A stretch of 64,000 bases of DNA, taken from positions 10,623,241-10,687,240 of the forward strand of contig NC_049986.1 of the NCBI RefSeq assembly GCF_000003815.2, in the 5' to 3' direction. The notes below the pieces were generated by a model that was not told where the DNA came from, ran no database searches, and saw nothing but the letters and a program-made list of their open reading frames with translations. The position numbers and the translations under genes are program-made. Below, one piece after another: positions 1 to 64,000 of this stretch. Numbering within the stretch: position 1 is the stretch's first letter; each line of letters opens with the position of its first letter. The DNA is from Branchiostoma floridae. Lineage: Eukaryota > Chordata > Leptocardii > Amphioxiformes > Branchiostomatidae.

Positions 1-2
1 AC

Positions 3-689
3 GCTAACCTCCGCGAGTCACCATGCACGACAGCGGGTTCGTACAAATGCATCCCGATGGGTAACCGCGAGCCATCTAGTACCTCCGAGGTAATCACTAC
101 TCTTAACGTTACTAAGAAGGGATCAAGAAAGGCTGTGAATACAGAAGTTCCTTTATTAGAAGAGCCGGTTGCTAAAGATATAGGAGATTTATCGTGTGAT
201 GAGGTAAAAGACACTGGTGCTATAAGGAATGTTTCTATAGAAAACTCAACAACAACCGCGTCCACACCTTCAACTGTCGGCACAACAGATGATGGAGTAG
301 ACTATGAGCCTGATCCAGAGGAATCGGTAGACCATCAGTGGATTATCATCGGTTCTATAGTTGGAATTGTCGCGTTCGGGATGTGCTTTTGGAGTACTAT
401 TTTCATCGCCCATAGGTTCAGACATAGACAGTGTCGGCACGACCACACGAGATCACCTGACGATGAGCAAGACGACCAATACATGGTGAACGGGATGATA
501 CCACAGACATCGTTCTACGGGTTAGTCCTGTCGGAGGAACAGAAGCCAGAGACCCCTCCCCCCGTGTACAGTATAGATGTTGATGATGATAATATCTGTG
601 ACATGTACCACAGTGTAAAAACGTTCAAGTCAGATAAACCAACCAAAACTGTCAAAACAGTCACATTCAAAGTTGAAACAGAAGTATGA
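3..689 (+). CDS. 3' end of LRR-Ig transmembrane receptor, LRRC4/NGL-like (partial)
   Basis: The 5' end lies outside the window. Frame 3 is open from base 3 to the TGA at 687-689, giving 228 residues. It starts inside an Ig domain (GSYKC at 36-50, the end of the usual DxGxYxC motif, then a beta strand ending in VITTLNVT). A Thr/Ser-rich stalk with N-glycosylation sequons and an acidic patch follows. There is one hydrophobic membrane segment at about 339-410, then a basic stop-transfer stretch (HRFRHRQCRH). The cytoplasmic tail contains PETPPPVYSIDVD and ends in ETEV, a class I PDZ ligand. The same landmarks (VITTLNVT, PVLEEP, acidic DYxP before the membrane, PPPxYSID, ETxV) occur in the complete gene at 53808-55661, so the two are paralogues in convergent orientation. 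A role as a synaptic or adhesion receptor is inferred from the NGL family. The residues at 9-38 fit the paralogue poorly because of two small compensating indels (see findings). Whether the gene is functional cannot be judged without its ectodomain. Confidence 0.85.
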   Translation, partial: ANLRESPCTTAGSYKCIPMGNREPSSTSEVITTLNVTKKGSRKAVNTEVPLLEEPVAKDIGDLSCDEVKDTGAIRNVSIENSTTTASTPSTVGTTDDGVDYEPDPEESVDHQWIIIGSIVGIVAFGMCFWSTIFIAHRFRHRQCRHDHTRSPDDEQDDQYMVNGMIPQTSFYGLVLSEEQKPETPPPVYSIDVDDDNICDMYHSVKTFKSDKPTKTVKTVTFKVETEV

Positions 690-2834
690 CATCCGATGCT
701 GCTTTTATTGATTGATGTAGGTCAACATTATAACTTCAAGCAATTCTATCAAACACATTCAATCTCGACCTATCTGGCATTGTCAAAATTATTCAGTTTG
801 GTTCATGGAAATTGATCTTATGTTTCCGATAAAATCCCTGATAATATTGGGTCGGTAGGTATAGATTATTCTATTTCTTTCTTTCTTTCTTTAACTAAAC
901 CCAAAGCAATTAAGCAACCAAACATCATTTTACGAGGTGAAATCAAAATGCCTAAGGACACGTAAATTTTGAACATAATTTTTTTTCAATCATAAGATTG
1001 TCTCATTATGCAGGGTGACAACATGACGATGATATGTTTTTGTGGGTTTGTGTGTATCAAATTTTCATTGCAATAGAGTTGATTAGAACATCATAAAATA
1101 TTTAACAACGTTTTCATCACTCCAAAACAAGATTTGTTTTTTCAAATGTCTCTAATCCATTGGTCCAGCAAAAATAAGGCTATTACTTGCATGAATTTTT
1201 GTTATGGTAACCGAATACTCAACATTTCAACATAAGCCTTACTAAAATGACACATTTTTTTTCTGTTGACAGCGTTGATATAGCAATGGACATTTCTATA
1301 AAATGTATATTTGATGGCAATATCTAATGATCATATTTTGTTGAAATCACTACATTTGTATTACCATTGTTTTGGTGTATGTGTTGCGAACAGCTTTGGA
1401 AGAGGTTTCATAATATGAACTATTGAAGAAGAAGAAAAGAAATTCGCCATAGTATTGATAGTTTAACAAAAACAACGACGATTCTAACCATTGCCGATAC
1501 ACCCTGCCTTTACCATTGAAACAGAAGCGTTGGAACCCTTTATAGGTAACCAAAGGAATCGAAGCAAAGTATTTTATTAAAGGTGATAAATTGATATAAG
1601 TGAATGTGATACTTCTTTCTACGGATAAGTGATATCGAGTAAGATAACATCAAGATAAAGGATAAGCAATTTGATCACGGCACTCCATATAGGCACCAAG
1701 CGCGACCTTGATTCTATATATTCAAGTTTAATTATTCTGCCTGAGCATATTTGGAGCTTAAGGGTGTTATCGGAATCTCGTTGTACATGAAGAATGTGTC
1801 TTAGTGTTCGGGTACAATCACCATCAATGTCAGCATGCAGAATGGACTCCGCTACTGCATTAACTACTGAGTCTATAGTAAGAAACTGAAGAAGTGTCAA
1901 GCACTGAGCATATTTGACTCAGGCTTAATGCTCTATCGTTCAGTGACTATGGCACACAGGGGCAGGCGTGACAAATTACATCGGACGATATAACTATTAC
2001 CCTTTTTGCAGCCGATTCTTCACCGAAGTAGGACTGGCCATTTATTGCATGTAGTGATGTACCAAGAAGTGCTTTTAAGCCGAAGTTATAACAGTTGAGT
2101 TAGTGTAACTGAATTGAGTTAATGAGTTGGAAGAAAGGGTAGAACCCCATTCCTTACACCCAGTGCGTTTTCTATTGCTATCCACTTGTGAATACAAAAT
2201 ATACCGCCTTTTTTCCAGATTACTAGTACTTGCGAGCTATGATTTAGGTAACCTAACGATATCTTCGCTAGATTAACAATGCAGGCATTGCAGAGTCTTA
2301 ATTGGCTATATATTTTAATTCGTTGGTAAAGTCTGTCCGTTTCCTTCACAGGGGAGCGAACTAAGCGATGCAATGCGCTTAGAAAATCAATAAAATGAGA
2401 CCTTTGAGATGGGACAGACGATTTCAGATTACATCGTGAACATTGTATATCTGGGTCGTAAGGTAGAAAAAATACAATTTCCAGAGATAGGGTTCATTCC
2501 CGGGACGCCATGACTCAAGCACCCAACCCTGATTGACTTTGTGACCCACGCCTCTCGGTCTAACCGTTGCTTATCGATTTCATTTGCCCTGAGGGTACTT
2601 CCTAGACTTGACAATACCAGCCGTCAAGATTATAATGACCCGGGGCCCTTTACACATAGATGACGCAAACTTGCCTGAAATAACCTTCCCATGTTTGCAC
2701 ACAGCTTTATGATGTCGTTAAACGATATCGTAACTTGTTTCAAACTTGGTAGCTTGGGGTATTTGATGCAAAACATAAACTATAACAGCAGACCAACATA
2801 TTGGTAATTGAAATTATGAGTTCCGTTTTACATC
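690..2834. other. Non-coding: 3' flank of the left LRR-Ig gene
   Basis: This is presumed 3' UTR followed by intergenic DNA. There is a short TTTC microsatellite at about 876-893. The first AATAAA on the + strand that I noticed is far downstream (2389-2394), so the true 3' end of the transcript is unclear. Open frames here are under 100 codons and resemble nothing I know. Confidence 0.5.
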
Positions 2835-3560
2835 GTGACACATCGTCTCTAGGTTATATGAAAATGACTTTGTCAGGGACAGATCTCATAGTCAACGATA
2901 GAAAAATTCCTCCTATTTTGCCATAAATGTACTTTATCTACATTTTGGTCATACGGATGGTGCATGTGAATTGGGTTTATCATGGCTTTGGTTCTAGGTT
3001 GTATGACAAGTATAAAATGGATTTGCAAAGAACGGGGCTCAGAGTCAACGATGGAAATGTTCCATATCCGTATTTTACTATATATCTGCTGTATCTGCAT
3101 ATTTGTTCCTAGGTTATATGGAGGGTACAAAGTCGCATTTCAAGTAACGGAACTCAACATCAACGGTACCGGTGGAGATGCTCTATAGCTATTGTTTACT
3201 ATTTCACCATGCCCAGTATACTAAATGGGCAAATCAACTATCAAAATGGTTGGCTGATTTTAATCCTGACTTTGTCCCCAGGGAATATTTGTCGACAAGT
3301 ACAACGTGCTCTTGCAAGGGACAAAACGTATCATAAAAACGAATTGTTCTATAAACTTCATATGTATTTTACTATATGCACACAGTATTTATACAACATC
3401 GGAACAATTTACAATGACTATGTCCCTAGTTACATTAAAATCGAAGACTGGTTTTTCAAGGTAGGAAACTCGAGGACAGCGATGGAAATCACTGTATACG
3501 CATGCTCATGCAGTATTTCCTCACCGCTCTCAAAGGGCGTTATCTAGCTTAAATGATGAT
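2835..3560. repeat. Degenerate long-unit tandem array (period roughly 120-165 bp)
   Basis: About five diverged copies share an initial motif like CTAGGTTATATG followed by AAAATGG/AAGTCGC, then AACGGAACTCA-GTCAACGATGGAAAT and a T-rich TATTTTACTATAT segment. Copy starts are near 2850, 2993, 3108, 3280 and 3424. The copies differ by many substitutions and indels, so the array is old. The overlapping open frames of 61-112 codons are repeat-derived and lack recognisable domains. Confidence 0.55.
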
Positions 3561-6386
3561 AACCTTTTGACCTTATTTTCATCCCATATAAGAAATAACC
3601 AGGTCGTGACCTTTGGATTTGTTCAAGGTCTCACGTTAAATTGATATTGGACATTCATTTAATACTACTGCTGATACGAGAACATTTGTAATGTTAAGCT
3701 CCTGTGTCATAATTTTAAAGATAATATTTGATAAAGCATAAGTCGCAAGGTGGAAAGTGTAAGAAATTTTTGGGTAATTGGTGATTTATGGGTTTATAAG
3801 TATATATAAACATGTATATTTGGGTTTATAAGTACATAAACATGTCTATTCGATGCAGTTAGTCACGTCGTTGCAAATCAAATTTGCCAATCTAATGAAC
3901 TCACAAAGGTTTAATCAATACTGTGAAATTCAGTTTTTCTTATGTAGCAACTCCGGCTCTGCTAGACTGATTAAAATTCAGTCTCACAGGTGTAAAAGGC
4001 ATTTATTACCAAACCATATATACTTCATTGAATGATTTGCTAGCGCTTCTATTGCTAACATATTGATGTATTGCAAAATCGTAGTCGGTAACACCCTTTA
4101 TTTCTGATGGCAGACTTGTGCTAAGATGTATGCTTTGCCATTACTATATGTTTAATAACGTGAGTCCAAGGCAGTTTTGTCCGTGTCCTATTTGGAAATG
4201 TTTTCTAAAATGTATGTCTGACACATATTTAACCCATGTCATGCTGAGCTGACCTGTATTTTTATGGGTTTGGACTGTTTCTCATGTGAAAGTTACATAC
4301 CACTGCAAAGCCTACCGTGTGGGGAGTAAATTTGCAGCAGCAGCACAGAACAAGTCAAGTATTACTTGTCAGATGAAGCCATCAGCTTTGGGAAGTTAAA
4401 TTGGCCAAAAAATAGCCAGCAGGACAAGGGATGAGACATGTCGTAGTCTCCTTCACCGGTGTAAGTGTTGAGAGTGCTTTTCGGGTCGGTAATGGGGGAG
4501 GTCGATTGGCGAATTTTAACCAGGAATGCGCCGGGAAAGGAATATATGCCGGGCAGATTGTAGCCTTCCCAGCTTTCCAGCATATACCTCTCCGTCAACG
4601 CCCCTAACCCCCCCCCCCCCCAAAAAAAAAATAAATTTAGCTAATAGCCACAGAGAGGCCGGTGAAGGAGTCTGTACACATGTTGGTAGAATTGGCAGAC
4701 GAAGACAAAAGTACATACGTGTATATGCACACACTCCGAAGAATCTAAAATGGTGGCGAGTTTAATCAATCAAAGACCACTTTCATTCCCCCGGCTTTTA
4801 GTAAGGCCATGTTAATTCGACTATATGTACGGCATCTTAGAACGCAAAAGGTGAAAATAAAGATTTGCACAAAAAATTAACTTCATTGTGAAATCTAAGT
4901 GGTCAAGAATTTCGAGTAAATTGTTGAACCCACAGAGTAGTGAGATGTACAAAACAATGTCTCTTACTTTTTATTCTTTGATATTGAAATTTCTTTCAAT
5001 GTTAATTTTGCTTTGGAATTCTGAGGCATTTTTTTGCAATCTACATAATACTTATTTTGCAGCTACATATTACGATTTACAGTATGGATGAAAACTTTTT
5101 GAGAACACGAACTGATGCTTAATTATGATCAAGTTGATGTATTCAAGATAATTGAATCTACATGGCCCAAGTACGAGTAAAATATTGTAAAAACTTGTTG
5201 AGAATTTCCAAGTAATCTCTAACACAAAGAAACAGTATGACGTATTCGGATTTGAACCCAAACGCTTTTTCGTCTAGCAATAAACAATTAATGCATTTGG
5301 GAATTTGGTTATCAGTCTATTATAAGTTGCGGAAAGTGATAATACGAAACTAATATATCTGTCCTGTTATAATAAGATCAAATAAATCAAAACGCTGATC
5401 ATCGTTATCTTCGTAGTTCACGATGTTTCTGTAGAATAGTGTGGTAATTATTTCTGTATAAAATATTATAACGAAAGGGTGCATGTGGAAAAATCAATAT
5501 AATTTCATTGAAATGAGTGTTAAATGCTACAATTTACGTCTGTTGCAGAACAGTAGAAATAAAGCGTTAAATTATGCGATTCAACCCTAATTCAAACACA
5601 CAAATGTATTGGTATCAACAACGACGATATTTGCTGATAAAAGTGAATATGTAGGAATGCTGGCAATCCACTGATGTCATTTTCAGTGTATTTCAACGAT
5701 GCTTAGGATTGTGTATAGTCTTTTTATTTTATCTTTGTATAATAAGTAGAAAATAGGAAATTGTTGGTTTGTGATTAGAGGAAATCTAATATTATATATT
5801 AACTACACTAAAGTAATTAAAAAATAATCCTAACAGCTATTACTTTATTGACGTCAATGTGATTTTTTTCTATGATTCTTTATGATGAATATGCAGAAAT
5901 TAACTCGTTCATTTTGTTACATTAACGCGTTTATATTCAAAGATGATAAGTATTATGCACATGGTTATTAATCTTGTTATCGTTAATTTGATTACCATAT
6001 ACGTGCGTCATAGCTATTCTTAAGCAAATAACAGATTTTGCTGTGTTAGATATTACATGAATACGTGTGGTTGCCCTGTGTACATTTTGGTAAACAATAT
6101 ATAGTCATACGTTGACATTATGTGGCTTCCCTTTTATGCATTGTAAGATGAACAAACCGATCAAATCCATCCGAGATCTTCAGATTGAAAGGTGAAAAGA
6201 ATCGGAACACATTGATCTGTAACTTTGATTTTTGCACAGTTCAGTCCACATTGTCGATTCGAAATGTAACGTGTTAACTCCTCAAATGACCCGTATCCGC
6301 CGTTACGCTCCGCATTGGTTTGCAGAATCAAACTGGCATTTTCTCATTCGTTTCGAAGGAATATACACTGCATACATGCTAGAAAA
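3561..6386. other. Non-coding intergenic DNA
   Basis: No gene recognised. It holds a short tandem duplication of about 33 bp (GGGTTTATAAGTA..., near 3790 and 3822) and a C14-A10 homopolymer junction (4608-4631). Confidence 0.5.
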
Positions 6387-6505
6387 CAGTCACTCAAGTA
6401 ACTTGGTATGATTTAGGAAACGGTCAGACGTTTCAGATAACAGTGACTTCAAGAAGGCTGGTTGGAGAGCACCTTTTATACACTACCTGTGAATTAATAT
6501 GCAAA
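6387..6505 (+). repeat. Dispersed repeat family R1, copy 1
   Basis: This stretch matches 26932-27076. The shared order is CAGTcACTCAAG, AACTtGGTATGATTT, AAACGGTCAGACgTTTCA, then TTGGAGAG, TTTTATA and CTGTGAATT. Copy 1 lacks about 17 bp (the CATCCGTTGTTTTCCGT segment) that is present in copy 2. Its class is unknown; it has no coding capacity. Confidence 0.6.
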
Positions 6506-8573
6506 TGGAATGAATACAATTTTGGATAGTCCAGTAGGAAACAAAAGTAAGACAGAATCAAAGAGAAGGTTAATGCAAATAAGTTTTATCTTATTACCTA
6601 GATGTCTGACCGTTAACAACGTACTTGTGATGTTTTTGTTCAACATTTATCATTAATACATAATGACGAAAAAAACAATTGTTCGGATGCTACCTACCAG
6701 AACAACTGACAATGCATATATGCAAACGTTAATATGAAGAGCAATATAGATATGAAATAGGACCTTGCGACATTGGGGTTATTGACGAAGAGTAGCACGG
6801 GCCCTGTCCCTACTCTAAGCACTTAGTCAAGTAGACACTATAAATAAAATAGGAGCTATAAAAAGACCGTTTTGTCTTTTTAAATTGAGCGGGTGATGTT
6901 CAGGCACTGGCCATTGTACAAGCGTTCGATATCTGTAAACTAATGCAATGGCAATGTTGGCATGCTGTAGTGGTGTATACCGTTTACAAGGAAGGCATAT
7001 AACAAATCAAGTGTATTTTTAGGACCCATACCAGCACTACATAACAGTTTTATAGCTGCTCAAAAGACCATTATTTGGCTGTAGAAGCAATGAATTGTTA
7101 AGATCAGAGTGATTTAGTCCTCGTAAACAGATGTATACTTGTCCCAGAGCGAAAGCTAAGAAGTTTTTTCCACAATGGAAAAGAATATTAAAGTTATTCC
7201 TGTAGGACGTTTTATTGATTGTTCACTCAGCGGAAATATTATTCCTTCTTAATGTTGCAGAAGGCAGCAATGTATGAATACTTATCATAAATCTGTCATG
7301 CCGTGTCCTCTTCAAGGTTAGGACTAACATAAGTACAACCAAATGGTAATAGTAATAGACAGAATGCATTATACTCCGTCATAAAAGTTTATTAAAGATA
7401 AAGAAGAATACCTTTTTTGCAAATTTTTGCCCTTCTGGGCTAAGAACAGGTCACATGGAAACAATCATAAACATGTAAACAATGGGGAATAACCATACAC
7501 ATTGTTGTTTGATAAAGTAATTAAGAATAAAATTTAAACTTTGAGTTCCAAAACACAGAAATTGACTTAATTTGTAACTCCAGTCTTGGTCAAGAAATTC
7601 ACATATGCTTCATGTATGCAGAAAGATTATGTGACACGGTGAACAGTGTACTTAAAGTTGCAGAAAATCAATGACGCTATAGCCAGCTGCTTCTTTTTTC
7701 AAGGATGGTTTAAAAACATTGGGAAAAATTCTGGCCCTGTCTCCCAAATTATTGATGTCTGGCGTACTTATAGGAATCTGAAGACATAGTTAAACCACCC
7801 GTACAAGTTCATGGTTGTTTTGTAAGTCAATATAATTTAAACTAAATGATGCATTTGTGTGATGTTTCTATTTCAACCCCTTTTGATTTCAAACCAGTTT
7901 GTTTTTCGATCACTAAATTTGATCGGGATGATGTATTCGTAAAGCTTTATCTTTTTTTGTTGTAATTTTGGTATCGCCATGACGTAATTTGACGTAATTA
8001 TGACTTCATAATGCGAAAGTAAAGTTTAAAACAAAAATCTTGGTACTTTTTGTATAGCTAATTGGCTAAAAAGCTTCATTTAAAAAAATAATTTTATCGA
8101 GTTGTATATGTCAAGTTTGCTATACACTCCAAGGACTCGTTTTGCAACTTAAGAAATGTTTAAATGGGCCAACTAGTCCGTTGATTTCATCCTTTATCTT
8201 TATAAGCAACAGAAAGTCAAAACGATGTTCTATAAGATAAATGAGAACCAATTTGTTTAATCGCACTCCTTGCAATTGGACTTACCAATTGGGTTTTATG
8301 ATATCACCAAAAAGAGAGCAGGGTGAGACATTTATTTGATGCAATGTGTTGAACAAATGGTTGCTTCATCCATATATAGCGTAAAAGGTCAAGGTTGGAG
8401 ACCAAACGTGGCAATGAATAAGTTTTCTAACAATGTAATATGCAGACTTGTCCTTAGATGATGCATGGTTCAATTTTATACGTTGATCAGATTTTGCAAT
8501 GCAGCAGCGAATTCATACATTGTGTGTAAGGATAAAAATATATACGATTCTTTTTACAAAACCTTCATCTAGG
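6506..8573. other. Non-coding intergenic DNA
   Basis: AT-rich with no gene recognised. Near 7979-8010 there are three near-CRE motifs (ATGACGTAATTTGACGTAATTATGAC region) similar to the CRE-rich stretch at 27836-28260. Confidence 0.45.
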
Positions 8574-8606
8574 CAAGGACGTTACATCGTTGATGTAACG
8601 TCCTTG
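8574..8606. repeat. Perfect hairpin, 15-bp stem
   Basis: CAAGGACGTTACATC (8574-8588) is followed by a 3-base loop and its exact reverse complement (8592-8606). It lies just upstream of a copy of dispersed repeat R2. No poly(T) follows, and this is eukaryotic DNA, so it is not called a terminator. Confidence 0.75.
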
Positions 8607-8621
8607 GTCTAGGTAAACCCT

Positions 8622-8690
8622 TTGACTGGTTGGCATTGCACTTCAGTATAGGCGTCGCTGTTTACATATGCGGTCCCAAACGTTAAGTGA
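8622..8690 (+). repeat. Dispersed repeat family R2, copy 1
   Basis: The shared order is CTGACTGGTT, GCACTGCAG, TAGGTGTCGCTGTTAACA, then GATGCGGTCCCAAACGTTAA. This copy reads TTGACTGGTT ... GGCGTCGCTGTTTACATATG CGGTCCCAAACGTTAAGTG. Other copies lie at 8838-8900, 30199-30252 and 49135-49182. Confidence 0.6.
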
Positions 8691-8837
8691 AAGAATATAT
8701 TGCCATTTATTTGCTCTTGTGGTAAATTTACGTCATGTTGGAAAGTCACTTAATCAAAAGCTCTAATGTACGCAATCAACGTCCTATAATATTTAACCGA
8801 CGTTTTGGTAAAGGTCTGCCACCCTATCCGTGCAATT

Positions 8838-8900
8838 CTGACTGCTCTCATTGTACTGCAGCCTAGGTGTCGCTTCTTACAGATGCGGCCTCAAACGTTC
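8838..8900 (+). repeat. Dispersed repeat family R2, copy 2
   Basis: CTGACTGCTC, then TACTGCAGCCTAGGTGTCGC and AGATGCGGCCTCAAACGTTC. It lies about 215 bp after copy 1 in the same orientation. Confidence 0.6.
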
Positions 8901-8910
8901 TTACAAAGAA

Positions 8911-11900
8911 ACTGTGATTTATCATTCTCAATCTTTGATTACAGGGCTGCTTTGTATATTTTCGTAATTGTAAATGAGGTGATACTTTAAGAACCAAATA
9001 ATCGTTTAAGCTGATATGTTTTATTGCACCTATATATATCGGTCAGTAACCTATTTTAGGATAGAGAATCTACAGGGCATGGGGTTGATTAGTAGCTACT
9101 GGGCTACTTTTAATCACACTAGTTGACCGGCTCTGGCATATATGACACCGCCAATCGATGCCCGTACCCGGCCGGGTGCAGGATATATAGCCCTATCCGT
9201 GCCCGCGATGTGTAAATATTGTAAAGATCAATGGGTCTATAGCAGCTGTCCTCCTAACGAACCGATAACATCCACTCTTGGGAAATAGCCTTTCTTCTTT
9301 AATCTCTTTTACCGAATATTGTACCGTTAGTACGCTAGATTTGTAAGGAAGACTATCTATTTTATCATTAGTGTCACAGTAAAACCAATCCTGAAAAAGA
9401 CAGTTTCTGACAGGTAAGTAATTTTTCAGCTCGTGTACCCTTTACAATGCATACCGTTTGTTGTATTGATGCATTCAATAGAGGTCATAACATGGCGGTC
9501 GTATCAATGATTACCTTTTATGCCAGTGTAGTATACTTTTGTTATGCTATTTTAAGTTTACTATTACAGTTGGGATCAATGACTGCAGTTTTCACGCGTT
9601 GTGAAACGGAATACATAAGAGTCCTAGTCTTACATTACTTCTGCAACTTTGTGTAACATTCCATGATTATTAGCTATAAATATATTGTCTCAAATAAACG
9701 TTTAAAAATAGTTTTCAACCACAAAATAACGTTTGTAATAGAAATGTTAAAATCTAGTCTGCGTTTAATGTTAAATATAAAAAGGGAACGTCAAATTTGC
9801 AATCAAAGGCCACCTTAAAGATATGCTTAGACATATTAGACAAATTGTAATAATACTGACATAAAGATTGATTGATCTTTATCCACTGCAAGCCAAGCTA
9901 ATATCCAGCCACAACAACTGTACTGTTTTTCTTCTCATTTTGTCTTCATTTTTATATATTATTTTATGCAGGTAAGGTATTTTCAATTGCTTGTTGGTGA
10001 TTTTAAACGATTCCTGGGGACGAACCTCAACATAAAGAAGCGTGGTAATAACAGTACATAGCAGAATGATAGGATAGCATGATATTATCAACTGAAACAT
10101 AGAACAACTCACAGCAAGAAGTAAGTCTGGATGTACAACCATGTATAAATCATACATAGATAATGGAATACAAAAGTCAAATAGATCAACTGATATGTAA
10201 ATGGAATTTATATGGAAAATGTCTAGTAGTCATATTCTCTTGTTGACATAATCGTTTATTAAAGTGTATAATATTCCTAGTCATGTTTTTCTTGTAGAAA
10301 AAGGCTAGGGTATCATGACATTTGCTGGGCCTCCAACAGGACCTTCATTTGTTACGAGCCATTTCCTCCAGCATAACCAATAGTGGTTTCCACCTCTAGG
10401 CTTTGGGAGAATGATCTTGATTTACCCGTTAATTAGGCACTTACACCATTCAGTTGTACATCAGCAACCTACAGCGTCTCGAACCGACAGGAAATCCATT
10501 GGTTGGCAGCGGTTATGTTATTTAGAGTGATAAGTTACGGTCGTTACAGAGGATTATCAAGCTTATTACTCGAACCCATTTAATGAGAACCCAAAATGGT
10601 CGAAGGGCGTGGAGTTCATCAGGTGCGGAGAGTCTCAACCGTTTTTATTTGGTACAGACCTCCCGGATATTAGACAATGCAAACTGCCTCAATACCACAA
10701 ACTATTTACCACATAAACCTAATAAAACATGACTATTACATTTATGATGACTGCTTTGCAATTAGCTCAAACCATTTATAGAATCATTACAAAGTTAAAA
10801 TGTATTCATATTTCTTTTTAGTTTTTCCGGTTCTCGTAACAGCTAAATTCACAAAGGCACTTCTATAGTACTGTCTGGTGCAGAATGATGCGCAATACAG
10901 GAGATGGTCTCTGACCTTCTGTGTAGGGGTTTTGGTATACTGAACGACCAAGACAGTTGGCAAAATACGTTGCTATTAGACGCCTTACCAATTAGGACTT
11001 GCACCTATTCCACAAAAACACAGGACGTTCTTGATCAGTTTTTGTACCTAAGTCCATGAATTTCAGTTATTTGTTGATTGATTGGCACAGTTTATCAATA
11101 ATTTCGCAATGTAGACTCGTTAATTTTTGCCGCCGATGATTTGATTAGAAAACGATGGAAACGATCTTTTGACGGATGGATTTTGTGTAGAATCACGACG
11201 CTACATTGATCGCCTTTTTACACTTCGGAAGAGACGATTTGTTACAGTGTTTGCAATGTCTCTGGGGTTCGATGATCCAATTAAATGTTTAACAAACCAC
11301 ATCGTGTGAAAGAATAGATGAAAACACTAAGAAAAGTTCATTGACCAACAGATAGACCAAACATTTCCGTGCATGTTCCAGAATGATTCCTTCAGATATT
11401 CGTCTTGGTTTGTACGGTTTGTGAATAGACTGAGGAAACATTGCTCACTTGAAGTTCAAGAAGAAAGGTGCACTCTAAGCTTGAACAGAGGAAGAAAGCT
11501 TTGTCATACTTTGAGAAGGTACTCTGAAATTCCTCAATTTTATTGCTTAAAGTTAAACTTCAATTACTATGAAATGTAACTTAATTCACTGCTTGATTTC
11601 AAGTACAATGAAAACCTATGAATTCTTAACTTCTTTATTTTTCATCATATAACTGTGTAAACCCCGCCACCCGCACCCCCCCCCCCAACCACCCCGACCA
11701 TCATCATAAAAAAGCCATTAGGCAAAAAACAATATTTTCTGGTATAAAAATAATATAAATTGAAAAAAGGTACCATTCAAAATCTTTAAAAAATGTTCGG
11801 ATAAGTGACCGATTCAGAATGCACCACTACATGCGTGGATTGTCCAGTAATAAATTAGAAATAAAGTCCTGACTGTGTTAGTATATTCACCACAGAATGA

Positions 11901-12029
11901 CTGTAGTCAGTGTTAAGTTCTCTGAGCTCTGGGGAATACAAATGCGTTAGGTGATCCATGAAGGACAAAATATTGAGGTCTTTCTTATAGATATCATCAC
12001 TATGCAACAATGGAATCTGCCTGTCAGAC
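8911..12029. other. Non-coding intergenic DNA
   Basis: No gene recognised. Short open frames (up to 92 codons, 9879-10157 minus) have no recognisable motif. There is a C-run at about 11676-11686. Confidence 0.45.
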
Positions 12030-12465
12030 CAGGATCTAGGGTGACGTTCTATTTCCGTCAAATATCTAAAACAATTACTAAAACAACTAGTTTACCAGCG
12101 AATGCGTCATTTCTACGAATCGGTAACCATGAAGGCGCATACATTACGCGGAAATCAGTCATTGTAGTTTATTGATAGTAAAAACGAATCAATAAGTGGA
12201 AGAGCAACATTCAAAGACACTGACTAATAGCTCATCAACGCACTAGTAAGGCCAGAATGACATTCTATTACCTTCACCTTTCTAGAATAATTAATAAAAC
12301 AATTTCTTTATCAACGAATGCGTCATTTCCAGGCACCAATAACCAAGAAAGCGCAAAAATAAGAGGAAACCAGCGATTGTAGTTTATTGAACATTCATGT
12401 AAAGAAGTAAAAGAGCAAGATCCAAAGATACTGACGAGATGCTCATTAACGTACTAGTAACCTTG
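12030..12465. repeat. Diverged tandem duplication, two units of about 216 bp
   Basis: Unit A (about 12030-12249) and unit B (12250-12465) align in order: TGAC(G/A)TTCTATT, AATGCGTCATTTC (12101 and 12317), AACCA-GAA-GCGCA, GTAGTTTATTGA, GAGCAA, CAAAGA-ACTGAC, GCTCAT-AACG and ACTAGTAA (12241 and 12452). The offset is 211-216 bp, with substitutions throughout. A 74-codon open frame overlapping unit A is closed in unit B, so coding is unlikely. Confidence 0.75.
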
Positions 12466-15400
12466 CAATTTATTTTAACAATCATATCAAAAGTAATGTT
12501 TATAGAAAGAGTTAATTGACACATAACAGTAAGATTTCGTACAAGGTGCAAATCTATACATGCTGTTGACTGGTCGTTTTATTCTTATGCGCAGAAAGCG
12601 CAAGAATAACTTAGTTGTAGTGATACGTTCCCTTGCGTGCGACCAAAACATTCCCGAGAACGGTCTTATAACGTGTCGAGCATAGCGAATGTCCTGTCGT
12701 TCACTCATGGGTGAAATTCATTGCCTTCTACTTGATCGGACTTTATCAAAATGCAGCAATATATGGAGTATCAATCTAAGGTCAAGACTAACATATGAAA
12801 AGTTCAAGCAATTTTGGAAGGTTCGATTTTGAGAAACAGCTGCTTGTAATACCGGCTCGGCTGAAGGAAGATTGGCTCTTGTGGCGAATTTCCGCACGCT
12901 AATGAAACTTTAGGCCGGGATTTAAATGTGATTATAGCTAAGCAGTTGGGGAAAGATTCCAGCATTGCCATTGCCTGTCGTTTCCCGATAGCGTCTCAAC
13001 GTACGGAGTAAAAGCAGCGGCTTTGGGATCCCAATAATTACTTTTCTGTTCAGCTCGTATGTTTTAAGTGCGAGTCCCTTATAATCCATTATCCAATTTC
13101 GTATTCTGCATTTTGCCGCAATCGCCACGGGCAATTGTACGATAATTCGCCATGGCCGCGTAGGAAATGGAATACATGATCTGAATGTAATAACACGGTG
13201 GTAGGGGGAAGGAAACATGGCTTAACCTACCAGGAAGACGCCGGGCTACACGATTGAACTAGACGCGTGTGGTAATCTAATTGTGGTAGGAAAACGTACA
13301 GGAGTACGGACAGAATTAATTAAACAGCGGCCATGATTACCATCGCCAATAAGGTTAAGTCAAGGTAGCCGTTTGATTACGTATGCATATGCGTGTGTGT
13401 GTTTAACAAGTTTTTTTCTTACTCTGAAATTACTTATTGTCTAAGTTACATGATCAAAGCCTATTCTTACCCTTTTATACAACCTCACATATGGTTTCTC
13501 TTCTATGTTTACAAAGGCAAAATTGCAAATAATTGTTCAGATATACGCAACCTCTAAACCCTATGAAATAAAGATAAAGGATGCTACTAAGGTCTCTTGA
13601 TGCATTGCCAAGGGAACTTTTTTTCTCGCAGCATATCGTTTTAGATTTCACGTTGCTCGTTAAGTTTAGACTCAAACCAAACCCAAAATCAAATCGTTGT
13701 GTTTTAGATACACATTGCAAATTGATAAGCTATGCGTCAGCCACAAGTCAGAAACTCCTAGAAAAATACAAAAAATCAGCAGATACTAAAACACATGCGT
13801 TTTAGCCTTTAAAAGTGCTCCAATGTCTGTGAACAAGTCGAACTACAAAACTAGGAGTCGAGACATGTCAGCCATCAAGATAGCCCCCCTGACAATTACA
13901 CAAGGCACTTTAGATGTCCACGGAGACCACTTAGTTCGTTGATGCACCATTTTTCCAAATAGCAATGGGTCAGTTCGTCCTAAGACATATAATTGGTACC
14001 GATTGAAGCTTTGATATTTTCCACTTAACGGTGAAAAAAGATCAATAGCATACTCGCAATAGATTTTTCGTTTTCGTGGCTATTTCAATCTTCTCGTTAA
14101 AAGATTCAACAAGTAATGGCAGCGTTTGCTTTATGATTCCTTGGGCAGACGTGGTACTATCCCCGAGCGAACACGCAGTAAAATATTGGGTCTTTTATGG
14201 CTTCTAGTGTAGGCGTAGCTTCGAGCTTCGATAACCTGAAATTAGACCAAGCACGTGCTTCCATATCTCAGTGACATTACATCTAGCTCCAAGGATTGCC
14301 AATTTGGCTATTTATGCACGGATAGTCAGGGTTCGTGGTACAGTCTTTTTTTAATGTCCTTTTGATGTTCTGTTGTAAATTCTGTCTGCTATTATCGTGG
14401 ATTTAGGACGCTGAGATAGTTTGATCACAATCCGAACCGTTGACGGCTATTTGACCGTAGAGCAAGTCTACCACGACTGTGGACAAAATCAATCTTTTGC
14501 TACCCACGCTTAAGCTTTATTTATATAGATCTTCGTAAACGATGATACTGGCTGTCTTGCGGTACATTTCGTTGTGAAAACATGATACGTTTAGCCGAAA
14601 AGATTTGGGAATTTTAAGTGAGCGATCGGTGAAAAAATACAGTTTTAATTAAAATATTTAAAAGACTAAAACTCATTAGAAATACACTGACGAAAGTATA
14701 TATTTGCCATTCTTAAGAATGCGTGTTACAAAGTCAGCCAGAGCCTGAAATGGATTTTTCTTTGTCGAATCAACATTTTGGACTTTAAAAAAATGGTGTT
14801 AGGAAATAACAATATCAGTCATATGACAAGAAAAAGTTGTCAGAAGTGAAATCGTTTTATATATGTATAGTCGAATTTCAAATCAATAAACCAAACCGAA
14901 TATTACATAACCTTACAAATGTTAATTAAGCGTTTAGCTTGATATTATACTCATCAATACGTAATGAGAGTTACATGAGAGTTGATTTCTAATGCTGCTG
15001 GTCCTCTTAGAAAAATCAAAAGAATTATAAACATAATTTTACCCATACACTCGGTCATGCGGGGTAAATTAAGAATCAGAACTTTTTGACTCTAAATCAT
15101 TGACTGTGCTGTTTGCTTGTCAGTCGAAAATTTGGGTAAGTTCAATTTTGTTTTGTTTAGGAAACTAAAGTTCGACTTTGATTTAGAACAACTATTAAAG
15201 TGGCCACTTAGAATTCTGGTCATACCTTTATACATTGCAGATAACTCTATTAAATCAACCTTTAACCCTGCTCCATCACAGAAACAGCTTAATACCAGTT
15301 TGATTGATGGGCACGGTGGTTTACTTCGACTATGATTCCTTCATTTGAATATCAGCACAATACGTTCTGTCCAAAAGTTTGGGCGTATAGTTGTAAATGA

Positions 15401-15974
15401 ATCCGTATAGTATTTTAGTCAATGTAACATTTAACACAACGGCTTGTCACAGCAATTGAAGCAAGCGGAGGATTGTAGTGTGAATGAACAATATATATCT
15501 TCATTTTGTCGTATTCTTAGGAGAGGCATTTAGAGAGACACTCTGTTTTGTTAGTAGATAAATTGCTAGGAAAATCCTGCCCGAAGGCTAATTGCTTGCA
15601 CCGTCTCGAATTGTTTGGTAATCTCCTAATTGGTTAAATATAAGTGAAATAGTGGAAACTGTTTGAAAGAATCTGCTTCTTTCAGTCGCATAGTGTGTGT
15701 ACAGACTTATATAAAATGTTAATGACTGGGTCTCGCTCATGATACTTTGGCCAGTCTTTGCACTTGACTAAGACAAAGGCAAACATTACGTAGTTAAGTG
15801 TAATACCGTGTACAGTACAAAATTACCTTTTACTCGGCGATTTGATTTGTACCGTGGTATGGTGTAAAGTATGATAATTATCTATATAAACTATACTTAT
15901 CACCTGCCACCTACTTACCATTGGAAAATATTATCTTAATAATGATAGTGGTAATTTGCTTACTGCACTTTGCT
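12466..15974. other. Non-coding intergenic DNA
   Basis: No gene recognised. A GT-rich short microsatellite lies near 13392. Open frames of 68-98 codons show no domain. Confidence 0.45.
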
Positions 15975-16160
15975 AACCGGAGTCGCGCACCGTGCCGGTA
16001 GGATGTTTGGCTCAAAGCCCAGAGATCATGGGTTCAAGTCCCCTACTATGCTCCAAGGTTGTACACTTGGGAAATATATTTTACACAAATTCTCTCATTT
16101 CACGCATAGGGTAGCTAGCTTCAGTAAGGGACTTTTATCGTCCTATGTTGGGGGGGGGGG
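15975..16160 (+). mobile_element. tRNA-derived SINE, degenerate
   Basis: The head has a tRNA-like B box (GGGTTCAAGTCCC, about 16029-16041) after a weak A-box region (GTGCCGGTAGGATGT). It is followed by CTTGGGAAATATATTTTACAC and the stretch TCTCATTTCACGCATAGGGTAGCTAGCTTCAG, which aligns with the tail of the SINE at 20497-20665. The copy ends near a G15 run (16150-16164). It is not a functional tRNA: the acceptor stem does not pair. Confidence 0.65.
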
Positions 16161-16164
16161 GGGG

Positions 16165-17139
16165 TGGCATAGCTTGTAAATACACGTAAAGGACCCCCAA
16201 ACAACCTTATACAATAGAGTATTTGCTCCTCCATTTGTGAGTGAATAAATGAAATCTGTCTAAATATATGCAACTTATACTCTTCTTTGCAAACCTGGTG
16301 GACGTATCGGAAATAAAAGCAAACAAATAAAAAAAATTACGATACCTTTACGATACCTGTTTATCAAGGAGCCCAAATCAAATGGTAAATACAGTAACAA
16401 AAAACGGGAAAAAACTACAACAAGAATATTTCACAATTGATTAATAAGAAAATAATGTCAAAGATACGCAATTTACAATTATTGAAATATGATTTACACT
16501 GATTTTAGCTTTACGTTGATTTAAGATAATTGTTCTTATATTGTATCCATATTTTATGCTAATTGATGTATCATTTTATTATGGTTTCGTTATAGCGGCC
16601 TTGAAACGGCGTCTTCTATCAAGAGATACCTGTTCCGTCATGCTTACCATTGTATTTTTGAAAATTTTAGTGAATAAATAAAGTAGCTAGTACTGTTTTT
16701 AAAACCATGCTGAATTTATGGAAGCTACTTGTACGTTGTTCTACACAAAGACTGATAATTGAACACACACGTTTTGCCATAATCCTCGCAATACATGTAA
16801 ACATAATTGCTGTTGGCAAAGTCAGAGCGGTCAATGAGTGCGATGAAAGGAGTATAGATCTTAACTGTCTTAAGTGATGAGCAGTGCAAGGTCTTCCAAG
16901 GACGTCACGGCTAAGCACAGGAAATCTAGTCCCTGCCTGTGTGAAGGGTTAACAACCTATCACCCCATCTGACATGATTTGTAGTCCCTTCGAGTAGGCA
17001 TGCTTCACTTAGATGGCAAAAGTCATGAGGATATTCGGTCTACAACAAGTAGACGGCCTCACGAGGTTTGGAAACATTTTGACTAACTTCCGACCTTTGC
17101 GCTAGTGGAACTAATACTACTACAATACCACTAACTTTT
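16165..17139. other. Non-coding intergenic DNA
   Basis: No gene recognised. An 83-codon minus-strand frame at 16667-16918 has no recognisable motif. Confidence 0.4.
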
Positions 17140-17413
17140 TTTCCAGATATGCTGGCAATAGAGCAAGCAAGCAAGATCTTTGCTCTTCAACGTGCAGTCA
17201 ACTACCAGGGGATGTTAGACGTTTTTATCGCTTTCACAAACGGAATCAATTTTAGCATGAAAGTTCATCTGTGTTGATAGGCAACATTATGGATAAACTA
17301 AGATTTAACTAATCAACACTTACCCCAAATTTACATCTACGCCCAATTTCCATTGCTGAACAGAGACGGGGGGCGACGCAGGTAATGAGGTATTTACGAC
17401 CCTCTGCTGCAGT

Positions 17414-17431
17414 CACGTGTCTCTGACGTCA
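17414..17431. promoter_or_regulatory. E-box plus CRE pair
   Basis: CACGTG (17414-17419) lies 4 bp before TGACGTCA (17424-17431) in a locally GC-richer stretch. Both are perfect consensus palindromes. Function is unproven and no gene lies next to them. Confidence 0.3.
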
Positions 17432-18339
17432 CGCATCGGGAGTTATAGTAGACGGGTGCATTCCGTGAACAAGGCTGACGGAGTAAGCCAAAAATTTGGG
17501 GTTAGTCCAAATCAATTTTAGTTATTTAAAGTTTTGTCTATCCATATCATATCAAATTCTGTCAATCTACCACGAGATCTATGACGTTAAGTCAGGTTTA
17601 GAAGTTTCCTCACTGTGTTTCGTCATTTGCACTACATGAATTGATGTTGTCTCTTACAATTTCACAACGTTTCTTTTTTCAGGTATGTTGACCATGCAGT
17701 TATATCTACAAGCTTTCTCTTCGATGTGTTTTTTAACTACAAGAGTTTTGGAAACGTGTCCACCGGTTGTCGTTGTTTGCGCCACTGTAATCCATATAAA
17801 TGTACCTATATTAAAGAACTTTATTTTGAATTCATAGAGATGTCAGCACTACGACTATATATAGCTACCACTAAACTCAACTACCGATGGTTTCGGCCAG
17901 TCTTCACTGACATAAACCAATAAATGATTTAAAGAAATAAACTTGCAACGCTTTATTTCTTCAGGGATGTCGGTTTGTCAGCCATAGCTATTACGATGAT
18001 CGTTTCTCTAGAACTGTACGTCAACTACCAGAGCGTTTGAAACACTGAGTTTTTTTTAGTCTGTGCCCCAGGAACCAATTTTGCCTATAAATCAACATCT
18101 GCTAAACATCCTTTCTAAAGGACTATCGGTACTACAAATATAGCTGTCACTACGATCGTCGCTCTACGAAATGATATTAACCACTAGAGTTTTGAAACGG
18201 TGTTCACTCTTTTTCTTCGTGTGTTCCTTGTAAGCAATTTTCCAGTTATGAATTAACACAGAGAAAAAAACAACAACAACCATCCTACAGGTAAGCCGGG
18301 ACTACATACTACAGCTTTTAAATTAGCAGCCAGTAACAT

Positions 18340-18795
18340 CATCATCATAATCTGTCGCCCCTGGCTGGTGGGCGGGGTGAGGCGATGCACAACATCCCTC
18401 CACAGCACACGGTCTTTCATGGCTGCTACCAAGTCCCCAGTGTCAATCCCTGTGTCTGTGGAAATGATTGCTGGGTAGGTGAGCTTCCTCGAGTAGGACT
18501 TTCCTCTAGATAGGTCTCCATAGGAGGAGTGAAGAGATCATCTCTTCACTTGAGCGATGACAGTGACCTGCAAACTGGACACGCCTCTGCCTGAGGCTGT
18601 GTGATACTCGGGCAAGTTTACCGTAGATGGTCTTGATGGATGCATGTTCTTTCCCGTTGATGTTCTTTGCTGTGCGCAGAAGTGAGGTGTATGTTCCATC
18701 GAGTCCCTTCTCCTGGCGTGTGGTCAATGTCCAAGTTTCAGAGCCATAGAGAAGTACAGGTTCAACAATGGTGCGAAAAACTTTTAACATATTCA
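18340..18795 (-). mobile_element. 5'-truncated non-LTR retrotransposon (LINE) 3' fragment with TSD
   Basis: The - strand encodes the part downstream of a reverse transcriptase domain typical of endonuclease/RT LINEs: YGSETWTL, LDGTYTSLLR, RRVQFAGHCHR, SSEEMISSLLLW. After about 18505 the match continues in another frame (LTYPAIISTDTG, AAMKDRVLWRDVV), so there is at least one frameshift and the copy is dead. The 3' end is an ATG-repeat tail (CAT repeats on +, 18338-18347). The 8-bp direct repeat AGTAACAT flanks it (18332-18339 and 18796-18803). The insertion splits a unit of the host tandem array. Assignment to CR1/L2/RTE-like clades is uncertain. Confidence 0.85.
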
Positions 18796-19110
18796 AGTAA
18801 CATATTTGCTCTACGATTTGTTGTTGTAAACTACCAGAGGTTTAAAAACAGAGTTTCCACCCGTGAAACTAATTTTTGTCGTTGGAACATAAACTTTGAC
18901 TGGTATACTTTTTTTACAGGGATACCAATTATAAGGATCTTTCTCTATGGCATGTACACAGTGCTCTTGTCGTTTGCAAACAAGGAATCAATATTCTGGC
19001 CAATATTAGTCCGACTCCTAAAACGTTTACATTTCACAGGATTTTGGTGCTACAGTTATATGATAACACGACTTGTTTTTTTCTACGACGTGCAAACTAC
19101 CATACATGGA

Positions 19111-20496
19111 TTTTTTAAAACTTAAAATATTAAAACTTTATAACACTGATATTTTTGTCCGTAAGAGGGTTGCAAAGATGATGTAAGAAATCTAGCTTTT
19201 GTGTTTTACTAGTCATTTTGTGTTTTAAATGTCCCTTGCTTCTAAAAATCTTTTTCCGGGAACATCGGAAGAAAATCTTTGCCATATCTATTTACCTATT
19301 TTCAGAACATTAATCGTACAAATTCGTTGCTGCTGGCTAGACAGTCAAACGGAATTAAGAATTAAATGCGTGAAAATCAAACTTGCAGACATTACGACGC
19401 GTTTCCGAATATTTTGTATTAGCTTGGATAACTTGACACAGAAATAGGTCCACTTAATGGACTTCCACGTGGCCTTTATCACTTCCGATGGCGTAAAGGT
19501 CGGTGTCCTGGTTTGATAAAGCAGTGTCTGTAGAGTGATGGATCGTTCGATGTAACAAGCCACATCTATAAAGGAAGCAAAAAATTCCGGGAATCGACAT
19601 ATAAAAATATTCATCCAATGAATATAAACAATTTCGAAAAGTAGATATTATACACGAAAAGGAAACTGGTTAATATAAGAGGCTACTGCCTTTTAGCATT
19701 ATTCTGGGGTGAAAGTGTTCGCGCCAACTTTCATTCAGTATAACTTGCTAGGAACGTTTGTGAAACTTGTTGAAATTTCTAAGATGTAGTCGGCTACAAG
19801 TTCATAATGATGAAGCTATCTCATCATTTGCCGTGTTATCAGCATATTTTACAAAATTCCCCAATTTCGGTTTACAAAATGAAATTTCCAAATTTTCTTC
19901 CTTTACGACGACAACTGTTTTCTTACATTTTCTATCATTTTAACTTAATATCTATTGATAGGAGTAGACAAGGTCCAACAATGTTTATACGCCCAAAGTG
20001 TAAGTACACCGATATGCAATGTCATTTTATTATCAGGTCTATTAGTAAAAAGGAGACTATGCGTAAATATTTCTTTTTACTTTTGATTGTTGACGTCAAA
20101 TTCACGATTAATCATTCTTTTCATATTTTTTTCCGTATCAGCAAAGGAACGTTAATTTGTCATAATCATCCTTACGCATTTTTTTCCTTTCTTACATTGG
20201 ATTGTTACAAATTATCTAGTCTGCCATAGGTACTCTCGAGAGACATGTGTAACAAATTTATATTTGAAGCGCTTTCTACTGTAAAATTGGAAAGATTCAA
20301 CAAGTGACAACTGCGCCATATTGTCGTCAATTACGACGAGTCTATCGCCCGGAACATGTAGTGGTGTCCCTATATATGCAAGGGTGCTTGTTGAGTTGTA
20401 GGTGCAAAATGATATCCTCATTCAAGAATACCCAAAAATGTTGTAAACAACTGAAATATATTCATTATATAAATAATTCTAAATTCTTAGGTATTG
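19111..20496. other. Non-coding intergenic DNA
   Basis: AT-rich. A 140-codon open frame (19807-20229, +) is the longest here, but it is rich in codons expected from AT-rich DNA and has no recognisable domain, so it is not called a gene. Confidence 0.4.
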
Positions 20497-20665
20497 TGTG
20501 TGACGTAACTGGTAGAGCGTTCGGCTCGGAATAGAGGTCCCGTGTTCGATCCCGCCGTGCCCCCGACGTTGTGAACTTGGGAAAGGCATTTTACACGATA
20601 TTTCCCAGTTCACCCAGGTGTAAAAATGGGTACGTGACCTTAGTCGAGGAGGTATAAGAGAATGC
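20497..20665 (+). mobile_element. tRNA-derived SINE, best-preserved copy
   Basis: A-box-like TAACTGGTAGAGC is followed by TTCGGCTCGGAATAGAGGTC and a B box GTGTTCGATCCC. The body continues with AACTTGGGAAAGGCATTTTACACG, then TTCACCCAGGTGTAAAAATGG and GTACGTGACCTTAGT. The head is clearly tRNA-like but the acceptor arm is not paired, so it is not a tRNA gene. The shared body also occurs at 16064-16160 and, inverted, at 45735-45900. Confidence 0.75.
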
Positions 20666-23600
20666 TACCTTTACCTTCTGTCTGCAGTACTCTGTACTAC
20701 GTATGTGACACTATTAATACCAACTTGAGTGCAGTGCCACATTGGCTTCGTCTGTTCAAAAAGCAAGTAGAAACAAAATTCTAGATTCTTAGAGCAACAC
20801 CAAAAACGATAATTGGTAGTCTGAAATTGAAAATAGAAAAAGGTTATGATGTTAAAACTTAGCCCCATGTTTGTACGAAGATTAGATTCATTTTTTTTAA
20901 ATTATTGCACTACATTTTGTGTCAAGGACGCTAATTTTAATGTTTCAATGACGTTGATTAAACGATATTGCACAGAACGTGTAAAACCTTTTATAACATT
21001 TTCAACCCTGTGTTGTCATTTATAAGAACATATTGTCTACCATAAGACTATGGATGTGCTTAACAGTATGGGAGGCAATTGAGAGCATTAAGTATAACGA
21101 TCTCCGAGAGAGCCTGTATTACTATTCCACTTTGTCATGGAAAGATGATGTGCTGTGTAATGGATCATTAACAAATCCATTCCTTAAGTACAACGGATTT
21201 CTAGGTGCCGAGTAGTACACGTATATCTTTCGAATCAATAAATTTCAAAACACAAAAAAATCTACTAAAAATACATATTTTTCACCCATTTGTTTCATTC
21301 ATATGTGTTACATACGTTAGAACTGGAATCCTTAAAAGCTGTCGTCCAGAAAATGATAAAATGTACCTGCTTTGTCTCACCAAGAATACATTTACGGCTT
21401 TGGCTAGACACAGTCTGTCTAATATATAAAATGAAAACAGCTGGTACGACTTTGTAAATGGGAGTATGTAGGGTAAATGAAGGTTGATTTAATCATTTCT
21501 GTCACATCTATTATTCTTAGTGCAATGGATGGGCTGTACAGCGTGCACGTAATAACAATAGATTTACCGAGCACGACGGGAGGCTCCATCATATGTTCGT
21601 TACATCAGATGTACAAAGATATGAGCTCATAACGAATTAGTGGGATATAAGCGCAAATGGTTACGGATTGTATCCATGCATTTATTACGTTTATCATTTA
21701 GGGAGATCTGTCCGGATCAAAAGCACACTGTTCTCCCAGACTTCCCTGTCCCTCATATAGTTTCTTAGATCATCCATCTGCAACTACACGTCCCAAACAA
21801 TCTGGTGTATGTAAAGGTGGTATTTTACTGTACTTGGGGCACCAACGCGACACAGTGGGGTTCGAAAGATTACTTAACGAATTTCAAAGGTAAAGAACGA
21901 ATTTTCTTACGTTTTGTGTATTTTGTTGTTTTCTAAGACATTCTTTTACGTTTTACATACACAATATCTGAATTATAAAAAGATAAATCGGCAAAAAATA
22001 CAACAGTGCCAAAGTGAACGAATACCGCAGTGCCGCACCGGTGCCCAAAGTGCAGTGAGATACCACCTTAAGTCAGTTGAGGTCGCCTAGCATGCGAATA
22101 CCCGTTTGTTGGTTTCCACAGAATGAGTTCACGTACAAGGTCTTCTTTGTTCCTGAAGCAGATCGAACAAATCTGGTCCTATGGTCTCTGTTGATTGTTG
22201 ATATCTTGCATTACGCTTGTTTTTTTTTACTTATCACTTTAAAATATGACAATTAGTAAGACTACCTGCATCAATTTTAAAAGTAAATAATATTAACTGG
22301 TTTATTCCTTCAAATTATGTATTCTTTACTCTGTTAAATAAAAAGACAATAGCATGTCAAGTTAAAAAGATTTAATAAACGGACGTTTCGCTGCAGTACC
22401 AAGGTCAACCACGTGCACCTGGCGGTGCAAAACCAATCTTGACTTCCCAAAACATAGCAACGTGGCAAATATCAATGTAATCCACCCCCCCCCACACACA
22501 CACACAGACAGACACACGCACACGCCATACATCGCCATTTTCATAAAGGTAACAAACATGGCAAATAATATCTAAACACATTTACATGTTTATTTACAGC
22601 ATCATCATCATTCTAGTGCGTTGCTTATTCTGAACCCCTAGCTTGACGTATTCCTAAAACGGTACGCTGGAATTGTTTGCCACACTACCTAAGCGTATCA
22701 TAGGAACTCCAGTGAATCGCACTGATTAGAAGCATCGCTATCCCTAGCGGCACTAACTCAAATCTAATTACCAAACACACAAGGGGAGCTATTTCCTACA
22801 AAAAGCCGTTAAACTGAAAAGCGTACTCTACAAGCAATTTGACTCAGGTTGTTTATAATGTATCCTCATGCGTTTTTGCCTTGATTTTTATTTCCCCCCA
22901 TTTACTCGCCGATGGACATGACGAAAAGGGGGGGGGGGGGGCACAAAGCCTACATCATGAAAGAAATACCCCAGCCTAACGAAAATCTCTGATTGTAGAG
23001 TAGTAAAAAGGAGAGGCAAAAGAAGACAAGCGCAATCTAAATACCAAAGCGGGCATGCAATCTAACACTGCACGTAGTGGCATTTCTATTTCATCTAGAA
23101 GATATGAGAGCTCATAACACAGCGTCCTTGAAGACTGACCCTTTTATTTGCGGCTGCAGAACTTGCCATCGATGACTGATCTACTGTTCTAGGTCGTTGG
23201 CGTTGGCATTATACGTCTTCCGCAGATATTTCTCCAAGGTCACCCCAGGTACCATATTGCCTTGGCTACTTCTTCTGCATCAATGAATGCAATGAAAAAT
23301 GAAATACACTTTATTAGTTAGTGTGCTCAATAAGAGAATACACCGTGATGAAAAACTCCGACGTTCAGCCGAATTCTTACCTTGCTCGATGACATGCTTG
23401 ATCTGATGTAATTTGAACCGAAGTTGGATTCTATTTAGGATCATGTGAAGTACTTGCAAGTTTCCGTTGTATAAACCGTTTTCCGGGCAATAGGTCTAAT
23501 CTGAAATGTTGTTAAGCTTTATCCTATACCTCGCTCACCAGACATGCTTCTGAACGAAAAGGTTTGCAGTTTGCAGAACAGGGCATAAGTTGTGGTCCAC

Positions 23601-26600
23601 CGATTATTGTGCTTGTCGAGAAGGGATTCCCCGTACAATTAAGTTTTAAACACTGTACATAACGTATGTTCTATCGACCGGTCACGACCAATGGAAGATT
23701 ACCTCTTCCGAGACTTAAACTTGATCGATATCACTTTCACTTTAACGAATAGGTAAATCGATTTCAATTCAAGTATCGATAAGTGTATGGATCCACCCAA
23801 GTGTAAATGGGCAATACATTACAGTTTGGTTTCTGGGTTTAATTTTTGAATGAAAATGATGATAGTTTTCTTGAATGCCACTTTAATGCAGTAAATTCCA
23901 ATAAAGATAATAATACATCAATTGTTACGAATGTCATTGTTGAACTAGTTTAACTGTAATATCCAACACAAAAATTGGACCCATCCAAATTAAAACGGCA
24001 CCAGTCTTTGTCAAAGTATGAGCAATCCACTGCTGCCGTGACGTCACATTATGCAGATAGAACACGTGACTCAGTGAGCAGTGGATCATAAGTTGCAGGA
24101 CGTCTATGGCGCCGATCGTATTTTTTCAGGGTTGTTGTAAAGCTCTGATGTAGATGGCTTCTTTAATCCTTCTTGCAAAAAAGTCTGGTTCTATGTCCAA
24201 GATTTTAACTTTATTCAATGCGACCGAATGACTTATAAGAATGTCTTATAATTTGTGTTCAATGATCGCTTTGCATGCTTGTACCATACTATTTTTCATG
24301 TTGAATCTTTAAAACGTTACAAACATGAGTTACGACGTAGACAGCAGATGGAACTACAGTATAGAGGCGCCCAGCGGACTTTGGCTATAAAAGCCATAAA
24401 ATCGGGTCAACGATAACAGTGCCTGCTGGGCACATGAAAATACTGCCGTGTAGATAACAAATTGGCTCTCCTGAAGCCTTGAACCCGACCTTAACACAAT
24501 CAATCATAAAAACTATTTACGATCTCATTTGCACGTAGTACCTTCGAGGTTTCGTCCATTAAAATAGCCATATCGACCCTGAGGCCCGTTTACATCTGTG
24601 AGTACATTCAGGCCCGTGTGAGTTGCGCATGGATCTAAGAAAGTTTGCGGGGAAGATATATTTTCTTCTTTTCTTTATTTTCTATGCTTTTACGCGCTGT
24701 GATTTTTTCCATGTATGTCAAGAAAAAATTACTTCTTCGGTCGTCTTCGGCTTTTACCTGACAAATATTTTAAACGAGCAAATGATATCGTATTTTCCCT
24801 TTTTTCGGTAATAGTTGCACATACCTTGATTCATTTAAGTACGTTGAATACTTTTACATATGTTTACATTGAAATGGTTCCCGGTCATTACTGTTGCCGA
24901 AAAGGGTCACCCTTGGCAATAAAGGAAATACTTGTATTACTTGCAACAATTTTGCCAAATACCTCTGTACAAAAATGTAGATTCAAGAAGACAAACAGTA
25001 TGATATTGAAATAAATATGTTTTCGATGAAACCGAACAAATTATGGATACCACTCAGACTCAACACTGACTTCCCTATATAATTTTACACTACATTACCG
25101 ATGTTAGTAAAATAAGGATGTAGTAGATGTTTACCAAATAACCAAATTCTATTTTCGAATCAAGTATATTCGATTTATACACAGCAACTATGCGCCTGGA
25201 ATCTAACCGGACCCACAGTAGAGGCGTGTTTGGACAACACGATTTTACAGCCGCCCAATTAAAACTTTGGTGGCAATAACTCTTTTATACAAGTGATTGA
25301 TATTGTTTAAGACTTTAATTCTGGGATGCCAATATTCTTAACAACCTTAATTGCACAAGCGTAATTGTTAACACGCCCTAGGGACAGTTGAAGGTCGGCA
25401 GATACATAAACGAGATATGGATTTTGACTGTAGTGATTGCTTACTCGATTCTGATCGATAGATACATATTGTACGTAGTACCAGAGCTAAAAGAAACACT
25501 TAACTACCGAATGCGGCGTTAATTTGCCAATGGATTATGTATCAAAAATCATGCGACTTTTTTCAAAATTCCACTGAATTGCAGGATATGTTTAGAACTA
25601 TATGATATCAATCATCCACATGTACACCCTACAAATCTTTCCTTATAGACACTTTCCTCTTTGTAAATATTTTCAGCATGTATTTCAGAGGCGAAAAGCA
25701 CACCAGAAAGTTTTTTTGGGGGGATACGATATGAACGAAAAAATGTCATTTTTTTAAAATTTTATCAACTATAAACTATGATACTTTTAGAAATTTCCGT
25801 TCGACCTTGTCAGACACATAGCATCTAGCAACAGGCAACTGTTTAGAAATCGAATTGCCTTTCTATGCAGTTGGGACTATTAGGTACTCTAAATTATTCT
25901 TCAAGCAGAGATTCGGTCACAGCGATTGTAGTTGTCAGGATTTTTACCGGCTCGCTCCCCTTATGTTCGAGTATATTTTAATTTAGTAAAAATACGGAAC
26001 ATAACTCCATCGAGAGTTTAACGCACATTTAATCTTCGTTGACTTTCTAGGATTTGTCTCACATTTCTTGTACCTATGATATAATTAACTTACCACTGTG
26101 TGCAAGAAAATATATTTTATAGAGAAAATAAAACGAATTTTTTTCTCTTCGTATGTCTTAATATTCTCTTCGTTTATTCTCAGTCACAGTCTCACATTCT
26201 GCCTGATATACCTTGTACAAAATGAAGGTTATTATTCCATTGTAGGTTGAAGTGAGAGCGCACCACTGTTGCAGTCAAGTAGGATGGAGAACCTTAGGGC
26301 AATGGAGGACATAGACAAAAGGGGTGGGGGTTGTTGTGCACATACATAGGAATAACTCTAACAGATGATGTATATGATATGCTGCCATTGGTGAAGCTTA
26401 CAAAAATAAATCTTTACACCCATGATACAACGTTTACGTCACAGACGTTTTGGAATTTGCCAAAAATAAACATCTAGTTTTAGCCAACGGTGATTTAGCA
26501 ACTAAAATTTAATAAAGGCTTGATGTTTCAAGTCAAGGCTGATGCTAAAAATTATCGACACCGAAGCATGCACATCAAGCAACGCCAATCTTTCCGCATG

Positions 26601-26931
26601 GACACATATCGTCTCCAGAGACACGCCGCTAAAATTGTTTCGCAGTAAGGATGTCAAATAAACATAGATAAGTCCCATAACTTTGTAACATGAGCACCTT
26701 TGAATATTGGTATTTGGTGGCCTTTTAGAGTGTTGCCACGGTGTTATGTCCCAATAGGGAACTTCTATTACTCTTTTTTGACCTCGTGTGTATTTTTATG
26801 ATCACGAGTTGTGTCCGGTTGCCCCTATCGGATGTTGTCTCATCCATCATGATTGTTCATGGTCATACATGTCTAAGACAATAATTTGGATATTTTTGTG
26901 TGGAAAAAAATAGCTCTTATTGTACCAAAAA
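20666..26931. other. Non-coding intergenic DNA
   Basis: No gene recognised in 6 kb. It holds a CA-type microsatellite (about 22488-22520), a G14 run (22928-22941), a possible SINE-tail remnant (CCACCCAAGTGTAAATGGG, about 23793-23811) and an inverted repeat with CRE/E-box motifs (24025-24086). Confidence 0.45.
24025..24086. promoter_or_regulatory. Inverted repeat enclosing CRE and E-box/AP-1 motifs
   Basis: ATCCACTGCT (24025-24034) and its exact reverse complement AGCAGTGGAT (24077-24086) flank 42 bp. Inside are TGACGTCA (24039-24046), CACGTG (24063-24068) and an overlapping TGACTCA (24067-24073). These are consensus CREB/ATF, USF/Myc and AP-1 sites. A regulatory role is only inferred. Confidence 0.35.
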
Positions 26932-27076
26932 TCAGTTACTCAAGCAACTGGATATGATTTTGCAAACGGTCAGACTTTTCAAACAACATCCGTTGTTTTC
27001 CGTCAGTGATACTTAAGAAATCTTGTTGGAGAGAAATCTTGTTGAAGAGAGTTTTTATATCCTAGCTGTGAATTGA
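26932..27076 (+). repeat. Dispersed repeat family R1, copy 2
   Basis: This is the longer partner of 6387-6505, in the same orientation. It includes AAACGGTCAGACTTTTCA, ACATCCGTTGTTTTCCGTCA and a local duplication of GAAATCTTGTTGrAGAG (about 27017 and 27034). Confidence 0.6.
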
Positions 27077-27835
27077 TCCGTAGAAGAGATCTAGTTAAAG
27101 AGCAGGGTTATCCATACTATTAATTTATATACAAAAAGAGAGAAGAAGAAAATCGCATTTGTCCAAAGGCAGCACAAGCTATTGATGTACAATATATTTA
27201 GAAGCATTTTACAATATGGAGATGTAATGTGTAAATTCTGCAATTACGTTGAAAACTAGAATAGATTTGAATGACAGCATATCAAACGCAGTCGGTCTCA
27301 TAATTAAGTACATCTGATGTTGCCAACTTAAGAGCCCACTAGATGAAGCTAAATCTCCCTTAAGGAATTGGATGCCAAACAATGAGGATCGTATATTCAT
27401 TAATTGGGTCAACCTAACCGCGAAATGCAGGGTAAATCGATGAAACTCTAAAGATTATTTGATACGGAGTTAGAAGAATGACATATCAAAGTCTTAGTAT
27501 TGACAGTCATGATACTGAAACAAATTACTAGATGTTAATACTGGTAAAGATGCGTTTTCTCTAACAGTAGGCTTTTTCATCGCTATTTCATTTTTGGCAA
27601 CTGACGTTACTACCTTTGTATTATCATGAGTGTATTATCATGTTTGTAATGTTTCGTGTTGCCATGGCGACGGGTTTCTGAAAGGCAAATGTAAAAAAAA
27701 TCACTAATTTTGGTTGAAACAAAGGGATTTTAAGATTTTCTTGCTAAACTAAAACTTATTTTCATATATGTTTAATGTATAAGACATCTTAGTTGAACAT
27801 TTATAATTAAATATTCATAAATTATGCTAATGAGA
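27077..27835. other. Non-coding intergenic DNA
   Basis: No gene or distinctive element seen. Confidence 0.4.
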
Positions 27836-28270
27836 TGACGTAATTGCTCAAAATCCAAGATGGCCGCCAATAGCATGATGAAAAGTATAACCTGCTTTTT
27901 TTCACTCGGAATTCATCACTACCTGATATTTTCTTACAGAAAACATTCATTTGAACGTTTTCAATCCATTTTCATGAGGTTAAGCGTTATGTTGTAAAAA
28001 ATGTGTCTTAAGACATTCAAGGTTGATAATTAAAGATAGCGGATGTCAAAACTACAGTTGACGTCATTGTATGACGTCATTTTACGTCATTTTGACGTCG
28101 TTGCGTCATTTTCCGACAGCAGAAGTCTTATAACACTTAAATATTGATAAGAAGTCTTTATTGGTAACTTTTTGACTGAGATATTTAGGTACTATGGGAA
28201 TTCCCCGTTTAAGCCCAAAAAATCAATTAATGACGTCATAATGACGTCATATTACGTCATAAATATATAG
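27836..28270. repeat. CRE-motif-rich, probably repeat-derived stretch
   Basis: Perfect TGACGTCA occurs at 28059-28066, 28072-28079, 28231-28238 and 28242-28249. Near matches (TACGTCA, TGACGTCG, TGCGTCA, TGACGTAA) lie between and before them, and AAGATGGCCGCCAAT lies near 27861. Similar motifs at 7979-8010 suggest an interspersed repeat carrying these sites rather than a single enhancer. Confidence 0.5.
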
Positions 28271-31200
28271 AAAATTCAGGAATTATAAAACGATGAGAAA
28301 ACACCCCCTGCAAATTTGGTGATCGTATAGTAAGCCGTTTTGAAAATATGAGGTCAAGGGAATGCCCAAAAAGCCCAGTCTGGATAGGGTAAAGCATTTA
28401 CTTATTGGTACATTTTTTTACTAGTATAATAGACATTTTGTTAATCTTACACTGTACAAGCAAATCAAACCAGGAGAAGCTAAACTGATCCATAGCGCAG
28501 AAGGAGATGGTAAGAAGCAAATTTGCATCAGGCCCAAGTCAGCTTAGAGATCGTTCCTAAGTGTCGAAAGCTGCCATTATCAAAATATGAATACTTAGAT
28601 GCACCCGAAGCCGTAGAGCTGATATGATAGCACTTGGGATTTTATCACCGTCAATTCTGACCAAAGTAGGTTATATATTACACGATGCTTTGGGCAGTTT
28701 TCTTTTGGCTTCAGATGACATCCACAGCAGATCTGTTTTCAGTTTGATGACAAGCAGCAAGCAGAATCTGGCAGCTTGGTTCTACATTTACTGAAGTGTA
28801 TCTTCTCAAAATGATATCATCAGGTTGGAACGATATCCCAGAATTCTATTACACATCCAGTTTGTACTTTGCATGCGTTTCAATGTCTCACACCTCATAG
28901 CTTGAACTGAGTTCTGCTTTTGGTGAAACTCGTTGTGTGAAAGAAATCTAAGTTACCCTGAATCCCCCTTTTTTTGCACATCGATCCCATACCGTTGTGG
29001 CATATAATTCATTTTGAATGAAATTCCTTATTGTTATTAGTTTATTTTTCATTTATAATTTTGTATCCTTGTGTATTCCTTCATTTCAGTTTCCATATCT
29101 ATGTTATGCAGCCTTTTATCTTATTTACGTTCAATTTTGTTGTTTCTTTTATAGTGGGCCATCTTGGGAATCATATTTCTAAAGGTAACATTTAGAGGTG
29201 TTAGAGAAATTAAGAGATTAATTAGCAAAATGATAATAAGAAAAAAAGGCATTCTATACCTATACAAATAGCCCGGGCGGAGGGACCCCGCTACAGAGCT
29301 GTGGAGAACTCGCCTATTTCATTAAGACAAACCCCAAAACGGTCGTCAGCAGACAGTTTAAATTATTCACGTCTTGTCTAATGGCTGCAACGACAAAAGG
29401 CTGCCTGCACCATAAAACTGATTTACAGATGACACAATTTTCCACTTTTATGTCTTAATGACAAAACTGCCGTACACATCAATCTAGTATAATACTTTAG
29501 GTGCTGAAAAATTGGATCAAAGTCGTATCCATCTCTGGCGAAGCGGAAGTCTAGCGTAGAGCTTACGGGTACGAGCGTGAAATGCGTCGATGGTGAGTGA
29601 TAGTAGAGCACTTAGTCTTTTCCCCCTGGCAGCGCCGGGGCATTTCCCCCAATCTGGTCACGTTGCTTGATCTCAGATTGCAATGAAGATCCATCAATGC
29701 TTCTGCTATATTCCCTGTTATCCGTCCTAAGGTAGCGATTAGATAGTCATTCTACAATAACCAACAAGATGACCACTGTAGTAGCACCCACTTTGGCAGC
29801 CTCGCTCGTTTTAATGAAGAAATAAGTGCCGTGAATGTATTTTCTGCACACCGTCAGTTCGAATCCAATAGTACGCCCCTAATTTATATTTGCACCGTTG
29901 CACATAGAAATGAGAATAAGATCGGGGAAGATATTTGGGCCTCCAAACTAATTGGAAACCGCTGACTTGGATCGATGTAGGGCCCATGTGGCGTCTGAAC
30001 TATTGTCTAGGTTGGAACGAAGGGCCGACTCCCAATATGTCCAGTTTGTTCCCGAACATACGGGCATCTGTTGGCATTTCATTGCCCATGGTCCTTACGA
30101 AAAACAAAGTTTTTTGTTTGTTGTTGTTGTGTTCACAACCACATGTTAACCCATGCCAAGGTAGCATTGGCCGTCTTTCTTTTTTCCCAGGGCAATATAC
30201 TGACTGGTTTTTTCGCACTGCAGCTAGGTGTCGCTGTTAACAGATGGGATACCATATGTTACGTATTTGCACATATCTACATATACAGTTCATGTATTGC
30301 TAAATGTGGTTCGATGCGTAAGGTATTGATACATACATACATACATTAAATATGGGTAGTAAATGCAGTGTAAAAGGTCGTTCAGTGTGATATTACCAGC
30401 TGCTGCCGCATCGCGTTCACGCGAATTGAAGGGTATGTGTTATGTTGATATCCTTATAGCGATGGGGATTATAAAAACTACGTAATGTAGTCATATAGTG
30501 TTCTTGCCTATATGCATATACGTTTGAATGAATGAATGAATAAACGTTCATTCTACCCTCTATGTATGCAAATACTGAACATTGGTATTTGTAAAATAGA
30601 TAGCTGTTTTATATTTAGAACACCATATAATGATTCCTATAGCTGTGGTCATGTCTAGATATTTTCAAAGGCTTATCAGGTAATTTTAGGCGTACGTCGA
30701 TATCGAAGAGCATGCGTTTTGTTTTGAAAAGTAAGAGGTTTGCTTTAATGCTGTATAGTTTTTTTCGGTGCACGAAAAGTATTTTGCCTGCCCATAACGT
30801 TAAAATTCTACCATTGATGTGATTTCATTTTGTTTTTAGTATGGATCTTAGATGATCAAATTACATGCAATATAATAATCAGTCGATTTTGCCCTTACAC
30901 AGCTGACCGAAAAGGAAACGCATTTAATAAAATGAGGCAAATTTTAACTCGCTATCTAGTAGACGGATTTATTTCATACCTTTGTTGTCTTTAAGCTATT
31001 TGCATATATTATAAATAATCAATATAACTTGTTGAAGATCTTAATGATTTACCAAGTTCGCTTGTGCAGTGCATCACGTTGTTCACATACGCCACCCTTT
31101 ATATTTTTGCGGTACTGCATGTGTCCCATTTTCATTCTCCTCCCTTACAAGACATGATAATAAAATTCAATATATGTAAATGAACTATCCACGAGTGAAT

Positions 31201-32454
31201 GTTAAGGTTTTGAGTTAGACAATTTTTGTACGTATCCTTTTGGTTAATTTAATTAACCAACTGAAGTTTTTTTTTTAGACTCTAAAAATACATCACACAT
31301 CAATTGTTAGAATATTGTTAACATCGATAATCTCTTTGTATTACACATTTAGCCCCATATAAACAACTACAGATACCACATCGGCTAGTTCGTCTTTCAC
31401 TAACACAGGCAAAATTCTACAGGACCATAAATAACAAAGTTCACTACTTCGGAGACTCCAGAGATGTACTATGTACCTTATTTCTTTACAATGTAATATA
31501 CAGTAAAAGTTTTATAGTCTCATCACATCGTCGTAAGCTGCACAGTTACCTGCGTGACATGTCGACGAGACGGCCGTCATACATCAAACCGGTAAACAGT
31601 GAATTTAACGCGCCTAGGAACACCAAAGTGCACAAAAGTCCTAGTGTAATGTGATCGGAATTGCTTCTTCACCGAACATTACTGGAATTTGATCGACCAT
31701 AATAATTCTGCGCATTACATATAGGTCGAAGGTCCCTCTAGTTCTTGAAGGAAACTGATGAGTACTCAGTCCACCGGGCACTAGGAATTACCTCTAGGCA
31801 AGCAGATACCCGACACTGCACATAAAACAAGAAATTTCCAATCTAGGATACCATTGTTGAAGAAATAGTCAATCTCTGCTTCTCTAACACTCTCTAAATC
31901 TTGTTGTGGCCGCAAACTCCGTCTAGCTCAGTAAAAGTAAATTAAGAGCACATCCCAGGGCAAGTGTGTCAGAAATTATTTCTGAATTCTCGGTAACTCA
32001 GCGGTGATTAGAGATGATTGATCTACCAGAATGTATACCATGGGAGGCGGAGACCTGATTGCCAGTGTCTGATTACATTCTGAAATGATTTATACATAGA
32101 TAAAACAGGCTTATACGTGTTTTTTTACTGTATTGTCCGCTGATATGATATTTTCATTAAGTTTATACAAACATGGGCAACGATAAGATGAATAAGCAAT
32201 ATATAAATTGTACAGATACCCATATTTCCTAAAACACAAATTCCATAGTAAACGATATTTAATGGCGGCATCAGATCTAGAGAGGGAGTTTTTTTTTGCT
32301 ATGCGGAGATCCTAAGAAGAAAGCATTCACAGATTAACCGGATAAATGTCTTGGAGGTAATAGGCAGGTAGACGTTAAATTGATTTACATTTAAATCAAA
32401 AAATTCAAGTTGTATACTGGAAATTTAAATATCAATCTAGTCTAATGATGGCCG
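28271..32454. other. Non-coding intergenic DNA
   Basis: No gene recognised. Overlapping frames at 29935-30349 (65-101 codons on both strands) show no domain. Microsatellites: CATA repeats near 30332-30346 and GAAT repeats near 30524-30542. Confidence 0.4.
30199..30252 (+). repeat. Dispersed repeat family R2, copy 3
   Basis: CTGACTGGTT, then GCACTGCAGCTAGGTGTCGC and TGTTAACAGATGGGA. It is the cleanest copy of the first half; the GCGGTCCCAAACG end is degraded. Confidence 0.6.
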
Positions 32455-32720
32455 TAAGGCACCTGTTGTAGAATACCCCGGATGTAAACAAATGAAGAGA
32501 TCGCTCTCATCACGTCAAGTTGCGCGAAGTTACTTTTCAAATATGCCATATATTATCGCGTATCGTCAGTCTAATCTACTGACGTCCGGATGGCACCCGA
32601 AGCAGAATACCCCGGATGCAAATAAAAGAAGCGATCGCTCGCATGACGTATCGCTCGCAAGTTGTGCAAAGGTACTTTTCAAACACATAATTTATCAATT
32701 TGAAGAAATTGTACGTATTA
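32455..32720. repeat. Tandem duplication, two units of about 134 bp
   Basis: GAATACCCCGGATG starts at 32471 and 32605. Both are followed by AAA-AA-GAAG-GATCGCTC, then CATCACGTC/CATGACGTA, AAGTTG-GC-AA and TACTTTTCAAA. The unit structure is clear despite divergence. A 93-codon open frame across it is repeat-derived. Confidence 0.75.
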
Positions 32721-33038
32721 TAACTACATGTGAGTGTTCAGGAAGATGTGAATGTGTTATCATGTCAAGATGAGCACTTTAAAGCGTCTTGATGTCAAAG
32801 AATAGAGTATTTGTAAATAAGATCACCACCTACTTCGAGTTGCTTGTCGCCATCTTGGCCGTATCCAACAATGACCCTTTGCCCCAGAATCATGTCAAAG
32901 GTCACTTCACCGGCCATGTATATGTAAAATAGATAAATATGTACCATATGACATTCAACGATATCAAAATAGCTATGGAGCTTTTATACCGATTCCATCA
33001 CAATCGCACTATTACAATTACATTTTATGGTCCATACA

Positions 33039-33047
33039 ACAGATGTC
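33039..33047 (+). repeat. Possible target-site duplication, left copy
   Basis: ACAGATGTC is found here and at 38550-38558, just outside the two ends of the palindromic element. The inverted-repeat match starts 3 bp (left) and 4 bp (right) inside it. Confidence 0.5.
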
Positions 33048-33050
33048 AAT

Positions 33051-34905
33051 AGGGGCTGCACGAGCAACCTCCATGGAGGAGCTCTACAGAGCTGACCTCC
33101 ATGGAGGTTGCTCGTTCAGCCCTCCAGCTCCACCGTGCGAGCTCTATGCGCTATGAATACAAACACTTGGTTCTCGTCACCTTCATGGAATTTTTAGTAC
33201 GACATGGAGGAGGTTCTCTCGTAGAGGACAAACAACCGGACTGAACAGCTGTACGCAAAACATGGTACACGGGCTATGAATGTTTTTTGATTCACGTCAC
33301 CCAAAACAAATTGGTCTTAGCGCTCTATGCAGTAACAGAGGGCTGTTTGAGTAGCGCTCTACGGGTTATGACTGTAAACACTTCGTTCACGAAACCCAAA
33401 ACAAATCGGTCTTAGGGCTCCATTCAGAGATACTGTAAACAACAAACACACAGAGCCGATAGCTGATCGAGCAGCTCCACGGGCTATATAAATGTAAACA
33501 CTTGGTTCACGTCATTATCAACAAATCGGTGTTTAGGGCTCCATACAGAGATATTGTAAACAACAAACACACGGAGCCGAAAGCTGTTTGAGCAGCTCCA
33601 CGGGCTATATAAATGTAAACACTTGGTTCACGTCACCATCAACAAATCGGTGTTTAGGGCTCTTTACAGGGATATTGTAAACAACAAACACACAGAGCCG
33701 ATAGCTGTTTGAGCTGCTCCACGGGCTATATTAATGTAAACATTTGGTTCACGTCACCATCAACAAATCGGTGTTTAGGGCTCCATACAGAGATACTGTA
33801 AACAACAAACACACGGAGCCGAAAGCTGTTTGAGCAGCTCCACGGGCTATATAAATGTAAACACTTGGTTCACGTCACCATCAACAAATCGGTGTTTAGG
33901 GCTCCATACACAGATATTGTAAACAACAAACACACTGAGCCGATAGCTATTTGAGCAGCTCCACAGGCTATATGAATGTAAACACTTGGTTCACGTCACC
34001 ATCAACAAATCGGTGTTTAGGGCTCCATACAGGGATACTGTAAACAACAAACACACTGAGCCGATAACTGATCAAGCAGCTCCACGGGCTATATGAAAGT
34101 AAACACTTGGTTCACGTTACCATTAACAAATCGGTGTTTAGGGCTCCATACAGAGATACTGTAAACAACAAACACACTGAGCCGATAACTGATCAAGCAG
34201 CTCCACGGGCTATATGAATGTAAACACTTGGTTCACGTCACCATCAACAAATCGGTGTTTAGGGCTCTTTACAGGGATATTGTGAACAACAAACACACAG
34301 AGCCGATAGCTGTTTGAGCAGCTCCACGGGCTATGAATGTAAACATTTGGTTCACGTCACCCAAAACAAATCGGTCAGAGGTCTGTCCAAGCAGCCCTCT
34401 ACGGGCTTTGAATGTAAACATTTGGTTCACGTCACCCAAAACAAATCGGTCAGAGGTCTGTCCAAGCAGCCCTCTACGGGCTTTGAATGTAAACATTTGG
34501 TTCACGTCACCCAAAACAAATCGGTCAGAGGTCTGTCCAAGCAGCGCTCCACGGGCTTTACAGAGATACTGTTAACAACAAACACACGGAGCCGAAAGCT
34601 GTTTGAGCAGCTCCACGGGCTATATAAATGTAAACACTTGGTTCACGTCACCATCAACAAATCGGTGTTTAGGGCTCCATACAGAGATACTGTAAGCAAC
34701 AAACACACGGAGCCGAAAGCTGTTTGAGCAGCTCCACGGGCTATATAAATGTAAACACTTGGTTCACGTCACCATCAACAAATCAGTGTTTAGGGCTCCA
34801 TACAGAGATACTGTAAACAACAAACACACGGAGCCGATAGCTGTTTGAGCAGCTCCACGGGCTATATAAATGTAAACACTTGGTTCACGTCACCCAAAAC
34901 AAATC
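33051..34905 (+). repeat. Left inverted arm of the foldback element
   Basis: From the outside inward: terminal hairpin; a unique part with TTCATGGAATTTTTAGTACG and CAAACAACCGGACTGAACAG; then repeats. The ACAAATCGG motif recurs every 121 bp from 33521 to 34247, then every 75 bp (34366, 34441, 34516), then 121-bp units resume to 34856. That is about ten 121-bp units and three 75-bp units. The 75-bp form lacks the GTAAACAACAAACACAC segment. Confidence 0.85.
33060..33115. repeat. Terminal hairpin, left end
   Basis: ACGAGCAACCTCCATGGAGG (33060-33079) and its exact reverse complement (33096-33115) are separated by 16 bp. CCTCCATGGAGG is itself palindromic. Confidence 0.85.
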
Positions 34906-35027
34906 CACCCATCCTTGTCGGATACGGGCAATGAGGTAAAACTTCCTTGGAACGAGGTTTGCAACAGGTCTAAATATTTCTTTTATGCAACCACATGTTG
35001 TTTTTGCAAAGTGGGCAACAGAAGGCA

Positions 35028-35127
35028 NNNNNNNNNNNNNNNNNNNNNNNNNNNNNNNNNNNNNNNNNNNNNNNNNNNNNNNNNNNNNNNNNNNNNNNNN
35101 NNNNNNNNNNNNNNNNNNNNNNNNNNN
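35028..35127. other. Assembly gap, 100 N
   Basis: Exactly 100 unknown bases, which suggests a gap of standard size. It lies inside the centre of the palindromic element. Open frames across it are artefacts. Confidence 0.98.
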
Positions 35128-35221
35128 AATGCACACAAACACTAGGGATAATTATTATTTTTTGTAAGGATTGGACAAGGGAGGCTAAAAAATCCTGGGT
35201 TTGTTCAAAGGTTGAAGGAAC

Positions 35222-35400
35222 AAAAAACAACCCGGTTATGAATGAAGCAAGCGGGCCATGTTCATATGCGGGCTCTCCCAAGGAAAGCTGAAAGTTCGCC
35301 CCTTCGTGCTAATCAGAAATCGTCTCAAAAGCGCGCCCTTGCCACACCAGAACACTGACGCCAGAAGCAGCTGGCTTTCTGGCCTATGACGTAGTCCCCA
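35222..35400 (+). repeat. Inner inverted repeat of the element centre, left copy
   Basis: Matches the reverse complement of about 36526-36680: AACAACCC, TGAATGAAGC, GGGCTCTC, AAGTTCGC, CGTGCTAATC, GAAATCG, CCACACCAG, ACACTGACGCC and GAAGCAGCTGGCTT in order, with scattered mismatches. Confidence 0.7.
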
Positions 35401-36525
35401 AACAGAGGTCCGTGGGGAAAATCGTGACCATTTCCTTTGATTCATATTTTTTTTGAAGGTCGAAAAAAATTATGAAAGGAAAAGGTCGCGATTTTCCCAC
35501 CAACCTCTGCTTGACAGAACAACGAGCTTCTCGAAACCTCTGTATGAAGTAATTTGTTACAAATAACCTTTCCATACATGTACAAGTGTTGATTCTGAGG
35601 ATCATGAACATCAAAGATAGGTTGGTCAGTAACTGGCAGTAACATAACATTTTTCTTTAGAACCATTTGAGCTGTAAATCTAAACTTGGCCTACCGTGTG
35701 CAATGTTTATATGGATAGAGATCAGTGGGTGCTGTAGGTATCTAATGTATTTTTCATCAGTTGTACATGTACAGTGCTTTATGCCTTTGTTATCAGTTAC
35801 TCTAGAAAAATTGATAAAGCAAAGGTTATGTCGTAACATAAAAAAATACAGATAATGATATATGTATAAACCCCCTGCGGGTACTAGTATATCCTCAGTT
35901 GCAGTCTTCGAACAGGTCTGGTTTTGGGGTGGGGGGAAGGGGATTACGATTTTCAACGTTGGCTAGGTTGTCTTGTGCCAGTTTGCTGTGGAAGGCGAAA
36001 CTCCCTTCCTCGGCAAACTCCCTTCCTAAGCGAACACCCTTCCTCGGCAAACCCCCTTCCTCGAACGTCCTTGCTCGAACTTATGTAATGTCTAAGAGAA
36101 CTTATGTAGTGTTTAAAATCGCGAAAAACTCATATGAATTAAGTCAGATTTGTGTGTTTCTTTGATCGCCAATCAGATCAGGCCTAAGGTTAATAGACTT
36201 AATAAGTACCAAACTCAGACGAAGGAGTGTAGTGATCACAAAAGGTGTCCTTTGCCTGAATTGCGAAGAGCTTACAAACTTGTGTTCAATATTAAAACCT
36301 TTGAGATTAATATTGATTCAATACTAGTAGTCAAAGATAGTTTGCGAAAACTGTACTTTGACATTATAGTACTGTTCCCAAGGACCTTATATCATTTTTG
36401 CTCTACCAGACTGCATGACCCACTCTCCAATCTAGCATGTACAGGTTAGTAGAGTCTTCAACATTGTGAACATCTCATATGCCGGTAGGACCAGCGGGGA
36501 AATTTTACTCGACCAACATCTGCTT

Positions 36526-36680
36526 GGAAAGTTATACGACGATAAGCCAGCTGCTTCCGGCGTCAGTGTCCTGGTGTGGTAAGGGCGATTTCGGATTAGC
36601 ACGGAGGTGCGAACTTCGGGCATTCCTGGCGAGAGCCAACAAACCGCTTCATTCAATTAATGGGTTGTTTTTACCAATGT
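36526..36680 (-). repeat. Inner inverted repeat of the element centre, right copy
   Basis: Partner of 35222-35400. A third, more diverged copy in the same orientation as this one lies at about 37060-37130 (GAATTAGCATAAAGGTGCGA). Separately, 34963-35027 and 36886-36950 are direct copies of each other (AACAGGTC-AAATAT-TCTTTATG). Confidence 0.65.
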
Positions 36681-37263
36681 CTGATAGAACGTCCTTGTTT
36701 TTACGGAATGCATAAGAGCTCTACTAGTCGCAAATTTAGTGTGCATTTCCCAAAGCTCATTTGAATTCAAATCCGTGTGTTTTTTGGTAATGAATCGTAT
36801 AAAATAACTATAAATTCTTACATTTTACGAAAGCCGTTATATTCTTATAAAAGCAGGCACCCCTTCTTTAGAGATCTCCTCATAACAGGTCAAAATATAT
36901 CTTTATGAAGCCATATGTGTTGTTTTTTTCGTATTGAACCAAAAATGTTAATCTCCAAGCAGATTTCCGGTGGCATTAAAAAAGTAACATAAGCTGGGGT
37001 AGGAATTAGCCAGCAAAGGAGGATAATTTGCCAAAGATGTCTACAAACTTGTTACAGGGCTGAGCCTGAAGTAAACCAAAACAGAATTAGCATAAAGGTG
37101 CGAAGTTTCTGCATTCTTTACAATGGCAAACAAGTATCAGTATTCTCTCAGCAGAGGTTGGGTCACCACGTGAAGGGAGCGAACCGATAAATTCCGACTA
37201 CTAGTACTTTTCCCAACTCACTATTCTGTGACCAAAAATCCGCTTGAAGAAAAAAATATTCAC

Positions 37264-38545
37264 TTTCTTGGGTAATTCACGTGAACCAGATGTTTACATA
37301 TATAGCCCGTAGAGCTGCTCAAACAGCCCTCCGTTTACCGTATAGAGCCCTAAGACCGATTTGTTTGGGTGACTTGAATCAAATTTTTACATTCAAAGCC
37401 CGTGGAGCGCTGCTTGGACAGACCTCTGACCGATTTGTTTTGGGTGACGTGAACCAGATGTTTACATTCAAAGCCCGTAGAGGGCTGCTTGCACAGACCT
37501 CTGACCGATTTGTTTTGGGTGACGTGAAACAAATGTTTACATTCAAAGCCCGTAGAGGGCTGCTTGGACAGACCTCTGACCGATTTGTTTTGGGTGACGT
37601 GAACCAAGTGTTTACATTCATATAGCCCGTGGAGTTGCTCGATCAGTTATCGGCTCCGTGTGTTTGTTGTTTACAGTATCTCTCTATGGAGCCCTAAACA
37701 CCGATTTGTTGATGGTGACGCGAACCAAGTGTTTACATTTATATAGCCCGTGGAGCTGCTCAAACAGCTTTCGGCTCCGTGTGTTTGTTGTTTACAGTAT
37801 CTCTGTATGGAGCCCTAAACACCGATTTGTTGATGGTGACGTGAACCAAGTGTTTACATTCATATAGCCCGTGGAGTTGCTCGATCAGTTATCGGCTCAG
37901 TGTGTTTGTTGTTTACAGTATCCCTGTATAGAGCCCTAAACACCGATTTGTTGATGGTGACGTGAACCAAGTGTTTACATTCATATAGCCCGTGGAGTTG
38001 CTCGATCAGTTATCGGCTCAGTGTGTTTGTTGTTTACAGTATCCCTGTATAGAGCCCTAAACACCGATTTGTTGATGGTGACGTGAACCAAGTGTTTACC
38101 TTCATATAGCCCGTGGAGCTGCTCAAACAGCTATCGGCTCCGTGTGTTTGTTGTTTACAGTATCTCTGAATGGGAGCCCTAAGACCGATTTGTTTTGGGT
38201 TTCGTGAACCAAGTGTTTACAGTCATAACCCGTAGAGCGCTACTCAAACAGCCCTCTGTTACTGTATAGAGCGCTAAGATCAATTGGTGTTTTGGGTGAC
38301 GTGAATCAAAAAACATTCATAGCCCGTGTACCATGTTTTGCGTACAGCTGTTCAGTCCGGTTGTTTGTCCTCTACGAGAGAACCTCCTCCATGTCGTACT
38401 AAAAATTCCATGAAGGTGACGAGAACCAAGTGTTTGTATTCATAGCGCATAGAGCTCGCACGGTGGAGCTGGAGGGCTGAACGAGCAACCTCCATGGAGG
38501 TCAGCTCTGTAGAGCTCCTCCATGGAGGTTGCTCGTGCAGCCCCT
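37264..38545 (-). repeat. Right inverted arm of the foldback element
   Basis: Reverse complement of the left arm with fewer units: about three 75-bp units (37390-37620), four to five 121-bp units (37620-38190), then the unique outer part and the terminal hairpin. The module order mirrors the left arm but copy number differs, so the arms have changed length independently. Confidence 0.85.
38481..38536. repeat. Terminal hairpin, right end
   Basis: The same 20-bp arms occur at 38481-38500 and 38517-38536, as expected from the inverted arms. Confidence 0.85.
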
Positions 38546-38549
38546 TCTC

Positions 38550-38558
38550 ACAGATGTC
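38550..38558 (+). repeat. Possible target-site duplication, right copy
   Basis: ACAGATGTC, identical to 33039-33047. Confidence 0.5.
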
Positions 38559-41500
38559 CGTTAAAGTTACGCGTTATCACATAGATAATCAGGTAATGAT
38601 TTGAATAATCAGGTAGATGACCTTTGACCCTTACAGAACTTCACATTCCCCTCCCCAACATAATCAGCAGGCCGGATAGTACGTTTTCTCTTTTCTTCAT
38701 AGCTCTGTTTTAACAAGCTTTGCCTTCACCTTTGTTATACTACCGGCAATTCATTTTGCTGTGCCTGCGCTTTCGGAGCCATAATCCCCTTACAGAATCA
38801 TGTATACTTTTCTATGACAGCCAAGTTACAATGCGTTTTGCGTGCATTATGTTTGTTATCATTATCAACAATGCCTTTGAACTACACTTCTTGTAGCAGT
38901 ACTCTTACGCACGCATACACACATTTTTCTACTCATCATGGGCACTGTAAGATAGCCTTCTTGAGTCCACGGAATATCATACTGTAAATCGTCATGATGC
39001 AAAATTTTACATAACAATATATTATATCTCATGGAAAGTATAAGCGTAGAACAATTCGTTCCGATCTCTGTAGTCATTTTTTCCTATAAAAAATATTGTG
39101 TACAGTGTTTTATTCTTTCAAAATGACAAAATAAAGTTCTGACTAAGATACTCTATGTTATTACGTATCCTACATTCGATATGCCCCTATTGCTTTGTAT
39201 GTAATACTAAATCCGCGTATGAGACGCCATACTTTGAGGAGCAACAGTAACTAGTACGCGGTACAAATCAAATTTGACAGAAACTGTTCACTAATTAGAA
39301 CAGATGCCCAAACGAACCAGTTTGATTTGGTAAAGAAAGTCCCAAGATACCTGCTTGTCGAACAAAATTATTTAACGATAATCTTGTTTGCATCCCTCTG
39401 TGGCAATTAACCTCGGTTTGCTCTGCTTCGAGGAACTATTTGCGGATGGATCTGTAAATCTTCGATGTAAATTGGTGATCAAGAGGACTTCATTTGCTCG
39501 AGTAGTAATTAAATAGGTAAATACGACTCCCAAGGCTGCGTCTGGTCAAGGTGATTGACATCTTATGGGATAAAACAACCAAAACATCGATGTCTTCAAG
39601 GATGTTATCCTTGGTGGGTGACCATTACGATTACGGGTAAGTAGTAGAAAGGAAATAAGGGGACACGACTTTTGAAGGTGAAATCAACAGACAGTGTAAG
39701 GGTTTATCCCCTCTTCAGCTGTGAACATTGTTTATTCAGTTGCCCCCCCCCCCGCCCCTCTCTCTTTTCTCTCTCTCTCTCTCTCTCTCCCTCTCTCTCT
39801 CTCTCTCCCTCTCTCTATGTATAATATACAATTCATACCAAACCGCAGAACCATTAATATTTCGAGTTATGTGCTGTTCGCAGTCAAACACAAAAAGACG
39901 TACAGACGCATGCACCTGAAAACAAAAATCTCTTATAAAATAAAGGTAATAAATCTCGTAGTAATTCAAACTATTCATTCAAGATCGCACTAACCTTTGC
40001 CTCCGTTTTGACATATGTGTTTCTTTTTTTTTTAGAAATGTCAGCACAACATGTCAGCTTTTTTATTACAGTTTTCTTCTTTTGTACAGAAATAGACTAC
40101 TAATAAGCCTTAATTTATTGTCGTGGTTTACTTGTAATTCTTTCCAAATTCGACTAAAGGAGAGCTATTTTCTACCTGCTACTAATGCCATAGTGATCTA
40201 TCATCTTATACTTTGCGATTGGTCTCGTCTAAGCAGTCTATTTTTGCACAAAATCCATTCACCACCTTTCTAAAATAATGCTAATCTTACACATAAACCA
40301 ATAGCAAAAATCGACGCTTATGCTGTAGATCATGAATCATTCTGTCTCAGAAATGATTTCAAATCCTTTCCATCAGAAGATGATGCTATGAATATTGTTT
40401 TCAAAATATCCATTGGCCTCCAACACTCGTCTTTTCTTAATAAACGAATCAATGTTTCGGATGAGTCCTTTCTTGATATCAAGCCAAGCCTTCGTTATTG
40501 ACAGGAAAGGGCAGGGGCTTATACGTGATGAAGAGGAGTATATGTATAAGGTCACTCTCAATATGACATCAATTTCAAATCTAATACGACAGTTATTACT
40601 TCCGTACAAAGAGGGGCAATAACAACTCTCAGACCATCAATTGCTATCAGGACGTTGGCTGGTGATAGCTTCGGACTTAACTTCTCGTAGAATTCTAAGA
40701 GATAACAGGAGATAAATTGAAGCCCTTATCAGCACGTCCCACCCGGCACCGACAAAGAACTTACTAGTATGATTGAAGTAGGACTGGCATTAAGTAGGAA
40801 TTCAGGTCTAACATTGCATCATATACCCCCCTGCTCTGAAATGACTTTTTAGTGCTGTGGGTGTCAGTACTAGTTAGAAACTGTATCAACTTTCTTTTAA
40901 AAATCGAATGCTACGAACTCACTCCATAATCCATAGACACAGGGCCTACTTCAAAAAAAGTGCAAATGTATGTCTTTAAATTTTTGTTATGATCTTGAAC
41001 AATTCCGTTTCCATTATAGGGTAATAATATATTATATTGAAATCTGTATTTGCTATAAACTGAAAAAAAAAATTTTACTCTTCCACTTTGAATGAGTAAT
41101 CTTTAGGTTACCTCGGTCAGTAAATGTCTTACGTAGGGTTAATACTATTCGTTTCACGTGTCGGTAAGGCGAGACAAGACTACCTAAATACACATCTTCT
41201 TTGAACTTGTCTCTACCAAAGCGACACCTAGCGGTCTGCCTTATATTTGCCATTGAAGAAATTTTACGATCTTTGTTCTTGTCTTAAACTTAGCAAGATT
41301 ATGTGCCTTGTGTTACGAGTATTTTATGTGTATACACGCTTCGTATACTCATGGAAACTTTTATGATGTGCTATTTCGTACCAACACGTAAGAACAGATC
41401 CTGAATCTTATATGACTTGTTTATGTATGTTTGTAAAGAAAAGGGTCTAGATATGGTCAGATATACATCTATGAGTCATCATGGGAAGGATGTATAAAGT

Positions 41501-41619
41501 AGCTGGTAGTTAAAAGACTGTATGGCGTAGGTGCAATGTCGTGATAGTCGCAATAGCTGCGTCAGTTTTAAGACACGACTTATTGGTACAGTCTGTTGAA
41601 CCAAGATAGTAAAGCACTA
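38559..41619. other. Non-coding intergenic DNA
   Basis: No gene recognised. It contains the CT-rich microsatellite at 39742-39816 listed separately. Confidence 0.4.
39742..39816. repeat. Poly-C / CT microsatellite
   Basis: A C-run followed by CT dinucleotides with few interruptions. Frames of 63-90 codons across it are low-complexity artefacts. Confidence 0.95.
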
Positions 41620-41747
41620 AAGGCTAATATCACTGCTGCAACTTCATACCTCGGATATTCCGCACATATAGGAAGGCATTTATCTGAAGATACGCAAGGC
41701 TGATATCACTGATCCAACTACATACCTGGGACATTCTGCACATATTT
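41620..41747 (+). repeat. Tandem duplication, about 74-bp units
   Basis: AAGGCTAATATCACTGCTGC with ATACCTCGGATATTCCGCAC and AAGGCTGATATCACTGATCC with ATACCTGGGACATTCTGCAC are two copies in the same orientation. Confidence 0.75.
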
Positions 41748-43334
41748 TTGAAGATAGAAAACATGAAAAGGCCATTTAAATCTTGTTGTAACATGTTTGT
41801 ATACGTGTATATTTTGTTGATATTTAATGACCTTCAAAGACGAGTATATGTGCAAAGACTGTACAAAAGCAAAGAATGTTGTTAGTATTTTCTTGACATC
41901 ATTCATCAGCTAAACAATGAACGAAATAAAATGATAATTTTTTCTTCGTGTTTCAAGTTATCAACAATCCAATTAACAATCACCAAAAGTTATCTTCCTA
42001 AAATACATATTGTACATTAAGAAGTGACATTGGTAATTCGGCAGAATATGGATATGAAAGAAGAAATGAAAATTCTGTTCTTTTTAATTGCAAGCAACAA
42101 ACATGAATATGTAAAATGATATTGAGACCATAATATCTGCCTGTGGGAGATGATAACACCACTAACTGCAGCTGGTGTTTCTCGATATGATTTCTCAACA
42201 CCACCGAGCTTACCGCAAGCTATTAGAAGATTTGCACTTGTCGTAAGATGCCATTAGCGAAACAACGTCTTTGGAATTCATTTTCTAGTCCTGTCCTAAT
42301 ACTTCGATCCCCATCACAATTCCAGTTAAGTAGGTATGCTATCTTCAGTGTATTAACTAAGTTTTGTTCGCAGAACTATAATGATAACGACTACGCAGTT
42401 AGAATAAAGATGTGCATCCTCCGTCATATTTAATATTTCATTGTCAAAGAAAGTTGATGTTGTAGGATATCATAAACTACTCTTGTTTCGTATCATAATT
42501 GGGCTAGACGCATCGATATTAGATATAGATTGTGGGCTTATTCGTTTTAGTTACTGCATCATAGAGCAACGTATCTGGCAATTATTGCAGTTTAATCTTA
42601 ATGCAATAATCCGTGGTAATATAACACATGCCCATGTTTGTAAATAAAGCTCAATTACAATCTAACAAGAAATTATTGTTGCCTTGTACACAAGAAATCA
42701 GGGATTTCATACCTTGGCGAAGTATTATAATATTTAGTTTTTATGACTTTATTTCTTTAGATATCATTGCGAATTTCTCAAGGCCTTTTATTTTTTCACT
42801 GACAGGAAGTTGGAGGCACAAAATGTGATAACCTATTCTGGGACCTTGGACCTAATTTCCTGTCAGTAGTCCCTATCTGACTAGCATGGGGAAACATGCC
42901 TATAGGACAATGTGAACGCAGATATGACTTTTAACTACTATAGTCAGCAGTTACAACATTAATCGTTTACCTTTTTTCACTCATGTGCATTTTATGAATT
43001 TCTTTTCTTTTTTTCTTTTATGAATTTCAACAAGGCAATACCGATAACATCAATGGGGGCGATGTTAGTCTAAGTACAGGACCATGAGTAACAGATATGA
43101 TTTTTCTTCCAGTAAAACCCCCTGAAAGAGATACACATCTTGTCTGGTACTCTAATGTACTTTTAAATTACTACAGGCACACAATGAAACGCACGCAGCA
43201 AAATACAAAGGAATGCGCTGAATGCCGAGGTAAAAAATGAAATAGATTTGGTCAGGAAAATGACATAGTCATAGATACCAAAACTGACATGGCCCAAACT
43301 TCGAGCACATTTATCTAAAAGATTTTCCCTGGGA
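41748..43334. other. Non-coding intergenic DNA with one short inverted repeat
   Basis: No gene recognised. ACTGACAGGAA (42798-42808) and TTCCTGTCAGT (42857-42867) form an 11-bp inverted repeat 48 bp apart, possibly a tiny MITE remnant. Confidence 0.4.
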
Positions 43335-43345
43335 GGATTCCAGAT

Positions 43346-43398
43346 TCCCCTAGGGGAGATTGGAATTCCAATTTCCCCTAGGGGGATTCCGAATCCCC
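43346..43398. promoter_or_regulatory. Cluster of four palindromes with kappaB-like sites
   Basis: Consecutive palindromes: TCCCCTAGGGGA (43346-43357), ATTGGAATTCCAAT (43359-43372), CCCCTAGGGG (43375-43384) and GGGGATTC-C-GAATCCCC (43382-43398). GGGGGATTCC (43381-43390) fits the Rel/NF-kappaB consensus GGGRNWYYCC. Function is not shown; it may be a simple local repeat. Confidence 0.4.
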
Positions 43399-43799
43399 CT
43401 GGATTCCAATCTCACCTGTGACATATATATATATCAACCCACTGTGCTCCACAATAACATGGTTTACCGGGTATGAGATATAAACCAATGTGATATCTCG
43501 AATGCAATATTAAACGTTCAGTAGGCGCCAGACGTTTTTGAACGACGATATCATATCTTGGCATAATATTGCATAGTGTAGTTTACCAGTTTAAGACTTA
43601 GGATTGCGATATGTTTAAAAAGCGGCTGTAATTTTTGTACTGGCAACTCTGGAATCAAGTGAATATCTATGGCTGTTGTAGACATTACCACAAGGAATGA
43701 AAGCAGCATATCATCATGATAGTAGGTTAAAAAAATGAGCACCTAGCTTCTGTTAGGAATGTACACTCGAACTGAGCGTAAAGCTGAGGGACTCATGTT

Positions 43800-44174
43800 T
43801 TAGGAAAGCCACATCTCAAACATGTTCAAGAAACCACCACACTTATCGGTTACTTCTTCTTTCGGCCAAAAGTGGTAGGGAAATTCAATTCTCCCAGCAG
43901 CCTGCTTTGGATATTGAGTCAGATAGGCAAGCATGGAAAATCCTGATGTTTCTGATGTAAGGTTGTTTATCATCTCATAAAAATGGAAATACAGTCTTGA
44001 GTGTGTCTGTCTGTTGTGTTTCCAGATTTTTGTAGTCAACAAAAGGTTCTGGATAGATTTACGATAACATTCGTTATGTGGGTATGTGTTGGGAAAATGA
44101 AGGTCAAGGTCAAGTTTTGAGCCCTGGTATGTGATCGTGCGACCCTTGAACTGAGCAAAATCGTTGAAAAACAA
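43800..44174 (-). CDS. Possible terminal coding exon, unrecognised
   Basis: A 124-codon open frame ends in TAA at 43800. It has no ATG start: upstream on the - strand is a pyrimidine run ending in AAAG, which could be a splice acceptor, just after an in-frame stop. The peptide is not low-complexity; it has aromatic- and histidine-rich segments such as SRLYFHFYEMINNLT and RIEFPYHFWPKEE, and ends in CGGFLNMFEMWLS. I recognise no family. It could equally be a chance frame or a decayed gene. Confidence 0.25.
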   Translation of the reverse strand: MFFNDFAQFKGRTITYQGSKLDLDLHFPNTYPHNECYRKSIQNLLLTTKIWKHNRQTHSRLYFHFYEMINNLTSETSGFSMLAYLTQYPKQAAGRIEFPYHFWPKEEVTDKCGGFLNMFEMWLS

Positions 44175-44437
44175 ACTTTAAAAAAGTAGGGGTCCTTCCT
44201 TGTGTGACTTGATCAAATCTTACAGTCTGGTGGTCTCCGGGATGGCAACTTGAGAGGGTCACCTGTTATGTCTTCTGTTTTTTTTTATTCTACTATTGTG
44301 GTAAATTTAAATATTAGAAATTTGATAAGAATATTACACTAAAATCTTTGCGCAAAACTGTTTTCCGACCATCGTTGTTCTAAACCTATGAAGAGGAAAA
44401 CAATAGGACTTCAAACTCCATTTCCCTATACAGTTAG

Positions 44438-44556
44438 CCTTCTGCTGGATATTATGACCAATCGTTGTTTAACCTTGATGGACAGCTCTACTGTTACCGA
44501 GGCAGTGATATCGCCCCTCTTACTGCGGAAATCGCGGTGTTAGAAGTAGATTACTG
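44438..44556 (+). CDS. Possible internal exon, unrecognised
   Basis: An open frame begins after an acceptor-like TTTCCCTATACAGTTAG and runs to a strong donor-like CTG/GTAAGTGC (GT at 44557-44558). The peptide is balanced in composition (GYYDQSLFNLDGQLYCYRG followed by SDIAPLTAEIAVLEVDYW). An in-frame TAG sits just upstream, so the acceptor must be the second AG (44436-44437). No neighbouring exon was identified and the family is unknown. Confidence 0.25.
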
Positions 44557-44558
44557 GT

Positions 44559-45734
44559 AAGTGCTTTTAGACGGAGCTCACAAGAGTAAAATATCGTGTC
44601 GACCTCGCCATAATCCATCCTATACCTCTGTGTGCCCCTTGGGTTTACAACCAGAAAGCAGAAAATGATATACATATTTGTCAAAAACTAACGAGATGTA
44701 TTATCTGAAATATGAAAGAGCCCCACGATCTCCTGCCTCCATGAAATATTTCGAGCCTTTGTAGATTCATTATTTAATATTGTTCCAATAATTGTAAAAA
44801 ATAAGGTCTTAATTAGCATAGTATATTTCAAAAATGGTCTTCTGCACATGCACAAAAGTACAAGGAACGTCTTAAAGCAATTTTCATTAATAAAATGGCA
44901 TGTATACAACCTTCATAAATGATGCAAATGACCTTCATTACTACAGAATCTATGCATAGTAATGTACACATTTCGCTACTTACAAGTGTAACAAGTATTA
45001 GTCTTTTGTATTTTATACAAATAAGAAAAAATGCAAAAAGAATGCGAAAAGAAGTTCTATAACTAAGAACTAAGAGAATCTCTTTTGTGTAGTCCTAAAT
45101 GGCATCTGACTTTATTGCAATTTATAGTACCCGGCATAAAAAAGCGTTATGTGATAAAATATCTAAATGGTGTAGTATTTCCATTTTGTTTTCATGGCAA
45201 TAGGATTGCCATCAAATTTCACGATGAACAATTAACTTTTAATACCAGACGCTCACGAGCAGTTGTTAAAAGTAATATTGTAATAAAAACGTAATAATTC
45301 TATGGCGCATTATTTTGTCCTTGTCGTGAGTGCTAACTGGCCAACGTAATAAACTGTAGAGTTAGTTTTACTTATAATATAGAATGAGATATTAGGACCT
45401 ATTATCCGTAGTATGTATATTGTGTGGTGAAAAAAGGTATTTATATTGTTCAAATAGAGAACACTGCTGTTAATAAAGGACGCATTCGACATTCTATATA
45501 ATCCTTAGATATCCTAAAAATAATATATATGTATGTGCTCGTTTTCCTTTCTTTTAGCAGCTTCAATTAAGGTATATACGAATTACTTTTTGCTTTTTGA
45601 CAGACCCAAGCAATCTGGCACTGTACTCACTCAAGTAGATAACGTATTTCAACAGCTAAAATGAACAAGAATCTCGATAGGGTAAATGTAGTTTCATTAA
45701 GTCTAGGTATTAAAAGGCGTATCCCAACCTTCTT
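44559..45734. other. Non-coding intergenic DNA
   Basis: No gene or distinctive element seen. Confidence 0.4.
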
Positions 45735-45900
45735 CTTCCTCTACCTTTTAACTCTCTAACCGAAGGCAGAAACCTCTTTCACACATGAGTAGAATTGGTA
45801 AAGTGTCTTTCCCAAGGGCATAACATCAGTTACATGGTACAGGATTCAAACCCAGAACCGTCGTGTTCCTTTTGTTGGTTAAACACCTTTCACATCGATA
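45735..45900 (-). mobile_element. tRNA-derived SINE, reverse orientation
   Basis: On the - strand: GGTTCTGGGTTTGAATCC (B box), then GTTATGCCCTTGGGAAAGAC, ACTTTACCAATTCTACTCATG and GCCTTCGGTTAG, followed by AAAAGGTAGAGG. The CTTGGGAAAG-CACTTTAC body matches the SINEs at 15975 and 20497. Confidence 0.65.
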
Positions 45901-46526
45901 TCATATTGCTCTGGGTCTTAAACGTTATGGAGAGATTCAGGGCATTGCATTGTTAACGTACATTCTTCACCTAAAGTGACTTGAACATAGGTCAATGACA
46001 TCTTATGCTTCTCTGCCATCTTAATCCAAGACCAATGATGCAACCCGATTCCAAAGATCGATGCGATTTTGTTTTCATATAAAACTCACCCTTGTCTAAT
46101 ATTCATTTCCAAGATATGTTATTGCTTCGTTTTTCAAGATACAGAGTAAAACTTTTTTATTTATTTTAGTGTTTGGACGGATGTTTTTTAATAATGAATA
46201 GCAATGGCTGAACTTAAAATATGTGCACTCCCCAAAAAATATAATAAAAGTCTTATATTCTAAACTTATAGCTAGACTTCTGAAAAGAATAACCCCTTCA
46301 GGTAAAAAAGATAAGCCAATATCGGAAAGTTCGTGCTATGGCATGTGTGACCAACGCATCTGCTTGATAGTTTACCCGCTCCAGAAATATATAGGGCGTT
46401 TCAAAAAGGTCGAAGCGATGTGTCTTCAATAAAACTTGTTGAAATCTTCGGTCTTCAAGATTACGCGATTATCATGTTTTGGGGCATTACAAAGATTAAA
46501 ATCTGTGTTCATTTGGTTTCTGCACA
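45901..46526. other. Non-coding intergenic DNA
   Basis: No gene recognised. A 127-codon frame (46436-46819) is mostly the adjacent MITE and is not called. Confidence 0.4.
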
Positions 46527-46743
46527 GATACGGTAAATGCTTAAATGAATGCGGTGGGTTTTATGTTCGCGGTTTTGGAGGCGACCACTTCACCGCGACC
46601 ACCGCAAACTTTTTTTTAAATTTAAAACAGTATGAGACTGCAGTCAATGGTGTTACCGTTAACGTAAACCCAACGCAAAAAAGCTCCATTTTCCCGCTAC
46701 CGCGAAAGCAAATCCCCGCGAACTTAATGGCATTTACAGTATC
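46527..46743. mobile_element. Palindromic MITE-like element with CGCG motifs
   Basis: The ends are inverted: GATACGGTAAATGC (46527-46540) and GCATTTACAGTATC (46730-46743), with one mismatch. Internally there are CGCGG/CCGCGA motifs (GTTCGCGGTTTTGGAGGCGA on the left; CCGCGAAAGC and CCCCGCGAAC on the right) that pair loosely. At 217 bp with no coding it looks like a miniature inverted-repeat element. The target duplication is unclear. Confidence 0.6.
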
Positions 46744-47758
46744 TTATTATTTTTCAACAAATGCAGCTAGTTTAAACCTGTTACAGAAAATCGGACACTC
46801 TTGCAGGTGGGCGTTTTAAATAGATGTGAGTCGTCTCGATCGTGAAATGGTCGGATGTAGATCCCATGGCTCTGGCACCAAGATACCTTCACTTAACTGC
46901 GACTATCTGGCGGGGCTTACACCACGTTGACCCGCCTTCCTTTTGTCCCCTCCACGATGTCTTTCAGAGTAAAGGGTTTGACTTTCCCGACGGTGCGTTA
47001 TCGTCTGGCGTGGCAGTTCCATCAAAAGGGATATTTCGTTGGCCAACTTTCAATCTTAGGTCGTGAGCGGGAGCTTGGGGATCCCAAAAGGTCAGAGCAT
47101 GCAGAGACTAATGGGGGACGTTGGCTGCGTCTCCGATATAAGCCTCATTGTGACAAAAGTCGTTAATGGCCCCATCCCTTTTACCCCTTCGGTACAAGCC
47201 TCTGTGTCGATCGGTTGACAGTGATAAAGCGTGCAGTCCAACACTCAAACCAATAGGGAGAAGGTCTGAGCTTCTCCTCCACATTAGCCTTTGTGCACTA
47301 CATCCATCCCATTCCCGGAACAACCGCTGATGATAGACAAGAACAAATGCCGAGATTAAGGGGGCATAACTCAAAGGACCGGACACATTCGTCTATGATG
47401 TAGTTTAATGACAATGCGTTTTGTCTTTCGTGGCCCAAACAAAGCACCCTTTCGTCTGGCTGGAAACTAGTGTAACTTAATGATGAAGATGGATCTAGTT
47501 TTACCAAGTGTTGATGCATAGTTGGATTTGGAAGGCTTTGGTATCTACTTACTCTTAAGCGGTTGCTTAAGTAGGGTATGCGGCGTTTGGAAGTGTGATA
47601 TATTCAAAGATTAAAGGGCAAAACGTAAGGATTTTTCTTTACAATGTGGCTTACATTGCGATACATAAAAGCACATAATCATGCAATCATTTATTTACAA
47701 GGGGCAAGGTCGTTTCTTGATCTGTGATAGCAATTATATTCTCCATATAGCAACTATA

Positions 47759-47825
<67 letters not shown>

Positions 47826-48859
47826 TCTCAGACTTCTAAAATTATGTGGGGAATTCTAGGAAATTAAATAAAACCATTGGGACTCAATTACAAGGATGGT
47901 TTTGTCGCTCTACTAATTTGACTTAATTGTCAAATATACATGGACAGGAATGTTTAAAAATGACTTAAAATAAATGGTATAGTGCTGTATTATAGTATAT
48001 TGAATTAAAGATTCATAAATTGTATGTCTTCACATCCTCTTCTTTGACTTTGGAATTAATTTTGACATTTTACATTTTTATCATTCATTCGGTCGCTGTT
48101 TTCAACGACTTTGGCATGAGCAAGGACTTTTCAAAGGGAAGAAAATTTATGCGTTTGTGGATGTCATGCATATAATAAAATCAGTATGGCCTATGTAAAT
48201 CCTTGAAAATACACACTATATCAGCTTCAGAATTAAACTTACCATATCCAAGCTTTGGTAGAGGGATTCCTTGGCGTATGAGGGTTTGTGGCTCTCGAAT
48301 TGGCTGGCTACTTACAATTTGCTTCAACCGTAGGCCAGTTAAATGGAGTGTGACTGTTTACTTATTCTAATAGTGCGACGAAATGTGTCGCAAGCCCTGC
48401 CTTTGTGGCCGATTAATCTGGAAGGGAGAAAAAAGTGCAATCTTGTTGACGGTATTGAATAGACTGTGACTGCTTTTATTGTACAGGGGCGAATTATCTA
48501 AGACTTGGTAAGATCTGTGCGTGCTGGCCAATTAATTTGAAGCAAGAAAATGGTAAATTGGGTGCCATTGTATATCGGGCGACAGAGCTTAAGTTACCAA
48601 ATTAAATACGGAAATTGAAAATCAGACACAAATGAAATTTACGGTGGGTATTTATTGTTGCATCCTACCACCAATACATGTCACACATTACATTATGTTA
48701 CACTCCTTTGTTAAACAGTTGAATGTTTTGCTGCCTATATACACCGTTTGAACAACCGTGAATAGTTTCACCAGGTTGGTCTACCGTTACTGAATAACAA
48801 GGGTCTCTGTGCGGGACCAACTAGAAGACTTTTATTCAACAGTAGCTTCGGCTATACAG
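46744..48859. other. Non-coding; includes a GC-richer part and a TA microsatellite
   Basis: 46840-47520 is less AT-rich and open on both strands in short frames (73-92 codons), but no protein family is recognisable. The TA microsatellite is at 47761-47822. Confidence 0.4.
47761..47822. repeat. TA dinucleotide microsatellite, about 62 bp
   Basis: Uninterrupted TA repeats. Frames and nearby assembly may be unreliable. Confidence 0.97.
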
Positions 48860-49186
48860 TTCATTACCAAGCAGAGAGTACAGTGGTTTCGTCACCTTGC
48901 AAGAATGCCAACCACACAGCCAGCACTAATATCATACATCGTCAGACACTCCGGTGTCTGGGCCAGAGGGAGACCAAGTGGCAGATAGATAGGAGTAACA
49001 TAGACCCTCCGTGCACACAGACTGACTCTCCAGGAGGCTACACACCTGGCTGCAGAGAGACGTCTACACCGGCACGCTCGGAAGGATAAAGTACAAACTA
49101 CAAATACATTTTTTCGGTTGACCTCATCGCAGTTCTGACTGGTTCTGCGGTGCCGCCGCTGACACATGCGGTCCCGAACGTCAAAT
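48860..49186 (+). mobile_element. Decayed LINE 3' fragment with R2-type tail
   Basis: Frame 48863 onward reads TKQRVQWFRHLARMP, then ARGRPSGR, two in-frame stops, and LTLQEATHLAAERRLHRHAR. This is the usual order downstream of the RT domain of non-LTR elements (QWFGHxxRMP, RPRGRPxxRW, AxDRxxWR). A neighbouring frame restores KWQIDRSNID, so there are frameshifts too. About 45 bp after the coding remnant lies a copy of repeat R2 (49135-49182). This suggests R2 is the 3' UTR end of this LINE family. Confidence 0.65.
49135..49182 (+). repeat. Dispersed repeat family R2, copy 4
   Basis: CTGACTGGTTCTGCGGTGCC, then GCCGCTGACACATGCGGTCC and CGAACGTCAAA. It follows the LINE remnant directly. Confidence 0.55.
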
Positions 49187-52100
49187 ATTCACATTTTTTC
49201 TAGTGTTAATCAGGTACAAGATGTAATAGTAGACGTCACCCTTGTATAAGCCGCCATTATGATAATTAGATGAATTTTGTGTCTTATTTCTTAACCAATA
49301 GGGCTATTTCAACAAACGATTTTCTTACAGCCTTAGTTAAATTCAGGAAACAATGTTAGAATAAAAGTTAGAATGTGGTTTTCTTAATCGACCCTCTTGT
49401 TTAAAAAAACGGTGCTTGGAAAACCAATTCCAAATGATGAATGGCGCATCATATATAAGTTTGTAAAAACATTGGAGAAAGAAAAATTATTATTTGACTG
49501 AAGGTCATGCTGATATCTATATGGCAGTGCAGGTCAAAGGTCAACAACATGTTATGAAAAAAATTCATGCATGAGGTGTCCTGGCTGACATTGGGTCCCG
49601 TGGAAATATCTGAGACCGCCGGGAGTCATTTGTCAAGTGCAGGGGTCTTTCACCTGTATATCACTTAAACAATATTGGAAAATGTACATGTACTTCTGTA
49701 TAATAACGTCCTAAAAGGGACCGAGTGTTTTGTTATCGTCGGTATTTTGGATCTTATTCTGGGTCGGAAATTGGAAAATTAGTTAAATTTACAAAGAAAA
49801 CATTCAGACAAAGAGGAGAATATATATATATATATATGATTTCCTATCGCGATCCTAACAGATTTAGTCAAATGTCAATAACACATAAAACATATATTTC
49901 AAGTCAAATAAGCAAAATGTACTGTGACTGTCTATGTATGCTATTTTATATCTTGAAAATTTCACTACGGTGTTGATTTTCAAATTTAGATATGATTTTC
50001 CAAAGGGTAGGACATTAACGTTTTTGTTTAGATTTTCGCCTGTATGTCTTTGATATGATACCTCTAACGTTTTAAGGCTAGGTCGTCGATATTTCGACAT
50101 CATGTCAGAATTTTGGTTCTATTTTCAAAAATAATAATCTATAGTTAAGTTTTGCTTGCTCTCAAAATTTGAATGTAGCTTTGAATGAATCAATAAACAG
50201 CAGTGTCTATCAGCCTACATTGAACCAGGACGATGGTAGATATCGACTTCTTATCACCTTTGACCCACTCCTGACGTCACACATCAGTGCGATCAACGCA
50301 AGTAAAACGTGAAGTAAGTCAATGACCTGGTACATGTTAAAGGTCCATTTGATGGGCCCAAAAATAAGATATCTCTGTGTCCCTGTTTACTATATGTGTG
50401 TTTCTCTGCGTGCCTGTGCATCTATGCAATATTGATAAAAGGTGTGCGGCTTGAGAAATATCATTTATAATACACATACCATCAACTGTTTAACACTGAG
50501 GACTACACGGACTGAATAAAATGCAATATGCTTACAGCAAATTGCAATTGTAATTCATCCGCATTCTGCAACGGAATGAATGTTTGATGGTTAAAAGGAC
50601 ATTTTACGTATTCACATTGATAGTCTTGCAAACGATATACCAGCTTTTTGAATCCCCCCATACTTGGTATATACCTGTTATAAACAAGGCAAATAGGTAA
50701 AAAATGTGTCAGCAAGATACATGCAAACTTGGAGTTGTTGCAATTGGCTATCGATCATTTGTGTACTTACTCCCAATGAAGAAGAGACTTACCTTCATTT
50801 GATCACTTCTCTCATGGGTCATGGAGACATATAAACTTTGTTTTAATTCTGCCATAAATATTTCTTTATATGTGTGAATTTTAACTGACAGTCTGTATAT
50901 TATATTCAGATCTGTAGGCTGATCATGCGTATGGTATGGCACCCTGTGCCTTCTGCTCATATGCAATAAACTACCAGTTCACGATGTTATGCAGATCCCT
51001 GGTGATTTCTATACATACATCACAGCAATTAAACTTTCAGCATCAGTTGAAGTTTTCTATTGGTTTCCAATGCTTGACTGTGTCCTTTAATAGTCGATTT
51101 TATTACTGTTGGAATTTTTTTCATGAATTCATTATTTTAAAACAATCGCGTAATTTCAAAACCAAATTACTCTTCAAAATAATTTTTGAATCACCGCATT
51201 ACTATGAACCATGGGATTGTTCCACAGCGGATTAACGTTGAGCTAAATTCGAATAGCATTAAATAATATTAGATATATTATTTTCCCAAAATTCCGATAT
51301 GATGGATCACTTCAATCAACAAAAAAGTTATTCAATTTGGAAACCAACTGAAAGTTCGTTTTGGGGTTAAACAATACATGGATGATTAAGTTATCTTAGG
51401 AATGAAATATATAATGTATTGCATCACATTGCACTTTGAAATCAGTATTTTGTTTCAGACAATAGTAATATCTACAGCTTCGGTCGATTACATTGATTTT
51501 GATAAATGTATCTTGGGTCAATGGCCAGCAACATCTTTTTTTTCAACATTGGCAACAGAACAGTTTTGGAATGTTCAGAAAATATATTGAATTCATTGCT
51601 TACACTCTAATGTAATTTCTTTGACAAAACGAAACAATGATTAATATACGCAACTTCATTTATAAATGCAAATATAAATATCGATATAGATGTAAACGTA
51701 GAAAGAAGAACTCCACTTCGACGCTGTAACATTCTTTAATTTCAAGCATGTACAACTTTTCACAGTTCAACAGATATTCGACAAATGTTACACCCAGGAG
51801 ACAATCGGTACTCAAGCAATCTGCCTACGAAGTCGTTTCTCTTCCCGGAATTGATAGACCTCAGATCTTCCCTAGATTGCACCTCAATACCGATCGTTAC
51901 AAGTACAAAGGAAGTGCAAGGTCTCACGGACAGAAAGTCGATACGCTGCAGATAGTAGATATAAAAATAATTTACCTTACGACAGCACTTTGCGTTGGGC
52001 TGTCGATATTTCTTGATTAACTGTACCTCAGCTAGGTAGATATATTACCAAGACATCGTAACAATAATATGCATTAGATACAGCAGTATAACACCGTATA

Positions 52101-53694
52101 AATGTGGCCACGTATTCTTCAAATGTTGGCGAGACAACTTGGGCGCTCATCTATTACACAGTCCTTGTTCTTTATACATTTCCATTTAAACTCATGATGA
52201 GTAAGTGTCGATACTACATTGACCATTGGCATTCTATATTCATACTAATTCAATATGAATTCTAGAGTTTTGCTCAAATTCAACTTATCTGTTTTGTAAA
52301 CATAATGGGAATGTATAGAACAAAACACGAGTATTATTTACTTATTTACAAAATATAAAACTAGGCAAAAACATATAAAGTGTATTGTAACCTATTCCAA
52401 ACTGGACATGAATGACAGTAATTGTATTGAAATTCACACTTTAAAATATTGCATTTCGGAGATACCAGATTGACGTTATTGAACTCCCTCTTCAAGGCTT
52501 GAGAGCGACCCCTGGAAATGACCTTTTGAAAACTGGTTAAGTGGTCAACCGGGATCACCGGTCAATCCTATCGAGAGAAACAGAATGGAGCGCTGATGAC
52601 CATTACTTCGGGATCGATTCGAAAAAATGCAACTTTCATACTGATGAGTGGGATCTATCGCATGCAGCCGTCACTTAGAATGTTGGCTGATGTTTGAATG
52701 CTTACAATTAGCAATTACAAGTAGATATTCTTGGTAAGAGCCTTCTTTGTAATTCCATAGTGTTTCAATTAATCAATCAATCGTTTCGTGTGATCACAGC
52801 AACTGGAAGAAGGGAACAGACTATGGAGTTGGACTAATAGTACAATATGCCACTTTAGATTTGATTTCTTCATATTGATTTTGTTACCCTGTTAGCTGTA
52901 TGCCCCACCGAATTCTTAAATAATGCTCCTGGATTACAAACCAACAAACTTTTTATACACGAACTAACCGTCAGCGATAAGCTCCTTCTTCATTCCGAAT
53001 ACACACGCGCAGTACGAATAATACGAGAATGGCACCCCCCCACTTTCATAAACAAAGCACTTATAAACATCATGTAAATATAGACAATGGTCGATACAAG
53101 AACCGTTTACAAATTTTTGGTCTTTACCTTTGACTTACTAACCAAAATCTAGGTGGCCGCGCAAGCGCACTCGGAATCATGAACGAGCATCTTGCAATTT
53201 ATTATATACGGTTTGTGTTTCAGGAGCAAATTCCTTTTCGTTGATGACTATGTGTATTAACATTTGTGTCAAAACATTGCCCCAGCCAGATATCGGTTCC
53301 TTGTACCGTGTTCTTCTGTTCGTCCATTTCACATTGCATTGACAGCTATTTTTTCGTTGAAAAGGTCATTCTCATTTTTTTTGCAACACCTTACATATTG
53401 GGAAGTCATCGAGACACCATATTCCCAAGATACAACCATTGCCTTAGAAATCGTTGACAGTTGAGAGGTCTTGTCATTTGCACAGTGTTTACAAGAGAGG
53501 TTTTAGGCATGATGTCGTCGTGATGCAGACACGGAGCAATGGCCGCCACAGTTGACACCCAGTTTTACAACTCTTGACAATACAGCAACTGTATTAGTTC
53601 CTTGTATCCTTAAAGACAAGCAAACAATTCGAGATATATTATGATACATGTGATTCGACCTTCTGCCTTTATAAGCAAGTGACCCATTGTAAGC
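49187..53694. other. Non-coding intergenic DNA before the LRR-Ig gene 3' end
   Basis: No gene recognised. A short AT microsatellite lies at about 49821-49837 and a single CRE (TGACGTCA) near 50273. Open frames up to 99 codons show no domain. Confidence 0.4.
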
Positions 53695-53700
53695 TTTATT
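53695..53700 (-). promoter_or_regulatory. Putative polyadenylation signal AATAAA
   Basis: TTTATT on the + strand reads AATAAA on the - strand, about 110 bases downstream of the stop codon of the LRR-Ig gene. It is the first canonical hexamer after the stop and would give a short 3' UTR. Transcript data are needed to confirm use. Confidence 0.45.
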
Positions 53701-53807
53701 GACTACACAGTTTGCCAATAAATCTTCCCTTGCTCTTACAAGATTGCTTCTATTTTGACAAGTACATACATGTTATTTACAAGTGATATGTTACACTGTC
53801 AGGAGAG

Positions 53808-55661
53808 TCAGACTTGCGTCTCGACCTTTGATGCTTTGGACTTTTTCAGCGTCCCGTTAGCCTGTTTTTCAATGTCTACTTTGATGTCTATACTGTATAT
53901 ATCAGGCGGCGGCATCTCTACCGATTCTGGTTCTTTTTCCATCTGGTGTCTACAACAACAATACTTCCCACAGCAACATGAGCTATCGTCTTCGTGCTTC
54001 TTTTTTGTTCTTTCCCTTGATTTACACTTCTTTTGTAGGAACCGTTTCCTCTCGTTACATCGCCTACAGAGAAAGCAGATTCCCCAGACTGATAGCCCCA
54101 ACACAACGATGCCCGCGATTGAACTCACGATAACACTCAAATGGTCGAACTTTTTGGACCCTAATGGGTCGTAGTCATCACCATCTTCATCAACGGCAAC
54201 CGTATCGCTAGGGGGCATAGTAGGAGGTTTGTATGTCAGATTCCATCTGTTGGTGGTGTTTAGATTGACATTAGGCCAGTTTTGCTCATCAAGCCCTAGT
54301 GTGCACACTGATGGGTCGAAGTCATCTTCCATAGGTTCCTCCAATACGGGGATATCAGTGATGTACGCCCTTGTTGTGACATTCAGTGTGGTTATAACAG
54401 ACTGGCTGCCGCCGGGGTTTCGTGCAATACATCGGTACACGCCTGCGTCGTGCAGGGTGACTCTTGTAATGTTCAAACTGCCGTCGTTGAAGACCTTCAC
54501 ACGAACCTCGTAGTTGCCGTGTCGTATTGTTGTACCGTTAGGGGTTATCCAGCTTATGGCGGTTTCACGACCTGAAACACACGGCAACGATGCGTCCTCG
54601 CCCTCTGTAACATTCAGCTGGATCGAATAGTTGCTTATCTTCCGTCGAGGGCAGCGGAATATATCTATCGGAAGACGAAATACGGATGTTCCTAATAGTC
54701 TCTTCGGGTATCGACATTCTCCGCAAGCATCACAAGTTCTATCACGTACCTTTGTTCGCAGCCATTCCACCAGCCACGTTATGTCACAGCTGCAGTTCCA
54801 AGGGTTATATTTCAGGTTCACCTTCCCTAACGATGTCGTCGCAGCGAAGAGGTTGTATGGTAATGTGCTAAGGTTGTTGTACGAAAGGTCTAATTCACTT
54901 AGAGCCTGCAAATCTTCAAAGGCTAGCGGTTCAACCTCGTTCACTTGGGACGAAATAATCATCAGTCGTCTGAGTCTGAACATACTCTGGAACGATGTTC
55001 GCCCGAGGACCCTGATGACATTCCCTGATAGATTCAACTCTTCCAGACTGGTTAGATGCTGCAGATAAGGCACTGTCTGTAAGTTAGCGACTCCCATGTT
55101 CAGATAAACTAGGCTGTTCAAACCCGCAAAGGCGCTATTTGAGATCCCCCTAAGCTGCCTCAGTTCCCCCAAATCCAAGAGTTTGAGATTCGGCAGATAG
55201 GAGAAGCTGTAGGCGTCCAGACAAACTATCGGATTGCCTCCTAACCATAATTCTTTCAAGTTGATTAGTGACTTCAGCGCTCCGCTAGGAACCACTAGCA
55301 AGTTGTTGTAAAACAGCTCGATGATTTGCAAATTGTCCAGACCAACAAAGGCATTATTGTCGATCTCAGATATGGTGTTTGCGCTGAGCTGGAGCGTATG
55401 TAACTGTGGCAAGTTTGCAAATTGGTTCTTGATGAGTTTGCTAATGTTGTTGGCGTGGAGGTTGAGATAAACAACTCTCTCGGGGATTCTGTTGGGGACC
55501 TTTGTGAGATTGCTATCGCCGCAGTAGACGTTAGAGAACGATCCGCTACAGACACAGATCCTCGGACAGTTGTTGGTATACACGGGGGAAAAGGTAATTA
55601 GCAGGAGAAATGACAGGAAGCGGAGGTTAAGAGGTTTCTCGGTAGACGGGCGTGGAGCCAT
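53808..55661 (-). CDS. LRR-Ig single-pass receptor, LRRC4/netrin-G-ligand-like, complete, single coding exon
   Basis: 617 residues in one uninterrupted frame. Domains in order: basic then hydrophobic signal peptide (1 to about 30); LRRNT with CPRICVC (32-38) and a fourth Cys at 47; about nine leucine-rich repeats (about 63-285), including LDLGELRQL (162-170), which resembles the signature of vertebrate LRRC4/NGL proteins; LRRCT starting at NPWNCSCDI (286-294) with Cys 310, 313, 316 and 337; one Ig domain (about 343-428; Cys361, Trp371, DAGVYRC at 405-411); a stalk with sequons; a membrane helix (about 508-531); and an 86-residue tail with a Cys cluster (562-570), PPPDIYSID (585-592) and C-terminal ETQV. 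In vertebrates NGLs bind netrin-Gs or LAR phosphatases and recruit PSD-95 through a terminal PDZ ligand. A similar adhesion role is inferred here. The first Met precedes a good signal peptide, which supports this start. AMIGO, LINGO or LRRN relatives are less likely given the layout. Amphioxus is known for expanded LRR-Ig families. About 140 bases upstream is an AATAAATAAGG stretch (55803-55813, minus) that could be TATA-like, but this is weak. Confidence 0.92.
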   Translation of the reverse strand: MAPRPSTEKPLNLRFLSFLLLITFSPVYTNNCPRICVCSGSFSNVYCGDSNLTKVPNRIPERVVYLNLHANNISKLIKNQFANLPQLHTLQLSANTISEIDNNAFVGLDNLQIIELFYNNLLVVPSGALKSLINLKELWLGGNPIVCLDAYSFSYLPNLKLLDLGELRQLRGISNSAFAGLNSLVYLNMGVANLQTVPYLQHLTSLEELNLSGNVIRVLGRTSFQSMFRLRRLMIISSQVNEVEPLAFEDLQALSELDLSYNNLSTLPYNLFAATTSLGKVNLKYNPWNCSCDITWLVEWLRTKVRDRTCDACGECRYPKRLLGTSVFRLPIDIFRCPRRKISNYSIQLNVTEGEDASLPCVSGRETAISWITPNGTTIRHGNYEVRVKVFNDGSLNITRVTLHDAGVYRCIARNPGGSQSVITTLNVTTRAYITDIPVLEEPMEDDFDPSVCTLGLDEQNWPNVNLNTTNRWNLTYKPPTMPPSDTVAVDEDGDDYDPLGSKKFDHLSVIVSSIAGIVVLGLSVWGICFLCRRCNERKRFLQKKCKSRERTKKKHEDDSSCCCGKYCCCRHQMEKEPESVEMPPPDIYSIDIKVDIEKQANGTLKKSKASKVETQV

Positions 55662-58039
55662 AATCAGATTCTGTCGTTACCCAACAGCAAGCTAGGACAG
55701 TATCGAGATAGCAAAGCACGGTGGCACTTTTCACGGCGCCGAATGAACACAGCATCAGGTCACGAGTTCTCTTCTCCGTGAAACGACTTCCAATCAACCT
55801 TCCTTATTTATTGCTATCAGGCCCGAGGTTCTTAGAATCTACGCAAACAAATACATACATTGAATACCTTCTTCAGAAGTCATGGTCAATCAGACGATGG
55901 CCATCTTCATTCACTGGTTATATGGAATCACGACGGCTAAATTGATGGTGCTGCAGAGAGGTGAATACCTTCTTGTCAAGCTTCATCGTGCAATGATGTC
56001 ACCGGTCCTTTGTCTTCATTATAGCTCCAATTACGTTCAGAGAAAGATGCCCTTGCTTCCAATTGAATCAGGCTGCAGTGACGACTCTGTCCGATTGCCG
56101 CCGGATCCATGAGGAATTGCTTCCCGCGGTGATGCTCCATGGGGCACGTACTGCCGTCATCAGGGGGCGGACGGCACTGTCACACCCACCGCATCGACTG
56201 ACAAGTGAGAGCCGCTTACCCGTGGCACATCGGTACGTCCCTATTGACCTGCAGGGGAAGGAGATTCACATAGCAAATCCTCCATTGTATCGACTTGTAC
56301 AAATTGGCATCCCACTACTGCGGATATGCTAAACTTAGCGTGTCGCACGTAATTACGGCAAGGGGCAGAAGATCGACGGCAACGGCTTTACTACATATTC
56401 AAGTGGCAACTAATTCTCACTATTGTGTGAAATCGATACAAAGCGCTATATGAGCACTATTTCCCTTTCACTTTCTTCACTTTTCTTTTTATTGTTGTAT
56501 GCAGTACAGGGCAGTGACCGAAAGACATTACGTCATTTTCTAAAGATACTTTTAATGTTATGCTAGGTTGCATTTTTTTTTCAATTTTGAATGAATGACT
56601 CTTGCAAAATTTGACATATTATCAAGTAACATTCGCCGTAGAGTAAAACCCTCAGGTTTGGTGACAAATGAAAAGCAAAAAATAAGTACGAAAAAATCTG
56701 AAAATAGAAATACTAAATGCAGTGCAAGATTCCTGAAATCATAGTCTATAAACAAGAAAGACAATCTAATATCAAATCATTGATCATTAGAACTTGTATA
56801 TCTGATTTTGATGTATGCTCAAGAAACGACTTTCAGAATAAGCTAGGCATATCAACTTTCTTTCTTAATGTACTTTCAATAAATTTGCAATCATGCCTCG
56901 TCATGGTCTGTGATAAAACAATGCACAGCGTGGTATTTCCCATCATTGTAATTCCATTATTCATGATGGGTTTCCAGTCAAAATCATTTATTTGTATGGT
57001 TGGCCAGTACCATGTGCAAGGGTATTTCCTAACGCAATTTTCGCTGATATTTTAAGAGAGAAGACTCATAAAACTACTCAGAATCGTCAAGCATCACCGA
57101 AATTGGACCGGTAAAATAATGCAGTCATAATTCCAGTCTTGTTTGTTTACGTTCGACCATTTTACAGCAAGCTAAAGGAGGTCAATTCTTTCACCGATGA
57201 TCAATACCTTGGTAATGAGGGGGACCAACCAGGGTTAAGCGTGATCCTTAGATTGAAATTGTGTAATTACAGTTCCACACTTAACAAGTAACTAAAACAT
57301 GCTGCTTTCAAAATTTACTGACCCTCCAACCTATGATATTTGAAAATAAGTAAATATATTCAGCTTCACTCTTTGATGTCAATTTGAAACATAATTCTTA
57401 TGTTTAGTTTCAAATTATATTGAGAGTTTGCTTTATCTCCCACGTTAAAACGTGAATTTTACTGAAAGTGCGAAAATCTGAAGAAATTTTAAAGATTTCA
57501 AAGAGCGCTCTATGAATTTCATTGATAAAGAAAGGCATTTATCTACGCACATTAGATACTGCTGTTTCTTTTGTAAAGGCCTGATGTTTTTATTTTTCTT
57601 TAAAGGTATGTGAAGCAGAGATACAAGTTAAGACGCGGCGACGCCGCCAATGCCAATGAGATCCAGCTTTAACAATTCCCTTGATACTAGGTCACTAGTG
57701 ATATATTGTGGATTACAACGCTGCATTTATGGAGTGACTTTTTCAGCTTTTATTTTCCAAGTCGTCTAAACAGCTCTGTACTTCCGGATGAGCAGAAAGA
57801 GCTCTCGAGGTGCTGTATCTATCGATTGCTCGCCCCCAGATGGCTCAGAAGTTAAGTGCTCCGTCCTCCAAGCTATGGGTAATACATGTCTAAATCCCCA
57901 TGTCCTCCATAGGTCGAGTACAGTCAATTCAGACCGTAATTATCTAGGAGATCCTGGAGGAAGAGGCCGCGGGCTTGAGGATTTTCGCCACCGGGGAATT
58001 GTCCTGGGATCATCTGCGCGATAACAGAGCTACCAACTC
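55662..58039. other. 5' flank of the LRR-Ig gene
   Basis: Presumed 5' UTR and promoter of the - strand gene. 56050-56250 is GC-richer with several CpGs. No certain TATA box or upstream exon. A weak tRNA-like head (ATGGCTCAG-AGTTAAGTGCTC, near 57841) may be a SINE remnant. Confidence 0.35.
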
Positions 58040-58500
58040 GCCAAAAAAAGTGTGTACAGAAGGGGTGGGTACCGGTACTGGTACAAAACCTGTTTTTTTT
58101 TCATTTTGGGCTGGTCCGAAAAAATCGGTAGACCGGATGTTGGACCTATTGCAAAGTTAACAAATTATATGATCAGCATTCACATTATTTGGGTCTTACC
58201 TGTGGAGGAAAATAACAAGAGCAAAGTAGAAAATATATATAGTAATTTCTACCAAGTTTTACAGTCAATCGTACATATACAGTTAGCCTTGTAGGATTTT
58301 AAAACAACAATGTGATTTGAATACTACATCAATCAGAGTACTTTGTTGCGAAATAGACCATTGTTTTGAGTATAATATGCACAAGTTTTCACATACTGAA
58401 GTAAGTCCAGGTTCACATCCGGACCTGGACCTGATCCTCTGGACCCCAACCGGGCCTGGACCTGAATTTCTGCACCGGAACCGACCCCTAGTCTACATAC
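58040..58500. repeat. Possible interspersed repeat with GGTACC/GGACCTGG-rich ends
   Basis: The left end has GGGTACCGGTACTGGTAC and GGTCCGAAAAAATCGGTAGACC. The right end has CCGGACCTGGACCTG, GGGCCTGGACCTG and CACCGGAACCGACCCC. The ends are rich in GGTACC/GGACC motifs in loosely inverted arrangement around an AT-rich middle. Class unknown. Confidence 0.35.
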
Positions 58501-61500
58501 AGCAATAACGTCTTTAGCGATGCGTGCCGAAAAAAACAGACTACAACGTAGATATTTGTATGATATTCAATCCTCCAGGGGAGATTACAGTTGCTCCTGA
58601 ATTGAGCTAAAATACATTGAGGATTGCAATCATCAAATGCAATGATGAGACGAATTTGCTAGCTGATTGTTTTCAACAATAGATCTACAACAGCAGATCA
58701 ATGTAGGCAACATTATTCATGAATATTATTGACTTAAAGATTATCTACAAACCTGCTGATTTGGCACAAAACAAGCCCACAATATGCATCATTTTTAAAA
58801 GAATTCTTACTAAAACCTGCTGACCATAGTTGACTTTTACATTATAATTTAGATTGCCGATCCATTCTTAAAGATAGATACAATAAAGATATGTAGGTAC
58901 AATTTAAAGATTGTAAGTTGTTTCTTGTTTTGGTTAGAATATTCATTTCAAAGGGAAATAATAGACAAATCTGTTATTATACAATACGGTATGTATATGA
59001 AAACACAAACTGCAATTAAAATCAGGTACGGCATCTCATCATCCATCATGATGAAAGAAAATATTAAAGTTACGATCATTCTGTTTGTATTACTTCACCG
59101 TCATCTAGCAATGCACAATGCACCAACCAACTTTGCATACTAAGCAGGTATTTTTAGAAAATACGAAACATAACACAATCTAAATAAGCAACTGGGCATG
59201 GTTTTGGAAGCATTCATATTGTCTGGTAGTATCCAAAATCTTTTGTCGGTGGCAGTGAGCAAGTTCTGTTGAAGAGCAGCTTTTACCCCAAACGCTGCAT
59301 CAGTATGCAGATGAGGTGAATACAAATTTTATGATAGTCTAATTGGGAACAACATTAGACAAAGTCAAGACAACTTTGATGCTTACAAGTTTCCCCTGTT
59401 GTTTGAGTACATGAGCTATGGTTGTCTCGCGGGCAGTGCTAGATTCCAAGTGCCGGAAGAAGACTCATTTCTTGTTCAAAGTTGGACCCATATTCTGTCA
59501 AATATTATCTAACTCCCTAGCTGGTCGACTCAGTGACGTTCGCGATCTAGGAAATTAAAGGTTGAAAGAGTACCTCTGACTGTTTTGTGGAGAATAGCCA
59601 AAGAGTATCTCCTGATATATGCTGATGGGTCAAGATAGATTGGACACAACACTGTGCGTTGATATTGATCAATAATAACGAGATTGCATCCTAATAAAAT
59701 AATTCATAGCATCCCAAGAAAATGTAAATTATAATACAAAGGTCAAAAGGTTACAGGCATATATGTTCTCAGACACTCTTTCAGAAACATCATGCCAAGA
59801 AATATGCACGATTATTCTGGAAATGTGTGAAGCCGTCAACATTAAGGAGATGAATCAGTTCCTCCGCCAGACAAAAATGGTCTTGGGGCGTCTTTTAGGA
59901 GGCGTCTTTGACAACTGCTACATCTACGGCCATCAAAGGGATTTCAAATATTGCATGGAAGCGTCAATCGATTGGTTGTACCTAAGTCCTTCGCCAACCC
60001 ATTCGTCATGGGTTTGTGTTTAGCCGCGCAAGCCAGGGCTAGTCTCCGGTAAGAATGATTACCAAGGACGTGACGTTGATTCCACAAGCTTCACTTTCAG
60101 AGAAAACCTTGCTAATATACCTCACACATGTCTCTTTGGAAAGGTAAACTAAACTGACAAGTTAAATTCTATGCTAACGTGTGGGGTTTTGGTAACGATT
60201 TCATTTAGATTCAATTTTGCCAACTCAAATCAGCTGTCGTTGTAAGTGACTTTACAGGTGCTGTTATTTCTTTTACACTAAATATGATTACATAAATAAA
60301 TATGAAAATACGATTTTATTCGATAAAGCTCCATTTACCCATATAAGCCTATAACTAAACTTGTGCTATTTCTCTTGCATGGTTGCTCATGTAATGCAAA
60401 GAAACGCACTTAAAAAATGCATGCATATTAAGTTAGTAATTTAGATACACGTTATCATACCTAGACCAGGCACAGGCAGGATTTGTATAACGTCAAGCCC
60501 ATTTTAGATAGCTTTCATAGTATAGTTTAGAATTCACAATATCTATTCAAATTGAAATTAGTCTTTTAGTACTCTTGGCTAAAGAATAAGCCACCAGGTC
60601 TTTTATCATTATTCCTTGTAGGAAAATTTATTAGTTACATTTTGTCTAGATATAAATCTAGTAACAATTTAACAAAAATATCTCTCATTTGTTTTAGATA
60701 ACTTGTATTTTTGGTATCTATGTTGAAAACATTTTGTACACAGGTAGTGTTCCACACAAACTTTATCGATGCCTTGATATTGTATCATCGAACCAGCCTC
60801 AATTTTAGCTAGACACAAAATAGTGCTCATGTTCACAATGTCATGGATAACGCTGGGAATATATTAAGAAGGTTATTGCTGTTGTCATAAAGTACGACGA
60901 AATGAAGAAAAACTTTGTGAGCAATACCGTTAGAGGCGGATTATGCGACATGAGTGCCAAGAATGTGACACAAATCTCTATGCTTTACACGTTTTTATCT
61001 CCAGACTGGTAGGTGGATACATATAGATGGGACACGTCTCGCAATTTTTCGCCACAAAAGCGTTTCCCGTGGAGGCAAGAGGCCAATTAGAAACTTGTGA
61101 GAGTCCCACGATGACTTGAGTTAACGGAAGCAAAGAGGAGGCTGTGCTCAAAATAATGTGACGCCTTGTCATGATGCATTATCATTCCCCACTGCCCCCT
61201 CACGTTTTCCAATATTATCAAAATTTAACGCTTTAGTGCACTGTGAAGCGAGAACGAGTCGGGCGGCATCCTCGAATTACACTTTTAGCATCGTCTGTCG
61301 TCGTGAATATTCTCGACAGGTTGTAGAAAAGGACACTTAGCATCACAATAAACCAATTAGATATGGCGAAATAATAGCAATCTCATCATCCTAGTTGGAC
61401 CATGCAAACTTGTAAGCTTATCTGCATTTACATACCTGAAATAAAGCATGAGCCAGTACCGGTAAAGTCTCTTCCGTTGACGCACTATAAATCCAATGAC

Positions 61501-64000
61501 GTAGATCGTAATCTAGACGCGTCCATAAAGAAAAGTAAAGCCAAATTCCATCCGTTTGATTCAACTACCCTAGCTATATATACACGGGGATTGGCGGAAA
61601 CTATCTACAAATTGGCAATTCTATCACAGTCTTCAAGATCATTTCCGGTCATTTCACTTCAATGGGTGCTGCAACCGGCCTTCGCCATTTTACAGAAGAG
61701 CGAACTGATGTGATTTTCGGACAGTGGAAAGCAAATTGGCCTGTGCACACCTCGGATGTTCTAAAAAGCAGCGACTTGGCGTTAATCCTCCGCACTGTCT
61801 GATCGACACAAGGAGTCACTGGATTTCTGATGAGGAAATCCGTAAGCCGCTACGCCGTTGCTCTAATGACACGCCCTCCAGGTCGTATTTCACAGTTATT
61901 AAACACCACCTCCTTCATTATAACGGACAGGAGTTTCGAAATAATGTCCCGTGATCCTCGTGACCTTCCTTTCCTCCTCATTAAACGTAATGATTCGGGA
62001 CGGTCCTCTACTTGATTGAACAGAACAAGTTTTAATATCCGACCGATTGATCTAATTTTCTTGTCGGGGAACATTAGCAACAGACTATCCCTTCGGTAAA
62101 TCATATCCTACCTACCGCTATTACTGGGCACTGTTATTGATTTTTAGTGCGTCACAGGAATAGGGAAACAAGGTTTCTCATAAGTCTGTGGAGTGAAACA
62201 AGTGATGTGCTCACTCAAGCTAGAGGAAGGAACAATGAAAAGAAAGTACATCTTAAGATCCATTATGGATTTGCTCAGCAACCGTATGTTCGAGAAAATT
62301 CGACAGCATTGGACCATGATAAAGGTCACAGTTGTGCTTACTTTATTGAGTAAGGATCGTTCTTTTCATCATCTTTGGTGGTGTTTAATTTGCGATAAAC
62401 CAATACTCTGTCCTGGGCAAGGGAGTGTCTTTTAAACGGACCACTAGGAACCACTGCCCACTCCGATATAGCACACGTTAGAAGTTTTAAAAGTTTATAA
62501 ATCGAATATCAAGTTTCGAATGTTAATGTCCTTATTAACTTCACGAATGTAAAGTTTTAGAATCTTGAAAAAGATGAAAGTGGTGACATTGTATATTGTT
62601 AGCCCTCATTTTTCTAGTCGTTTAGTTTAGAAATTTGAGAATGCTCATATCTTAAACTCAAATTACCAAATGAACCAGCGAATGCTATAACAGAGTAAAA
62701 GATCTGTCATATACAACAATAATTTGAAACGATGACGAATCCGTTAAAAACAACAACATGATGTACCTGCCTCTTGATGGTCCACAGGAATGATTTACCA
62801 TGCTATGCAACAGCTTCAACTCTGGGGAGGGCCATCTTCCTTTCCACTCCACACACCAGGTGTTCAGGACTGCAATGAGAAATGCAATGCTATTACCACA
62901 TTTATTACACTCTTTCCTTTATTCATGGCCATTAGTTTCCCCGTTCCCCCCAGTGGTTAATTATTTACGCACAATACATACAATCGTATTTCACAATCCC
63001 CTTGCAGCAACCTTCCTGTCGGATTCCTTCCCGTGACATTGGACGTCATCAGATGCTAGATAACAAGCTGTCATACAGCGCAGGACATTTCCATGTATCA
63101 AAACTATTCCAGGAATTTACTCGAGAACAAGTTACACCTGACGTGGTTTGGCGTTCTTAAAGGGGCAATTATGTAACTTTGGGACAATGGAAAGTGAATT
63201 TTCCTACTAGTTCCTTTCACAGTAAGTTAGATCAATACTTTAGAATTGCAAACCAACATCTAGAGAGAGAAGTTGCAACATCATTGCACCTTGCAAACAC
63301 GTTAAAAACATTAGATCGTTCAAGCCAGTGTACAGTATGTTTTTGTATAAAGGTTTCCGGAACTTATTAGAATATGTGGATATTGCTTTTGCAAAGCTTT
63401 AAAAACACCACGATTAAATACTAAGTAATGGTGCAATTACACTAAAAAGCTGTACATGTCATATAGATAAATGTGTCGGGCCAAAAAAATCATTTTTCTA
63501 TTTTCGGCCCAAAATTTATTTTACATACAGGTCTTTTAGAACTGAAGAAACATATACCTTCCAATGTATGTGTGGCTTTGATACTGTCTGTCAGTATTAG
63601 GTTAAAAATATATGCACATCCCCATATCTGATATTGTGGAGGACACTATAGGATATCTCGATGTCCTGAACCAATTTCCCCTGCGAAATTGAACAACGCT
63701 GCCGCTGAGTGAAAATGTCCAAGTTTGATAGCGGCTATACGGTAGTCCCATCGATTATGTCATGACTTAAATCATCATTGGAATCTCGTAACATTGTTTG
63801 CGGCCACGCCTACCCGATAAAGCGTACTGTAGTCACGCAACGGTTATGGGGATACGGCAACATGTCATAAGAAAATAAAATCAAAGCCTCGATATAGTTC
63901 GAGGTAAATGTCTGTTGTAGCGTTGAAAAACAAGATATATAGGAAGTAAGAAATATGAAACAGAGTCTAAAACCTAACCCTTATCATTTTGATGGCACAC
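58501..64000. other. Non-coding intergenic DNA, right end of window
   Basis: No gene recognised. Frames up to 103 codons (61402-61713) have no domain. A short inverted repeat with GGGCCAAAAAAAT and ATTTTCGGCCC lies at 63478-63513. Confidence 0.4.

Follow-up and report, generated by a model that had tools for sequence, protein, structure and literature searches.

A 5.5-kb structure in the 64,000-nucleotide stretch of Branchiostoma floridae contig NC_049986.1 analysed here (the window, to which coordinates refer unless another locus is named) is very probably one copy of a non-autonomous family of cut-and-paste DNA transposons with foldback anatomy. The lancelet family appears to be new and is non-autonomous, and its kind, the foldback element, is already known. 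The window copy spans 33047-38549, and on both sides it is bordered by an exact target-site duplication of 8 bp, ACAGATGT (33039-33046 and 38550-38557). The duplications of the family record past insertion. From the window alone a 9-bp duplication, ACAGATGTC, had been read (chance 4e-4); it was corrected to 8 bp because the ninth base is supplied by the C that opens the CAAT tip. The initial annotation had delimited the structure at 33051..38545. Its size of 5.5 kb stands, and the true ends lie 4 bases further out on each side because a conserved tetranucleotide sits outside each inverted repeat. The features of the window copy are as follows.

33039..33046, forward strand: left 8-bp target-site duplication ACAGATGT, repeated at 38550-38557
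33047..33050, forward strand: CAAT tip, external to the inverted repeat (in 23 two-ended copies, 44/46 ends match CAAT or GAGA exactly)
33053..33122, forward strand: left terminal hairpin, a 70-bp near-perfect palindrome (-40.4 kcal/mol, z -9.1)
33121..33353, forward strand: pair of diverged repeat units in the left arm (alignment scores 34 and 33, at most 13 in shuffles)
33354..34318, forward strand: left arm, eight units of 119-121 bp (L2-L9)
34319..34609, forward strand: left arm, three units of the 75-bp type (L10-L12), the last a 141-bp hybrid
34610..34905, forward strand: left arm, two further 121-bp units and a partial unit (L13-L15), without a right-arm mirror
34906..37259, no strand: non-coding middle domain
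35028-35127: 100-N gap in the middle domain
36122-36125 (approximate): junction at which the window copy lacks about 800 bp present in the complete middle
35223-35421 with 36672-36504: older internal inverted repeat in the middle, 68%
37260..37410, reverse strand: right arm, two aberrant inner units (R10, R11)
37411..37635, reverse strand: right arm, three 75-bp units (R7-R9)
37636..38240, reverse strand: right arm, five 121-bp units (R2-R6)
38241..38475, reverse strand: right arm, diverged outer units
38474..38543, reverse strand: right terminal hairpin, identical mirror of 33053-33122
38546..38549, forward strand: TCTC tip (GAGA read inward)
38550..38557, forward strand: right 8-bp target-site duplication ACAGATGT

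The inverted arms do consist of 121-bp and 75-bp tandem units, as had been described from the window, and the terminal hairpin is real, none of 200 shuffles folding equally well. The arms had also been called mirrored. They share common unit types in inverted orientation, but their order is not strictly mirrored, the left arm resuming 121-bp units at 34610-34905 and the right arm ending in two aberrant units. The outer part had been taken for unique sequence, but it contains two diverged repeat units, 33121-33237 and 33238-33353, whose alignment scores of 34 and 33 lie above the shuffle maximum of 13. Thus the arms, outer part included, are arrays of one ancestral unit, present in variable number. 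Their outermost 258 bp are identical (258/258 positions, 33051-33308 versus 38545-38288). At up to three mismatches the core motif was found 25 times, 15 times on the forward strand of the left arm and 10 times on the reverse strand of the right arm, against an expectation of 0.00 (100 shuffles), and ten gap-free copies carry 5-19 forward and 6-18 reverse cores. The best-conserved 15-mer over seven diverged unit types is TTGGTTCACGTCACC. The core motif had no exact match in the virus collection, from which contigs near its own genome may be left out, and a search of Rfam gave no match at the gathering score. In the window, the fifteen units of the 121-bp class show no grouping by arm. Unequal exchange would lengthen and shorten the arms, and the repeat units may form an array of putative secondary transposase-binding sites.

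The reading as a foldback element was supported by the rest of the genome. The test set beforehand was whether the repeats are confined to a single locus, or form plain satellite elsewhere without common termini; they were present at many loci, and copies there have exact common termini. A terminus search of the own 513-Mb genome returned 121 matches (59+62), the window's two included, while the control returned 0 (0+0). With the outer 350 bp as query, 227 candidates were obtained; the 40 that were scored, which include the window's two, are near-full matches of 92-100% identity, and 28 of them make up 14 inverted pairs lying 3.7-8.6 kb apart. Exact 8-bp duplications border 26 of the 33 long two-ended copies whose flanks were read (19/23 + 7/9 + 0/1), and all 26 fit 8 bp when the tips are taken as ends. 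That the structure is instead a locally grown inverted satellite or a segmental duplication is scarcely credible. Such an origin would agree with the tandem-repeat make-up of the arms and the exchange of units among them, but the dispersed copies lie at unrelated sites, where they have exact common ends and 8-bp duplications, and it is already refuted because termini with duplications are shared among copies. In the literature on foldback transposons and amphioxus or Branchiostoma, no such lancelet element is named in the titles and abstract beginnings of the matches listed.

The transposon family has fixed termini, CAAT-AGGGGCTGCACG... and ...CGTGCAGCCCCT-TCTC, so that the ends read inward as CAAT-AGGGGCTG and GAGA-AGGGGCTG. 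The two tips are non-complementary and lie outside the inverted repeat. Exceptions to the two-tip rule are L028, with GAGA at both ends, and L022, with CAA(T) at both. Some copies are without matching flanks. Of the 33 long ones, seven have no exact duplication; one of these seven matches at 7/8 positions, and in another, L022, the repeat is displaced by four bases. At 19 sites a symmetric target preference was observed, in that the second position beyond the duplication is never T, on either strand (0.64 bits; 0/5000 null draws). The counts exclude L024, L030 and L031, which offered no second end that could be used; L035, whose hairpin terminates an arm; and L094, a copy of about 0.6 kb that bears the tip GCGA, contains internal Ns and lacks a clear duplication. 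Flank matches between copies were also seen, between L020 and both L024 and L070 via CCCAGAACC, one base off register, and between L030 and L032 (8 bp, two bases off); these are attributed to coincidence or to a repeat in common.

Across copies, the middle domain is variable and mostly non-coding. A complete, non-coding middle of about 3.1 kb is present in seven copies, six of which are 96-98% identical to L019. Relative to the CAAT tip, the middle of 24 long copies lies one way in 10, the opposite way in 8 and is undeterminable in 6. Its occurrence in either orientation between the tips implies recombination between arms. Within a copy, such recombination of one arm with the other would flip the middle, and between copies recombination would give chimeras without matching duplications.

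No transposase had been visible in the window, and this was borne out by the Pfam scan, which found none among 13 ORFs of the window copy (3 + 10) and 10 ORFs of the complete L019 middle; spliced or decayed genes would escape it. The other copies showed no transposase gene as judged by ORF length only, several of them containing long N runs (6,623 bases in L013). The 100-N gap of the window copy corresponds to about 38 bp in the sister copy L019; it therefore probably hides no gene, and a transposase inside it is unlikely. The sole above-cut-off match in the arms, to zf-C3H2C3 (1.3e-9), is spurious and reflects a repeated reading frame through the 75-bp units. A transposase encoded elsewhere would cut at both tips and stagger the target by 8 bp.

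Which superfamily supplies that enzyme was considered from the duplications and the tips. There is roughly an even chance that the family is mobilised by an 8-bp-duplicating superfamily other than Mutator, that is hAT, P, a Zisupton-like or an undescribed one, and the duplication size of exactly 8 bp is consistent with this. Elements of the hAT superfamily make 8-bp duplications of the pattern nTnnnnAn. Though the size fits, that pattern is absent at the 19 sites (T in 3/19 at position 2, A in 6/19 at position 7), and the tips CAATA/GAGAA misfit the hAT terminal consensus. For the P superfamily, no THAP or P-type transposase match was found among the 23 Pfam-scanned ORFs. Galileo shows that foldback anatomy is possible with P-type transposases, though it makes 7-bp duplications (PMC3573991, PMC3688188).

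Membership as a non-autonomous Mutator-like (MULE, Phantom) element, a placement demonstrated for Tm1 and suggested for Tetris, can be entertained only tentatively. Tm1 likewise has arms of tandem repeats, and short asymmetric motifs separate its inverted repeat from its duplication; its transposase is of the Phantom type (PMC3169594). Tetris, with 8-10-bp duplications, was placed in Mutator by its authors (PMC4079207), and MULEs were once reported from Branchiostoma floridae; however, the paper that mentions this states that its authors found no MULE transposases in this species (PMC6446971). Furthermore, 26/26 exact duplications of the lancelet family fit 8 bp, the low edge of the 8-11-bp, usually 9-bp, MULE/Phantom range, whereas those of Tm1 are most often 9 bp (8-10 in 45/53 elements; PMC3169594). 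No MULE protein was found in the lancelet copies read, which cover in full only a minority of the loci of the 121 ends. The MULE link of the lancelet family is not established.

The comparison with known foldback systems extends to the arms. Tm1, of the Mutator/Foldback family in root-knot nematodes, resembles the lancelet family in its variable-length composite repeat arms, the short, non-inverted motifs that set its inverted repeat apart from the duplication, and its mostly non-autonomous copies. It differs in 7-bp tips, a 14-bp repeat unit, mostly 9-bp duplications and a transposase-bearing copy (PMC3169594), against 4-bp tips, 75/121-bp units, 8-bp duplications and no transposase found in the copies read here. 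The arms of Tetris from Drosophila virilis comprise a flanking domain and tandem units of about 220 bp, which its authors suggested to derive from that domain. It is also alike in its non-coding variable middle, 8-10-bp duplications and no transposase found, while it belongs to an unrelated taxon and the accessible text mentions neither a terminal hairpin nor asymmetric tips; its repeats also form satellites (PMC4079207). Galileo (P superfamily, Drosophila) shares long, internally repetitive arms, unequal unit number between arms and chimeric copies with non-matching flanks; its repeats were shown to bind the DNA-binding domain of its transposase. It differs in its 7-bp duplications, known P-type transposase and units of about 210 bp in one subfamily (PMC3573991, PMC3688188).

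Besides the long copies, six hairpin-only copies of 54-82 bp were found, four of them with exact 8-bp duplications at distinct sites. Three of these four have both tips, and L095 has one altered. The duplications at distinct sites would suit mini-elements that transposed as such, yet it is unlikely that the hairpins are of this nature instead of remnants of long copies. The 54-bp copy in C200 matches a long copy in C8 at 493/500 aligned left-flank columns and shares a private base change, so the two seem descended from one insertion. The right flank of the C200 site was not found in the next 9 kb of C8, hence this is one imperfect case. A deletion between the two terminal palindromes of a long copy would leave a hairpin remnant of 54-82 bp; the 'nearly precise excision' of bacterial Tn10 is a comparable process. 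It is a rather improbable further proposal that the asymmetric tips (CAAT, GAGA) and a single hairpin of about 70 bp are the whole cis-requirement of an unseen, perhaps undescribed, 8-bp-duplicating transposase. If so, about 80 bp of hairpin would suffice as a complete mobile unit, ranking among the smallest known; the arms of kilobase size, grown through expansion of the repeats, would serve as optional amplifiers.

Foldback anatomy with short repeat units is also found in the FB elements of Drosophila and the TU elements of sea urchin, the latter making 8-bp duplications. Pairs of FB elements can carry long chromosome stretches, and the giant foldback elements of Drosophila are composite units bounded by two copies. 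In the lancelet genome, a 46.8-kb stretch (C8:21092513-21139321) that begins and ends with a copy lies within an interspersed repeat, which it splits at an exact 8-bp duplication. Whether it moved as one composite unit, or arose by recombination or a false assembly join, is evenly balanced. The sequence GTGTCAAG adjoins both outermost tips, about 0.08 such matches being expected among 105 ends (an estimate from 4^8), and the outer flanks joined at one GTGTCAAG align unbroken to 5/5 intact copies of the interspersed repeat. By comparison, the left flank of L028 joined to its own right flank, and likewise the left flank of the second copy joined to the outer right flank, align on one half only. 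Against joint movement, GAGA stands at both outermost tips where one CAAT and one GAGA would be usual, a search of C200:600500-609000 did not turn up the inner part, and the second copy has a 100-N gap where a false join is possible, L028 being gap-free. Two copies may at times move jointly with the DNA between them, and perhaps 37 kb of host DNA was carried in this way.

These results add a many-copy lancelet foldback family with clear insertion footprints. Much of its life cycle is visible in one genome, from arm expansion and middle inversion to copies without matching duplications and collapse to a hairpin. The two 4-bp tips, the 8-bp stagger and the base preference two positions outside it provide a handle for finding the transposase, and the role of foldback arms is now open to binding assays on the 15-bp core.

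The foldback-like element at 33047-38549 is one copy of a genuine foldback transposon family, non-autonomous and present in many copies. Tandem Repeats Finder located the following units in its arms:

33342-34905: 121-bp units, left arm
34322-34559: 75-bp units, left arm
37354-37634: 75-bp units, right arm
37579-38252: 121-bp units, right arm

The left and right unit sets are mutually inverted and there is a near-perfect hairpin at the ends, both as the initial annotation had described. Its mirrored arms were recovered in part: the outer 258 bp are identical in the arm-to-arm alignment, but beyond them the agreement is patchy and the right arm lacks whole units present in the left. A loose version of the core motif occurs 15 times in the left arm and 11 times in the right, and a stricter version 15 and 10 times. 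The outer part, previously taken to be unique, scored far higher than shuffled sequence when aligned with the 121-bp consensus; beyond the hairpin, therefore, the arm consists of a single repeat, with divergence greatest on the outer side. When 15 units of the 121-bp class were compared, the outermost left and right units (L2 and R2) clustered together, and inner units were mixed across arms (L5 with R5; L7 and L8 with R3 and R4). These groupings fit copies of a single arm followed by turnover of units.

Other features were recorded in the window, of which the two arrays are possibly a small element with ends built of repeats:

18506-18841, minus strand: 111-aa open frame, by eye like a non-LTR retroelement fragment, with no Pfam match
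21814-22069: candidate small inverted-repeat element of 256 bp, arms 51 bp and 76% complementary
28058-28099 and 28228-28262: two short arrays of ~11-bp units containing TGACGTCA, ~130 bp between them
32432-32683: ~110-bp direct duplication (76%) immediately upstream of the window copy
53808-55676, minus strand: single-exon gene for an LRR-Ig protein of transmembrane type, 622 aa long (Pfam matches: LRR_8 at 1.1e-37 and I-set at 1.3e-11)

The genome was searched over 513,431,437 bases in 431 contigs, with the window at C8:10623241-10687240. As a query, the outer 350 bp gave at least 40 near-full matches of 92-100% identity (40 scored of 227 candidates), which places the repeats at more than one locus. 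The terminal 32-base pattern, allowing up to 3 mismatches, matched 59 plus 62 times in the whole genome (100 places listed of the 121), while its reversed control matched 0 plus 0 times; as the pattern begins with CAAT and a GAGA tip passes only if the rest is perfect, these counts are no measure of tip variety.

Tips were surveyed at 26 places (the window copy and L009-L033) located through the inner 258 bp, independently of the tips. Two inverted ends were present and measured at 23 places (L024, L030 and L031 were left out). The tips were exactly CAAT or GAGA at 44 of 46 ends, and 20 of the 23 copies had exactly one of each; the exceptions were L011 (CAAA instead of CAAT), L022 (CAA and CAAT) and L028 (GAGA at both ends). 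Given these tips as ends, exact 8-bp duplications flanked 19 of the 23 copies, the window copy among them. The flanks of L020, L027 and L028 were unrelated, and the 8-bp repeat of L022 was shifted by four bases. Nine more pairs yielded seven exact 8-bp duplications, one of 7/8 and one none, and a further copy (C8:21135812-21139321) had no duplication of its own. In total, 26 of 33 long two-ended copies carry an exact 8-bp duplication, and together with the dispersed copies and common tips this upholds the foldback reading of the initial annotation. Two positions outside the duplication, the base counts over 19 sites with strands pooled were G 21, C 11, A 6 and T 0 (0.64 bits, equalled by 0 of 5000 null draws); the runner-up position reached 0.15 bits, less than the 0.17 that the maximum averages under the null.

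Single ends (n=36) were read for 250 bases each, a length unlikely to reveal a coding relative, and none was indicated. Of these ends, 26 align over at least 137 bases to the window terminus, two (L075 and L077) are hairpin-only copies (L090 and L091), one (L062) adjoins hairpin-only copy L093, one (L065) runs into Ns, and six (L066, L070, L076, L081, L086 and L088) align over 42-101 bases and then diverge. The CAAT end L069 (C234:91366, an unplaced contig) and the GAGA end L086 (C6:26469988) are flanked by an identical 8-bp sequence, GGCACGTG, in register; perhaps they are two ends of one insertion separated by assembly.

Seven copies (L011, L014, L017, L019, L020, L021 and L023) have a complete middle of ~3.1 kb, which in the six besides L019 is 96-98% identical to L019's; the middle of the window copy matches L019's at 95-99%, minus ~800 bp. 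Because the longest stop-free stretch in L019's middle is 125 aa and none of its ten ORFs matched a Pfam entry at E ≤ 1, the family's middle is non-coding. The longest copy read (L053, 9.3 kb) was looked at for ORF length, and its stop-free stretches do not exceed 124 aa. Its middle places it in an older subfamily with L025-L028, L032 and L033, in which (L053 aside) within-copy end similarity is 78-85%; within the subfamily of the window copy it is 96-99.7%. With the CAAT tip as reference, 10 copies have the middle in one orientation (the window copy, L009, L011, L014, L017, L019, L020, L021, L023 and L029) and 8 have it in the opposite one (L010, L012, L018, L025, L026, L027, L032 and L053), orientation being not callable in 6 of 24 (L013, L015 and L016, N-filled; L033, rearranged; L022 and L028, same tips). 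The flipped L010, L012 and L018 are young subfamily members that retain exact duplications; therefore the flip left the insertion site undisturbed. Its simplest cause would be exchange between a copy's two arms. In ten copies without N runs, core counts range from 5 to 19 forward and from 6 to 18 reverse.

Six hairpin-only copies were found, four of them with exact duplications.

Hairpin-only copies and their target-site duplications
L036: 82 bp; exact, GTAATTTG
L090: 80 bp; exact, GCTGGGTC
L093: 82 bp; exact, ATAAATGC
L095: CAAT end altered; exact, TCATTTTC
L034: 80 bp, tip TTTC instead of TCTC; 6/8
L091: 54 bp, contig C200; 7/8

A ~100-bp local duplication brackets L034, with one of its two diverged copies on each side. 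The left flank of L091 shares 493 of 500 aligned columns with that of the long copy C8:21135812-21139321, and a private base (CTACACG) occurs only at the ends of these two among the 100 places listed of 121. Judged from these sequences, the two look like one insertion, collapsed and long, in two haplotypes or duplicates; the C200 right flank was not found in the next 9 kb of C8, which counts against a simple allelic pair. Since the palindrome CCTCCATGGAGG lies in both terminal hairpins, it forms direct repeats around the interior, and slippage between them would leave a hairpin-only product.

Flank comparison of 105 ends revealed that the 8 bp GTGTCAAG adjoin, in register, the right end of the C8:21135812-21139321 copy and the left end of L028 (C8:21092513), 46.8 kb apart on one contig. 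This stretch has a copy at each end and ~37.5 kb between. Its right outer flank is part of a ~250-bp stretch of interspersed repeat with at least 39 further scored matches; L099-L103, copies of this high-copy repeat of the genome, served as empty-site control. When the outer flanks were fused at one GTGTCAAG, the alignment ran unbroken over the junction to all five repeat copies taken from 40 scored rows (86-89% identity), while two control joins aligned on one half only. The 46.8-kb stretch therefore interrupts one repeat copy at an 8-bp duplication, as composite transposition of two copies with the DNA between them would do. However, both outermost tips are GAGA, a 100-N gap in the second copy is a possible place of a false join, and the inner part was not found in C200:600500-609000, so that we regard the chances of a composite as about even.

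A fixed stagger together with a symmetric, mildly preferred target typifies insertion by a DDE-type transposase, and such an enzyme would act on both tips of this family. Because the tips usually differ, it may treat the ends as left and right, although same-tip copies imply that this is not strict. The hAT target pattern is absent at 19 of the family's duplication sites. Within the family, the 15-mer TTGGTTCACGTCACC, the best-conserved stretch over seven diverged unit types, is the sole support for the repeat units as putative binding sites. By analogy with Galileo, whose repeats have been shown to serve as secondary transposase binding sites (PMC3688188), the units are probably secondary binding sites. 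The nearest structural match is Tm1, with asymmetric motifs between the duplication and the sub-terminal repeats. This likeness points to MULE/Phantom as the transposase superfamily; against it, the duplication is strictly 8 bp, and other authors were unable to detect MULE transposases in B. floridae.

From the literature searched, the family has apparently not been described before, and a Repbase or Dfam entry may exist. For specialists, the features worth pursuing are its tips and terminal hairpins, the reduction of copies to a hairpin alone, and the possible composite.
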